Positions 1 through 43,230 of a stretch of DNA of 43,230 bases are shown piece after piece. The DNA is taken from contig CAMVMU010000010.1 of assembly GCA_947168655.1 (NCBI GenBank), forward strand, positions 1 through 43,230, written 5' to 3'. Under the pieces are notes generated by a model, which searched no databases, had not been told where the DNA came from, and worked only from the letters and a program-made list of their open reading frames with translations. This stretch comes from an uncultured Oscillospiraceae bacterium (GTDB taxonomy: Bacteria > Bacillota > Clostridia > Oscillospirales > Oscillospiraceae). The stretch's first letter is position 1; every line of letters starts with the position of its first letter. The position numbers and the translations under genes are program-made.

Positions 1-114
1 CTTGTGGGCGGCGTCACGGGCGGTGTAGATCACGCCGGAGATCAGGCAGCTGTCGCCCGAGCGCAGCTTGCGCGCCTCCTCCCGGCTGAGAGGAGCGGTT
101 ACTTTAACGGCCAT
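1..114 (-). CDS. Class I fumarate hydratase / L(+)-tartrate dehydratase beta subunit (partial, N-terminus only)
   Basis: Only the first 38 codons are present; the gene continues past the left edge. The start [14 protein letters not shown] and the segment [15 protein letters not shown] are typical of the C-terminal/beta part of Fe-S class I fumarases and tartrate dehydratases. It begins 1 bp after the stop of the alpha subunit, which is the normal arrangement for the two-subunit form. Placed last in a citrate lyase operon, it would help dehydrate malate to fumarate after oxaloacetate is reduced. Fumarase and tartrate dehydratase cannot be told apart from this fragment; fumarase is favoured by context. 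Confidence 0.85.
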
Positions 115-115
115 A

Positions 116-955
116 TCACAGCACCTCCGTTTTGTGGCGGGTCACGTGGCAGTTGATGTTCACCGCCACAGGGAGACCCGCGATGTGGGTGGGGTAATGC
201 TCAATGTTCACAGCCAGGGCAGTGGTCTTGCCGCCAAAGCCCTGGGGGCCGATGCCCAGCGCGTTGATCTTCTCCAGCAGCTCCTGTTCCAGCTCGGCGT
301 AGAAGGGTTCTGCGCTGCGCTGATCCACGGGGCGCATCAGCGCCTTCTTGGCCAGATACGCGGCCTTGTCGAAGGTGCCGCCGACGCCAACGCCCACCAC
401 GATGGGAGGACAGGGATTGGGACCGGCGTCCTCCACCACCTTCAGCACGAAGTCCTTGACGCCCTGCAGGCCGTCGGAGGGCTTGAGCATCTTCAGCTGG
501 CTCATGTTCTCACTGCCAAAGCCCTTGGGGGCCACGGTGATCTTCAGAGCGTCGCCGGGGACCAGGTCGTAGTAGATCATGGCGGGGGTGTTGTCCCCGG
601 TGTTGACACGGTCCAGGGGATCCCGGACTACGGATTTGCGGAGGTAGCCCTCTGTGTAGCCGCGGCGGACGCCCTCATTGACGGCGTCGGCGATGCTGCC
701 GTCCACGTGGACCTCCTGGCCGATCTCCAGAAAGACACAGGCCACGCCGGTGTCCTGGCAGATGGGCTGGCAACGCTCATCGGCGATGCGGTAATTCTCT
801 GTGATGCGCTCCAGGATCTCCCGGGCGGGAGCCCAGGGCTCTGCATCGTGGCTGCACTCAATGCAGCGTTTCATGTCCTGGGGCAGGTGGCAGTTGGCCT
901 CCACACAGAGGCGGGCCACCACGTCGGTGATCCGGCTGGCGGAAATCTCTCTCAT
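116..955 (-). CDS. Class I (Fe-S) fumarate hydratase / L(+)-tartrate dehydratase alpha subunit
   Basis: A 279-aa protein of the N-terminal/alpha family of oxygen-sensitive [4Fe-4S] hydro-lyases, which interconvert malate and fumarate. The segment [15 protein letters not shown] (residues 61-75) and the GPNPCPP stretch supply conserved cluster-type cysteines, and [12 protein letters not shown] is a family signature. I chose the ATG at 955 because GGGAGG lies 6 nt upstream; a GTG at 970 overlaps the citF stop and has no good ribosome site. It lies 11 bp after citF and 1 bp before the beta subunit, so it is co-transcribed with citrate lyase. Inferred role: citrate to oxaloacetate to malate to fumarate during citrate fermentation. 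Tartrate dehydratase is the alternative. Confidence 0.9.
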
Positions 956-966
956 AGCGGCCTCCC

Positions 967-2379
967 TCACTTGGCGGGCACGTTGCGGATGGTATCCAGC
1001 AGCGTGCCGTCGCGGTAGATCACGTTGGCCACCACCCGGTCGCCCTTGGCGATGTGGGTGGGAGCGCCGGTGGTGCGCTCGGCCAGTTCCTTGAGCTCAT
1101 GGATGTCCACGATGGGCAGACCCGCGTCCACCAGACGCTGCCGCAGTTCCGCGTCCTTGGGGTTCACGGCGATGCCGGCCTGGGTCACCAGCACGTCGAT
1201 GTCGCGGCCGGGGGTGGAGATGCAGTTGACCCGGTCGGTGACGATGGGGAGCCGGGCGCGGAACAGGGGGGCGATGATCATGGACAGCCTGGCGCCGGCG
1301 GCGGTGTCACTGTGACCGCCAGAGCCGCCCATGATGTAGCCGTTGGAGTCGGTGTGGACGTTGACGTTGAAGTCGGTGTCCACCTCGGTGGCGCCCAGGA
1401 TCACCACGTCCAGGCTGTCCACCACGGCGCTGCGTGCGCTGGGGCTGGCGTAGTGGGAGGCGGAGATCTCCTGGTGGCGGGGATTGGTGCGGATGGACTC
1501 CACCGCCTTCAGGTCAAAGCACTGAACGTCCATCAGGGACTGGAAGCAGCCCTCGTTGAGCATATCCACCATGTAGCCGGTGATGCCGCCGGAGCCAAAG
1601 CTGCCGTGGATGTTCTCCTTGAGCATGATGTCCTTGAGGAACTTGGCGGCGGCCAGAGATGCGCCGCCGGCGCCGGTCTGGAAGGAGAAGCCATCCTTCA
1701 GAAGGCCGGAGTGGCGGATCACCTGGGCGGCGCGGTCGGCCATCACCAGGCCAACCGGGTCACGGGTGATCTTGGTGGTGCCGGAGACAATGCCGTTGGG
1801 ATCACCGATGGCGTCCACGGTCACCACGTAGTCCACATAGGTCTCGGGGATGGACCAGTCCAGCAGGGGGTAGGGCACCAGATTGTCGGTGATGACCACC
1901 ACTTTTTTGGCGTTCATGGCGTCGGGATAGGCGTAGCCCAGGCTGCCGCAGGCGCTCTTGCCGTACTTGCCGGAGCAGTTGCCCATGCCGTCGGCGGCGG
2001 GGGCGGCGATAAAGGCCACGTCGATGGGGGTGCGGCCTAGCTCGATGTCGCTGGGGCGTCCGCCGTGGGTGCGGAACTCAACGGGGGTCTCCATAATCCC
2101 GCGGGAGATGGCCTTTCCCAGGACACCGGACATATAGTCGGTCTGGATCTTGGTGACCACGTGGTTTTCAATGTGCTGCAGCAGGGGGGCGTGGATATCG
2201 AAGAGGGAGCTGGCGTTGACAGTCAGATCCCGGATGCCCATCCGGGCGATCTCGGCCATGACCATATTCAGTACATAGTCACCGTTGCGCAGGTGGTGGT
2301 GGAAGGAAACGGTCATGCCGCTCTTCAGACCGGTCAGCTCAATGGCTTCCCTCAGGGAGGAAACAACTTTATTATTCAT
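967..2379 (-). CDS. citF: Citrate lyase alpha subunit (citrate:acetyl-ACP transferase)
   Basis: A 470-aa protein, close to the usual CitF length of about 500. It swaps the acetyl group on the acyl carrier subunit CitD for citrate, the first half-reaction of citrate lyase. Recognisable family stretches are VSFHHHLRNGDYV near the N-terminus, the GIMETPVEFRTHGGRP region, and QTGAGGASLAAAKFL, GSGGITGYMVDM and GGSGGHSDTAAGA in the middle and C-terminal half. The ATG at 2379 was chosen because it overlaps the end of citE by 8 bp in normal operon style; the open frame upstream up to the GTG at 2400 lacks family sequence. Order on the minus strand is citD, citE, citF, hydro-lyase subunits. Confidence 0.95.
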   Translation of the reverse strand: MNNKVVSSLREAIELTGLKSGMTVSFHHHLRNGDYVLNMVMAEIARMGIRDLTVNASSLFDIHAPLLQHIENHVVTKIQTDYMSGVLGKAISRGIMETPVEFRTHGGRPSDIELGRTPIDVAFIAAPAADGMGNCSGKYGKSACGSLGYAYPDAMNAKKVVVITDNLVPYPLLDWSIPETYVDYVVTVDAIGDPNGIVSGTTKITRDPVGLVMADRAAQVIRHSGLLKDGFSFQTGAGGASLAAAKFLKDIMLKENIHGSFGSGGITGYMVDMLNEGCFQSLMDVQCFDLKAVESIRTNPRHQEISASHYASPSARSAVVDSLDVVILGATEVDTDFNVNVHTDSNGYIMGGSGGHSDTAAGARLSMIIAPLFRARLPIVTDRVNCISTPGRDIDVLVTQAGIAVNPKDAELRQRLVDAGLPIVDIHELKELAERTTGAPTHIAKGDRVVANVIYRDGTLLDTIRNVPAK

Positions 2380-3256
2380 GGTCTGCCGCCTTTCCCACAC
2401 CCATTTCCTCGGCCATAGCGATGGTCTGCTGTGCCCGGGCCACGATGGGTGCGTCGATCATTTTGCCGTGGAGGGCGATGGCGCCCCGGCCCTGTTCATG
2501 GGCAAGGCGGATGGCCTCCATGACCTCGTATGCATAGTCAATGTCCTTCTGGGAGGGGCTGAACACCTCGTTGATGACGCCCACATGGCGGGGGGAGATG
2601 GAAGCCTTGCCGGTGAAGCCCAGAGACTTGGCGTACTCAGCGTCCACCCGGATGCCCTCGTCGTCGTTGACGTCGGTGAAGGGGGTGTCGTACACGTCCA
2701 CGTTGGCGGCGCGGGCAGCTACCACCATGCGGCCCCGTGCGTAGTCGATCTCATTGCCGCCCTTGGTGCGCTTGCATCGCAGGTCCGCCGTCAGGTCCTC
2801 TGCGCCAAGGAAGATGGCTGCCACGCGGGGGCTGGCGGAGGCGATGGCAAAGGCGTTCTCCACACCCAGCGCCGTCTCGATGAGGGGCATGAGGCGAACG
2901 GTGTTCTTTTCCCAGCCCAGGCGCTGCTCCACCTCGGTCATGTAGGCGTCGGCGGTGAGAATGTCCTGGGCGCAGCCGGACTTGGGCAGCATGATCAGGT
3001 GGGGCTTCTGGGGCATGATGGCGTCCAGATCCTTCTTCCAATAGTCGGTGTCAATGGAGTTGATGCGCACGATGACCTCGCAGCGGCGCAGGTCCATGTA
3101 CTTCATGGTGTTGCGCACCAGATTGCGGGCCGAGTCCTTCTCATCGGGGGACACGGCGTCCTCCAGGTCGAAAATCAGGGCGTCGGCGCCCAGATACGCG
3201 CCGTTGATCAGCAGATTCGGCGTGTTGCCGGGGATAAACAGCATGGAACGTCGCAT
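2372..3256 (-). CDS. citE: Citrate lyase beta subunit (citryl-ACP lyase)
   Basis: A 294-aa HpcH/HpaI-type TIM-barrel lyase that splits citryl-ACP into oxaloacetate and acetyl-ACP. The start MRRSMLFIPGNTPNLL and the metal- and substrate-binding motifs DALIFDLEDAV (near 26-36), LPLIETALGVENA-type and FLGAEDLTADL are classic CitE. The C-terminal GKASISPRHVGVINEVF is also typical. It starts 3 bp after citD and its stop overlaps the citF start by 8 bp, so translation is probably coupled. Confidence 0.96.
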   Translation of the reverse strand: MRRSMLFIPGNTPNLLINGAYLGADALIFDLEDAVSPDEKDSARNLVRNTMKYMDLRRCEVIVRINSIDTDYWKKDLDAIMPQKPHLIMLPKSGCAQDILTADAYMTEVEQRLGWEKNTVRLMPLIETALGVENAFAIASASPRVAAIFLGAEDLTADLRCKRTKGGNEIDYARGRMVVAARAANVDVYDTPFTDVNDDEGIRVDAEYAKSLGFTGKASISPRHVGVINEVFSPSQKDIDYAYEVMEAIRLAHEQGRGAIALHGKMIDAPIVARAQQTIAMAEEMGVGKAADHE

Positions 3257-3259
3257 GAT

Positions 3260-3526
3260 TTACTCTCCTTTCCCCCGCGCAACGGCGGTCTCCACTCTGG
3301 CGCGGATCACGCAGTCCAGCGCGCCGCGGTCGGCAATGTGGAGTCTGGCATTCTCCACGCCGTATTCCGCCAGTACCTCCTGCACCAGTGCACGGATGCT
3401 GTCACCGAATTGCTGCTCCACCACGGACTCCAGCTCCAGCTGGATGCCCTGGGTGCCGGGTTCGATCTCCACATAGACATCGCTGGATTCCAGCGTGCCC
3501 GCGGAGGCCTTCTTGATGATGTCCAT
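3260..3526 (-). CDS. citD: Citrate lyase acyl carrier protein (gamma subunit)
   Basis: An 88-aa acyl carrier subunit. Ser14, in AGTLESSD, is the position that carries the phosphoribosyl-dephospho-CoA prosthetic group in characterised CitD proteins. The acidic middle (IEPGTQGIQLELESVV) and C-terminal RGALDCVIRARVETA fit the family. It is the first gene of the leftward operon, with a good promoter 50-78 bp upstream of its start. The maturation genes citC, citX and citG and a citrate transporter are not in the visible part of this operon; they may lie left of the window or elsewhere. Confidence 0.95.
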   Translation of the reverse strand: MDIIKKASAGTLESSDVYVEIEPGTQGIQLELESVVEQQFGDSIRALVQEVLAEYGVENARLHIADRGALDCVIRARVETAVARGKGE

Positions 3527-3575
3527 ATCAGCAGTCCTTTCTTCAATTTGTACTATAACAATTTAATGATATTAT

Positions 3576-3604
3576 ATAATACAATAGCGTACAGGGAATT
3601 TCAA
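3576..3604 (-). promoter_or_regulatory. Promoter of the citDEF-fumarase operon
   Basis: On the minus strand TTGAAA (3599-3604) and TATTAT (3576-3581) are separated by 17 bp. It lies in the AT-rich divergent region 3527-3723. No CitB-type or CRP-type operator was recognised. Confidence 0.6.
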
Positions 3605-3627
3605 CCTTTTTTCTGTCGCTTTTATCT

Positions 3628-3655
3628 TTTCAAATGGAAAAAACTACGATATACT
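3628..3655 (+). promoter_or_regulatory. Promoter of the P-loop/SAD protein gene
   Basis: TTTCAA (3628-3633) and TATACT (3650-3655) with a 16-bp spacer, followed by a ribosome site CGAGGAGG 8-10 bp before the ATG at 3724. It is back to back with the citD promoter, with about 24 bp between the two -35 boxes. Confidence 0.5.
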
Positions 3656-3723
3656 AAAAAGGAAAGCAGGAAGAATACCGCTTCCACGTTTTTTGGACGA
3701 CCACTTCACGAGGAGGACTTGAC

Positions 3724-4650
3724 ATGGCATTCGGCGAAATGGGCAGCAACCACATCTACAGCACCTATTACGCGCCTCGCGGTCGCGGGCGCATCTTCGA
3801 CCTGGGCATTCAGCTGGCCCAGACCTATCTCTCCCCCTTTGATCACATCATCGGCATCATCGGTGAGGCTGGCTCCGGCAAGAGCGTCCTCATCAAGGGC
3901 ATGTTCCCCGGCCTGGAGCTGACCAACGATGACGACGGGGTCAACGTCCGGCCCCTGCCCCTGCTGGAGCAGGACATGGAGACGGGCTTCTTCACGCCCC
4001 ACACCTATCACGTGGATATCCGGTTCGAGATGGGCTTCCGGCCGCTGAACCAGTTGGCCGAGGCCATCGAGCAGGCGGTCCACCGGGGGAAGCGGGTCAT
4101 CATCGAGCATTTTGACCTGATCTATCCCATGCTGGGTACCAATGCCGATCTGCTCATCGGCGTGGGCGAGGAGATCGTCATCACCCGACCCCGCCTCTTT
4201 GGTCCCGTACCCCAGGAGATTTGCGACATCGTCTACAAGTCCCTGCCCTACCGGCTCATGGCCCACACGGCGGAGGACCTGTGCGAGTACTGTATGCCCC
4301 GGGAGGAGCTGGACCGCTGCATCCACGGCGACGTGAAACACGGCTTCGTCATGGCCTTTCCGGAGCATGAGCCCAAGATCGACCTGGTGGAACTGGAGGC
4401 CAAGGTGCATGCCATGATTGAGGAGGGACTGCCCATTGACTATGTGGATGAGAGCCACATCAAGATCGGCGGCCATCTGCACGACTGTACCGGACCCCGC
4501 ACCCATGTGCACAACACCAAGCAGATCAAGGACTTCCACCTTCTCCACCACACCATCTACGATAAAAAACGCAAGGCTTACCTGATCGTGGGCTGTGTGG
4601 GCGAGCGCGCCGAGGAGCGCCTGCGGGATCTGGAGATGGCGTCCCGGTAA
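3724..4650 (+). CDS. P-loop NTPase fused to an AlaRS-editing-like (SAD) domain; function unknown
   Basis: A 308-aa soluble protein. Residues 47-54 (GEAGSGKS) form a clear Walker A motif and VIIEHFD (125-131) could be Walker B. The C-terminal half resembles the second additional domain (SAD) that edits mischarged tRNA in AlaRS, ThrRS and AlaX: HTAED at 181-185 in the place of HTATH, VKHGFVMAFP near 204-213 in the place of the substrate-pocket strand, and CTGPRTHVHNT at 255-265 in the place of CGGTHVxNT. The zinc set is altered: the second His of HxxxH is Asp185, and Cys255-His261 is spaced by five residues instead of three. The reaction is not known to me. It is divergent from citD and precedes desulfoferrodoxin, which has its own leader. 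Start chosen on an AGGAGG site. Confidence 0.8.
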   Translation: MAFGEMGSNHIYSTYYAPRGRGRIFDLGIQLAQTYLSPFDHIIGIIGEAGSGKSVLIKGMFPGLELTNDDDGVNVRPLPLLEQDMETGFFTPHTYHVDIRFEMGFRPLNQLAEAIEQAVHRGKRVIIEHFDLIYPMLGTNADLLIGVGEEIVITRPRLFGPVPQEICDIVYKSLPYRLMAHTAEDLCEYCMPREELDRCIHGDVKHGFVMAFPEHEPKIDLVELEAKVHAMIEEGLPIDYVDESHIKIGGHLHDCTGPRTHVHNTKQIKDFHLLHHTIYDKKRKAYLIVGCVGERAEERLRDLEMASR

Positions 4651-4742
4651 AGAACGGTTTTCCTTATTTGGATTTGACAGTTTCTGCTATGATGAAACAG
4701 GAAGCAATCACCCCAAACCTATATAACGAGGAGGCTATACCC

Positions 4743-5117
4743 ATGGAGATGAAGTTTTACATCTGTGAACACTGCGGCAATATGATTGCCATGGTGAAGG
4801 ACAGCGGCGTGCCCGTCATGTGCTGCGGGCAGAAGATGACGGAGATCGTCCCCGGCACCGCAGACGCCGCCGTGGAGAAACACGTTCCCGTCTGGGAGGT
4901 GCGGGACAACAAGGTGCACGTCACCGTGGGCGCGGTGGAGCATCCCATGCTGCCCCAGCACTACATTGAGTGGATTGCCGTGCAGACCAAACAGGGCAAC
5001 CAGCGCAAGACGCTGCAGCCCGGCGAGGCGCCCGCGGCATGCTTCGCCCTCTGCGAGGGCGACGAGGTGGTGGCAGTCTACGCCTACTGCAACCTCCACA
5101 GCCTGTGGAAGGCGTAA
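4743..5117 (+). CDS. Desulfoferrodoxin (superoxide reductase)
   Basis: A 124-aa two-domain superoxide reductase, which reduces superoxide to peroxide in anaerobes without making oxygen. The N-terminal rubredoxin-like centre has Cys8-x2-Cys11 and Cys27-Cys28. The catalytic iron site has His47 (EKHVPV), His67, His73 (HPMLPQHY), Cys116 and His119 (CNLHSLW). The ATG at 4743 has GAGGAGG upstream; the open frame further upstream lacks family sequence. An extended -10 (TGCTATGAT, 4685-4693) lies before it but without a convincing -35. It ends at the bidirectional terminator 5122-5174. Confidence 0.95.
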   Translation: MEMKFYICEHCGNMIAMVKDSGVPVMCCGQKMTEIVPGTADAAVEKHVPVWEVRDNKVHVTVGAVEHPMLPQHYIEWIAVQTKQGNQRKTLQPGEAPAACFALCEGDEVVAVYAYCNLHSLWKA

Positions 5118-5121
5118 GCAT

Positions 5122-5174
5122 TGCGGAATAAAACAAGACCTCCGGCTCAGCCGGAGGTCTTGTTTTATTCCGCA
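5122..5174. terminator. Bidirectional terminator between desulfoferrodoxin and the VTT protein gene
   Basis: A perfect 24-bp inverted repeat with a 5-nt loop (ctcag, 5146-5150). The arms run from the GC-rich tip outward into TTGTTTTATT on either strand. The stop codon of the leftward gene (5165-5167) lies inside the stem. Confidence 0.9.
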
Positions 5175-5881
5175 GGGTCTTGTTTTTCAGCCTCTTCATG
5201 GCGGCGGCAGACGGTTCGGTAGATCAGCAATCCGACACCGGAGATAGCCAGCGTTACGGCAAAGGCAATGAGGGCGAACTGATAGTTCTTTACACCCAGG
5301 GCGTCGCCGCCGATGGTAGAGGTGACGATGGAGGGGATCCGGCCCACAGTGGCGATCAGCAGCCACTTGCCCCAGCTGAGGTCGGTGAGACCGGCAAAGT
5401 AGCACAGCAGATCTTTGGGCGTGCCCGGCACGGTGAAGATCAGCCACATGAGGGCGTCCCGTTTGGGGGAGCTGCGCAGAAAGCGGAGGGACTCCAGCTT
5501 TTCCTTTGGGAAGAAGACCTCCACCAGGGGCTGCCCAAGGCGGCGTACAAGGGCGAATACCGCCACGCTGCCCAGTACGGCGCCCAACAGACACAGAACC
5601 GTTCCCCAAAAAGCACCGAACGCATATCCGCCGCACAGCTCCAGCGGCTCGCCCGGAATGATGGCCACCAGGACCTGGAGAAACACCATTCCCACATAAG
5701 CAATTTTGCCCCAAACGCCCCGCGCATCCACCCACTGGCGGAACAGCTCCGGCTGACGGGCGAACCGGATCATGGGACGGCCCACAAACCAGAAGAGAAA
5801 GAGGGACAGGAGAATGAATATCACCACACCGCCGACCGCAAGGCGCTTCTTCTGTTTTTCACTGAGGGTGCGCTTTTCCAT
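5165..5881 (-). CDS. TVP38/TMEM64 (VTT domain) family membrane protein
   Basis: A 238-aa polytopic inner-membrane protein of the DedA-like VTT family, some members of which act in lipid scrambling or transport. An N-terminal hydrophobic segment (about 14-34) is followed by the family core: VAIIPGEPLELCGGYAFG, a GxxxG-rich helix, FTVPGTPKDLLCYFAGLT and a C-terminal helix ending in charged residues. It starts 9 bp after galE, probably in one transcript with it. The ribosome site is weak (AAGG overlapping the galE stop region), which suggests coupling. Its substrate is not known. Confidence 0.9.
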   Translation of the reverse strand: MEKRTLSEKQKKRLAVGGVVIFILLSLFLFWFVGRPMIRFARQPELFRQWVDARGVWGKIAYVGMVFLQVLVAIIPGEPLELCGGYAFGAFWGTVLCLLGAVLGSVAVFALVRRLGQPLVEVFFPKEKLESLRFLRSSPKRDALMWLIFTVPGTPKDLLCYFAGLTDLSWGKWLLIATVGRIPSIVTSTIGGDALGVKNYQFALIAFAVTLAISGVGLLIYRTVCRRHEEAEKQDPAE

Positions 5882-5890
5882 GGAGAAGCC

Positions 5891-6904
5891 TTACAGAGTC
5901 TCAGCGTACTGCTGCCATCTCCAGGAGTCGCGGCACATGTCGGCCACGGTCTTCTCCGCGCACCAGCCCAGAAGACGCTGTGCCTTGTCCACGTTGGCAT
6001 AGCAGAAGGCCAGGTCGCCGCTGCGGCGGGGGGCGATGCGGTAGGGGACCTCCACACCGTTGACGGAGGCGAATGTGTGGACCAGCTCCAGCACGCTGGT
6101 GCCCCGGCCGGTGCCCAGATTGATGGACTCCCATCCTGTATGCTGGTTGACATAATTGATAGCCGCCACGTGTCCCCTGGCCAGATCCACTACGTGGATG
6201 AAGTCACGGACGCCGGTGCCGTCGGGGGTGGGGTAATCGTTGCCAAATACGGACAGCTCCTTGCGGATGCCCACGGCCACCTGGGTGATATAGGGCATCA
6301 GATTGTTGGGGATGCCGTTTGGCATTTCGCCGATGAGACCGCTCTCATGGGCGCCTACGGGGTTGAAGTAGCGCAGGCAAACCACCGACAGCGACCGATC
6401 GGCCACGCAGGCGTCGGAGAGGATCTGCTCGATCATGGACTTGGTCCAGCCGTAGGGGTTGGTGCAGGCGCCGCGGGGCATATCCTCGGTGTAGGGCACG
6501 GGATTCTCCATGCCGTATACAGTGGCGGAGGAACTGAAGATCAGGCGCTTTACGCTGTGGGCGGCCATGGTCTCCAGCAGGGTCAGGGTGGTGTCCAGGT
6601 TGTTGCGGTAATAGGCCACCGGTTTTTGCACCGACTCGCCCACTGCCTTGAAGCCGGCAAAATGGATCACCACATCGATGGTATTCTCGGTAAAGATCCG
6701 CTCCAGAGCGGCGCGGTCGGCCATGTCGGCCTGGTAGAACACGGGGCGGCGGCCGGTAATAGTCTCCAGCCGGTCGATCACATCACCGCGGGCGTTGGAC
6801 AGATCGTCCACGATCACTACGTCATAGTCCCGTGTCAGCAGCTCCGCCGCAACGTGGGAGCCGATGAACCCGGCGCCGCCGGGCAGAAGAATGGTTTGAC
6901 GCAT
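5891..6904 (-). CDS. galE: UDP-glucose 4-epimerase
   Basis: A 337-aa short-chain dehydrogenase-type epimerase interconverting UDP-glucose and UDP-galactose. The NAD-binding GGAGFIGSH (9-17), the catalytic pair SSSATVYG and YxxxK (NPYGWTKSMIEQIL), and RYFNPVGAHESG are all present. Length is standard. It is the first gene of a two-gene leftward unit with the VTT protein. galM and galK are also in this window but in other operons; galT is absent. The upstream region 6905-7000 is AT-rich, but no promoter stood out. Confidence 0.96.
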   Translation of the reverse strand: MRQTILLPGGAGFIGSHVAAELLTRDYDVVIVDDLSNARGDVIDRLETITGRRPVFYQADMADRAALERIFTENTIDVVIHFAGFKAVGESVQKPVAYYRNNLDTTLTLLETMAAHSVKRLIFSSSATVYGMENPVPYTEDMPRGACTNPYGWTKSMIEQILSDACVADRSLSVVCLRYFNPVGAHESGLIGEMPNGIPNNLMPYITQVAVGIRKELSVFGNDYPTPDGTGVRDFIHVVDLARGHVAAINYVNQHTGWESINLGTGRGTSVLELVHTFASVNGVEVPYRIAPRRSGDLAFCYANVDKAQRLLGWCAEKTVADMCRDSWRWQQYAETL

Positions 6905-7002
6905 AGCTGTTTCCTCACTTTTATATAAATAAATTAAATGGTAAGTATAGTGTAAAAGATGGCGGGCGGTTTTGCAAGAGCTTTTTCTGGCTGCTGAATG
7001 AG

Positions 7003-7030
7003 AAAACCCGGCGGAGTGATCCGCCGGGCT
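7003..7030 (-). terminator. Terminator of trxA
   Basis: Stem CCCGGCGGA/TCCGCCGGG with a gtga loop, followed on the minus strand by TTTTCTC. Confidence 0.85.
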
Positions 7031-7044
7031 TCGTGCATATGGAT

Positions 7045-7350
7045 TTATTTCAGCAGATCGAGAATGTTCTCCTTGGGCATGGCGCCGATGGCCTTGTTGA
7101 CCATCTGGCCATCCTTAAACACCATCAGGGTGGGGATGCTCATGATGCCGTACTGCTGGGCCAGGTCGCCACACTCGTCCACGTCGATCTTGGCGACCTT
7201 CAGACCGGTCTCAGCTGCAATCTCCTCCAGGATGGGGGCTACCATCCGGCAGGGGCCGCACCAGGTGGCCCAGAAGTCCACCAGAACGGGCTCCTTGCTC
7301 ATCAGGACCTCCTGCTGGAACGTATCGTTGCTTACATGAATAACTGCCAT
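7045..7350 (-). CDS. trxA: Thioredoxin
   Basis: A 101-aa thioredoxin with the active site WCGPC at residues 30-34 (FWATWCGPCRM) and the cis-proline segment SIPTLMVFKDG. It is a cytoplasmic dithiol reductant for enzymes such as ribonucleotide reductase and peroxide- and methionine-sulfoxide-reducing systems. It is a single-gene unit with its own promoter and terminator, divergent from galM. A GGAGG-type site precedes the start. Confidence 0.97.
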   Translation of the reverse strand: MAVIHVSNDTFQQEVLMSKEPVLVDFWATWCGPCRMVAPILEEIAAETGLKVAKIDVDECGDLAQQYGIMSIPTLMVFKDGQMVNKAIGAMPKENILDLLK

Positions 7351-7384
7351 TTGCGGAACCTCCGTTTTTTATTGTTGTGTGTAA

Positions 7385-7413
7385 ATTATATCCTGTTTTT
7401 TCCCATATGAACA
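7385..7413 (-). promoter_or_regulatory. Promoter of trxA
   Basis: TGTTCA (7408-7413), 17 bp, TATAAT (7385-7390) on the minus strand. The -35 is weak and the -10 perfect. Confidence 0.5.
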
Positions 7414-7439
7414 GAGGGAAATGCAAAAGAAGAAAAAAG

Positions 7440-7468
7440 TTTACAAGTTGGCAAAAGATTGGTATAAT
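7440..7468 (+). promoter_or_regulatory. Promoter of galM
   Basis: TTTACA (7440-7445), 17 bp, TATAAT (7463-7468), with TGG just before the -10 forming an extended -10. Confidence 0.75.
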
Positions 7469-7501
7469 AACGCCGCTTTTTTCAGTGAGGGGAGGGGTTC
7501 C

Positions 7502-8536
7502 ATGCAGATCGCCAGCAGTCCCTACGGCGTCACGGCTGACGGGAGAAACGTGACGTGCTATACGATGACAAACAGCAACGGCATGCAGGCCCGTTTCCTG
7601 GATTACGGCTGCGTCCTGACCCATCTGATCCTGCCGGATCGGAGCGGGAAGCCCACGGATGTGGTGCTGGGGTACGACACCCTGGCCGACTATGAGGCGG
7701 ATCCGGCCTATATGGGCGCTCTGGTGGGGCGCTACGCCAACAGAATAAAGGATTCTGCCTTTACACTGAACGGCAGAGAAATCCGTCTCGCGCCCAATGA
7801 CGGAGCCAACCATCTCCACGGCGTTTTGAGCAAGCGGGTTTTCCACGGCACAGTGGGAAACGACTGCCTGCGCCTGACCTATACCAGCCCGGATGGGGAG
7901 GACGGTCTGCCGGGAACGGTGCGCATCACGGTGCGCTATTCCCTGGACGACAACAACGTATTGACCATGGGATATGAGGCGGTCAGCGACGCGGATACGG
8001 TGCTGAACCTCACCAACCACAGCTACTTCAACTTGGCAGGCCACCGCAGCGGGCGGATAGACGGGCAGCTGCTCCAGATCGCGGCGGACACTTTTTTGGA
8101 GACGGCGGACGACACCTGCCCCACCGGGCAGATCCTGCCGGCGGAGGGTGCCATGGACTTTCGCCGTCTGCGGCCCATCGGCGGTGAACCCACCTGCGAA
8201 CAGATGGAGATGGTGGGCGGCTACGATCACTGCTATGTGCTCCGGCCTGACACGGCGCCTGCGGCACTGGCCTACTGCCCCCAGACAGGCATTGCCCTCA
8301 CGGTGGCCACCACTCAGCCGGGGCTGCAGCTCTACACCGGGAATTACCTGGAAGACGTCCCGCGGCCCGGCAAGGGCGGTGCTCGATACGTGCAGCGCAG
8401 CGGGTTTGCCCTGGAAACACAGCACTATCCCTGCGCGCCGAATTATCCGCAGTTTCCCTCAGCGGTGCTGCAGGCGGGACAGACGTTCCGGGAGACGACA
8501 TACTATCAATTACACATACTGAATCAACTGAAATAA
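7502..8536 (+). CDS. galM: Aldose 1-epimerase (galactose mutarotase)
   Basis: A 344-aa mutarotase that interconverts alpha and beta anomers of galactose or glucose. The family landmarks are GRYANRI (77-82), NGANHLHG-type segment near 99-107, catalytic His173 in TNHSYFNL, and catalytic Glu305 in FALETQHYP. The ATG at 7502 follows a strong GAGGGGAGGGG; the upstream ATG at 7421 lies before the promoter. It is a single-gene unit ending in the terminator shared with the convergent acyl-CoA ligase gene. Confidence 0.95.
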   Translation: MQIASSPYGVTADGRNVTCYTMTNSNGMQARFLDYGCVLTHLILPDRSGKPTDVVLGYDTLADYEADPAYMGALVGRYANRIKDSAFTLNGREIRLAPNDGANHLHGVLSKRVFHGTVGNDCLRLTYTSPDGEDGLPGTVRITVRYSLDDNNVLTMGYEAVSDADTVLNLTNHSYFNLAGHRSGRIDGQLLQIAADTFLETADDTCPTGQILPAEGAMDFRRLRPIGGEPTCEQMEMVGGYDHCYVLRPDTAPAALAYCPQTGIALTVATTQPGLQLYTGNYLEDVPRPGKGGARYVQRSGFALETQHYPCAPNYPQFPSAVLQAGQTFRETTYYQLHILNQLK

Positions 8537-8571
8537 AAACGGTGTCAAGGATATCTCCTTGACACCGTTTT
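8536..8571. terminator. Bidirectional terminator between galM and the acyl-CoA ligase gene
   Basis: A perfect 16-bp stem (AAAACGGTGTCAAGGA and its complement) with a tatc loop. It begins at the last base of the galM stop and gives T-runs in both directions. Confidence 0.9.
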
Positions 8572-8588
8572 GTTTCCTTCAATGGGGA

Positions 8589-10316
8589 TTATTGCTGCTT
8601 CTCGGCGGCGATCTTGGCCAGTTCCTCTTCCTCCAGAACGCGGTAGGCCACCTTGCCCACCAACGTCTTGGGCAGCTCCTCCCGGAACTCAATGTCATAG
8701 GGCATGGCGTACTTGGCGATGTGCTTGCGGCAGTAGTCGAGGAGCTCCTGCTTGCAGGACTCTGTGGGCACGTAGCCGGGCTTAAGCACCACGAAGGCCT
8801 TGACCTTCTGGATCTTGATGGGATCGGGCAGACCGATGACACAGCTGATCTGCACGTACTCATGGCCGTCCAGGATGTTCTCCAGCTGGGAGGGGTAGAC
8901 ATTGTAGCCGTTGGTAACGATCATGCGCTTGATGCGCTGGCGGAAGTAGATGTAGCCCTCCTCGTCCATGACGCCCAGATCGCCGGTATGGACCCAGGTC
9001 ATGCCGTCGGCGTGGGTGCGGAGGGTGTTGGCGGTTTCCTCCGGCTGGTTGACGTACTCCAGCATAACGGTGGGGCCGGCGAGGCAGATCTCGCCTTCGG
9101 TGCCGTAGGGCACCTCCTCCTCGGTGCCGGGCGCCACGATCTTGTAGAAGGTGTCGGGGAAGGGGATGCCGATGGAGCCCTCCTTGGGCTTATCCATGGG
9201 GGTCAGACAGCTGGCGGTGACGCACTCGGTGGTGCCGTAGCCCTCACGTACGCCCACGGCGCAGCCGTGGTCGTGGAGGAAGGCGTCAAACCGCTTCTTC
9301 AGCTCAATGCTGAGGCTGTCGCCGCCGGAGAAGACGCCCTTGAGACAGCTCAGGTCCACGCCATCCATTTCCGGGATGCGCAGCAGCGCCTCAAAGAGGG
9401 AGGGCACGCCGGCGATGAGGTTGGGCTGGTGCTTCTTCAGCAGCTCGGCATAGGTTTTGGGGGTAAAGCGGGGCACCAGGATGCAGTCGCCGCCGTTGGC
9501 CAGCATGGAGTGGATGCTGACGCCCAAACCGAAGCCGTGGAACATGGGCATGATAGCCAGCATCTTGTGCCCGGCGTGGAAGAAGGGGTTGGTGGCAACG
9601 ATCTGGGCGGCCAGGGCGTTGAAGTTGCGGTTACTGAGCAGGATGCCCTTGGTGGTGCCGGTGGTGCCGCCGGAGTAGAGAATGGCGGCAGGGTCCGTAT
9701 CCTTGCGGCGGACCTTGTAGATCTCCACGTGTTCACCCTGCTTGAGGAAATCCTTCCACAGAATGACGCCGCCCTTCTTGGGTACGGGGGCGATCTTCCG
9801 GCCCTCGGTGAGGGCAAAGCCAACCTTCATCAGAGGGGAGAGCTCGTCCTTGACGGAGGCGATGATCAGGTTGGGCAGGTTCACGGCCTTGCGGACGTTC
9901 TCAAACTTGGGGTAGAACTGATCCAGGGTCAGGGCGGCCACGGAGTTGCTGTCCCGCAGGTAGAAGGCGATCTCGCTCTCGGCGGACAGGGGGTGGACCA
10001 TGTTGGCAATGGCGCCCACCATGTTCACCGCGTAGAACATGGCCACGGTCTGGGGGGCGTTGGGCATACAGATGGTGACCTTGTCGCCCTCCCGGATGCC
10101 CAGTGCCTTCAGTCCCTTGGCGCAGGCCTCGATCTTCTCCCACATTTTGGCGTAGGTGGTGTGGCGGCCCATGAACTCGTAGGCAATGTAGTCGGGGTAC
10201 TGCTTGACGATCTCCTCCACCTTGCCGGACATGGAGAGGGTGGAGTACTCCAGCGTGGCGGGCACGCCCGGGTCCATACTGGACAGCCAGGGCGCTTTCA
10301 CAGCGGTCTCATTCAT
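8589..10316 (-). CDS. AMP-binding acyl-CoA synthetase (fatty-acid/long-chain type)
   Basis: A 575-aa class I adenylate-forming enzyme. It contains the P-loop YSGGTTGTTKG (214-224), the A5 motif GYGTTE (359-364), the A7 motif HTGDLG (443-448) and a C-terminal PKTLVGKV segment with the catalytic Lys. These activate a carboxylate with ATP and transfer it to CoA or another thiol. The substrate cannot be read from the sequence; length and motifs fit medium/long-chain acyl-CoA ligases. It overlaps the preceding E2-like acyltransferase gene by 8 bp, so the two are probably translationally coupled and functionally linked. Confidence 0.9.
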   Translation of the reverse strand: MNETAVKAPWLSSMDPGVPATLEYSTLSMSGKVEEIVKQYPDYIAYEFMGRHTTYAKMWEKIEACAKGLKALGIREGDKVTICMPNAPQTVAMFYAVNMVGAIANMVHPLSAESEIAFYLRDSNSVAALTLDQFYPKFENVRKAVNLPNLIIASVKDELSPLMKVGFALTEGRKIAPVPKKGGVILWKDFLKQGEHVEIYKVRRKDTDPAAILYSGGTTGTTKGILLSNRNFNALAAQIVATNPFFHAGHKMLAIMPMFHGFGLGVSIHSMLANGGDCILVPRFTPKTYAELLKKHQPNLIAGVPSLFEALLRIPEMDGVDLSCLKGVFSGGDSLSIELKKRFDAFLHDHGCAVGVREGYGTTECVTASCLTPMDKPKEGSIGIPFPDTFYKIVAPGTEEEVPYGTEGEICLAGPTVMLEYVNQPEETANTLRTHADGMTWVHTGDLGVMDEEGYIYFRQRIKRMIVTNGYNVYPSQLENILDGHEYVQISCVIGLPDPIKIQKVKAFVVLKPGYVPTESCKQELLDYCRKHIAKYAMPYDIEFREELPKTLVGKVAYRVLEEEELAKIAAEKQQ

Positions 10317-11184
10317 AGGAAACTTCCTCCTTCAAAGGTTTCTCCAGCTCTTCGGGATGCTCCAGCAGATACTTGAGCAGCCGGATGGATTTGGAGTAGT
10401 AATAACCGTCGGCCAGACGCTCGTCGATGGTCAGGCCCAGGTCCAGCGTCTCGCGCATGGTGGCGTTGCCATTGGCGTCAAAGACGGGCGTCATCTTTTT
10501 CTCGCCGATGATACAGAACAGGGAGCAGGTGCCCCAGTTGGTCAGGTGGTGATAGCCGCTCTTGAGCTTAATGGAGCCCAGATTGGAGATGACCACGCTG
10601 CTGTAGTAGGGATCTGTTTCGATCATGGAGGCGGGAACCCAGCCGTGCTTATCCAGCCACATGATAAACTTGATCGCCGTCTTGCTGATAAAGCGGGGCA
10701 GCTTGTTAAGCGTGTCCATGCTGTCGGTGGTGGGATCGACCTTCTCACTGCGGCAGCTCTTCACCTGGGAGCGGATGTACTGGTGAACGGATTCGATGTT
10801 GTCATCCTCTTTGGCGCGAAGGGTGGCCAGCGCCTCGGCTCCGTAGTCGGCGAACTCCTTCTTCACCACGAAGGAGGCGGAGATGTTGTTGCGCATGTAA
10901 AAGTTCTGGTTGGCGATGAAGCGGTTCAGCTTGGGCCGAAGCATGATGGTCTTGACCAGGGCTGCCACGATCACGTGAAAGAAGGTATAGGGAAAATCGG
11001 TCTCGTTTTCGTTCTTCCGGGCGATGTACTCCTTGATGGCGGTCAGGTCGATGCGCTCGGAGATGTAGGCCTCATTGTCGCAGCGGTTGGGGTAGATGAC
11101 ACCGGTGATGAACTGAATGGAGGGCAGATCGCGGAGCAGCTTGCCGTCCTTCCGGTCACCCCAGCGGCGTTTTTCTTTTTCCAT
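10309..11184 (-). CDS. 2-oxoacid dehydrogenase E2/CAT-like acyltransferase domain protein with altered catalytic motif
   Basis: A 291-aa protein made only of the chloramphenicol-acetyltransferase-like catalytic fold used by E2 dihydrolipoyl acyltransferases. It has no lipoyl or subunit-binding domain. Near the C-terminus, LDLGLTIDERLADG (247-260) aligns with the E2 motif DHRxxDG, with Glu255 in place of the catalytic His. YHHLTNWGTCSLFCIIGE (211-228) matches the internal strand region. The start is uncertain: ATG 11184 or GTG 11190 lies downstream of GGGAG (11196-11200), while ATG 11205 lies almost at the predicted transcript start and has no ribosome site. The pairing with an acyl-CoA ligase suggests acyl transfer, but the acceptor is unknown. 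Confidence 0.8.
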   Translation of the reverse strand: MEKEKRRWGDRKDGKLLRDLPSIQFITGVIYPNRCDNEAYISERIDLTAIKEYIARKNENETDFPYTFFHVIVAALVKTIMLRPKLNRFIANQNFYMRNNISASFVVKKEFADYGAEALATLRAKEDDNIESVHQYIRSQVKSCRSEKVDPTTDSMDTLNKLPRFISKTAIKFIMWLDKHGWVPASMIETDPYYSSVVISNLGSIKLKSGYHHLTNWGTCSLFCIIGEKKMTPVFDANGNATMRETLDLGLTIDERLADGYYYSKSIRLLKYLLEHPEELEKPLKEEVSYE

Positions 11185-11219
11185 GTTCACATTAACTCCC
11201 GTCATAAAAATGATACCAT

Positions 11220-11248
11220 ATTATAACAGGGTATTCTGCATTTTTCCA
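11220..11248 (-). promoter_or_regulatory. Promoter of the acyltransferase/acyl-CoA ligase operon
   Basis: On the minus strand TGGAAA (11243-11248), 17 bp, TATAAT (11220-11225), with TGT before the -10 as an extended -10. Confidence 0.55.
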
Positions 11249-11271
11249 CATTTTATTTACAATTTATTCAA

Positions 11272-11299
11272 AAAGTCCCCCTGTTTCCAGGGGGACTTT
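11272..11299 (-). terminator. Terminator of asnS
   Basis: Perfect 12-bp stem AAAGTCCCCCTG/CAGGGGGACTTT with a 4-nt loop, followed on the minus strand by TTTTTGAAT. Confidence 0.9.
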
Positions 11300-11337
11300 C
11301 GGACAGGCTGTGAGATTGTATGCAGGGGAGTAAAGAA

Positions 11338-12732
11338 TCAGAACTCGGCGTTGCCCACGGTGCGGGGGTGGAGCTCCACGTCCCGGATGTTGCTGACGCC
11401 GGTGAGGTACATGACCATGCGCTCAAAGCCCAGGCCGAAGCCGGCGTGGGTGCAGGAGCCGTAGCGCCGCAAATCGCAGTACCACCAGTAGTCCTCGGGC
11501 TTCATGCCCAGCTCCTTGATCCGCGCCTCCAGCACCTCCAGCCGCTCCTCGCGCTGACTGCCGCCCACGATCTCGCCGATGCCGGGCACCAGGCAGTCCG
11601 CTGCGGCCACGGTCTTGCCGTCGTCATTGAGGCGCATATAGAAGGCTTTGATCTCCTTGGGGTAGTCGGTGACGAACACCGGGCGCTTGTAGACCTGCTC
11701 GGTGAGGAACCGCTCGTGCTCGGTCTGGAGGTCAGTGCCCCAGTCCACGGGGAAGTCAAACTGGTCGTTGTGCTTTTTCAGAATCTCCACCGCCTCGGTG
11801 TAGCTGACCCGGGCGAAGTCGCTGGAGGCCACGTGCTCCAGCCGCTCCTTCAGGCCCTTGTCCACGAAGCTGTTGAAGAAGTTGATTTCATCGGGGCAGC
11901 GCTCCAGCACCTTGGTGATAATGTGCTTGATCATAGCCTCGGCCACGTCCATGTCGCCCCGCAGATCGGTAAAGGCCATCTCCGGCTCGATCATCCAGAA
12001 CTCGGCGGCGTGGCGCTGGGTGTTGGAGTTCTCCGCCCGGAAGGTGGGGCCAAAGGTATAGACGTCGCCAAATGCCATGGCAAAGTTCTCGGCATTCAGC
12101 TGGCCGGACACGGTGAGACTGGTCTTTTTGCCGAAAAAGTCCTGGCTGTAGTCCACGGCGCCATCCTCGGTGCGGGGGATGTTGTTCAGGTCCAGGGTGG
12201 TCACCTGAAACATCTCGCCGGCGCCCTCGGCGTCGGAGCCGGTAATAATGGGGGTATGAACGTAGACGAATCCCCGGTTCTGGAAGAACTCGTGGATGGC
12301 GTAGGCCGCCGCAGAGCGCACCCGGAAGGTGGCGCTGAAGAGGTTGGTGCGGGGGCGCAGATGCTGGATGGTGCGCAGGAACTCCACGCTGTGGCGCTTC
12401 TTCTGCAGGGGGTAGTCGGGAGTGGATTTGCCCTCCACGGTGATCTGGGCGGCCCGCAGCTCCAGGGGCTGCTTGGCCTCCGGAGTCAGCACCACGGTGC
12501 CCCGGACGATGAGGGCGGCGCCCACGTTCTGAGCGGCAATTTCCTTATAATTATCCAGCTCGTCGGCGGACATGACCACCTGCAGATTTTTAAAGCAGGA
12601 TCCGTCGTTGAGTTCGATGAAGCCGAAGGTCTTCATATCGCGGATGGTGCGCGCCCAGCCGCATACGGTGATCTCCTTGCCGCCCAGCGCCTCCTGATCG
12701 GCAAAGACGGCGGCGATTTTGACTCGTTCCAT
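11338..12732 (-). CDS. asnS: Asparaginyl-tRNA synthetase
   Basis: A 464-aa class IIb aminoacyl-tRNA synthetase that charges tRNA-Asn. The N-terminal OB-fold anticodon domain ([25 protein letters not shown] region) is followed by the catalytic domain with [24 protein letters not shown] (motif 2) and [15 protein letters not shown] (motif 3). [11 protein letters not shown] distinguishes AsnRS from AspRS. The ATG at 12732 follows AAAGGTGG; the frame upstream to 12837 runs through the promoter and is not translated. Confidence 0.96.
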
Positions 12733-12771
12733 ATGTGTTCCACCTTTTCGTGAGAATTTACAGTATCGCTT

Positions 12772-12800
12772 ATTATATACCATGATTTTCCCCTTGACAA
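12772..12800 (-). promoter_or_regulatory. Promoter of asnS
   Basis: TTGTCA (12795-12800), 17 bp, TATAAT (12772-12777) on the minus strand. No T-box leader is visible; the leader is only about 35 nt. Confidence 0.75.
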
Positions 12801-12821
12801 GGGCTTTTCCGCCCGGCATCG

Positions 12822-12850
12822 TTGACTTTTTGCGCATTCACCCTTACAAT
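12822..12850 (+). promoter_or_regulatory. Promoter of the psuK-psuG operon
   Basis: TTGACT (12822-12827), 17 bp, TACAAT (12845-12850), divergent from the asnS promoter. Confidence 0.75.
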
Positions 12851-12878
12851 AGGGGCACTGAGAGAGGAGATGACTGGG

Positions 12879-13805
12879 ATGCGGTCGGTCGTTGTGATCG
12901 GTGCAGTGAATATGGATATCGGAGCGGTGTCTTCGGCGCCTCTGGTGGAGCGGGACTCCAACCCCGGCCGGGTGGGCACGTCCCTGGGCGGCGTGGGCCG
13001 GAACATTGCCCACAACCTGTGCCTCCTGGGTGTGGACACCGCCATGGTGACCGTCCTGGGTGACGACGCCTTTGCCGCCGCCATCCGCCGCGGGGCGGAA
13101 GAGATCGGCCTGGACCTAAGCCACAGCGCTGTGATCCCCGGCGCCCGCACCTCCACCTACGTCTACCTATCCCAGCCGGACGGCGATATGGCACTGGCCG
13201 TCAGCGATATGGACATCTACGCCCACATGACGCCGGAATATCTGGCGGAGCGGCTGGACTTCATCAACGGTGCCGCAATGGTGGTGCTGGACGCCAACCT
13301 GCCGGAAGAGAGCATCGTGTGGCTGTGCGACCACGTCACCGTTCCCATTGTGGCGGACCCGGTCTCCACCGTTAAGGCGAAAAAGTTTCAGCCTGTGCTT
13401 GGAAAGCTGACGGCTCTGAAGCCCAACCGGCTGGAGGCAGAGCGCCTCAGCGGTCTGCCCATTCTGGACTTGGCCGACGCCGGCCGAGCCGCGGAAAAGC
13501 TGCTGGAAACGGGACTGAAACAGGTGTATATTTCCCTCTCGTCCGATGGGATATTCGCCGCAAATCACTGCGGAGAACGGGCCTATTTCCCCTGTCCTGC
13601 GGTGAAGATTGTCAACGCCACCGGCGGCGGAGACGCCATGGTAGCGGCGCTGACGGCATCACTGCTGCGAGGTGAAGGGCTGAAGCGCACGGCACAAAAC
13701 GCCATCTGTGCCGGAGCCTTCGCCAGCATGGCGGACACCACCATCCAGCCGGCCTTGAGCTGGGAAAACATTGAGAGATTACGCGAAAGTGAGGAATGGA
13801 AATGA
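12879..13805 (+). CDS. psuK: Pseudouridine kinase (PfkB family)
   Basis: A 308-aa ribokinase-fold sugar kinase. The N-terminal GAVNMDIGA, the glycine-rich VGTSLGGVGRNIAHNL and the C-terminal NATGGGDAMVAAL (with the catalytic Asp of the GxGD motif) identify PfkB kinases. Its start-stop overlap (ATGA) with psuG assigns it to phosphorylating pseudouridine to pseudouridine 5'-phosphate. The ATG at 12879 was chosen because GAGAGGAG lies about 10 nt upstream; an ATG at 12870 touches that site directly. Confidence 0.93.
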   Translation: MRSVVVIGAVNMDIGAVSSAPLVERDSNPGRVGTSLGGVGRNIAHNLCLLGVDTAMVTVLGDDAFAAAIRRGAEEIGLDLSHSAVIPGARTSTYVYLSQPDGDMALAVSDMDIYAHMTPEYLAERLDFINGAAMVVLDANLPEESIVWLCDHVTVPIVADPVSTVKAKKFQPVLGKLTALKPNRLEAERLSGLPILDLADAGRAAEKLLETGLKQVYISLSSDGIFAANHCGERAYFPCPAVKIVNATGGGDAMVAALTASLLRGEGLKRTAQNAICAGAFASMADTTIQPALSWENIERLRESEEWK

Positions 13806-14731
13806 GCTGGAACAAATATTTGGATATTGCCCCGGAGGTACAGGAGGCACTGTGTGAGGGCCGGCCCGTGGTGGCGCTGGAGAGCACCATTATCTCCCAC
13901 GGCATGCCCTATCCCCAAAACGTGGAGACGGCGCTGAACGTGGAGAAGATCCTCCGTGAGGGCGGCGCCGTACCCGCTACCATCGCCATCATCGGCGGAC
14001 GGCTGAAGGCCGGCCTGACGGCGAAGGAGATCGACTATCTGGGCCGCACCGGCGCAGGCGTCACCAAGGCCAGCCGCCGGGATCTGCCGGTGCTGGTGGC
14101 CAGAAAGATGGACGGCGCCACCACCGTCACCACCACCATGATGATCGCCGCCATGGCGGGCATCGAGGTCTTTGCCACCGGCGGCATCGGCGGCGTCCAT
14201 CGCGGCGCCGAAACCACCATGGACATCTCCGCCGACCTGGAGGAGCTGGCCCAAACCCCGGTAATGGTCATCTGCGCAGGAGCCAAGTCCATTCTGGACC
14301 TGGGGCTGACGCTGGAATATCTGGAGACCAAGGGTGTCACCGTCATCGGCTACGGCACAAAGGAGCTGCCCGCCTTCTACACCAGCCACTCCGGCTTCGG
14401 CGTGGACTACGAGCTGGACACCCCGGAGGAGCTGGCAGAGGCCTTCCACGTCAAGCGGGAACTGGGGCTCAGGGGCGGCATGCTGGTCACCAACCCCATC
14501 CCGGACGAGTACGCCATGGATGCGGACGTCATCAACAAGGCCATCGACCAGGCCGTGGCCGAGAGCGTGGAGCAGGGCATCCATGGCAAGGCGGCCACTC
14601 CCTTCCTGCTGGCCCGGGTCAAGGAGCTTACCGGCGGTGACAGCCTCAACTCCAACATCCAGCTGGTCTACAACAACGCCCGCCTGGCGGCCAAAACCGC
14701 CTGCGCTCTGGCGGCGCTGAAGAGGGCATGA
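13802..14731 (+). CDS. psuG: Pseudouridine-5'-phosphate glycosidase
   Basis: A 309-aa enzyme that reversibly cleaves the C-C glycosidic bond of pseudouridine 5'-phosphate to uracil and ribose 5-phosphate. The near-invariant blocks VALESTIISHGMPYPQN, GVTKASRRDLP, ATTVTTTMMIA, FATGGIGGVHRGAE, CAGAKSILD and IHGKAATPFLL are present. It overlaps psuK by 4 bp. Together they form a salvage pathway for RNA-derived pseudouridine; no dedicated transporter is adjacent. Confidence 0.97.
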   Translation: MSWNKYLDIAPEVQEALCEGRPVVALESTIISHGMPYPQNVETALNVEKILREGGAVPATIAIIGGRLKAGLTAKEIDYLGRTGAGVTKASRRDLPVLVARKMDGATTVTTTMMIAAMAGIEVFATGGIGGVHRGAETTMDISADLEELAQTPVMVICAGAKSILDLGLTLEYLETKGVTVIGYGTKELPAFYTSHSGFGVDYELDTPEELAEAFHVKRELGLRGGMLVTNPIPDEYAMDADVINKAIDQAVAESVEQGIHGKAATPFLLARVKELTGGDSLNSNIQLVYNNARLAAKTACALAALKRA

Positions 14732-14732
14732 C

Positions 14733-15026
14733 ATGGGGAAACCGTGGCTCTGGGTACTGATCGGGTATCTAATCCTCGTAAATGTGATTGCCTTTACAGT
14801 CTTTGGCGCGGACAAGATCAAGGCCCGCAAACAGAAGTGGCGCATACCGGAAAAGACCCTTTTCCTCCTTGCTCTGCTGGGCGGCGGTCTGGGCGCTTTT
14901 CTGGGGATGCACATGTTCCATCATAAGACGAAGCACTGGTATTTTCAGGTGTTTATCCCACTGATCCTGGTACTGGAGATCGCCGCCGGAGTCTATCTGT
15001 GGCTCCACCTCAGCGGCAGAATATAA
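14733..15026 (+). CDS. DUF1294 family small membrane protein
   Basis: A 97-aa protein starting 1 bp after psuG. It has two or three hydrophobic helices (about 5-23, 43-61 and 72-91). The DUF1294 signature is visible: DKIKARKQKWRIPEKTL followed by LLGGGLGAFLGM and a HHKTKHWYFQ turn. Function is unknown. It is probably translated from the psuKG transcript. Confidence 0.85.
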   Translation: MGKPWLWVLIGYLILVNVIAFTVFGADKIKARKQKWRIPEKTLFLLALLGGGLGAFLGMHMFHHKTKHWYFQVFIPLILVLEIAAGVYLWLHLSGRI

Positions 15027-15039
15027 GGAGGAAAAGAGA

Positions 15040-15378
15040 ATGGTCATTGACGTTTATGCACAGTACTTTGCAGGGAACTGTGTTTTCAACGGCCTGGAGC
15101 GCCATGGCGCATCGGTGAAGCTGACCTCTGATTCCGAAGGCGGACAGATCCGCTACACCGTCAGCGTCAGCTTTTTCCCCCACCGGGATCCGGAGGATTT
15201 TGCCATCTCCTACGATGCTTATGCCGAGCGGGAGATCTATCACGGCAAGGGCCGCCGGTCCAGAAAACGGGAGGCCGCCATGCTGGAGACGTTCCGCGCC
15301 GAGGCCGACGCCGCGGCATCGGAGCTGGGGGGCACCATTGACTGGGAGCAGCCCCTCATCGAGGCACGCCGGGGATAA
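15040..15378 (+). CDS. Hypothetical protein, 112 aa
   Basis: A soluble, charged 112-aa protein preceded by a strong ribosome site (AAGGAGGAAA) and ending before a terminator, so it is a credible gene. I do not recognise the family. The N-terminal half looks like beta-strands (YTVSVSFFPHRDPEDFAISYD), followed by a basic patch GKGRRSRKRE and an amphipathic helix (MLETFRAEADAAASEL). There is no signal peptide or membrane segment. It is the last gene of the psuKG transcript. Confidence 0.75.
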   Translation: MVIDVYAQYFAGNCVFNGLERHGASVKLTSDSEGGQIRYTVSVSFFPHRDPEDFAISYDAYAEREIYHGKGRRSRKREAAMLETFRAEADAAASELGGTIDWEQPLIEARRG

Positions 15379-15392
15379 GGACATTTAGTTAA

Positions 15393-15432
15393 CATAAAAC
15401 AAGACCACCCATACGGGTGGTCTTGTTTTATG
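15393..15432. terminator. Bidirectional terminator between the 112-aa gene and the M20 gene
   Basis: Perfect 18-bp stem with an atac loop (15411-15414). Its outer arm ATAAAACAAGACC is identical to the arm of the terminator at 5122-5174. Confidence 0.9.
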
Positions 15433-15447
15433 GGATGTACCGTTTGT

Positions 15448-16743
15448 TTAATTCAGTGACAGCGCAAGCTCCGTGAGCACACGGACCGCCAGCGGGAGCA
15501 CCGCCTCGTCAAAGTCGAATCGCTCACTGTGGTGCGGTGCGGCGATCTCCGCGCCGAAGATCAGCTCCGTAGCCTGGCCGCCCTGGGTCTGGACGCGCCG
15601 CATCATGGTGGTGATGTCCTCACTGGCGCGGAAGTTGAAGGATGGGAGGATTTCCTTTACACCGGGGATCCGCCTCAGAATCTCCATCACCCGCTCCGCC
15701 AGCTCCGGCGTGCTGTCTGTGCAGTCGCCGCGCCCCATGATCCGGTGCTCCACGGTGCAGCCGTACATCTGGGCGGCAGCGTCGATGACCCGCAGGGCGG
15801 CGTCCTCCATATAGCGGTTGATTTCATCCGTGGCGCCGCGGGTTTCCAGTGACAGCGCCGCCTCCGGTGGGATCACGTTGCGCCCGGCTTTGGAGACCAG
15901 TGAGCCCACGTTGATGCGGCTGGCGCCCTGCCCGCTGCGGGAGATGGCCAGCAGATTGGTAACGGCGGCCGCCGCTGCCGCCAGCGCGTTGCGGCCCTCT
16001 TCCGGGCACACACCGGCGTGAGCGCCGCGGCCATGGATCAGAACGTCCATTTTGGTGCTTGCCAGAAAGCCGTGGGTTCCGGCGGCAACGGTGCCCACAG
16101 GCGCCAGCCCCATGCTGATATGGCTGCCCAGCAGAATATCTACGCCGTCCAGTACGCCGGCCTCCACCATACTGGTTCCGCCGCCCAGCCCTTCTTCCGC
16201 CGGCTGGAAGATGATCCGTACCTGTCCGTGAAGTTCCTGACGGTGATCCCAGAGCTGTGCCGCAAGGGCCAATCCGATGGCAGTATGACCGTCATGTCCG
16301 CAGGCGTGCATGAAGCCGTCATGGCAGGAAGCAAATCCCTCCCGGACAGGGAGGCGGTCCGCGTCCAGACTTTCGGGAAGCGTATTGCAGTCCAGATCCA
16401 CCCGAACTGCCAGCGTTCGCCCGGGATGTGCGCCGTCAATGGTGGCCACACACCCCGTGTAACCGCCGGCCATAGCTGCCAAAAGCGCACCGTCGCAGCC
16501 CTCCTGCCGGGCCCGCTCCAGAGCAGCTTCATCTGCGGCGGGGGAGGGGAGGCCGTACATATGGGGTCGGCTGTGGATGGCGGAGCCGTACCGGACGGGG
16601 ATCCCCAGAGCGGTCAGCAGCTCCACCACGCGGCAGGTGGTGCGGTACTCCATCCAGGCGGGTTCCGGATAGTGATGCAGTTCCCGGCGCAGGGCAGTGA
16701 TGAAATCGGGCTTGGATGGCACGGCTTGTGGCGCAGCGTTCAT
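15448..16743 (-). CDS. M20 family amidohydrolase/peptidase (aminobenzoyl-glutamate or hippurate hydrolase type)
   Basis: A 431-aa zinc amidohydrolase. Metal-site motifs are MHACGHDGHTAIGL and QPAEEGLGGG; the lid-domain motif is HGRGAHAG, and a terminal HHSERFDFDE supplies the last ligand. The insertion with SRPHMYGLPSPAADEAALERA near residues 58-80 is typical of AbgA-like members that split p-aminobenzoyl-glutamate or other acylated amino acids. The substrate cannot be fixed from sequence. It is a single-gene unit with an AGGAGG site and its own promoter. Confidence 0.88.
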   Translation of the reverse strand: MNAAPQAVPSKPDFITALRRELHHYPEPAWMEYRTTCRVVELLTALGIPVRYGSAIHSRPHMYGLPSPAADEAALERARQEGCDGALLAAMAGGYTGCVATIDGAHPGRTLAVRVDLDCNTLPESLDADRLPVREGFASCHDGFMHACGHDGHTAIGLALAAQLWDHRQELHGQVRIIFQPAEEGLGGGTSMVEAGVLDGVDILLGSHISMGLAPVGTVAAGTHGFLASTKMDVLIHGRGAHAGVCPEEGRNALAAAAAAVTNLLAISRSGQGASRINVGSLVSKAGRNVIPPEAALSLETRGATDEINRYMEDAALRVIDAAAQMYGCTVEHRIMGRGDCTDSTPELAERVMEILRRIPGVKEILPSFNFRASEDITTMMRRVQTQGGQATELIFGAEIAAPHHSERFDFDEAVLPLAVRVLTELALSLN

Positions 16744-16775
16744 TGAGGAGGCCTCCTGTCAGTTTCTATGGCTCT

Positions 16776-16804
16776 ATAGTAGACGCAAAGCGGCACTTTG
16801 TCCA
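16776..16804 (-). promoter_or_regulatory. Promoter of the M20 amidohydrolase gene
   Basis: TGGACA (16799-16804), 17 bp, TACTAT (16776-16781) on the minus strand. Confidence 0.5.
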
Positions 16805-16833
16805 GTTGCTTTTTCAGGGATGGACAAACAATA

Positions 16834-16872
16834 AAAGGGAAGGGATTCCCCCGATGGGGATCCCTTCCCTTT
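16834..16872 (-). terminator. Terminator of tRNA-Arg
   Basis: A 13-bp stem AAAGGGAAGGGAT with its complement and an inner extension, directly abutting the encoded CCA end of the tRNA, then TTTTATTG on the minus strand. Confidence 0.85.
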
Positions 16873-16948
16873 GGCACCCCAGAGGGGATTCGAACCTCCG
16901 ACCTACCGCTTAGGAGGCGGTCGCTCTATCCTGCTGAGCTACTGGGGC
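16872..16948 (-). tRNA. tRNA-Arg (anticodon CCT)
   Basis: A 77-nt tRNA with encoded CCA. The acceptor arm is GCCCCAG/CTGGGGT, the D-arm GCTC...GAGC, the anticodon loop CTCCTAA (anticodon CCT, reading AGG), and the T-loop TTCGAAT. It is a single gene with its own promoter and terminator. Confidence 0.97.
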
Positions 16949-16962
16949 GTGTGCCGAATGCT

Positions 16963-16991
16963 ATTTTACTATGAAGCCTCGGCCTTGTCAA
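16963..16991 (-). promoter_or_regulatory. Promoter of tRNA-Arg
   Basis: TTGACA (16986-16991), 17 bp, TAAAAT (16963-16968) on the minus strand, about 14 bp upstream of the mature tRNA. Confidence 0.8.
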
Positions 16992-17034
16992 CGCGGAATT
17001 GTGCGTTTTTTGGGCGGAAATCCGGATAATAGTC

Positions 17035-17063
17035 TTGCAATCAAAGCCGTCAGAGCATATAAT
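17035..17063 (+). promoter_or_regulatory. Promoter of typA
   Basis: TTGCAA (17035-17040), 17 bp, TATAAT (17058-17063). Confidence 0.8.
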
Positions 17064-17110
17064 GTCAAGGTTAATGCGACTATTTTACCCAGGAGAAAGG
17101 GGTTTTTCCT

Positions 17111-18942
<1,832 letters not shown>

Positions 18943-18943
<1 letters not shown>

Positions 18944-18986
18944 GAAAGAAGAGCCTGCTCCCGGTCGGGAGCAGGCTCTTCTTTCT
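18943..18986. terminator. Terminator between typA and galK
   Basis: Perfect 20-bp stem with a GGTC loop. The arms end in TTCTTTCT on one strand and AGAAAGAA on the other. It starts at the last base of the typA stop codon and probably also serves the convergent galK operon. Confidence 0.9.
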
Positions 18987-19016
18987 CTATGAATCAGTTA
19001 ACATAAAATAGACACG

Positions 19017-20189
19017 TTAGCCAGTTACTATCGTGCCCCCTACGGGGCGGATGGACAGGATGTGGCAGCTGCCCTCGCCCAGAACAGCATCGATCCCGGT
19101 GCGGAATGCAGGCAGCATATCGTCCGGTACAAAAGCCTGGATGGTTCCGGCAAAACCGCCTCCGTGGACCCGGCAGGCGCCCCGTCCGCCCAGCAGATGG
19201 CGGGCCAGTGCCAGTGCCATCGCCACCTCCTGGTGGGCCGTTGCCCCGGTGGGGATCACGTTCTGGAGCAGATTCTGGGAGGAGAAACCGGATAGATTTA
19301 CATAACGAAGGAAATCATGGAAGTCGCCGCGCTGCAGGGCAGCCACCTGAGCCGCCACGCGGCGGTTCTCGTCATAGATGTGGATGGCGCGAAGAACGGC
19401 GCGATCCCCGGCGGCGGCGCGCACGCGGGGAATGGCAGCGTAGAAATCTGTCTCGGGCACGTCCCGCAGAACGGTCCTGCCAAACAGGGCGCATACAGTA
19501 CGCAGCTCGGCGGGGATGGCTGCATACTCATCGGTGAGGTCGGCGTGGCTGGCACCGGAGTCGATGATGCACAGGGTATGGCCGCAGGCGGAGAAGTCAA
19601 ATTCCACCGGCGTGACCACCGGGACAGTGGGATCGGCAAAGTCGATGGCCACGCAGCCGCCCACGGAGGATGCCATCTGGTCCATCAAGCCGCAGGGCTT
19701 GCCGAAGTATACATTCTCGGCGTACTGGGCGATCTTTGCAATCTCCACAGCATTGGCGCAGCCGGAGAACAGGTGATTGATGGCGGTGCCCAGCATCACC
19801 TCAAAAGCGGCGGAGCTGCTGAGACCGCTGCCCGGCAGCACTGTGGAGGTGACGTAGGCGTCAAAGCCGGACAAGGTGCATCCCCGCTGGGCAAATCCGG
19901 CGGCCACACCGCGGATCAGAGCGGCGGTTGTGTTCTTTTCGTCGGCGCGGATGGAGAGGTCCCGGAGATCCACCTCGCAGAGGGGGTATCCCTCCGACAG
20001 GACCCGGATCATGGAGGTGCCGTTCCGTGCTACAGCCGCGCGGGTATCCAGCTCCACCGCTGCCGCCAGCACGAGGCCGTGCTGATGGTCGGTGTGGTTG
20101 CCGCTCAGCTCCGTGCGGCCGGGGGCGGAAAACACATGGGTGGGGATGGTGTGAAAGGTTTTTTCAAATTTCTCTCGGATCTGCATCAT
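19017..20189 (-). CDS. galK: Galactokinase
   Basis: A 390-aa GHMP kinase that phosphorylates galactose. The N-terminal signature reads PGRTELSGNHTDHQHG instead of the enteric GRVNLIGEHTDY form. The ATP-binding PGSGLSSSAAFE, the catalytic Asp in CGLMDQMASSVGG and the C-terminal GGGFAGTIQAF are present. It is the last gene of the cysteine desulfurase - MATE - rlmA operon, 21 bp after rlmA, and not with galE or galM. galT is absent from the window. Two ATGs (20189, 20186) are possible starts. Confidence 0.93.
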   Translation of the reverse strand: MMQIREKFEKTFHTIPTHVFSAPGRTELSGNHTDHQHGLVLAAAVELDTRAAVARNGTSMIRVLSEGYPLCEVDLRDLSIRADEKNTTAALIRGVAAGFAQRGCTLSGFDAYVTSTVLPGSGLSSSAAFEVMLGTAINHLFSGCANAVEIAKIAQYAENVYFGKPCGLMDQMASSVGGCVAIDFADPTVPVVTPVEFDFSACGHTLCIIDSGASHADLTDEYAAIPAELRTVCALFGRTVLRDVPETDFYAAIPRVRAAAGDRAVLRAIHIYDENRRVAAQVAALQRGDFHDFLRYVNLSGFSSQNLLQNVIPTGATAHQEVAMALALARHLLGGRGACRVHGGGFAGTIQAFVPDDMLPAFRTGIDAVLGEGSCHILSIRPVGGTIVTG

Positions 20190-20210
20190 GGCGATCAGCT
20201 CTTTTCTCGG

Positions 20211-21032
20211 TCAAATTCGCTGGTAGGCGTGGATGTCAAAGGAGATGGTGGTGTCCAGGGTATCCAGGGCAGAAAGACGGGCCTTGCCGTCCCTGGGCGT
20301 CTTCCAGTAGTAGGGGGTCATCTGAAACAGAGCGTGGATGTCCTCCTGCGTTTGCAGGCGGATCACCGCCTCCACGTGGCGGATGGTGAGGTAGCGGAAG
20401 CCCTCATAAGGTGTCTCCTTCACCTCGTTGGGGTAGGGATGATCGTAGAGGACCTCCTTCATTTCCCACAGATGCTGTGCCGATGGCACCACGTACAGGA
20501 AGTGGCCGCCGGGTACCAGCACCCGGCAAAACTCCTCCAGCGCCAGGGGGGAGAAGCAGTTGATGAGAAGTTCGATGCTATCGTCCGCCACCGGCAGGTG
20601 GTAGCTGGAGGCCACGGCGTATTCGATGGGCTGCGGTCGTTTGGCGGCCAGGCGCAGGATGCTCTTGGAAATGTCGATGCCCGCCATCTCCGGGGCCTTT
20701 CCGGCACCGACCAGGGCATCATGGATCCCGGCGGTGTAGTAGCCTTCGCCGCAGCCGCTGTCCAGCACGCGGGGCCGATCTCCGGTCATTGCAGCGGACA
20801 GCTCGCACAGCGCGTCCCGAAGGGGACGATAATAGCCCTTATCCAGAAAGGCGCGGCGTGCATGGGCCATGCCCTTGTCATCGCCCGGCATTTTGGAGTG
20901 CTTGCGGTTGGCGGGCAGCAGGTGGGTGTAACCCTCCCGGGCGATATCGTAGCTATGACCGGCAGGGCAGCGGTACGTATGCTCCGTGCGCCGGAGAGGC
21001 GCGCCGCAGATGGGGCAGCAGAACAGGCTCAT
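20211..21032 (-). CDS. rlmA: 23S rRNA (guanine-N1)-methyltransferase, RlmA type
   Basis: A 273-aa SAM-dependent methyltransferase. The N-terminal zinc finger is CPICGAPL...YRCPAGHSYD, followed by the RlmA hallmark AREGYTHLLPANRKHSKMPGDD and the SAM-binding VLDSGCGEGYY. The family methylates G745 or G748 in 23S rRNA; members of the second type confer tylosin resistance, and I cannot separate the two. Its ATG overlaps the MATE stop (ATGA, 21029-21032), which fixes the start. The longer open frame to 21200 is within the MATE gene. Confidence 0.93.
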   Translation of the reverse strand: MSLFCCPICGAPLRRTEHTYRCPAGHSYDIAREGYTHLLPANRKHSKMPGDDKGMAHARRAFLDKGYYRPLRDALCELSAAMTGDRPRVLDSGCGEGYYTAGIHDALVGAGKAPEMAGIDISKSILRLAAKRPQPIEYAVASSYHLPVADDSIELLINCFSPLALEEFCRVLVPGGHFLYVVPSAQHLWEMKEVLYDHPYPNEVKETPYEGFRYLTIRHVEAVIRLQTQEDIHALFQMTPYYWKTPRDGKARLSALDTLDTTISFDIHAYQRI

Positions 21033-22420
21033 ACGTCCTCCTTCACGGTCACGTCGTGGATCCACTTCCGGCTGTTGATGCGCCACAGACACAGGGGCAC
21101 CTTCAGCAGGTTCTCCGACTGGATGGCAATGGCCACCGGCCAGCAGCCGGTTTTCAGCACCAGAGCGGTGAGGGCGGTCAGCGGCAGGGCAAAGAGCCAC
21201 TGGGGGCCAATATCCAGCACCGTGGAGAAGCGCACGTCACCGCCGGAGCGCAGCACACCGGTGACGGCGGAGATGGCAAAGGCGTGGATGGGAGTCGCCG
21301 CAAAGGCGGCTACGGCCAGCGCCGTGGCGATATCGGCGGAGGTGCCGTAGAGCTTAAAGAGGGGGAAGACCACCGGCTGGAACAGGATAGGAACCAGGAG
21401 AAGGGATACGGCTGCCAAAATGAACCCCACCACGGTGGTAAAGTCCAGAAGCGCCTGGCTCAGATCCATGATCTCATCCTCGTCTGCGCCCTCGCCGATG
21501 GTGTTGCCCACCATCACGCCGGTGGCCATACCCAGACCGAAGCAGACCACCAGGAACAGCCGGCCCAGGTTGCCTGTGACGGAGTAAGCCGCCAGCATCT
21601 CCACGGAGGTGTCCATGTAGCCCAGGATCACCGTCAGCAGGGAGTTGCCCATTCCCCACATCAGCTCGTTGAGCACAACCGGGGATGCGTAGCGCACAAA
21701 GCGGCGCAGCATGCTCCAGCCCGGCCGGAGAAAAGCGGGAATGTTCAATATCAGTTTGCGGCTGCGCAGGGCGTAGGTCACGCAGATCACCAGCTCCGCC
21801 ACGCGGGACAGGAGAGTTGCAAGGGCCGCACCCTCAATACCCAGTGCAGGCGCACCGAAATGGCCGTAGATGAGAATATAGTTGAGGATCGTGTTGAGAA
21901 TGGTGGATGAACCGAACAGCAGCATGCCGAAGCGGGGGTTGCCCACGCTGCGCTGTGCGCTGACATACACGCTGGAGGCCATGTTGCATACGTAGGAAAA
22001 GCCGATAAGCCGCAGATACGGCGCGCCCAGCACGCTGATCTCATGGCTGTTGCTGAGAAGATCCATGATGGGCACCGGCCACAGGGCAAAGGCCAGAGCA
22101 AAAATCAGAGACAGCGATGTGCCCAGGAAACAGGCCACGCCCAGGGCGCGGCTGATGCTCTCCGTGTCCCGCTTGCCCCAGTACTGGCTGGCCAGGATGC
22201 TGAGCCCGCTCTGGATGCCGAACACCATGCTCATCAGCAGAAACACCGGGCCGTTGGCGGCGGTGACGGCGGCCATCTCCGTGTTGCCCAGCTGGCTGAC
22301 CATGAAGGTGTCGATAAGTCCCAGGGAGAAGGTGATGAGGTTTTGCAGGGCAATGGGCAGTGTCAGCGCCCAAAGCCGCCGGTAGAAGGAAGCGGGGCGG
22401 CTGCGGAGTCGTCGGATCAT
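21029..22420 (-). CDS. MATE family efflux transporter
   Basis: A 463-aa integral membrane protein with about 12 hydrophobic segments. The MATE pattern LTLPIALQNLITFSLGLIDTFMVSQLG opens the first half and SPVVLNELMWGMGNSLLTVILG the second. It exports organic cations or drugs using Na+ or H+. The ATG at 22420 follows GAGG, and 17 bp separate it from the cysteine desulfurase gene. It overlaps rlmA by 4 bp. The substrate is unknown. Confidence 0.93.
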   Translation of the reverse strand: MIRRLRSRPASFYRRLWALTLPIALQNLITFSLGLIDTFMVSQLGNTEMAAVTAANGPVFLLMSMVFGIQSGLSILASQYWGKRDTESISRALGVACFLGTSLSLIFALAFALWPVPIMDLLSNSHEISVLGAPYLRLIGFSYVCNMASSVYVSAQRSVGNPRFGMLLFGSSTILNTILNYILIYGHFGAPALGIEGAALATLLSRVAELVICVTYALRSRKLILNIPAFLRPGWSMLRRFVRYASPVVLNELMWGMGNSLLTVILGYMDTSVEMLAAYSVTGNLGRLFLVVCFGLGMATGVMVGNTIGEGADEDEIMDLSQALLDFTTVVGFILAAVSLLLVPILFQPVVFPLFKLYGTSADIATALAVAAFAATPIHAFAISAVTGVLRSGGDVRFSTVLDIGPQWLFALPLTALTALVLKTGCWPVAIAIQSENLLKVPLCLWRINSRKWIHDVTVKEDV

Positions 22421-22437
22421 AGGAACACCTCGTTGGA

Positions 22438-23571
22438 TTATAGCATGGGGAAGCGATTGGCCTGATGGGATTTCAAAGCCTCGAACAGCGCGTCGATATC
22501 CTCCCGGGTGGTTTCCGGACCGAAGCTGATACGGATGACCCCGGCGGCGGTGCGCTTGGGCAGACCCATGGCGGTGATGACGTGGCTGGCCTTGCCCTTG
22601 TGGCAGGCGGAGCCTGCGCTGATACAGACGCCCTGTTCGCCCAGATCGGTGACGATATTGGCGCTGGGGTAGCCGGGCAGGGACATGCAAAGGATGTGGG
22701 GTGCGGTGCCGTCGGAAACCGTCTCCATGCCGGGAATCGTCAACAGCTTTGTCCGGCAGTACGCCTTGAGAGCGGCCATGTGGGCCAGCTTCTCCGTCAG
22801 GTGATCCATCCGCAGCTCTACCGCCTTGGCAAACCCGGCGATCTGGGCGGTGGCCTCGGTACCGGAGCGCAGGCCGCGTTCCTGACCGCCGCCATAGAGA
22901 AGGGGGCGGAAGCTCCGCAGTGAGGGGTTTACATAAAGTGCACCAATGCCCTTGGGACCGCCGATCTTGTGGGCGGAGAGGCTCATGAGATCCACACCCC
23001 AGTCGGCAGGAGCGCAGGGCACCTTCAAAAAGCCCTGCACAGCGTCGCAGTGGAGCAGGGCGCGGCTCTTCCGTTCCCGCAGACCGCGGGCGATCTCCTC
23101 CACGGGGAAGATGCAGCCGGTCTCGTTGTTCACCAGCATGACGCTGACGAGGACGGTGTCCTCCCGCAGTGCGTCAAAAACCTGCCGGGCGGTGATGCTG
23201 CCCCGGTTGTCCGGCTTGAGATACGTGACCTCGTACCCCTCCTGGGCCAAAGCCTTCAGGGGCTCCAGTACGGCGCTGTGCTCCACCGCCGTGGTGATGA
23301 TGTGCTTGCCGGTGTGGCGGCTGTGCCACACCGCAGAGCGGATGGCCCAGTTGTTGCTCTCCGTTCCGCAGGAAGTGAAGACAAGGGCGGCTGCTTTACA
23401 GCGCAGCACAGCCGCGATCGTGGCGCGGCAGTCCTCCACCAGAGCGGCGGCATCCCGACCCATGGGGTACTGGGCGGAGGGATTGCCGAACTGACCGGTC
23501 AATATGTCATACATCCGATCCGCCACGGCCTTGGGGACGGGCGTGGTGGCGGCGTGATCCAGATAGTGCAA
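22438..23571 (-). CDS. Cysteine desulfurase (IscS/NifS family)
   Basis: A 377-aa PLP enzyme that takes sulfur from cysteine for Fe-S clusters and tRNA thiolation. Key residues are His98 (AVEHSAVLEP), the PLP lysine Lys202 in SAHKIGG and the catalytic Cys323 in SAGSACHKGK. The start is a TTG at 23571, placed by AAAGGAG 8-9 nt upstream and by the family start YLDHAATTP. No iscU, mnmA or thiI is adjacent, but the divergent neighbour mtaB needs Fe-S clusters and inserts sulfur into tRNA. It is the first gene of a four-gene operon. Confidence 0.95.
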   Translation of the reverse strand: MHYLDHAATTPVPKAVADRMYDILTGQFGNPSAQYPMGRDAAALVEDCRATIAAVLRCKAAALVFTSCGTESNNWAIRSAVWHSRHTGKHIITTAVEHSAVLEPLKALAQEGYEVTYLKPDNRGSITARQVFDALREDTVLVSVMLVNNETGCIFPVEEIARGLRERKSRALLHCDAVQGFLKVPCAPADWGVDLMSLSAHKIGGPKGIGALYVNPSLRSFRPLLYGGGQERGLRSGTEATAQIAGFAKAVELRMDHLTEKLAHMAALKAYCRTKLLTIPGMETVSDGTAPHILCMSLPGYPSANIVTDLGEQGVCISAGSACHKGKASHVITAMGLPKRTAAGVIRISFGPETTREDIDALFEALKSHQANRFPML

Positions 23572-23610
23572 GGTGAGCGCTCCTTTGCAAGGTTTTTCGC
23601 CTGCCGGGGC

Positions 23611-23639
23611 TTGCCACCGGCGGCGCCATACAGTATAAT
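23611..23639 (+). promoter_or_regulatory. Promoter of mtaB-yfbR
   Basis: TTGCCA (23611-23616), 17 bp, TATAAT (23634-23639). Confidence 0.7.
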
Positions 23640-23654
23640 AAAACAGTAAACTAT

Positions 23655-23683
23655 ATTATACAAAATATGCGCAGAAAGCGCAA
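23655..23683 (-). promoter_or_regulatory. Promoter of the cysteine desulfurase-MATE-rlmA-galK operon
   Basis: On the minus strand TTGCGC (23678-23683), 17 bp, TATAAT (23655-23660). The -35 touches the mtaB ribosome site and the transcript crosses the mtaB promoter on the opposite strand. Confidence 0.65.
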
Positions 23684-23693
23684 GGAGAAAGTA

Positions 23694-24986
23694 ATGAGAG
23701 TAGCCATTTATACCCTGGGCTGCAAGGTGAATCAATATGAGACCCAGGCCATGGAGCAGGAGCTGCTGCGCCGGGGCCACGAGCTGGTGGATTTCGAGTC
23801 GGCGGCGGACGCCTACATCGTCAACACCTGCTCGGTGACGGCAGTCAGCGACAAGAAATCCCGGCAGATGATCCGCCGGTGCAAGAAGCTGAACCCGGAC
23901 GCCGTGGTGGCCGCCTGCGGCTGCTACGTCCAGACCCATGCTAAAGAGGCGGCGGGACTGGAGCTTGACCTCATTGCCGGCACCGGGGACCGCATGGCCT
24001 TCCTGGAGCTGCTGGAGCAGACCGCACAAGAGCGCCAGCCCTTGACGCTGCTGGATGACGCCCTGCGCCGCCGCACCTTTGAGGTATTGCCAGCGGGCGG
24101 CATGGCCAGCCGCACCAGGGCCATGCTGAAGGTGGAGGACGGGTGCGTCAACTTCTGCACCTACTGCATCATCCCCTTTGCCCGGGGACCCGTCCGTTCT
24201 CTGCCGCTGGAGATCGCCGTGGAGCAGACAAAAGAACTGTGCGAGCAGGGTTACCGGGAGATCGTCATCACGGGCATTGAGATCTCCTCCTACGGCCGGG
24301 ATCTGCCCGGCGAGGTTGGGCTTATCGACCTGCTGGAGGCCGTCAGCGCCGCGGCGGGAGATATGCGCATCCGTCTGGGCTCACTGGAGCCCAGGACCAT
24401 CACCGAGGACTTCTGCAGCAGAGCGTCAAAGCTTTCCAATCTCTGCCCGCATTTCCACCTGTCTCTCCAGAGCGGTTGCGATGCTACGCTGCGGCGGATG
24501 AACCGAAAGTACGACACCGCCCGGTATCTTCAATCAGTGGAAATGCTGAATCAGTTCTTTGACCGTCCCGCCGTTACCACCGATCTCATCACCGGCTTCC
24601 CCGGCGAGACGAAGGAGGAGTTTGCCCAGACACTGGCCTTCATTCAAAAGTGCCGCTTTGCCGCCATGCACGTGTTCCCCTACTCCATCCGTCCCGGCAC
24701 CAAGGCCGCCGCCATGGAGCAGATTCCGGCATCTGTGAAGGAAGAGCGTGCCCACCGGGCCGCCGCTGTGGCTTCAGAGATGCACCGGGCGTATCTGGAG
24801 GGCTGCGTGGGGCAGGTCTTCCCGGTGCTGTTTGAGCAGCCGGGGAGAACGGGCTGCTATACAGGTCACGCCCCCAACTATATGGAGGTGGAGGCCCCGG
24901 GCGAGAATAACCACAACCGTGTGCTGAATGTAAGGATCACCGGCACTGACGGAGAAAAACTACTGGGGGAGGTCGTGGAACGATGA
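23694..24986 (+). CDS. mtaB: tRNA (N6-threonylcarbamoyladenosine(37)-C2)-methylthiotransferase
   Basis: A 430-aa radical-SAM methylthiotransferase that makes ms2t6A37 in tRNAs reading ANN codons. The N-terminal MTTase domain has GCKVNQYET (Cys10), NTCSV and ACGCYVQT, the three cysteines of the auxiliary cluster. The radical SAM triad is CVNFCTYC followed by IIPFARGPVRS. A C-terminal TRAM-like segment follows. The ATG at 23694 follows AAGGAGA. It overlaps yfbR by 4 bp. Confidence 0.95.
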   Translation: MRVAIYTLGCKVNQYETQAMEQELLRRGHELVDFESAADAYIVNTCSVTAVSDKKSRQMIRRCKKLNPDAVVAACGCYVQTHAKEAAGLELDLIAGTGDRMAFLELLEQTAQERQPLTLLDDALRRRTFEVLPAGGMASRTRAMLKVEDGCVNFCTYCIIPFARGPVRSLPLEIAVEQTKELCEQGYREIVITGIEISSYGRDLPGEVGLIDLLEAVSAAAGDMRIRLGSLEPRTITEDFCSRASKLSNLCPHFHLSLQSGCDATLRRMNRKYDTARYLQSVEMLNQFFDRPAVTTDLITGFPGETKEEFAQTLAFIQKCRFAAMHVFPYSIRPGTKAAAMEQIPASVKEERAHRAAAVASEMHRAYLEGCVGQVFPVLFEQPGRTGCYTGHAPNYMEVEAPGENNHNRVLNVRITGTDGEKLLGEVVER

Positions 24987-25555
24987 ACCACTTTTTTGCC
25001 TATATGGGACGTATGCGGTTTATCAACCGCTGGGCGCTGATGCGCAACAGCTACACCGAGAACATCCAGGAGCACAGCCACCAGGTTGCGGTTCTGGCCC
25101 ACGCCCTGGCTGTGATCCGCAACCGGTACTTCGGCGGACAGGTGGATCCCGGCGCCGTGGCGGTGGCGGCACTCTTTCATGACGCCAGCGAGATCTTGAC
25201 CGGCGATATGCCCACCCCCATCAAGTACTACAACCCGGACATCCGCGACGCCTACAAGCAGGTGGAGTCCGTGGCCAATGACAAGCTGCTGGGGATGCTG
25301 CCGGAGGAGCTGCGGCCGGACTATGAGGACATCCTCCAGCCGGTGGATGAGGACATCGAGACGCTGGTGAAGGCGGCGGACAAGCTCTCGGCCTACATCA
25401 AGTGCGTGGAGGAGCTGAAGGCGGGCAACGACGAGTTCAAAAAAGCCGCCGAGCAGACGGCGGCGGCACTGGACAGCTACGATCTCCCGGAGCTGGACTA
25501 TTTCCGGGAGCATTTCCTCAAGAGCTTCGAGCTGACGCTGGACGAGATGGAATAA
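24983..25555 (+). CDS. yfbR: YfbR-like 5'-deoxynucleotidase (HD domain)
   Basis: A 190-aa HD-domain phosphohydrolase that dephosphorylates deoxynucleoside monophosphates. QEHSHQVAVLAH, LFHDASEILTGDMPTPIKYY and the later AADKLSAYIKC give the metal-binding set H...HD...D. It starts in an ATGA overlap with the mtaB stop. A run of A-rich sequence follows at 25554-25580 without a clear terminator hairpin. Confidence 0.92.
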   Translation: MNHFFAYMGRMRFINRWALMRNSYTENIQEHSHQVAVLAHALAVIRNRYFGGQVDPGAVAVAALFHDASEILTGDMPTPIKYYNPDIRDAYKQVESVANDKLLGMLPEELRPDYEDILQPVDEDIETLVKAADKLSAYIKCVEELKAGNDEFKKAAEQTAAALDSYDLPELDYFREHFLKSFELTLDEME

Positions 25556-25584
25556 AAAAGATTAAAAAAAGATAAAAAAGAGTA

Positions 25585-25615
25585 TTGACCTTTCAGTGAA
25601 CTGCAATGATATAAC
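25585..25615 (+). promoter_or_regulatory. MerR-type promoter/operator of the MerR gene
   Basis: TTGACC (25585-25590) and TATAAC (25610-25615) are separated by 19 bp, the long spacer typical of promoters activated by DNA twisting by MerR proteins. The spacer holds the near-perfect dyad TTTCAGT-GA-ACTGCAA (25591-25606). This strongly suggests autoregulation. Confidence 0.7.
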
Positions 25616-25638
25616 GGTTTCAGAAAGGGGGCGACGAT

Positions 25639-26454
25639 ATGACCATCAAGGAATTTGCCGGACTCTGTGACTGCAATCCTCAGACATTGCGCTATTACGA
25701 CAGCGTAGATCTGCTCAAGCCAACGCGAGTGGATCGCTGGACGGGGTATCGCTATTATGAGGAGGAGCAGGCCCTCACTTTTGTGAAAATCAAGAATCTT
25801 CAGAGGGCGGGCTTCACCATCGAAGAGATCAAGGAGCTCCTTGATGCGGACAATTCTGTGATCTACCGGGCCTTTGAGGCGAAGATTGCCCAGGAGGAGC
25901 GGAGATTGCAGGAAATCAGAGAGATCCAGCGGTCATATCAGAACGAGATGAGCGAGATCCAGAAGAAAATCCAGGAGACGAAGGAGAAGATCGTGGACTC
26001 CATGCAGCGGTTTGACCCCTGCGAGGAGTTCGGGATCGACAGGCAGCAGTACGACGCAATCATCGGCAGCATCGAGCAGATGTTCAGGGAACTGGCTGTG
26101 AATCCCCCGGAGGAGATCGATTATGAGGAGTACCACCGGAGCGACGCTCCGGCGGAGGAAGAACGGTATTTGAATCTGCTGCAGGATCCCACCTGTGAAA
26201 TCGTGTATGAGCGCCACGGATGGGGCCACGTCAGGGAGTTCCTGGCGGATATCAGCGATCTGGAGAGCGGGGAGGAGTATGCCCTGTGCTTCCTGGTGGA
26301 TGATGAGAAGGACGCATATAATATGGCCTTTGCCAACACGATCTTGGGGGTTCTGCTGGAGAGAAACAAGGGGAAGAAGCTGAACCTGTCCTGCGATGTG
26401 GAGAATACCCGTGACGGGCAGAACCACTTCTGGCTGCTGAGACGGAAAAAGTGA
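25639..26454 (+). CDS. MerR family transcriptional regulator
   Basis: A 271-aa regulator. The N-terminal winged helix (TIKEFAGLCDCNPQTLRYYDSVDLLKPTRVDRWTGYRYY) is classic MerR, followed by a long coiled-coil dimerisation helix (about 85-125). The C-terminal effector part (about 150-271) is acidic and not clearly a GyrI-like domain. There is no cysteine set for metal sensing, so a small-molecule ligand is more likely. No obvious target gene follows; the convergent operon behind the terminator is on the other strand. Confidence 0.88.
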   Translation: MTIKEFAGLCDCNPQTLRYYDSVDLLKPTRVDRWTGYRYYEEEQALTFVKIKNLQRAGFTIEEIKELLDADNSVIYRAFEAKIAQEERRLQEIREIQRSYQNEMSEIQKKIQETKEKIVDSMQRFDPCEEFGIDRQQYDAIIGSIEQMFRELAVNPPEEIDYEEYHRSDAPAEEERYLNLLQDPTCEIVYERHGWGHVREFLADISDLESGEEYALCFLVDDEKDAYNMAFANTILGVLLERNKGKKLNLSCDVENTRDGQNHFWLLRRKK

Positions 26455-26477
26455 GACAAGCCGATTCGGCGGATAAA

Positions 26478-26511
26478 AAAGCGTGACAAGCAGTTTTGCT
26501 TGTCACGCTTT
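26478..26511. terminator. Bidirectional terminator between the MerR and AAA+ genes
   Basis: Perfect 15-bp stem AAAGCGTGACAAGCA with its complement and a gttt loop, with A/T-rich flanks on both sides. Confidence 0.9.
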
Positions 26512-26525
26512 GTAATTGCACCAAA

Positions 26526-27575
26526 TCAGTCAATCTTTCCTCTGGCGTGGAGCACGTCGTCCTCTGTGATGGTCATGAGATCCTCCCGGGTGATGTTCTC
26601 CATAGCAGCAAGGCGGTTGTTCTGCTGGACCAGGATGTTCTCAAAGATATTGCGGACGCCGCGGCCGTTGCCGAAGGTGTTGGGGTCCACGTTCTCCTCC
26701 ACAATATAATCCCGCACCAGCTCCTCCACACCGTCAGCCAAAGTGTAGAAGCCCTTCTTGCACTGCATCTTGAAAATGCCCATCATCTCATCGGGGGTGT
26801 AGTCGGCAAACTCCAGGAAGCGGTTGAAGCGGGACTCCAGGCCGGGGTTGGAGTGGATGAACTTGTGCATGAGATCGGTATAGCCCGCCACGATGACCAC
26901 CAGATCGTCCCGGTGGTCCTCCATGGCCTTCAGCACGGTATCAATGGCCTCCTGGCCGAAATCGTTCTCGCTGCGGCCGTTGAGGGCATAGGCCTCGTCG
27001 ATGAACAGCACGCCGCCCATGGCCTTCTCAATGACCTTGGAGGTCTTGATGGCGGTCTGGCCCACGTAGCCGGCCACCAGGCCGCTGCGGTCCACCTCCA
27101 CCAACTGCCCCTTGGACAAAATGCCCAGCGAGCGGTAGATCCGGGCCATCAACCGGGCGATCATGGTCTTGCCGGTGCCGGGATTGCCGGTGAACACCAT
27201 ATGGAGAGACATGTCCGTGGTGGGAAGATCGTGCTCCCGGCGCAGTTTGTAGACCTGCACCATGTTGATGAGGTTGCGGACCTCCTCCTTGATGGCGGTC
27301 AGGCCGATATAGCCGTCCAGCTCCTTGAGCAGGTCCTCAATGGGCTCCGGCGGAAGCTCCTCCTCCCGCACCTCCGGCTCCTTCTCCTTGCCGTCGGCGG
27401 TGGGGGGCTGGTCCTTTTTGACCTCGCCTGTGCTGGGAGCGGCGGGGCTGTCAGATTTGCCCACGTTGGCAAAAGGGGTGCCCCAGAAGTCGTTATCCAT
27501 GCGGCGGAGGTTGTTCTCCGTCATGGAGCGGATGACCTCCAGCTGCTGCAGGATGATAGAATCTTTCTTGTCCAT
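26526..27575 (-). CDS. AAA+ ATPase, SpoVK/CbbX-like
   Basis: A 349-aa protein. Residues 1-80 are low-complexity and acidic/proline-rich (probably disordered linker), followed by one AAA+ module. It has Walker A GNPGTGKT (130-137), pore loop GYVGQT (169-174), Walker B VLFIDE (189-194) and SRFNRF near 248-253 in the arginine-finger region. SpoVK/CbbX proteins are hexameric remodelling ATPases; the client is unknown here. It is the last gene of the rpe operon, 11 bp after the Gx transporter gene, with AAGGAG upstream of its ATG. Confidence 0.9.
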   Translation of the reverse strand: MDKKDSIILQQLEVIRSMTENNLRRMDNDFWGTPFANVGKSDSPAAPSTGEVKKDQPPTADGKEKEPEVREEELPPEPIEDLLKELDGYIGLTAIKEEVRNLINMVQVYKLRREHDLPTTDMSLHMVFTGNPGTGKTMIARLMARIYRSLGILSKGQLVEVDRSGLVAGYVGQTAIKTSKVIEKAMGGVLFIDEAYALNGRSENDFGQEAIDTVLKAMEDHRDDLVVIVAGYTDLMHKFIHSNPGLESRFNRFLEFADYTPDEMMGIFKMQCKKGFYTLADGVEELVRDYIVEENVDPNTFGNGRGVRNIFENILVQQNNRLAAMENITREDLMTITEDDVLHARGKID

Positions 27576-27586
27576 ATGGCTGCTCC

Positions 27587-28114
27587 TTATCTATAATCGG
27601 ATTGATTGGTCAGATGCAGGTGGGCCGTTGCCCGGAGGAGAAGACTCACCACGAAGCCGGTGAGCGTGCCGGTGATGAGGGCCACCGCCAGCAAAAAGGG
27701 GAGGTAGCCCACCACCATGGTGTTGCCCAGAGTGATCATTGCGGCCAGGATCTGGCCTGCGTTATGGGCGGCGGCGCCGCCCACGGAAACACCGTAGACC
27801 GACAGGCGGCGGCTGCGCTTGAGCAGGATCATCACGCCCATGGCGCACAATCCGCCCAGCAGGGAGAAGAGGAGGGCGGTGGCCGTGCCGGAGAAGAGAC
27901 CGCCCAGCAGGCAGCGCGTCACCAAAATGGCCAGCGCCTCCGGCGCGCCCAGCTCGTAGAGCGCGAACACGGTGACGATGTTGGCAAGACCCAGCTTCAC
28001 GCCCGGCAGCGGTACGATCAGAGATACGGGGAAAAGGTTTTCCAGGGTGCTCAGCCCCAAAGCCAGAGCCGCCAGGACGGCGCACAGAGCCAGTTTTTTT
28101 ACAGAAAACTTCAT
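27587..28114 (-). CDS. Gx transporter family membrane protein (heptaprenyl diphosphate synthase component I family)
   Basis: A 175-aa hydrophobic protein with about five membrane helices. LFPVSLIVPLPGVKLGLANIVTVFALYELG and GTATALLFSLLGGLCAMGVM match the Hpre_diP_synt_I/Gx family, related to ECF S components. The family's second common partner, a NusG domain II protein, is encoded immediately upstream, as in flavin-based extracellular electron transfer loci (EetB-like). It is probably a membrane component of a flavin or quinone redox system. The old synthase name is likely misleading. Confidence 0.88.
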   Translation of the reverse strand: MKFSVKKLALCAVLAALALGLSTLENLFPVSLIVPLPGVKLGLANIVTVFALYELGAPEALAILVTRCLLGGLFSGTATALLFSLLGGLCAMGVMILLKRSRRLSVYGVSVGGAAAHNAGQILAAMITLGNTMVVGYLPFLLAVALITGTLTGFVVSLLLRATAHLHLTNQSDYR

Positions 28115-28118
28115 ACGC

Positions 28119-28523
28119 TCACCCCACGATCACATCAGGCCCGTCTGTGCCGCTTTCCAGATGGATCACCACCTGGGCCGGCAGGCAGACCAGCGACTGC
28201 CCCGCCCGGCTGATGGGACCGGAGTGGACGCAATCCTGCCCGGGACAGTCACTGTGAAGGACTTCTACTTGACCCCCAGAGACCCGGACAGTCAGGGTAT
28301 AGCCGTTGTGGGAATAGGTGTGTTCCCCGGCAAAGGATGCCAGGGGAACGTGGTCCATCACCTCGCCGCCCACGGATACCACACAGGTGAGGGGGGCGTT
28401 GGTGCGGGCCTTCGGACCGTAGAATACCAGAGCGGTCAGCACGGCAAGGGCTGCCACCGCTGCGAATACCAGCGCATCCCAGGGAGTGGGACGGGTTTTA
28501 ACGGTTGAGGAGTTGGACTTCAT
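28119..28523 (-). CDS. NusG domain II-containing membrane-anchored protein (EetA-like)
   Basis: A 134-aa protein with one N-terminal transmembrane helix (about 16-35) and an extracytoplasmic NusG-II domain. The family motif CPGQDCVHSG...GQSLVCLPAQ is clear, including three conserved cysteines. Its ATG at 28523 overlaps the apbE end by 26 bp and follows AGGAGG at 8 nt spacing. Longer open frame to 28700 lies in apbE and lacks family sequence. Neighbours apbE and the Gx transporter suggest a role in extracytoplasmic flavin redox chemistry. Confidence 0.88.
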   Translation of the reverse strand: MKSNSSTVKTRPTPWDALVFAAVAALAVLTALVFYGPKARTNAPLTCVVSVGGEVMDHVPLASFAGEHTYSHNGYTLTVRVSGGQVEVLHSDCPGQDCVHSGPISRAGQSLVCLPAQVVIHLESGTDGPDVIVG

Positions 28524-29520
28524 AGGAGGCGTCCTCCTGCGGAACGAATTGATCGGCCAGCCCCGGCGTGCAGGCGATACGCCCGTCGGCGGTGACGAAT
28601 ACCGCCTCAAAGGCGTGATCGCCGGCCTGCTGCGACTCCCAGAAGCGGATGGCCGCCTCCTCGCCCATGACGTACAGGGCGGTGGAGTAGGCGTCGGCAC
28701 GGGTGCCGCTGGGGCACACCACCGTCACCGACAGCAGATCGCTTCGGGCGGGATACCCGGTGGCGGGGTCGATAATGTGTTGATAAACGGTGCCGTCCTC
28801 GGCGGTGAAATAGCGCTGATAACCGCCGGAGGTGACGGCGAAGGTGTCGGTGAGGGACAGCATACAGGCATAACCGTCGCCCTGCGGGTCCTGCACGGCC
28901 ACGTTCCAGGGCTTGCCGTCCGGGCGCTTGCCGCAGACGTACACGTTGCCGCCCAGAGAAACGGTGCCGCTTTTGATGCCGTGTTCCGCAAAAATCTCCG
29001 CCACCACATCGCTGGCGTAGCCCTTGGCAATGCCGCCCAGGTCGATGGCGCAGCCCACGTCCAGTGTGACGGCGCTGCCATCAACCGTCACATGATCACA
29101 GCCAATCAGGGGCAGCAGCGCGTCGATCTCTGCCTGGGAGGGAATATGGGGCGAATCGCTGTTGATAGCCCACAAATCCACCAGGGGAGCCACAGTGATG
29201 TCAAATGCGCCATCGGTTTCGGCGCTGAAGACCAGCGCCTCCGTGAGCAGCGCGGCGGTCTCGCTGTCTATGGCTGCTCTGCCGCTGTGGTTCACCGCCC
29301 GGATTTCACTGCCCTCCCGGGTGCGGGAGAGCCGCTGCTCCAGGTCATTGATGGCCCGGGCGGATTCTGTCAGCGCATCGCTTGCCTCGTCCCCATAGGC
29401 CACCAGCGTCATGTATGTGTCCATGGCGAACAGGCTGAATTCCGCTTTTTCCGGCGCGCCGCAGGCGGCGAGGCCCCAAAGCATGGCGGCAGCCAAAAGG
29501 ACGGCGAATAGCTTTTTCAT
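28498..29520 (-). CDS. apbE: FAD:protein FMN transferase (ApbE) lipoprotein
   Basis: A 340-aa extracytoplasmic enzyme that attaches FMN covalently to threonine or serine of target proteins. The signal peptide MKKLFAVLLAAAMLWGLAAC ends in a lipobox with Cys at about residue 20. Catalytic-domain landmarks are FAMDTYMTL, DLGGIAKGYA, TSGGYQRYF, HIIDPATGYPA and DAYSTALYVMG. The ATG at 29520 follows GAGG; a GTG at 29529 is too close to the recR stop. No obvious flavinylated substrate (RnfG/D, NqrC, FMN-binding lipoprotein) is encoded in the window. Confidence 0.95.
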   Translation of the reverse strand: MKKLFAVLLAAAMLWGLAACGAPEKAEFSLFAMDTYMTLVAYGDEASDALTESARAINDLEQRLSRTREGSEIRAVNHSGRAAIDSETAALLTEALVFSAETDGAFDITVAPLVDLWAINSDSPHIPSQAEIDALLPLIGCDHVTVDGSAVTLDVGCAIDLGGIAKGYASDVVAEIFAEHGIKSGTVSLGGNVYVCGKRPDGKPWNVAVQDPQGDGYACMLSLTDTFAVTSGGYQRYFTAEDGTVYQHIIDPATGYPARSDLLSVTVVCPSGTRADAYSTALYVMGEEAAIRFWESQQAGDHAFEAVFVTADGRIACTPGLADQFVPQEDASYEVQLLNR

Positions 29521-29525
29521 GATCC

Positions 29526-30125
29526 TCACAGCTCCTGCCGGCCGGCCAGGGCACGCATCAGCGTGGCGTCATCGGCATATTCCAAGTGGCTGCCCACGGG
29601 AATACCGTAGGCCAGACGCGTCACCTTGACGCCAAAGGGCTTGAGAAGCCGGGAGATGTAAAGGGCGGTGGCTTCACCCTCTGTGTCCGGGTTGGTGGCC
29701 ATGATGACCTCCTGGATGCCGCCGGCAGCCACACGGTCCAGCAGGGACTTGATGTGCAGATCGTCGGGACCTACGTGGTTCATGGGGCTCAGCACCCCGT
29801 GGAGCACGTGGTAGCGGCCGTTGAACTCCCGGGATCGCTCAATGGCCACCACGTCCCGGGAATCGGCCACCACGCAGATGGTGGATTCGTCCCGGCGGGG
29901 AGAGGCGCAGATGGGGCACAGACCGCCCTCGGTGAGGTTCTGGCAGACGGGGCACAGCGTCACGCTCTTCTTGGCAGCCACAATGGCATCGGCAAATTCC
30001 TGGGCGTCCTCCATAGGCAGATCCAGCACGTGAAAGGCAAGGCGCTGGGCGCTCTTGCCGCCGATGCCCGGCAGGCGGGCAAATTGTTCCACCAGTTTTT
30101 CCAGCGGTGCGGGGAAATATTCCAT
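29526..30125 (-). CDS. recR: Recombination mediator RecR
   Basis: A 199-aa DNA-repair protein that acts with RecF/RecO in gap repair. It has the helix-hairpin-helix (LARLPGIGGKSAQRLA-type, residues 16-30), the zinc finger CPVCQNLTEGGLCPIC and the Toprim domain with CVVADSRDV and ATNPDTEGEATALY. It is 5 bp downstream of rpe and 5 bp upstream of apbE, so it is in the middle of the operon. Its usual partner dnaX is not in the window. Confidence 0.97.
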   Translation of the reverse strand: MEYFPAPLEKLVEQFARLPGIGGKSAQRLAFHVLDLPMEDAQEFADAIVAAKKSVTLCPVCQNLTEGGLCPICASPRRDESTICVVADSRDVVAIERSREFNGRYHVLHGVLSPMNHVGPDDLHIKSLLDRVAAGGIQEVIMATNPDTEGEATALYISRLLKPFGVKVTRLAYGIPVGSHLEYADDATLMRALAGRQEL

Positions 30126-30129
30126 CGGA

Positions 30130-30774
30130 TCAACCTCTCAACTCACGGATTCTGGCCTCGATATCCGGGGCCTTGTATACGGCGCTGCCCGCCACCAGCA
30201 CGTTGGCACCGGAGGCCACGCAGACGCGGGCGGTAACAGGATCCACGCCGCCGTCCACCTCCAGTTCACAGGAGGGGTTGAGGGCGTCGATATAGCCGCG
30301 GATCTGAGCCACCTTGGGCATCATGTCGGCCATAAACTTCTGCCCGCCGAAGCCGGGTTCCACCGTCATCACCAGCACCATGTCCACCTGGTCGATGAAG
30401 GGCAGCACGGCGCTGGCCGGGGTTTTGGGCTTTACCACCACGCCGGCGCGTTTCCCCCTGGCGTGGATCTTCTCTATGGCCGTATGAATATTCTCCTCCG
30501 TGTCGGCCTCCACGTGGCAGGTGACGAGATCGGCCCCGGCGTCGCAGAACTGCTCCACGTAGCGCACGGGCCGGTCGATCATCAGGTGTACGTCCAGCGG
30601 CAGATCGGTCACCGGGCGGATGGACTTCACCACCGGAATGCCAATGGAGATATTGGGCACGAACAGCCCGTCCATCACGTCCACGTGGACGTAATCGGCG
30701 GTGGAAATGGCTTCGATATCCCGCTGGAGATTGGCAAAGTCAGCGGACAGAATGGAGGGGGCGATCTTGATCAT
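30130..30774 (-). CDS. rpe: Ribulose-phosphate 3-epimerase
   Basis: A 214-aa TIM-barrel enzyme interconverting ribulose 5-phosphate and xylulose 5-phosphate. Motifs are APSILSADFANL at the N-terminus, HVDVMDGLFVPNISIG, LDVHLMIDRP, VLVMTVEPGFGGQKF and LEVDGGVDP. It is the first gene of a six-gene leftward operon (rpe, recR, apbE, NusG-II, Gx, AAA+). Its transcript carries a leader of about 186 nt. Confidence 0.97.
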   Translation of the reverse strand: MIKIAPSILSADFANLQRDIEAISTADYVHVDVMDGLFVPNISIGIPVVKSIRPVTDLPLDVHLMIDRPVRYVEQFCDAGADLVTCHVEADTEENIHTAIEKIHARGKRAGVVVKPKTPASAVLPFIDQVDMVLVMTVEPGFGGQKFMADMMPKVAQIRGYIDALNPSCELEVDGGVDPVTARVCVASGANVLVAGSAVYKAPDIEARIRELRG

Positions 30775-30961
30775 AACAGGACAGTCCTTTCCCAGAATTG
30801 CACCGCTGCCGCAGCCCCGGCATAGGATACCCTAAGCGGGTGCAGGCGGCTCCGGCGTCTCCAACGCAGCACGGTTCGCCCCGGCCGGGACGCTGCCGCA
30901 CCGCTTTTCAGATAGGGGCCGGTGGGCGCATGTCTGCCGGCCCCAATGTGCATAATAATAC
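30775..30961 (-). other. Long GC-rich structured leader of rpe, function unknown
   Basis: The interval between the predicted transcript start (about 30961) and the rpe ATG contains no convincing gene. The RNA can form a GGGGCCGG/CCGGCCCC hairpin near 30915-30944, and a multibranch fold further down whose outer helix is GGUGC with GCACC and whose inner hairpins include GCGU/ACGC. I recognise no known riboswitch, SRP or 6S consensus. A 64-codon open frame here has no ribosome site and is probably not translated. Confidence 0.35.
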
Positions 30962-30967
30962 ACATAC

Positions 30968-30996
30968 ATTATACCAATTTGGCCGGCAGATTGCAA
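30968..30996 (-). promoter_or_regulatory. Promoter of the rpe operon, flanked by an inverted repeat
   Basis: TTGCAA (30991-30996), 17 bp, TATAAT (30968-30973) with TGG as an extended -10. GGCCGGCAGA (30981-30990) fills the spacer and its perfect complement TCTGCCGGCC lies at 30933-30942, about 20-28 nt into the transcript. This could be a two-site operator. Confidence 0.7.
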
Positions 30997-31066
30997 CGGA
31001 GAATGCGGAAAAGAGGATCACTTTCCGACAAATAGTGTCCAAACTGTTAATTTTGATCCTGCCCTC

Positions 31067-31095
31067 TTTACGGGTGGGCTGTTTTTTTGTAAAAT
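31067..31095 (+). promoter_or_regulatory. Possible promoter of the zinc-ribbon membrane protein gene
   Basis: TTTACG (31067-31072), 17 bp, TAAAAT (31090-31095). It overlaps a weak GCCC/GGGC hairpin followed by seven Ts (31061-31088), so a terminator-like reading is possible. The rest of 30997-31066 holds nothing I recognise. Confidence 0.4.
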
Positions 31096-31131
31096 ACATT
31101 TGTTATTTCATGAGGGGGAGGAAACGGACCC

Positions 31132-31557
31132 GTGAGTTTTTTGCAGCGAGTCGGCAATGCTGTTTCCCGTTTTATGTACGGCCGAAACGGGATGGATCAG
31201 CTGGGATTGTGCATGGTCTGGCTGCTGATTGCCGTCAACGTGGCCGGCATTTTTCTGCGGTCCGGGCTCATCAGCGCCGTTTTCAGCATTTTGTCCACGC
31301 TGCTGGTCGTCTGCATGCTGTTCCGCTTTTTCTCCCGCAACCTCTACCGCCGCCGCGCGGAGAATGGGGCATTCCTTAACAAGGTCTGGTATCCGGTTCA
31401 GCGCCGCTTCTCCAACGCCAGGAATCAGGCGCGGGACAAAGAGCATCGGTACTTCACCTGCGACCGCTGCCGGGCTGTGTGCCGTGTTCCCCGGGGCAAG
31501 GGCCATATCATCATCACCTGTCCCTGCTGCGGCAACCAGATCCACGCCAAAAGCTGA
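31132..31557 (+). CDS. Hypothetical membrane protein with C-terminal zinc ribbon
   Basis: A 141-aa protein starting at a GTG that follows GAGGGGGAGGA. Two hydrophobic helices (about 22-42 and 46-64) are followed by a basic stretch RRFSNARNQARDKEH and a cytoplasmic zinc ribbon FTCDRCRAVCRVPRGKGHIIITCPCCGNQIHAKS, with two CxxC knuckles. Function is unknown. It is a single-gene unit with its own terminator. Confidence 0.85.
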   Translation: MSFLQRVGNAVSRFMYGRNGMDQLGLCMVWLLIAVNVAGIFLRSGLISAVFSILSTLLVVCMLFRFFSRNLYRRRAENGAFLNKVWYPVQRRFSNARNQARDKEHRYFTCDRCRAVCRVPRGKGHIIITCPCCGNQIHAKS

Positions 31558-31567
31558 TCACTGTTTC

Positions 31568-31594
31568 AACGCTCCCCTACCGGGGAGCGTTTTT
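31568..31594 (+). terminator. Terminator of the zinc-ribbon protein gene
   Basis: Perfect 10-bp stem AACGCTCCCC/GGGGAGCGTT with a 4-nt loop, followed by TTTT. Confidence 0.9.
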
Positions 31595-31595
31595 C

Positions 31596-31624
31596 TTGAC
31601 GGGACCAACCAGGCAGAGTAAAAT
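31596..31624 (+). promoter_or_regulatory. Promoter of the ABC exporter-thioesterase operon
   Basis: TTGACG (31596-31601), 17 bp, TAAAAT (31619-31624), directly after the preceding terminator. Confidence 0.75.
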
Positions 31625-31654
31625 AATGCCACAAGAGAGAAAGGGGTGAGCGCA

Positions 31655-33523
31655 ATGTCCCCTCCCAACGGAAGATCCTTCGGTCCCCGGGGCTTTTTGA
31701 CCGATGAAGAGAAGAAGAGTCGTCCCAAGGTGTCCGGTGCGCTGATCCGGCGAATTCTATCCTATCTGCGGCCATACTGGTTCCAGTTCGTGCTGGTGTT
31801 TATCGCCATTCTGCTCTCGGCGGTGATTGGCCTGCGGCCCAGTATCATCACCGGACAGATTGCCGATGAGATCCAGGCAGGCGGCAGCATGGCAAAATTG
31901 GTAAGGCTGCTGCTCTATGCCTTCCTGGCACTGGCCGCCTCTCAAATCATCGGCGTGCTGGAGAGCTATATCAACGCCTGGATCTCCCAGAAAATCATCT
32001 TCGACATGAAGAACCAGATGTACGATCACCTCCAGCACATGCCCCACGCTTTTTTCACCTCGGAGAAGCAGGGGGATATCATCACCCGCATGAACACCGA
32101 TATCAGCGGCGTCAGTTCCGTGATCTCCGGCACCCTCAGCAGCATTGTCAGCAACCTGGCAGTGGTGGTGACCACGTTGGTAGCCCTGTTTACGATGAGC
32201 TGGCGTCTGGCCCTGGTGGGCATTGTGGTGATCCCGCTGCTGATCCTGCCCACGCGGCGGGTGGGCAAAACGCGATGGAAGATACTCAGCGACAGCCAGG
32301 CCAAGAACGACGAGATCAACCAGCTGGTCAACGAGACCCTGTCCGTCAGCGGTTCGCTGCTGGTGAAGCTGTTTACCCGGGAGCAGCGGGAGTATGAGCG
32401 GTTCGTCACTGTCAACGGTGAAGTGACGGATCTGCAGCTCAAGGAGCAGCGCAGCGGCAAGTGGTTCCGGGTGGTCATGGGTATGTTCACCCAGCTTGCC
32501 CCCCTGCTGATTTACTTTGCCGGCGGCTACTTCATCATCGCCCAGGCGGACACGACGCTGAAGGTCGGCACCATCATCGCCATGGTGGCGCTGGTAAACC
32601 GGCTGTATCGGCCCGTGGAATCGCTGCTGAACATCCACGTGGACTTCACCCGGTCCCTGGCCCTGTTCACCCGCATTTTTGACTACTTTGACCTGCCCAA
32701 TCCCATCCGGTCTCCGGAGAACGGCAAAAAGCCGGACGTCACCGATGCGGACGTGGCGTACGACCACGTGGCTTTCTCCTATGACCCGGAAAAGCCTCTG
32801 CTGACGGACATCCACTTCACCGTGCCCGGCGGGAAGATGTACGCCATTGTGGGCGCATCCGGTTCCGGCAAGTCCACGGTGGTGAACCTGATCCCCCGGC
32901 TGTACGATGTGACAAGCGGTGCAGTGCGCATCGGCGGCGTGGATGTGCGGGACTTTGATTTGACCTATCTGCGTCAGCAGATCGGCGTGGTGACACAGGA
33001 GACGTACCTTTTCAACGGAACCATCCGGGAGAACCTGCTCTACGCCAACGAGAGCGCCACCCAGTCGGACCTGGAACGGGCCTGCACCATCGCCAATCTC
33101 CACGACTTTATCGCCGCCCAGCCGGACGGTTACGACACCGTGGTGGGCAACCGGGGACTCAAGCTCTCCGGCGGCGAGAAGCAGCGCCTCTCCATCGCAC
33201 GGGTGATCCTGAAGGATCCGAAGATCCTGATCCTGGATGAGGCCACGTCGGCTCTGGACTCCATCTCCGAAAACGCCATTCAGGACGCGCTGGAGGTGCT
33301 GATGGAGGGACGGACCAGTATCGTCATCGCCCACCGTCTCAGCACCATCCTCAAGGCCGACCGCATCCTGGTGGTGCGTGACGGCGTTATTGCCGAGGAG
33401 GGCACCCACGAGGAGCTGCTGGCCCTGGGCGGCACATATCGGGAATTGTATGAAACCCAGTTCCGCAAGGTACTGGAATATGAAACGGAGCATGAAAAAC
33501 ATGGAGAACACACTGAAACGTAA
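31655..33523 (+). CDS. ABC transporter ATP-binding protein/permease (exporter, MsbA/MdlB-like)
   Basis: A 622-aa fused half-transporter that works as a homodimer or with a partner. An N-terminal transmembrane domain (about residues 35-340, six helices) is followed by a nucleotide-binding domain with Walker A GASGSGKST, Q-loop GVVTQETYLF, signature LSGGEKQR, Walker B ILILDEATSALD and the H-loop IAHRLST. The ATG at 31655 follows AAGGGG; an upstream in-frame GTG at 31646 overlaps that site. No second half-transporter is adjacent. The substrate is unknown; the following thioesterase hints at lipids. Confidence 0.93.
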   Translation: MSPPNGRSFGPRGFLTDEEKKSRPKVSGALIRRILSYLRPYWFQFVLVFIAILLSAVIGLRPSIITGQIADEIQAGGSMAKLVRLLLYAFLALAASQIIGVLESYINAWISQKIIFDMKNQMYDHLQHMPHAFFTSEKQGDIITRMNTDISGVSSVISGTLSSIVSNLAVVVTTLVALFTMSWRLALVGIVVIPLLILPTRRVGKTRWKILSDSQAKNDEINQLVNETLSVSGSLLVKLFTREQREYERFVTVNGEVTDLQLKEQRSGKWFRVVMGMFTQLAPLLIYFAGGYFIIAQADTTLKVGTIIAMVALVNRLYRPVESLLNIHVDFTRSLALFTRIFDYFDLPNPIRSPENGKKPDVTDADVAYDHVAFSYDPEKPLLTDIHFTVPGGKMYAIVGASGSGKSTVVNLIPRLYDVTSGAVRIGGVDVRDFDLTYLRQQIGVVTQETYLFNGTIRENLLYANESATQSDLERACTIANLHDFIAAQPDGYDTVVGNRGLKLSGGEKQRLSIARVILKDPKILILDEATSALDSISENAIQDALEVLMEGRTSIVIAHRLSTILKADRILVVRDGVIAEEGTHEELLALGGTYRELYETQFRKVLEYETEHEKHGEHTET

Positions 33524-34220
33524 TATGCTGGTCTATCCCGGCATCTGCGACTACAGCGGCGATCTGGGGGTGCCGGACACCTTCGGGATCTGCATGGATC
33601 TGGCAGCGGAGCACGCCAATTCCCTGGGCATCGGCATGTGGGATTTGGCGGCGCGCCATCTCTTCTGGCTGACGGTGAAGACCAGGATCCGCTTCTTGCG
33701 CCGGCCCCGTATGGCCGATACCATTACCGGCGAGACGTGGCCCGAGCCGGCGGACAGGATCCGCTGCAACCGGGATTACCGTATCCTGGCCGGGGAGGAG
33801 GTACTGGCTGTCGGCAAGACCGAGTGGGCAGTGATCAACACTGAGACCGGGAAACTCCAACCCGCGTCGGATATTTACCCCCGGGAACTGGAGATGCGTT
33901 CCGATGTGGTATGGGACGAGCCCTTTTCCCGGCTGCGGGACAATTTTGACGGCGAACCGATCTTTGCCAGACACGTGGTATCCTCCACCGACATCGATGT
34001 GGGCGGCCATATGAACAACGTGGCCTATGTCCGGGCGCTGGCCGGAGCGTTTTCCACCCGGGAATGGGAGGAATTGAACGTGCAGGATCTGGAGATCCAC
34101 TTCAAAGCGCCGTGCTATGAGGGTCAGACCATCGAGATGCAGCGCCGGGAGCGGGACGGCAGCCTGGACATCCGCATGAGTGTGGAGGGCAAGACCGTGA
34201 TCCTGGCTCGGATCGGATAA
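33501..34220 (+). CDS. Acyl-ACP thioesterase
   Basis: A 239-aa double hot-dog thioesterase that releases fatty acids from acyl carrier protein. NMLVYPGICDYSGDLGVPDTFGICMDLAAEHA and the second-repeat segment SSTDIDVGGHMNNVAYVRALAGAF, with its catalytic Asn/His region, fit the bacterial FatA-like family. The ATG at 33501 overlaps the ABC gene by 23 bp and follows GGAG, so translation is probably coupled. A start at ATG 33525 would have no ribosome site. Confidence 0.9.
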   Translation: MENTLKRNMLVYPGICDYSGDLGVPDTFGICMDLAAEHANSLGIGMWDLAARHLFWLTVKTRIRFLRRPRMADTITGETWPEPADRIRCNRDYRILAGEEVLAVGKTEWAVINTETGKLQPASDIYPRELEMRSDVVWDEPFSRLRDNFDGEPIFARHVVSSTDIDVGGHMNNVAYVRALAGAFSTREWEELNVQDLEIHFKAPCYEGQTIEMQRRERDGSLDIRMSVEGKTVILARIG

Positions 34221-34232
34221 TATGATGATAAG

Positions 34233-34267
34233 GAAAGCGGGAACGCCGAATCGGCGTTCCCGCTTTC
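34233..34267. terminator. Terminator between thioesterase and SIMPL genes
   Basis: Perfect 16-bp stem GAAAGCGGGAACGCCG with its complement and a 3-nt loop; it serves the thioesterase operon and probably the convergent M42-SIMPL operon. Confidence 0.9.
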
Positions 34268-34282
34268 TATTGAATAGATAGT

Positions 34283-34930
34283 TTACAGTATCTCCCACAC
34301 GAAGGTGGCCTGATCGTTGACGTCGATGTCCTCCGGGGTAAAATCCATAGAAGCCTTGGCCTTGCGGAGCATGCCGCCGGCGGCGAAGGCGGTGGGGGAG
34401 ACGAAGTCCCGGTCACCCCAGCTGTAATCGACCCGCACCAGCTGCCCCAGCTCCACGCCGGAGGCGGCAGCCAGGACCTTTGCCCGGCGCAGGGCATTTT
34501 CGGAGGCCTGGCGCAGCAGTTCGTCGGACACGGCGTCGGGGTCCTTGACGGTAAAGCGGACGTTCAGATCCGGTGTGGCCTCGCAGCCGGTGATGGCGGA
34601 GAGGGTCTCGCCCAGGCGGGCGGCGTCGAAGTCCAGCGCCAGCTTGAGGTCGTGGGCGCAGGCATAGCCCCGGAAGACGCGGCGGCCGTTGCCGTTCCGG
34701 TCATTCTGGAAGTCGTACTCGGTGGACACGTTAAAGCTGGCGGTTTTCAGATCCTTGCGGTCGTAGCCGATGGCGGCCAGGGCACCCCGCAGGGCCTCCA
34801 GCCGGGCGTTGGCCTGGGCCATAGCCTCGTCATAGCTCTTGTCCTCGGCGGTGAGATTCATGGTGATGACCACGTAATCCGGCCGGAGGGACAGCTTGGC
34901 GCTGCCCTTGACGGTGATGGTGCGATCCAT
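34283..34930 (-). CDS. SIMPL domain (DUF541) protein
   Basis: A 215-aa protein of the SIMPL/BP26-like family. ITVKGSAKLSLRPDYVVITMNL is the typical opening and the QASENALRRAKVLAAASGVELGQLVRVDYS helix-strand segment closes the domain. Unlike many periplasmic members it lacks a signal peptide, so it is probably cytoplasmic. Function is unknown. ATG 34930 is preceded by GGGGG at 7 nt; ATG 34936 overlaps the M42 stop but is only 2 nt from that site. Confidence 0.85.
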   Translation of the reverse strand: MDRTITVKGSAKLSLRPDYVVITMNLTAEDKSYDEAMAQANARLEALRGALAAIGYDRKDLKTASFNVSTEYDFQNDRNGNGRRVFRGYACAHDLKLALDFDAARLGETLSAITGCEATPDLNVRFTVKDPDAVSDELLRQASENALRRAKVLAAASGVELGQLVRVDYSWGDRDFVSPTAFAAGGMLRKAKASMDFTPEDIDVNDQATFVWEIL

Positions 34931-34932
34931 CC

Positions 34933-35967
34933 TCATACCCCCAGATATGCCAGCAGCAGGGCATAGGTGTTGCGCAGGCCGTCGATATGGGTGCGCTCGT
35001 AGCCGTGGCTGTTGGCGGTGCCGGGTCCGATGGCGGCATGTCGCACGTCATAGCCGGCGGCAATGGACGTATCGCAGTCGGTGCCGTAGTGGGGGGTGAA
35101 GATGTCCATCACGTAGTCCACCCCGGCATCGATGGCGGCGGCGCGGACCTCGTTGGTCATCTCCCAGTGGTAGGGATAGCGGGAGTCCTTGGCGAAGATG
35201 GATACCTTCCGCTCATCGGAGGTCTGGTCCGGTCCAGTGGGCGCGATATCCAGCGCCAGGATGTCCTTTACGTCCTCCGGCAGCCAGGAGGTGCCGTGTC
35301 CGATCTCCTCGTACATGGCGAAGTAGGCGTAAACCTGGCGGTTGGGAGTGAGCTTGTTGTCATGGATGTACTTCATGGCGGTCAGCAGCACGGCTGCTAG
35401 GGCCTTGTCGTCCACAAAATGGGATTTGAGATAGTCGCCGGAGCGGACGAACCGGGGGTCCAATGCGATCATGTCGCCGGTCTCCACGCCCAGGGCGCGG
35501 GTCTCGGCGGCGGAGCTCACGGGCTCATCCAGCACCACGCACACGTTGGTGCGAAAGTCCGGCGCCACAACCCGCAGCTCCTCCTCCGTCACGTGAACGG
35601 AGTTGGGGGTGCGGCAGACGGTGCCGGTGTAGACCTTGCCGTCCCGGGTGTAGATGCGGACGTTCTCACCCATGCAGTAGAAGGGATACAGACCGCCCAC
35701 GGGGCACACGTTCAGCGTGCCGTCGGCGTTGACTTTGCGGACCATCAATCCAATGTCGTCCAGATGTGCGGTCACAGCAAGGGCATTGCCAGTGCCGCCC
35801 AGGTCGGCGATGACACCGCCCTTATGGGTGATGTAGCTGTCGTAGCCCAGCCGGTCCAGTTCGGCGATCAGATAATCCTGGACCTCACGGAACTGGCTGG
35901 TGGTGCTGTCAATGGCCAGCAGGTTCTGGAACTGCTGGAGACAGTAGGTGGTATCAAAGGGATACAT
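34933..35967 (-). CDS. M42 family metallopeptidase
   Basis: A 344-aa dinuclear aminopeptidase of the tetrahedral TET/glucanase-like family. Metal and catalytic motifs are TAHLDDIGLMV, FVDDKALAAVL, MYEEIGHGTSW, ALDIAPTG and the final His in GPGTANSHGYERTH. It trims peptides in the cytoplasm. It is first in a two-gene unit with the SIMPL protein. The 35968-36006 region upstream has a terminator but no clear promoter. Confidence 0.92.
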   Translation of the reverse strand: MYPFDTTYCLQQFQNLLAIDSTTSQFREVQDYLIAELDRLGYDSYITHKGGVIADLGGTGNALAVTAHLDDIGLMVRKVNADGTLNVCPVGGLYPFYCMGENVRIYTRDGKVYTGTVCRTPNSVHVTEEELRVVAPDFRTNVCVVLDEPVSSAAETRALGVETGDMIALDPRFVRSGDYLKSHFVDDKALAAVLLTAMKYIHDNKLTPNRQVYAYFAMYEEIGHGTSWLPEDVKDILALDIAPTGPDQTSDERKVSIFAKDSRYPYHWEMTNEVRAAAIDAGVDYVMDIFTPHYGTDCDTSIAAGYDVRHAAIGPGTANSHGYERTHIDGLRNTYALLLAYLGV

Positions 35968-36006
35968 GGGAGATCACTCCTTATTGCATTGTAATTGTAA
36001 AACTGT

Positions 36007-36038
36007 CCGGGAGGAGCGGGCTCTCCCGCCCCTCCCGG
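36007..36038 (-). terminator. Terminator of pepF
   Basis: CCGGGAGG/CCTCCCGG outer stem with an inner GCGGG/CCCGC stem. On the minus strand it is followed by ACAGTTTTAC. Confidence 0.8.
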
Positions 36039-36050
36039 TAAAAGGTGGGA

Positions 36051-37853
36051 TTACAGCAGAGACTCCAGCTCATCCACCAGCTCGCCGAACAGCTTCAGTG
36101 CGCTGTTGACGGGCTCGGGGCTGGACATGTCCACACCGGCGATCTTCAGCAGGCTGATGGGGTCGGTGCTGCTGCCGCCGGAGAGGAACTTCTTGTAGTC
36201 CGCCACGGCGGGAGCGCCCTCGGTGAGGATGCGGTTGGCGATGGCCACGGCGGCGGAGAAGCCGGTGGCATACTGGAACACGTAGTAGTTGTAGAAGAAG
36301 TGGGGGATGCGGGTCCACTCCAGGGCGATGCCGTCATCGGACACCATATCCGGGCCAAAGTACAGCTTGTTCAGCGCCAGATACTTCTCACTGAGGGCAT
36401 CGGCGGTGAGAGCCTGGCCGCTCTCGGCCATGCGGCCCATGGTCAGCTCAAACTCAGCGAACATGGTCTGGCGGTACACAGTGCCCTTGAACTGATCCAG
36501 GAAGTGGTTGATGAGATAGGCACGCTGCTTCTTGTCGGTGGTCTTGCTCAGCAGGTGGCGCATCAGCAGCACCTCGTTGCAGGTGGAGGCAACCTCAGCC
36601 ACGAAGATCACGTAGTCGGCGGTGTTGGTGGGCTGATACTTGTTGGAGTGATAGCTGTGGAGGGCGTGGCCCATCTCGTGGGCCAGGGTGAACTGACTGT
36701 CCAGATTGTCCTTGTGGTTCAGCAGCACATAGGGGTGGGGATCGCTGCTGCCGGAGGAATAGGCGCCGCCCCGCTTGCCAATGTTCTCATAAACGTCGAT
36801 CCAGCGGTTGTTGAAGCCCTCCTTCAGCAGGTCGGTGTAGTCCTCGCCCAGCACAGCCAGAGCCTCCAGCACCGTCTCCTTGGCCTGCTCATAGGTAATG
36901 GCGGCGTCGGCGTCGGGCACGATGGGAGTGTACACGTCGTACATGTGCAGCTCGTCCACGCCCATCATCTTCTTGCGCAGAGCCACGTAGCGGTACATCT
37001 TGTCCAGATTGTTGTGGACGGCCTCAATAAGGTTCAGATACACGGGTACGGGCACCTCGGTGTTGTCCAGGGAAGCCTCAATGGTGCTGCTGTAGCCCCG
37101 GGCGTCGGCAAAGAACTTCAGCTGCTTGAACTGACCGTCCAGCGTGGCGGCCACGGTGTTCTTGAACTCGCCCATCCGCTTGTAGTAGGCGTCGAAGGCG
37201 TTCTTGCGCAGTACCCGGTCATCGCTCATCATCAGCGGCACGAAGGTGCCGTCGGTCAGCTGGCGGGTGTTGCCCTGTCCGTCCACCACGTCGGGGAAAG
37301 TCAGGTCGGCGTTCCGGAAGGTGGAGGCAATGTGCTCGGGGGCGTTGGCCATCTCACCGGCGGAGGCCAGCAGCCGCTCCTCACCGGGGGAGAGGATGTG
37401 AGCCTTGCGGCGGCGGATCTGATAAATGCTGCGGCGGTAGGTCTCCAGCTCCGGCTGGGCGGCGTAGAACAGATTCAGGGTATCCTCGTCGATAGCCATG
37501 ATCTCGGGCGTGGCAAAGGCCGCCGCGCTGCTGATGGCCACCAGGGTGCCGATGGCCTTGGCGCGCATGTCCTGATAGGTGCTGTTGCCGGTGTCCTCGT
37601 CGCCTTTGCAGGAGGCATAGCCGTACAGGCGACCGAGGCGGATGGATGCCTCGTCCTGGGCGCGGAACCAGCGGAGCAGATCCTCGGCGCTGCGGCCAAG
37701 GGTGCCGCGGAAGGCGGCGATCTGCTCGGGCAGAGACTTGAGGGCCTCGTACTCGGCCAGCCAGGCCTCGTCGCCGCCGGGGAAGATGTCCAGCAGGTTC
37801 CAGGTCAGCTCCTGGGGCACCTCGCTGCGGGGGGGAATGGGTCGATCAGTCAT
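36051..37853 (-). CDS. pepF: Oligoendopeptidase F
   Basis: A 600-aa M3 zinc metallopeptidase that cleaves medium-size peptides in the cytoplasm. The zinc motif HEMGH is in TLAHEMGHALHSYHS, with the downstream Glu in FVAEVASTCNEVLL. The Y-rich C-terminal FFYNYYVFQYATGFSAA is standard. The ATG at 37853 follows GGAGG; an upstream in-frame ATG at 37889 lies at the -10. It is a single-gene unit with promoter and terminator. Confidence 0.95.
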   Translation of the reverse strand: MTDRPIPPRSEVPQELTWNLLDIFPGGDEAWLAEYEALKSLPEQIAAFRGTLGRSAEDLLRWFRAQDEASIRLGRLYGYASCKGDEDTGNSTYQDMRAKAIGTLVAISSAAAFATPEIMAIDEDTLNLFYAAQPELETYRRSIYQIRRRKAHILSPGEERLLASAGEMANAPEHIASTFRNADLTFPDVVDGQGNTRQLTDGTFVPLMMSDDRVLRKNAFDAYYKRMGEFKNTVAATLDGQFKQLKFFADARGYSSTIEASLDNTEVPVPVYLNLIEAVHNNLDKMYRYVALRKKMMGVDELHMYDVYTPIVPDADAAITYEQAKETVLEALAVLGEDYTDLLKEGFNNRWIDVYENIGKRGGAYSSGSSDPHPYVLLNHKDNLDSQFTLAHEMGHALHSYHSNKYQPTNTADYVIFVAEVASTCNEVLLMRHLLSKTTDKKQRAYLINHFLDQFKGTVYRQTMFAEFELTMGRMAESGQALTADALSEKYLALNKLYFGPDMVSDDGIALEWTRIPHFFYNYYVFQYATGFSAAVAIANRILTEGAPAVADYKKFLSGGSSTDPISLLKIAGVDMSSPEPVNSALKLFGELVDELESLL

Positions 37854-37895
37854 GGGAATTACCTCCGTTCTAATTAATTGATATTTCATGCAAAT

Positions 37896-37924
37896 AGAAT
37901 AACAGATTTAGGGTGAAAGTGCAA
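37896..37924 (-). promoter_or_regulatory. Promoter of pepF
   Basis: TTGCAC (37919-37924), 17 bp, TATTCT (37896-37901) with TGT before the -10. Confidence 0.6.
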
Positions 37925-37930
37925 AGCGCA

Positions 37931-38389
37931 TTACCACAGCTCAGCCAGTTCCCGCTCCACCACAGCGGCCAGCTGCTCCAAACCGGTCTTGTCCGCCTCG
38001 GTGAAACGGCCAACGGTGGCACTGTCCACGTCCAACACGGCCACGATTTCGCCGCGGGCGCGGATAGGCACCACCACCTCCGAACGGGAGGCGGCGTCAC
38101 AGGCGACGTGTCCGGGAAACTCACGCACGTCCTCTACCAGTTGTGTTTCACCGGTAGTGACGGCTGCGCCGCAAACGCCGCGATGCAGCGCGATCTCAAT
38201 ACAGGCAGGCTTGCCCTGGAAAGGCCCCAACACCAGCCTGCCGTCCTCCATAAGATAGAAGCCTACCCAGTTGATGTCCTCTATAGCCTGCCACGCGGCG
38301 GCAGAGGCGTTGGCCAGGTTGGCGATGAGGTGGGGAACGCCGTCGATTAGTCCGGTCACGTTCTGGCAGAGAGAATGATAATCTGTCAT
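37931..38389 (-). CDS. Free methionine-(R)-sulfoxide reductase (GAF domain)
   Basis: A 152-aa GAF-fold protein of the fRMsr/YebR family, which reduces free methionine R-sulfoxide with thioredoxin. The active-site block GPFQGKPACIEIALHRGVCGAA and FPGHVACDAASRSEVVVPI carries the three functional cysteines. The ATG at 38389 follows AGGAGG. It fits an oxidative-damage repair role beside the trxA and superoxide reductase genes elsewhere in the window, but is not in an operon with them. Confidence 0.92.
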   Translation of the reverse strand: MTDYHSLCQNVTGLIDGVPHLIANLANASAAAWQAIEDINWVGFYLMEDGRLVLGPFQGKPACIEIALHRGVCGAAVTTGETQLVEDVREFPGHVACDAASRSEVVVPIRARGEIVAVLDVDSATVGRFTEADKTGLEQLAAVVERELAELW

Positions 38390-38422
38390 GGCAGGTACCT
38401 CCTGTTTTTTTGCAACGAAATA

Positions 38423-38451
38423 AGTATACCAGAAAAAACCTCCGTTGTACA
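38423..38451 (-). promoter_or_regulatory. Promoter of the fRMsr gene
   Basis: TGTACA (38446-38451), 17 bp, TATACT (38423-38428) with TGG as extended -10. Confidence 0.5.
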
Positions 38452-38477
38452 GAAAAACAGCACCATGCACAAAACAT

Positions 38478-38506
38478 TTGCACACGGCGCATAAGGCGTA
38501 TATAAT
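38478..38506 (+). promoter_or_regulatory. Promoter of the K+ channel gene
   Basis: TTGCAC (38478-38483), 17 bp, TATAAT (38501-38506). Confidence 0.75.
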
Positions 38507-38538
38507 AGAGACCGTGAAACCATCCGGGAGGTGAGCCC

Positions 38539-39477
38539 ATGGACAAAGCTGGGAGAAAACGGCGTATATTTGATATCATTCAGATCGGGAACCGGGAGGA
38601 CATTCCCAGCAGGGTTTTTGATGTGTGCCTGGTGGTGGTGATTCTTCTGAATATCCTCACCATGTTCCTGGAGACCTTTGAGGAACTGGCGCAGTGGCGG
38701 GGTACTTTTGAAACCATTGAACTGATCACGGTGATCCTGTTTTGTGTGGAGTATATTCTGCGGATCTGGACAGCGGAGTATCTTTATCCCGGTGAAAGCA
38801 GGGGCCGTGCCATCTGGAGGTTTCTATGGTCATATGACGGCGTCATCGATCTGCTGACGATTCTGCCGTTTTTCTTCCTCTCCGGCTTTGTGGTGTTTCG
38901 TATGCTGCGGGTGGTGCGGATCTTTCACCTGTTCCGTATCAACAACCAGTATGACTCCTTCAACGTTATCAAGTCCGTGCTGTATGAAAAACGCAATCAG
39001 ATCGCGTCTTCCGTGTTCATCATCCTGACGCTGATGCTGGCTTCATCCCTGTTTATGTACAGCGTGGAGCATGAGGCACAGCCGGAGAACTTCCGCAATG
39101 CCCTCAGCGGTATCTGGTGGAGCGTCAGTACTATGCTGACGGTGGGGTACGGCGACATCTATCCCGTTACCGTTCTTGGTCGGGCCATGGCAATTGTCAT
39201 CACCTTTTTGGGTGTTGGTGTGGTGGCTATCCCCACCGGTATCATCAGCGCCGGTTTCGTGGAGCAGTACAGCAAAATGCAGCAGGAGACGCCGGATCTG
39301 GCCAGTATGCTGACCACCATCACCGTCGGGATGGACAGTGCATGGATCGGGAAAAAGGTGGAGGATATCGAAAAAGAATTTGATCTGGACATCGTGCTGG
39401 TGAAGCGAAAGGGCAAGGTTTCCCCGGTCAAACGGCACTATGTTATCTGTGAGGGCGATGAGGTTGCTTATCTGTAA
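38539..39477 (+). CDS. Voltage-gated potassium channel with C-terminal RCK_C-like domain
   Basis: A 312-aa six-helix channel. A voltage-sensor domain has an S4 with spaced arginines (FRMLRVVRIFHLFRI). The pore follows with the selectivity filter TVGYGD between S5 and S6. The C-terminal 60 residues (MDSAWIGKKVEDIEKEFDLDIVLVKRKG...EGDEVAYL) look like a TrkA_C/RCK_C ligand domain. It is probably an inner-membrane K+ conductance. Single-gene unit; the downstream hairpin of the composite repeat may be its terminator. Confidence 0.92.
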   Translation: MDKAGRKRRIFDIIQIGNREDIPSRVFDVCLVVVILLNILTMFLETFEELAQWRGTFETIELITVILFCVEYILRIWTAEYLYPGESRGRAIWRFLWSYDGVIDLLTILPFFFLSGFVVFRMLRVVRIFHLFRINNQYDSFNVIKSVLYEKRNQIASSVFIILTLMLASSLFMYSVEHEAQPENFRNALSGIWWSVSTMLTVGYGDIYPVTVLGRAMAIVITFLGVGVVAIPTGIISAGFVEQYSKMQQETPDLASMLTTITVGMDSAWIGKKVEDIEKEFDLDIVLVKRKGKVSPVKRHYVICEGDEVAYL

Positions 39478-39481
39478 AACT

Positions 39482-39642
39482 GCCCAAAAACGGCAATGCC
39501 GTTTTTGGGCAATGGGCTTGCAGCCTGCTGCGCGCACTCGCTTGCGTGAGACGCTCGCACACTTGCAGTCTGAGATGTGTATTTTGCCACGTACACGCCG
39601 CGGCAAAATACGATTAAATGTCTTCGCGTCTGCGGACGCGAA
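39482..39642 (-). repeat. Composite hairpin repeat, copy 1
   Basis: Read on the minus strand: hairpin C (39623-39642, stem TTCGCGTC), 11 nt, hairpin A (39579-39611, stem GTATTTTGCC), core (39515-39580) starting ACACATCTCAGACTGC and ending GGCTGCAAGCC, 4 nt, hairpin B (39482-39510, 13-bp stem GCCCAAAAACGGC). The core matches copy 2 at about 27/29 and 22/26 positions in its two halves; the hairpin stems do not match. It lies in the convergent gap between the K+ channel and M28 genes. I see no gene in it. Confidence 0.8.
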
Positions 39643-39670
39643 ATCTGCTATGCTTTATTGACGCGCTAAA

Positions 39671-39702
39671 CGGATCGCCGTATGCAACCATCCGGCGATC
39701 CG
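39671..39702. terminator. Terminator of the M28 peptidase gene
   Basis: Perfect 10-bp stem CGGATCGCCG/CGGCGATCCG with a 12-nt loop, located 5 bp past the M28 stop. Confidence 0.75.
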
Positions 39703-39707
39703 TTATT

Positions 39708-40937
39708 TTATTGTTCCTTGCGCTTGCGGTTCATGTACTCGTCCAGCTCGGTCTTCACCTTGTCGGGGATCTCCCGCTTTACCGGGCACCTGGCGGCGTC
39801 CGCCATGGCGGCGGTGAAATCCGCCAGGAAGTCGCCGTCTCGCTGAAGCCGTTCCGGCGAGAGGACCTCCATGGTGTCGTACCGGGTGTGGATGGCGGCT
39901 TGGCTGGGCGGCGCGATCCGGGCGAAGGACAAAGCGGGCACGCCTTTGTCGGCAAAGGGGGTGGAGTCGCTGGAGTAGACCCCCATATGGGGCGCAATCC
40001 CCCAGCCCCGCTGGGCGGCGAAGTAGCGGATGTAGCTGACCAGTCCCTCCTCGGCACTGCAGCAGGCGATGAACTTGCCCATATAGGTGCCGATCATGTC
40101 CAGATTGATGTTCAGCGCGATCTTCTCCAGCTCTGCCTCATGCTGATGCACGTACGCCTTGGAGCCCAGCAGCCCCCTCTCCTCACTGCCGCAGAAGACG
40201 AAACGCAGGCCGTAACGGTGGGGTGCCGTGGCGATCAGTTTTTCCAGAATGTGCAGCAGGCCCACGCAGCCGGACATGTTGTCGTAAGAGCCGTGGGACA
40301 GGGGCGTGGTGTCGTAGTGGGCGGACAGGACGATCCACTCGTCGGCCTTTCCGGGGATTTCCGCGATCACGTTGTGGGACTGACCGGCAGATTCCTCCTG
40401 CTCTACCGTAATGGTGATTTCCTTTACATTGCTTTTCACCAGATGGAATGCGTTCTTGGCGTTGATGTTCACGCCGGGGATCTTCTTCCCCATGGACACG
40501 TAGCTGCGCAGCTCCTTGTGATCGATGTCATTGTCCCGGAAATGGACGTTGCCGGTGTAGGTGATAAAACCCACGGCGCCGTTGGCCAGCAGGTCCTGAT
40601 AGAGGAAATAGCCCACGCCGGTGTCCAGGAGCACGATCTTGCCCCGGGCTGCCGTCAGGGAAGCGGGATCCGTGTTGGGCAGGTAGCAAAGCGGCGCCGT
40701 CACGGAGCTGCTGCCGCAGCATTTGTACCCCTTGCAGGGGATGGAACGTCCGTCCGCCAGCAGTGTGGCGTCGTGAACCTCCGCCATTTCCACGTCAAAT
40801 GCCTCCAGATGTGCCTCGGCGCCCAGGGCGCGGCACCGTTCAGCCAGGTATTCTGCCACACGCAGTTCCTCCGCCGTGCCGCTGGTGTGGATGAAGTCGG
40901 TATCCTTCAGGATTTGCCGGATCTCTCTTGTATTCAT
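39708..40937 (-). CDS. M28 family zinc peptidase with PA-domain insertion
   Basis: A 409-aa aminopeptidase-type hydrolase. A protease-associated insertion (about residues 65-150) precedes the catalytic domain. Zinc and catalytic motifs are LSAHYDTTP, YDNMSGC, CGSEERGLLGS, LNLDMIG and the last His in HTRYDTMEVL. There is no signal peptide, so it is probably cytoplasmic. Single-gene unit with a strong promoter. Confidence 0.9.
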   Translation of the reverse strand: MNTREIRQILKDTDFIHTSGTAEELRVAEYLAERCRALGAEAHLEAFDVEMAEVHDATLLADGRSIPCKGYKCCGSSSVTAPLCYLPNTDPASLTAARGKIVLLDTGVGYFLYQDLLANGAVGFITYTGNVHFRDNDIDHKELRSYVSMGKKIPGVNINAKNAFHLVKSNVKEITITVEQEESAGQSHNVIAEIPGKADEWIVLSAHYDTTPLSHGSYDNMSGCVGLLHILEKLIATAPHRYGLRFVFCGSEERGLLGSKAYVHQHEAELEKIALNINLDMIGTYMGKFIACCSAEEGLVSYIRYFAAQRGWGIAPHMGVYSSDSTPFADKGVPALSFARIAPPSQAAIHTRYDTMEVLSPERLQRDGDFLADFTAAMADAARCPVKREIPDKVKTELDEYMNRKRKEQ

Positions 40938-40966
40938 ATGATCCCCTCCGCTTGTTATTTCTCTCT

Positions 40967-40995
40967 ATTATACTGTCTGGATCCGGCATTTGCAA
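40967..40995 (-). promoter_or_regulatory. Promoter of the M28 peptidase gene
   Basis: TTGCAA (40990-40995), 17 bp, TATAAT (40967-40972) on the minus strand. Confidence 0.8.
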
Positions 40996-41012
40996 GGCAT
41001 AACGGGGAATAG

Positions 41013-41045
41013 AAAGGGAGCTTCGCCCATCGGGCGAAGCTCCTT
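41013..41045 (-). terminator. Terminator of the ECF S component gene
   Basis: Perfect 15-bp stem (AAAGGAGCTTCGCCC type, with one G bulge position at the base) and ATC loop, followed on the minus strand by CTTTCTATT. Confidence 0.85.
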
Positions 41046-41066
41046 TATCTGTATGAACTGGGACCG

Positions 41067-41627
41067 TTATGACCGTATTTTTTCCAGCAGCCCTGCCTTC
41101 TGCAGCGCCGCACGCAGAGCGGTGTAGAGGATGGGGGCGACGATCATGGCAAACACCGCGTTGATAGCGGACGCGGGGAACTTGCTCATTAGAGCCGCCC
41201 ACACCGTTTCTCCGGGGTAGCCGTAGACAAACTTCTGGTAAACGAAGGTTTTCAGCATATAGAGCGCCACATAGGTCCACGCACCGACAACGCAGGCAAC
41301 GATGTTCCAGCCGTGATTTTTTGCCTCCTTGTCGGCGGCAAAAGCGATCTTTCCGCAGACCCACGCCATGGCAAACTTGGAGACAAAGGTGACGAGGTAG
41401 GTGACCAGGTCGCTGGGATAGTAGAACACGTCAAACAGCATGGAACCCAGGCCGGCCGCCAGACCGCCGGCCAGAGGCCCCATCAGCAGTCCGCTCAGCA
41501 GGCAGACTGCGTTGGCAAAATGGACCTTGGAGCCCAGCAGAGGAAATCGAAAAAAGGTGACCACAAAGACCAGTGCCGTCAAAATCGCGATAAAGGCGAT
41601 TTTGTGGACCGTAAACTTCTTATTCAT
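41067..41627 (-). CDS. ECF transporter S component
   Basis: A 186-aa integral membrane substrate-binding subunit of an energy-coupling-factor vitamin transporter. It has about six hydrophobic segments. KVHFANAVCLLSGLLMGPLAGGLAAGLGSMLFDVF is the typical S-component stretch. The vitamin cannot be assigned; the common A and T energising subunits are not in this window, so it is probably a group II ECF system. No riboswitch was recognised in the 41628-41760 upstream region. An AGGAGG site precedes the ATG. Confidence 0.88.
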   Translation of the reverse strand: MNKKFTVHKIAFIAILTALVFVVTFFRFPLLGSKVHFANAVCLLSGLLMGPLAGGLAAGLGSMLFDVFYYPSDLVTYLVTFVSKFAMAWVCGKIAFAADKEAKNHGWNIVACVVGAWTYVALYMLKTFVYQKFVYGYPGETVWAALMSKFPASAINAVFAMIVAPILYTALRAALQKAGLLEKIRS

Positions 41628-41761
41628 ATCAATGCCTCCTGTGAACGCTTTCGTGCGGTTCTATGTGCCATCATACGCACAAACTGAACTGTTTGAAATA
41701 TCCAGTTTTGGATTATTAGATAATACCAGATTTAGGGCAGTCCGTCCGGCGTGTATTTTGC

Positions 41762-41790
41762 TTGCATCGGGGCGGGGGATATGTTATAAT
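41762..41790 (+). promoter_or_regulatory. Promoter of smpB
   Basis: TTGCAT (41762-41767), 17 bp, TATAAT (41785-41790), with TGT as extended -10. Confidence 0.75.
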
Positions 41791-41841
41791 ACATCTCCAG
41801 TTTGAGAAAGGGATCGGCTGATCCTGGAAAGGAGCGCCTCT

Positions 41842-42309
41842 GTGGAAAAGCGTGGGATCAAGACGGCGGCACAAAATCGCAAAGCATTTCACGACTATTT
41901 CGTGGAGGATCGCTATGAGGCCGGCATCGAGCTGTTCGGCACGGAGGTCAAATCCATCCGGGGCGGCGCGCTGAATCTGAAGGATTCCTATTGCCAGTGC
42001 AAGGATGGGGAGTTGTTTTGCTACAACCTGCATATTTCCCCCTATGAGCAGGGCAATATCTTCAATAAGGACCCGGATCGGCCCAAGCGCCTTTTGATGC
42101 ACAAGCGGGAGATCCGGCGGCTCCACGCCCTGCAAAAGCAGGACGGCTACGCACTCATTCCCCTGAGCGTCTATTTCAAGGACAGCCGGGTAAAGGTGGA
42201 GTTGGGCCTGTGCCGCGGCAAAAAGAACTACGACAAGCGTGCTGCCCTCGCCCAGCGTGACGCCAAGCGGGAGATGGACCGCGCCATGCGGGAGAAGAAC
42301 AGAGGATAA
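41842..42309 (+). CDS. smpB: SsrA-binding protein SmpB
   Basis: A 155-aa tmRNA partner that brings tmRNA to stalled ribosomes. The family opening [29 protein letters not shown], the [29 protein letters not shown] stretch and the basic C-terminal tail ([23 protein letters not shown]) are present. The start is a GTG at 41842 with AAAGGAG 7 nt upstream. ssrA itself begins 827 bp downstream. Confidence 0.97.
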
Positions 42310-42319
42310 GACCGAACCC

Positions 42320-42355
42320 CTGTCATTGCGAGGGCCGCAGGCCCGTGGCAATCCG
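42320..42355. repeat. Short dispersed palindromic repeat (TGTCATTGCGAG...GTGGCAATCC type)
   Basis: CTGTCATTGCGAGG at the left end and CCGTGGCAATCC at the right end enclose GGCC-gca-GGCC, giving an imperfect hairpin. The end sequences match a REP-like/MITE-like motif that I know to be scattered in many bacterial genomes. It lies between smpB and the cyclophilin gene. Confidence 0.55.
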
Positions 42356-42394
42356 CATGTTATTCCGTATTTTCATCCGAAAAGGAGAAACCAT

Positions 42395-42934
42395 ATGAAC
42401 AATCCCATTGTCACCATTGAAATGGAAAACGGCGGCAGGATCGTCGCCGAGCTGTACCCCGACGTTGCGCCTCAGAGCGTCTATAACTTTATCGAACTGG
42501 CCAACAGCGGCTTTTATAACGGACTGATTTTCCACCGCTGCATCTACGGCTTTATGATCCAGGGCGGCTGCCCCGATGGCACCGGCATGGGCGGCCCCGG
42601 CTACTGCATCAAGGGTGAGTTTGCCGCCAACGGCGTGCAGAACGATCTGCGTCACACCCGGGGCGTGCTGAGCATGGCTCGTGCCCAGCCCATGGACAGC
42701 GCCGGCAGCCAGTTCTTCATCATGCACAAGGACGCGCCCCATCTGGACGGCCAGTATGCCGCCTTTGGCATGGTCATCGAGGGCATGGACGTGGTGGATG
42801 CCATCGCCTCCGCTCCCCGGGACATGATGACCAACAAGCCCAAGAAGCCCCAGGTGATGAAGTCCGTCACCGTGGATACCAAGGGCGTGGAGTATCCTTC
42901 ACCGGAAAAACTGCCGGATCCCTTCGGCAGATAA
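42395..42934 (+). CDS. Peptidyl-prolyl cis-trans isomerase, cyclophilin type
   Basis: A 179-aa cytoplasmic cyclophilin. IFHRCIYGFMIQGGCPDGTGMGGPGYCIKGEF, GVLSMARAQPMDSAGSQFFIMHKDAPHLDGQYAAFGMVIEGMDVVDAI are the catalytic and substrate-groove blocks (FHR, MIQGG, SQFFI). The C-terminal KPKKPQVMKSVTVDT is normal. The ATG at 42395 follows AAAAGGAGA. No signal peptide. It lies between smpB and ssrA. Confidence 0.96.
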   Translation: MNNPIVTIEMENGGRIVAELYPDVAPQSVYNFIELANSGFYNGLIFHRCIYGFMIQGGCPDGTGMGGPGYCIKGEFAANGVQNDLRHTRGVLSMARAQPMDSAGSQFFIMHKDAPHLDGQYAAFGMVIEGMDVVDAIASAPRDMMTNKPKKPQVMKSVTVDTKGVEYPSPEKLPDPFGR

Positions 42935-42971
42935 ACTGCTGTATATCTCTCCCTCCGGGGATTATGATACG

Positions 42972-43126
42972 TACTTTGCCGCAAAGCAGCAAAGTAAAAA
43001 TGAGATTGTTTTTCTGACGACATGTGCGTCAGAAAAACACCTCTCAGACCGCAAGTGTGCGAGCGAAGTGAGTGCATGCAGCGGGCTGCAAGCCTTTCTC
43101 GTTCAAAATTCACAGATTTTGAACGA
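42972..43126 (+). repeat. Composite hairpin repeat, copy 2
   Basis: Hairpin C (42972-42996, stem TACTTTGC), 11 nt, hairpin A (43008-43038, 12-bp stem GTTTTTCTGACG), core (43037-43094) starting ACACCTCTCAGACCGC and ending GGCTGCAAGCC, 4 nt, hairpin B (43099-43126, stem TCGTTCAAAAT with loop tcacag). The spacing equals copy 1 (11 nt, 2-nt overlap, 4 nt), but the hairpin stems are different. It ends 10 bp before ssrA. Confidence 0.8.
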
Positions 43127-43136
43127 AAGAATATTT

Positions 43137-43230
43137 GGGGATGTACCGGTTTCGACGGGGGTGTAGAGGCCGGATAAGCGGGCGGTGGCGCCTGGCCACC
43201 TTAAAACGGGCAACTTAAAAAATAACTGAC
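43137..43230 (+). ncRNA. ssrA: tmRNA (SsrA), 5' part
   Basis: The 5' end GGGGATGTACCGGTTTCGACGG is the tRNA-like acceptor and D-loop region of tmRNA. CAACTTAAAAAATAACTGAC near the right edge corresponds to the segment just before the tag reading frame. By alignment with known tmRNAs the resume codon is probably GAC (43228-43230), the last bases of the window. The tag, pseudoknots and 3' half are outside. Together with smpB this gives both parts of trans-translation. Confidence 0.93.

Follow-up and report, generated by a model that had tools for sequence, protein, structure and literature searches.

Two repeats with a conserved fold in an uncultured Oscillospiraceae bacterium are probably decayed copies of an IS1182-group MITE

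The repeats in the window and in their own genome

The window analysed here, 43,230 nucleotides from an uncultured Oscillospiraceae bacterium, makes up an entire contig (C10) in a 1.7 Mb assembly that comprises 78 contigs and is estimated to be 76% complete. It carries two copies of a composite repeat on opposite strands. In copy 1, hairpin B and the right-end region lie directly past the stop codon of an upstream plus-strand gene; in copy 2, hairpin B lies ten bases upstream of the start of ssrA (Table 1). An earlier note, made from the letters of the window, had placed both copies correctly, and the order of parts that it gave, hairpin C, hairpin A, core and hairpin B, is confirmed. Its claim of fixed spacing stands nearly as made: the spacer between C and A measures 11 nt in copy 1, as described; in copy 2 its length is 10 or 11 nt and turns on whether hairpin A is taken to include its outermost T-A pair. 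Between copy 1 and copy 2, the core arms are 91% and 86% complementary. Both copies are decayed, and the stem-loop at the left end of copy 1 is its presumed insertion target.

Table 1. Parts of the two repeat copies, in positions of the window (R1, covariance model built from copies in the same genome; G019, genome of Vescimonas fastidiosa MM35)
Feature	Position	Strand	Remark
Copy 1, putative intrinsic terminator stem-loop at left end	39669..39704	.	16-nt arms, 94% complementary
Copy 1, left terminal repeat, IS1182-type	39654..39668	-	at most 2 mismatches to the G019 left end CAGYGTGTCAAAAAA
Copy 1, structured conserved interior	39515..39653	-	R1 match, E=1.5e-35
Copy 1, hairpin C	39623..39642	-	
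Copy 1, hairpin A	39579..39611	-	
Copy 1, core hairpin	39514..39578	-	8-nt apical insertion
Copy 1, hairpin B and right-end region	39481..39511	-	
Copy 2, structured conserved interior	42964..43094	+	5' end degenerate; R1 match, E=2.7e-21
Copy 2, hairpin C	42972..42996	+	
Copy 2, hairpin A	43007..43039	+	
Copy 2, core hairpin	43040..43094	+	
Copy 2, hairpin B	43099..43126	+	

Neither site is occupied throughout the related genomes. At the locus of copy 1 the element is present in genome G011 and absent from G040 and G001, which have a single terminator-like hairpin instead. On the 5' side of ssrA, congeners variously lack the element, carry it, or keep remnants of it.

BLAST with copy 2, followed by the covariance model R1, yielded 22 good copies in the window's own genome (E <= 7e-18) and a doubtful 23rd (E = 0.005), so that the core is not limited to the two sites at which the earlier note had seen it. 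R1 rests on an alignment (A2) of 18 of these 22. Two of the remaining copies have loop insertions (C4:33642-33830 in A, C44:1804-1998 in the core), and two were detected by the model only (C41 and C2:14542-14684, the latter apparently also with an insertion, in C). The order C, A, core, B is fixed among the copies, and the apical insertion seen in the core of copy 1 is present in 10 of the 18 that were aligned. Of 18 copies checked for hairpin B, 17 have kept it, and 11 of the 17 place it 3 nt away from the end of the model. Searched against Rfam at the gathering score, the whole window gave tRNA only and the element was unmatched; at looser thresholds ssrA came slightly under its cut-off, at the contig end, and everything else fell far under. 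No known ribozyme in Rfam matches the element, and a search of the open-access literature found no description of it.

A fold kept by compensatory change

The stems of the repeats differ in sequence and yet stay paired, as the earlier note had observed in two copies. Across the 18 copies of A2, 97.9% of cells are paired, against 28-51% in slid controls, and none of 500 shuffles equals this; both partners have changed in 23 of the 37 pairs. Similar values come from 94 distinct copies in other records (98.3% paired, 32/37 pairs with two-sided change), drawn from 80 loci by an exact core pattern and fitted to the model, which biases the alignment towards it. A 50-row set that adds V. fastidiosa, G030 (a genome of another family) and other genomes of the genus gives 98.2% and 30/37, its alignment likewise leaning towards the model to which it was fitted. 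The stretches between the stems are largely conserved: GCMTCGCAGA 5' of C, AATC 5' of A and ACNTCTC 5' of the core, together with an A loop of CATGTGC or CGTGTAC. Many of the 26 loci compared from other genomes have these unpaired stretches too. A pairing of the 5' linker with the ACNTCTC linker was examined by eye and discarded. Compensatory change thus accounts for the variation of C, A and core, for which the stem exchange once suggested is unnecessary. The earlier note had also doubted a simple recent duplication; the comparisons support a MITE-like repeat whose fold is held by such change. Stem B behaves differently. It looks like a part of the element that diverges with age, because all 17 own copies having B differ in it while the 20 copies counted from a recent burst in V. 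fastidiosa have only 8 versions.

On which nucleic acid does selection act? The pairing of the interior is strand-specific, which points to RNA. Hairpins were re-found by Watson-Crick matches only in 149 of 167 copies (18 were dropped for length, and the weak hairpins, 2, 4 and 9, were uncounted), and their mismatches were sorted as G.T:A.C:other. Counts were 106:5:18 for stem A, 47:4:58 for stem B, where other mismatches outnumber G.T, and 8:5:4 for stem C, which has almost no bias; because the copies are related, the counts are not independent. In four sets of copies the C-to-B strand gave a more stable fold than its complement in 13/18, 62/77, 31/33 and 16/19 cases. One pair of stem A, counted in copies from other records, reads GU in 60, AU in 21, CG in 2 and GC in 1, a wobble that has been kept. 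On these sequence comparisons we consider it fairly probable that the interior functions as RNA and that its fold is selected. The structured RNA of the earlier note is supported as regards the fold, preserved by compensatory change and biased by strand towards RNA, while action as RNA is likely rather than proved.

The interior could also have been kept as DNA, in cruciforms or single-stranded hairpins read by the transposase or by replication proteins, a reading that concerns the interior only and is compatible with the element being a MITE. Insertion has a stem-loop as its target (see below), which makes it probable that folded DNA is what the enzyme recognises, and stem C lacks a clear strand bias (8:5). 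Cruciforms, however, require pairing on both strands, whereas stems A and B have far more G.T than A.C mismatches; the wobble retained in stem A and the absence of the interior from 22 searched IS1182 loci weigh on the same side. We therefore regard a DNA fold as rather unlikely, with the qualification that single-stranded DNA of one strand may be the basis of the interior fold.

Spread into stem-loops and the link to IS1182

A first search among relatives found between 1 and 74 matches per genome in 25 of 40 genomes, the window's own included; these are G030 and all but one of the 25 genomes of the genus. Within the genus, numbers per genome range from 0 to 74 (E <= 0.01), and G030 has 69 or 74, according to the depth of the search. 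Among the 74 matches in V. fastidiosa MM35 (G019) are near-identical copies of an element 202 bp long, bounded by imperfect IS1182-type terminal repeats, left CAGYGTGTCAAAAAA and right (read backwards) GAGACTGTCGAAAAA. We examined 34 distinct full-length copies of the 74, dropping the partial copy L153. Of the 34, 27 lie between two copies of one stem-loop (score at least 12), compared with 1 of 1122 mismatched flank pairs; the other 7 lack this duplication. The duplicated stem-loop, 20-44 bp long and typically a terminator, comes within 4 nt of both element ends in 26 of the 27. Terminators are thus involved, as the idea of a terminator cassette had it, but as insertion targets rather than as parts of a cassette. 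The orientation of the element relative to genes is mixed, as judged from crude ORFs in which long chance ORFs cross many copies.

Unoccupied sites were sought with the flanks of eight V. fastidiosa loci in 12 congeners. In the seven stretches that could be compared, which cover five loci, the element is missing and a hairpin is present throughout. At L078 and L093 the congener's single hairpin is clearly the one that was duplicated. At L086 and L090 it differs in sequence from the duplicated one, and at L085 V. fastidiosa has one hairpin extra beyond that of the congeners, and in these three of the five empty sites the sequence of the congener hairpin is not that of the duplicated one. Elsewhere the duplication is rarer. 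In other records, tested with longer right flanks and fuller controls than in a first version, 17 of 79 copies score at least 14 (controls, 7 of 6162 mismatched pairs). In the window's own genome one copy of 22 retains it (L030, score 34; controls, 0 of 462 at 12 or above), the left end is recognisable in 4 of 22 under a two-mismatch rule, the remaining copies being decayed, and the left stem-loop is stronger than all 30 of its shuffles in 9 of 22. No excess was found in G030 (2 of 32 copies at 14 or above, against 45 of 992 controls), and in that genome the same interior may have spread by a different route.

The ends lead to IS1182. For its transposase, a protein search turned up relatives in 16 of the 394 genomes searched from the order, and among 22 IS loci, some of them cut by contig ends, CAGNNTGTCRAAAAA-type ends (at most 2 mismatches) occur on both sides in 17, on one side in 3 and on neither in 2. 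IS1182-family insertion sequences (NCBIfam NF033551) are thus like our element in their terminal repeats and in their position, since 12 of the 22 loci are flanked by a stem-loop duplication (three of the twelve in one genome, G230). They are unlike it in that the element has no transposase and that an R1 scan of the 22 loci did not find its structured interior. MITE copies of different species, in turn, carry differing IS1182-type ends around the same interior. Three named plasmid IS1182 differ among themselves: the one from Sutcliffiella horikoshii has a stem-loop duplication of 30 bp, the one from Exiguobacterium mexicanum has none, and the start of the record truncates the one from Thermocaproicibacter melissae. 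The direct-repeat lengths listed for IS1182 in ISfinder vary widely.

From these comparisons we conclude that the repeats of the window are very probably copies, now decayed, of an IS1182-group MITE about 200 bp long. This agrees with the MITE-like nature that the earlier note had offered among its options, and is well supported, chiefly by the copies of V. fastidiosa and by the IS loci. The likely mobiliser would be a transposase of the IS1182 family. Model NF033551 had no match in the window's own genome, V. fastidiosa, G024 or G030, so no helper was seen where the element is abundant; over 33 genomes it matched 6, 2 of them above the cut-off. A helper in the same genome does not strictly define a MITE, because a MITE can outlive its helper. 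A scan of V. fastidiosa with the left-end pattern gave 23 sites, of which 21 are copies of the element, one (L170) an internally deleted copy and one (L178) a fragment; no autonomous version was found there.

Other accounts of the spread fare far worse than an IS1182-group MITE. Short, palindromic and multicopy as it is, the element recalls REP or BIME sequences spread by a RAYT (Y1) transposase, an origin that we hold to be very improbable given the long target duplications and the IS1182-type ends, neither of which is, to our knowledge, a feature of REP spread. Slightly less credible still is a SINE-like element inserted by target-primed reverse transcription, which would fit the RNA-like interior and the variable duplications of 20-44 bp. 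RVT_1, however, is unmatched in V. fastidiosa, the window's own genome, G024 and G030 (7 of 26 searched genomes have one), and both ends and targets are common to IS1182. A non-mobile host regulatory RNA or terminator cassette, suggested by the conserved fold and by copies that adjoin gene ends as in the window, is just as implausible as a full account in view of the 0 to 74 matches per genome within one genus, the burst of near-identical copies in V. fastidiosa and the empty sites in congeners.

A proposed route, and what the fold may do

To explain these results we propose that an IS1182-family transposase would act in trans on the gene-less element. On each strand the stem-loop would be extruded and its 5' foot joined to a 3' end of the element, a joining chemistry that we infer; gap repair would then copy the stem-loop and so yield the duplication. 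PMC5678879, in the legend of its Fig. 13, gives joining of 3' ends at the 5' feet of a stem-loop as a route (pathway b) that could duplicate the whole stem-loop. Read from their flanks, the IS and MITE copies described here show the outcome predicted for that pathway, adding many natural cases of whole stem-loop duplication to what was drawn in 2017 as a possible pathway.

The nearest relatives described are IS1272 and TnSha1 of staphylococci, also of the IS1182 family. PMC4923244 and PMC5678879 report that their targets are stem-loops, in some cases terminators, with no preference for sequence, and that IS1272 replaces or deletes the stem-loop without target duplication. Our element shares with both, as they are described there, the targeting of stem-loops, terminators included; it departs from IS1272 in that the stem-loop is duplicated and not replaced. 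Replacement of the IS1272 type was considered for V. fastidiosa and rejected, the stem-loop being present on both sides of the 27 copies and not lost.

Once inserted, the element would have its C-to-B strand transcribed, probably by transcripts that read through from adjacent genes, and selection would act on the RNA fold, either because it aids the persistence of the element or because it serves the host. It is conceivable, and we put it forward tentatively as somewhat less likely than its opposite, that a structured RNA selected in its own right was captured by an IS1182-type MITE and spread to many terminators, making it the counterpart of a SINE produced by a DNA transposon. If this were true, altered termination would make the element part of many transcripts and dozens of genes would share one RNA module; in general, a conserved RNA fold on a MITE could bring such a module to many gene ends.

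Carriage of structured RNA by a DNA transposon has a parallel in IStrons, which combine a group I intron with an IS (PMC4227781); by comparison, our element is only about 200 bp long, gene-less and without an Rfam ribozyme match. This element also resembles other small repeats. BOX, RUP, NEMIS and ERIC are bacterial MITEs or small repeats that are short, gene-less and foldable if transcribed, as is the element here. Unlike them, it targets a whole terminator stem-loop, and compensatory change has preserved its interior in several families of a single order.

How far the element reaches was assessed with a broader model, R2. At E <= 1e-6 it matched 52 of the 394 genomes searched from the order, spread over 23 of 168 genera and five families (f1, f3, f7, f13, f19); the stricter filters and the limit of eight scored candidates per genome make copy counts lower bounds and may have missed weak cases. 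An IS1182-group MITE would account for a repeat that occurs widely among these gut bacteria, has no Rfam match, and of which a cultured species, V. fastidiosa, carries many near-identical copies. An exact pattern gave 105 stretches in GTDB contigs, and among the 80 listed are Oscillospiraceae, Ruminococcaceae and other Clostridia, Oscillibacter sp. ER4 and Pseudoflavonifractor gallinarum included. In IMG/VR one pattern matched one contig and a second matched none. Similar stretches occur in five fecal phage-like records and in three plasmid records.

Hairpin loops of the own-genome copies

Two copies of the element in this genome (loci L044 and L046) carry related inserts within their hairpin loops, both beginning CCCCAAGGGCA, as if a second small repeat took such loops as its target. 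In most of the 18 own-genome copies that we aligned, a set that includes both window copies, positions of the hairpin A loop change jointly (GACATGTGC <-> GGCGTGTAC), as if, to judge from the alignment, non-Watson-Crick contacts within the loop covaried.

Coordinates of the two insert-bearing copies and of features in the window
Feature	Location	Remark
L044	G000:C4:33642-33830	insert within hairpin A loop
L046	G000:C2:14542-14684	insert apparently within hairpin C
CTGTCATTGCGAG...GTGGCAATCCG repeat	window 42318-42360	intergenic, between two genes
ssrA (tmRNA) start	window 43137-43230	truncated by contig end; ten bases 3' of copy 2

Variants and neighbors in other genomes

In G030, a genome of another family, hairpin B is followed by another long hairpin of the GCGGGAAAT...ATTTCCCGC type (e.g. 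L069, L098, L103); duplication of a target stem-loop on both flanks was looked for in the G030 copies and not seen. The core of the Vescimonas fastidiosa copies (L077-L096) bears an additional apical hairpin, which occurs in several quite different sequence versions while the remaining sequence of the copies is near-identical.

Stretches resembling the intergenic repeat of the window adjoin several element copies in other genomes. In some congeners, the gap before ssrA holds element remnants at the position matching the copy 2 locus.
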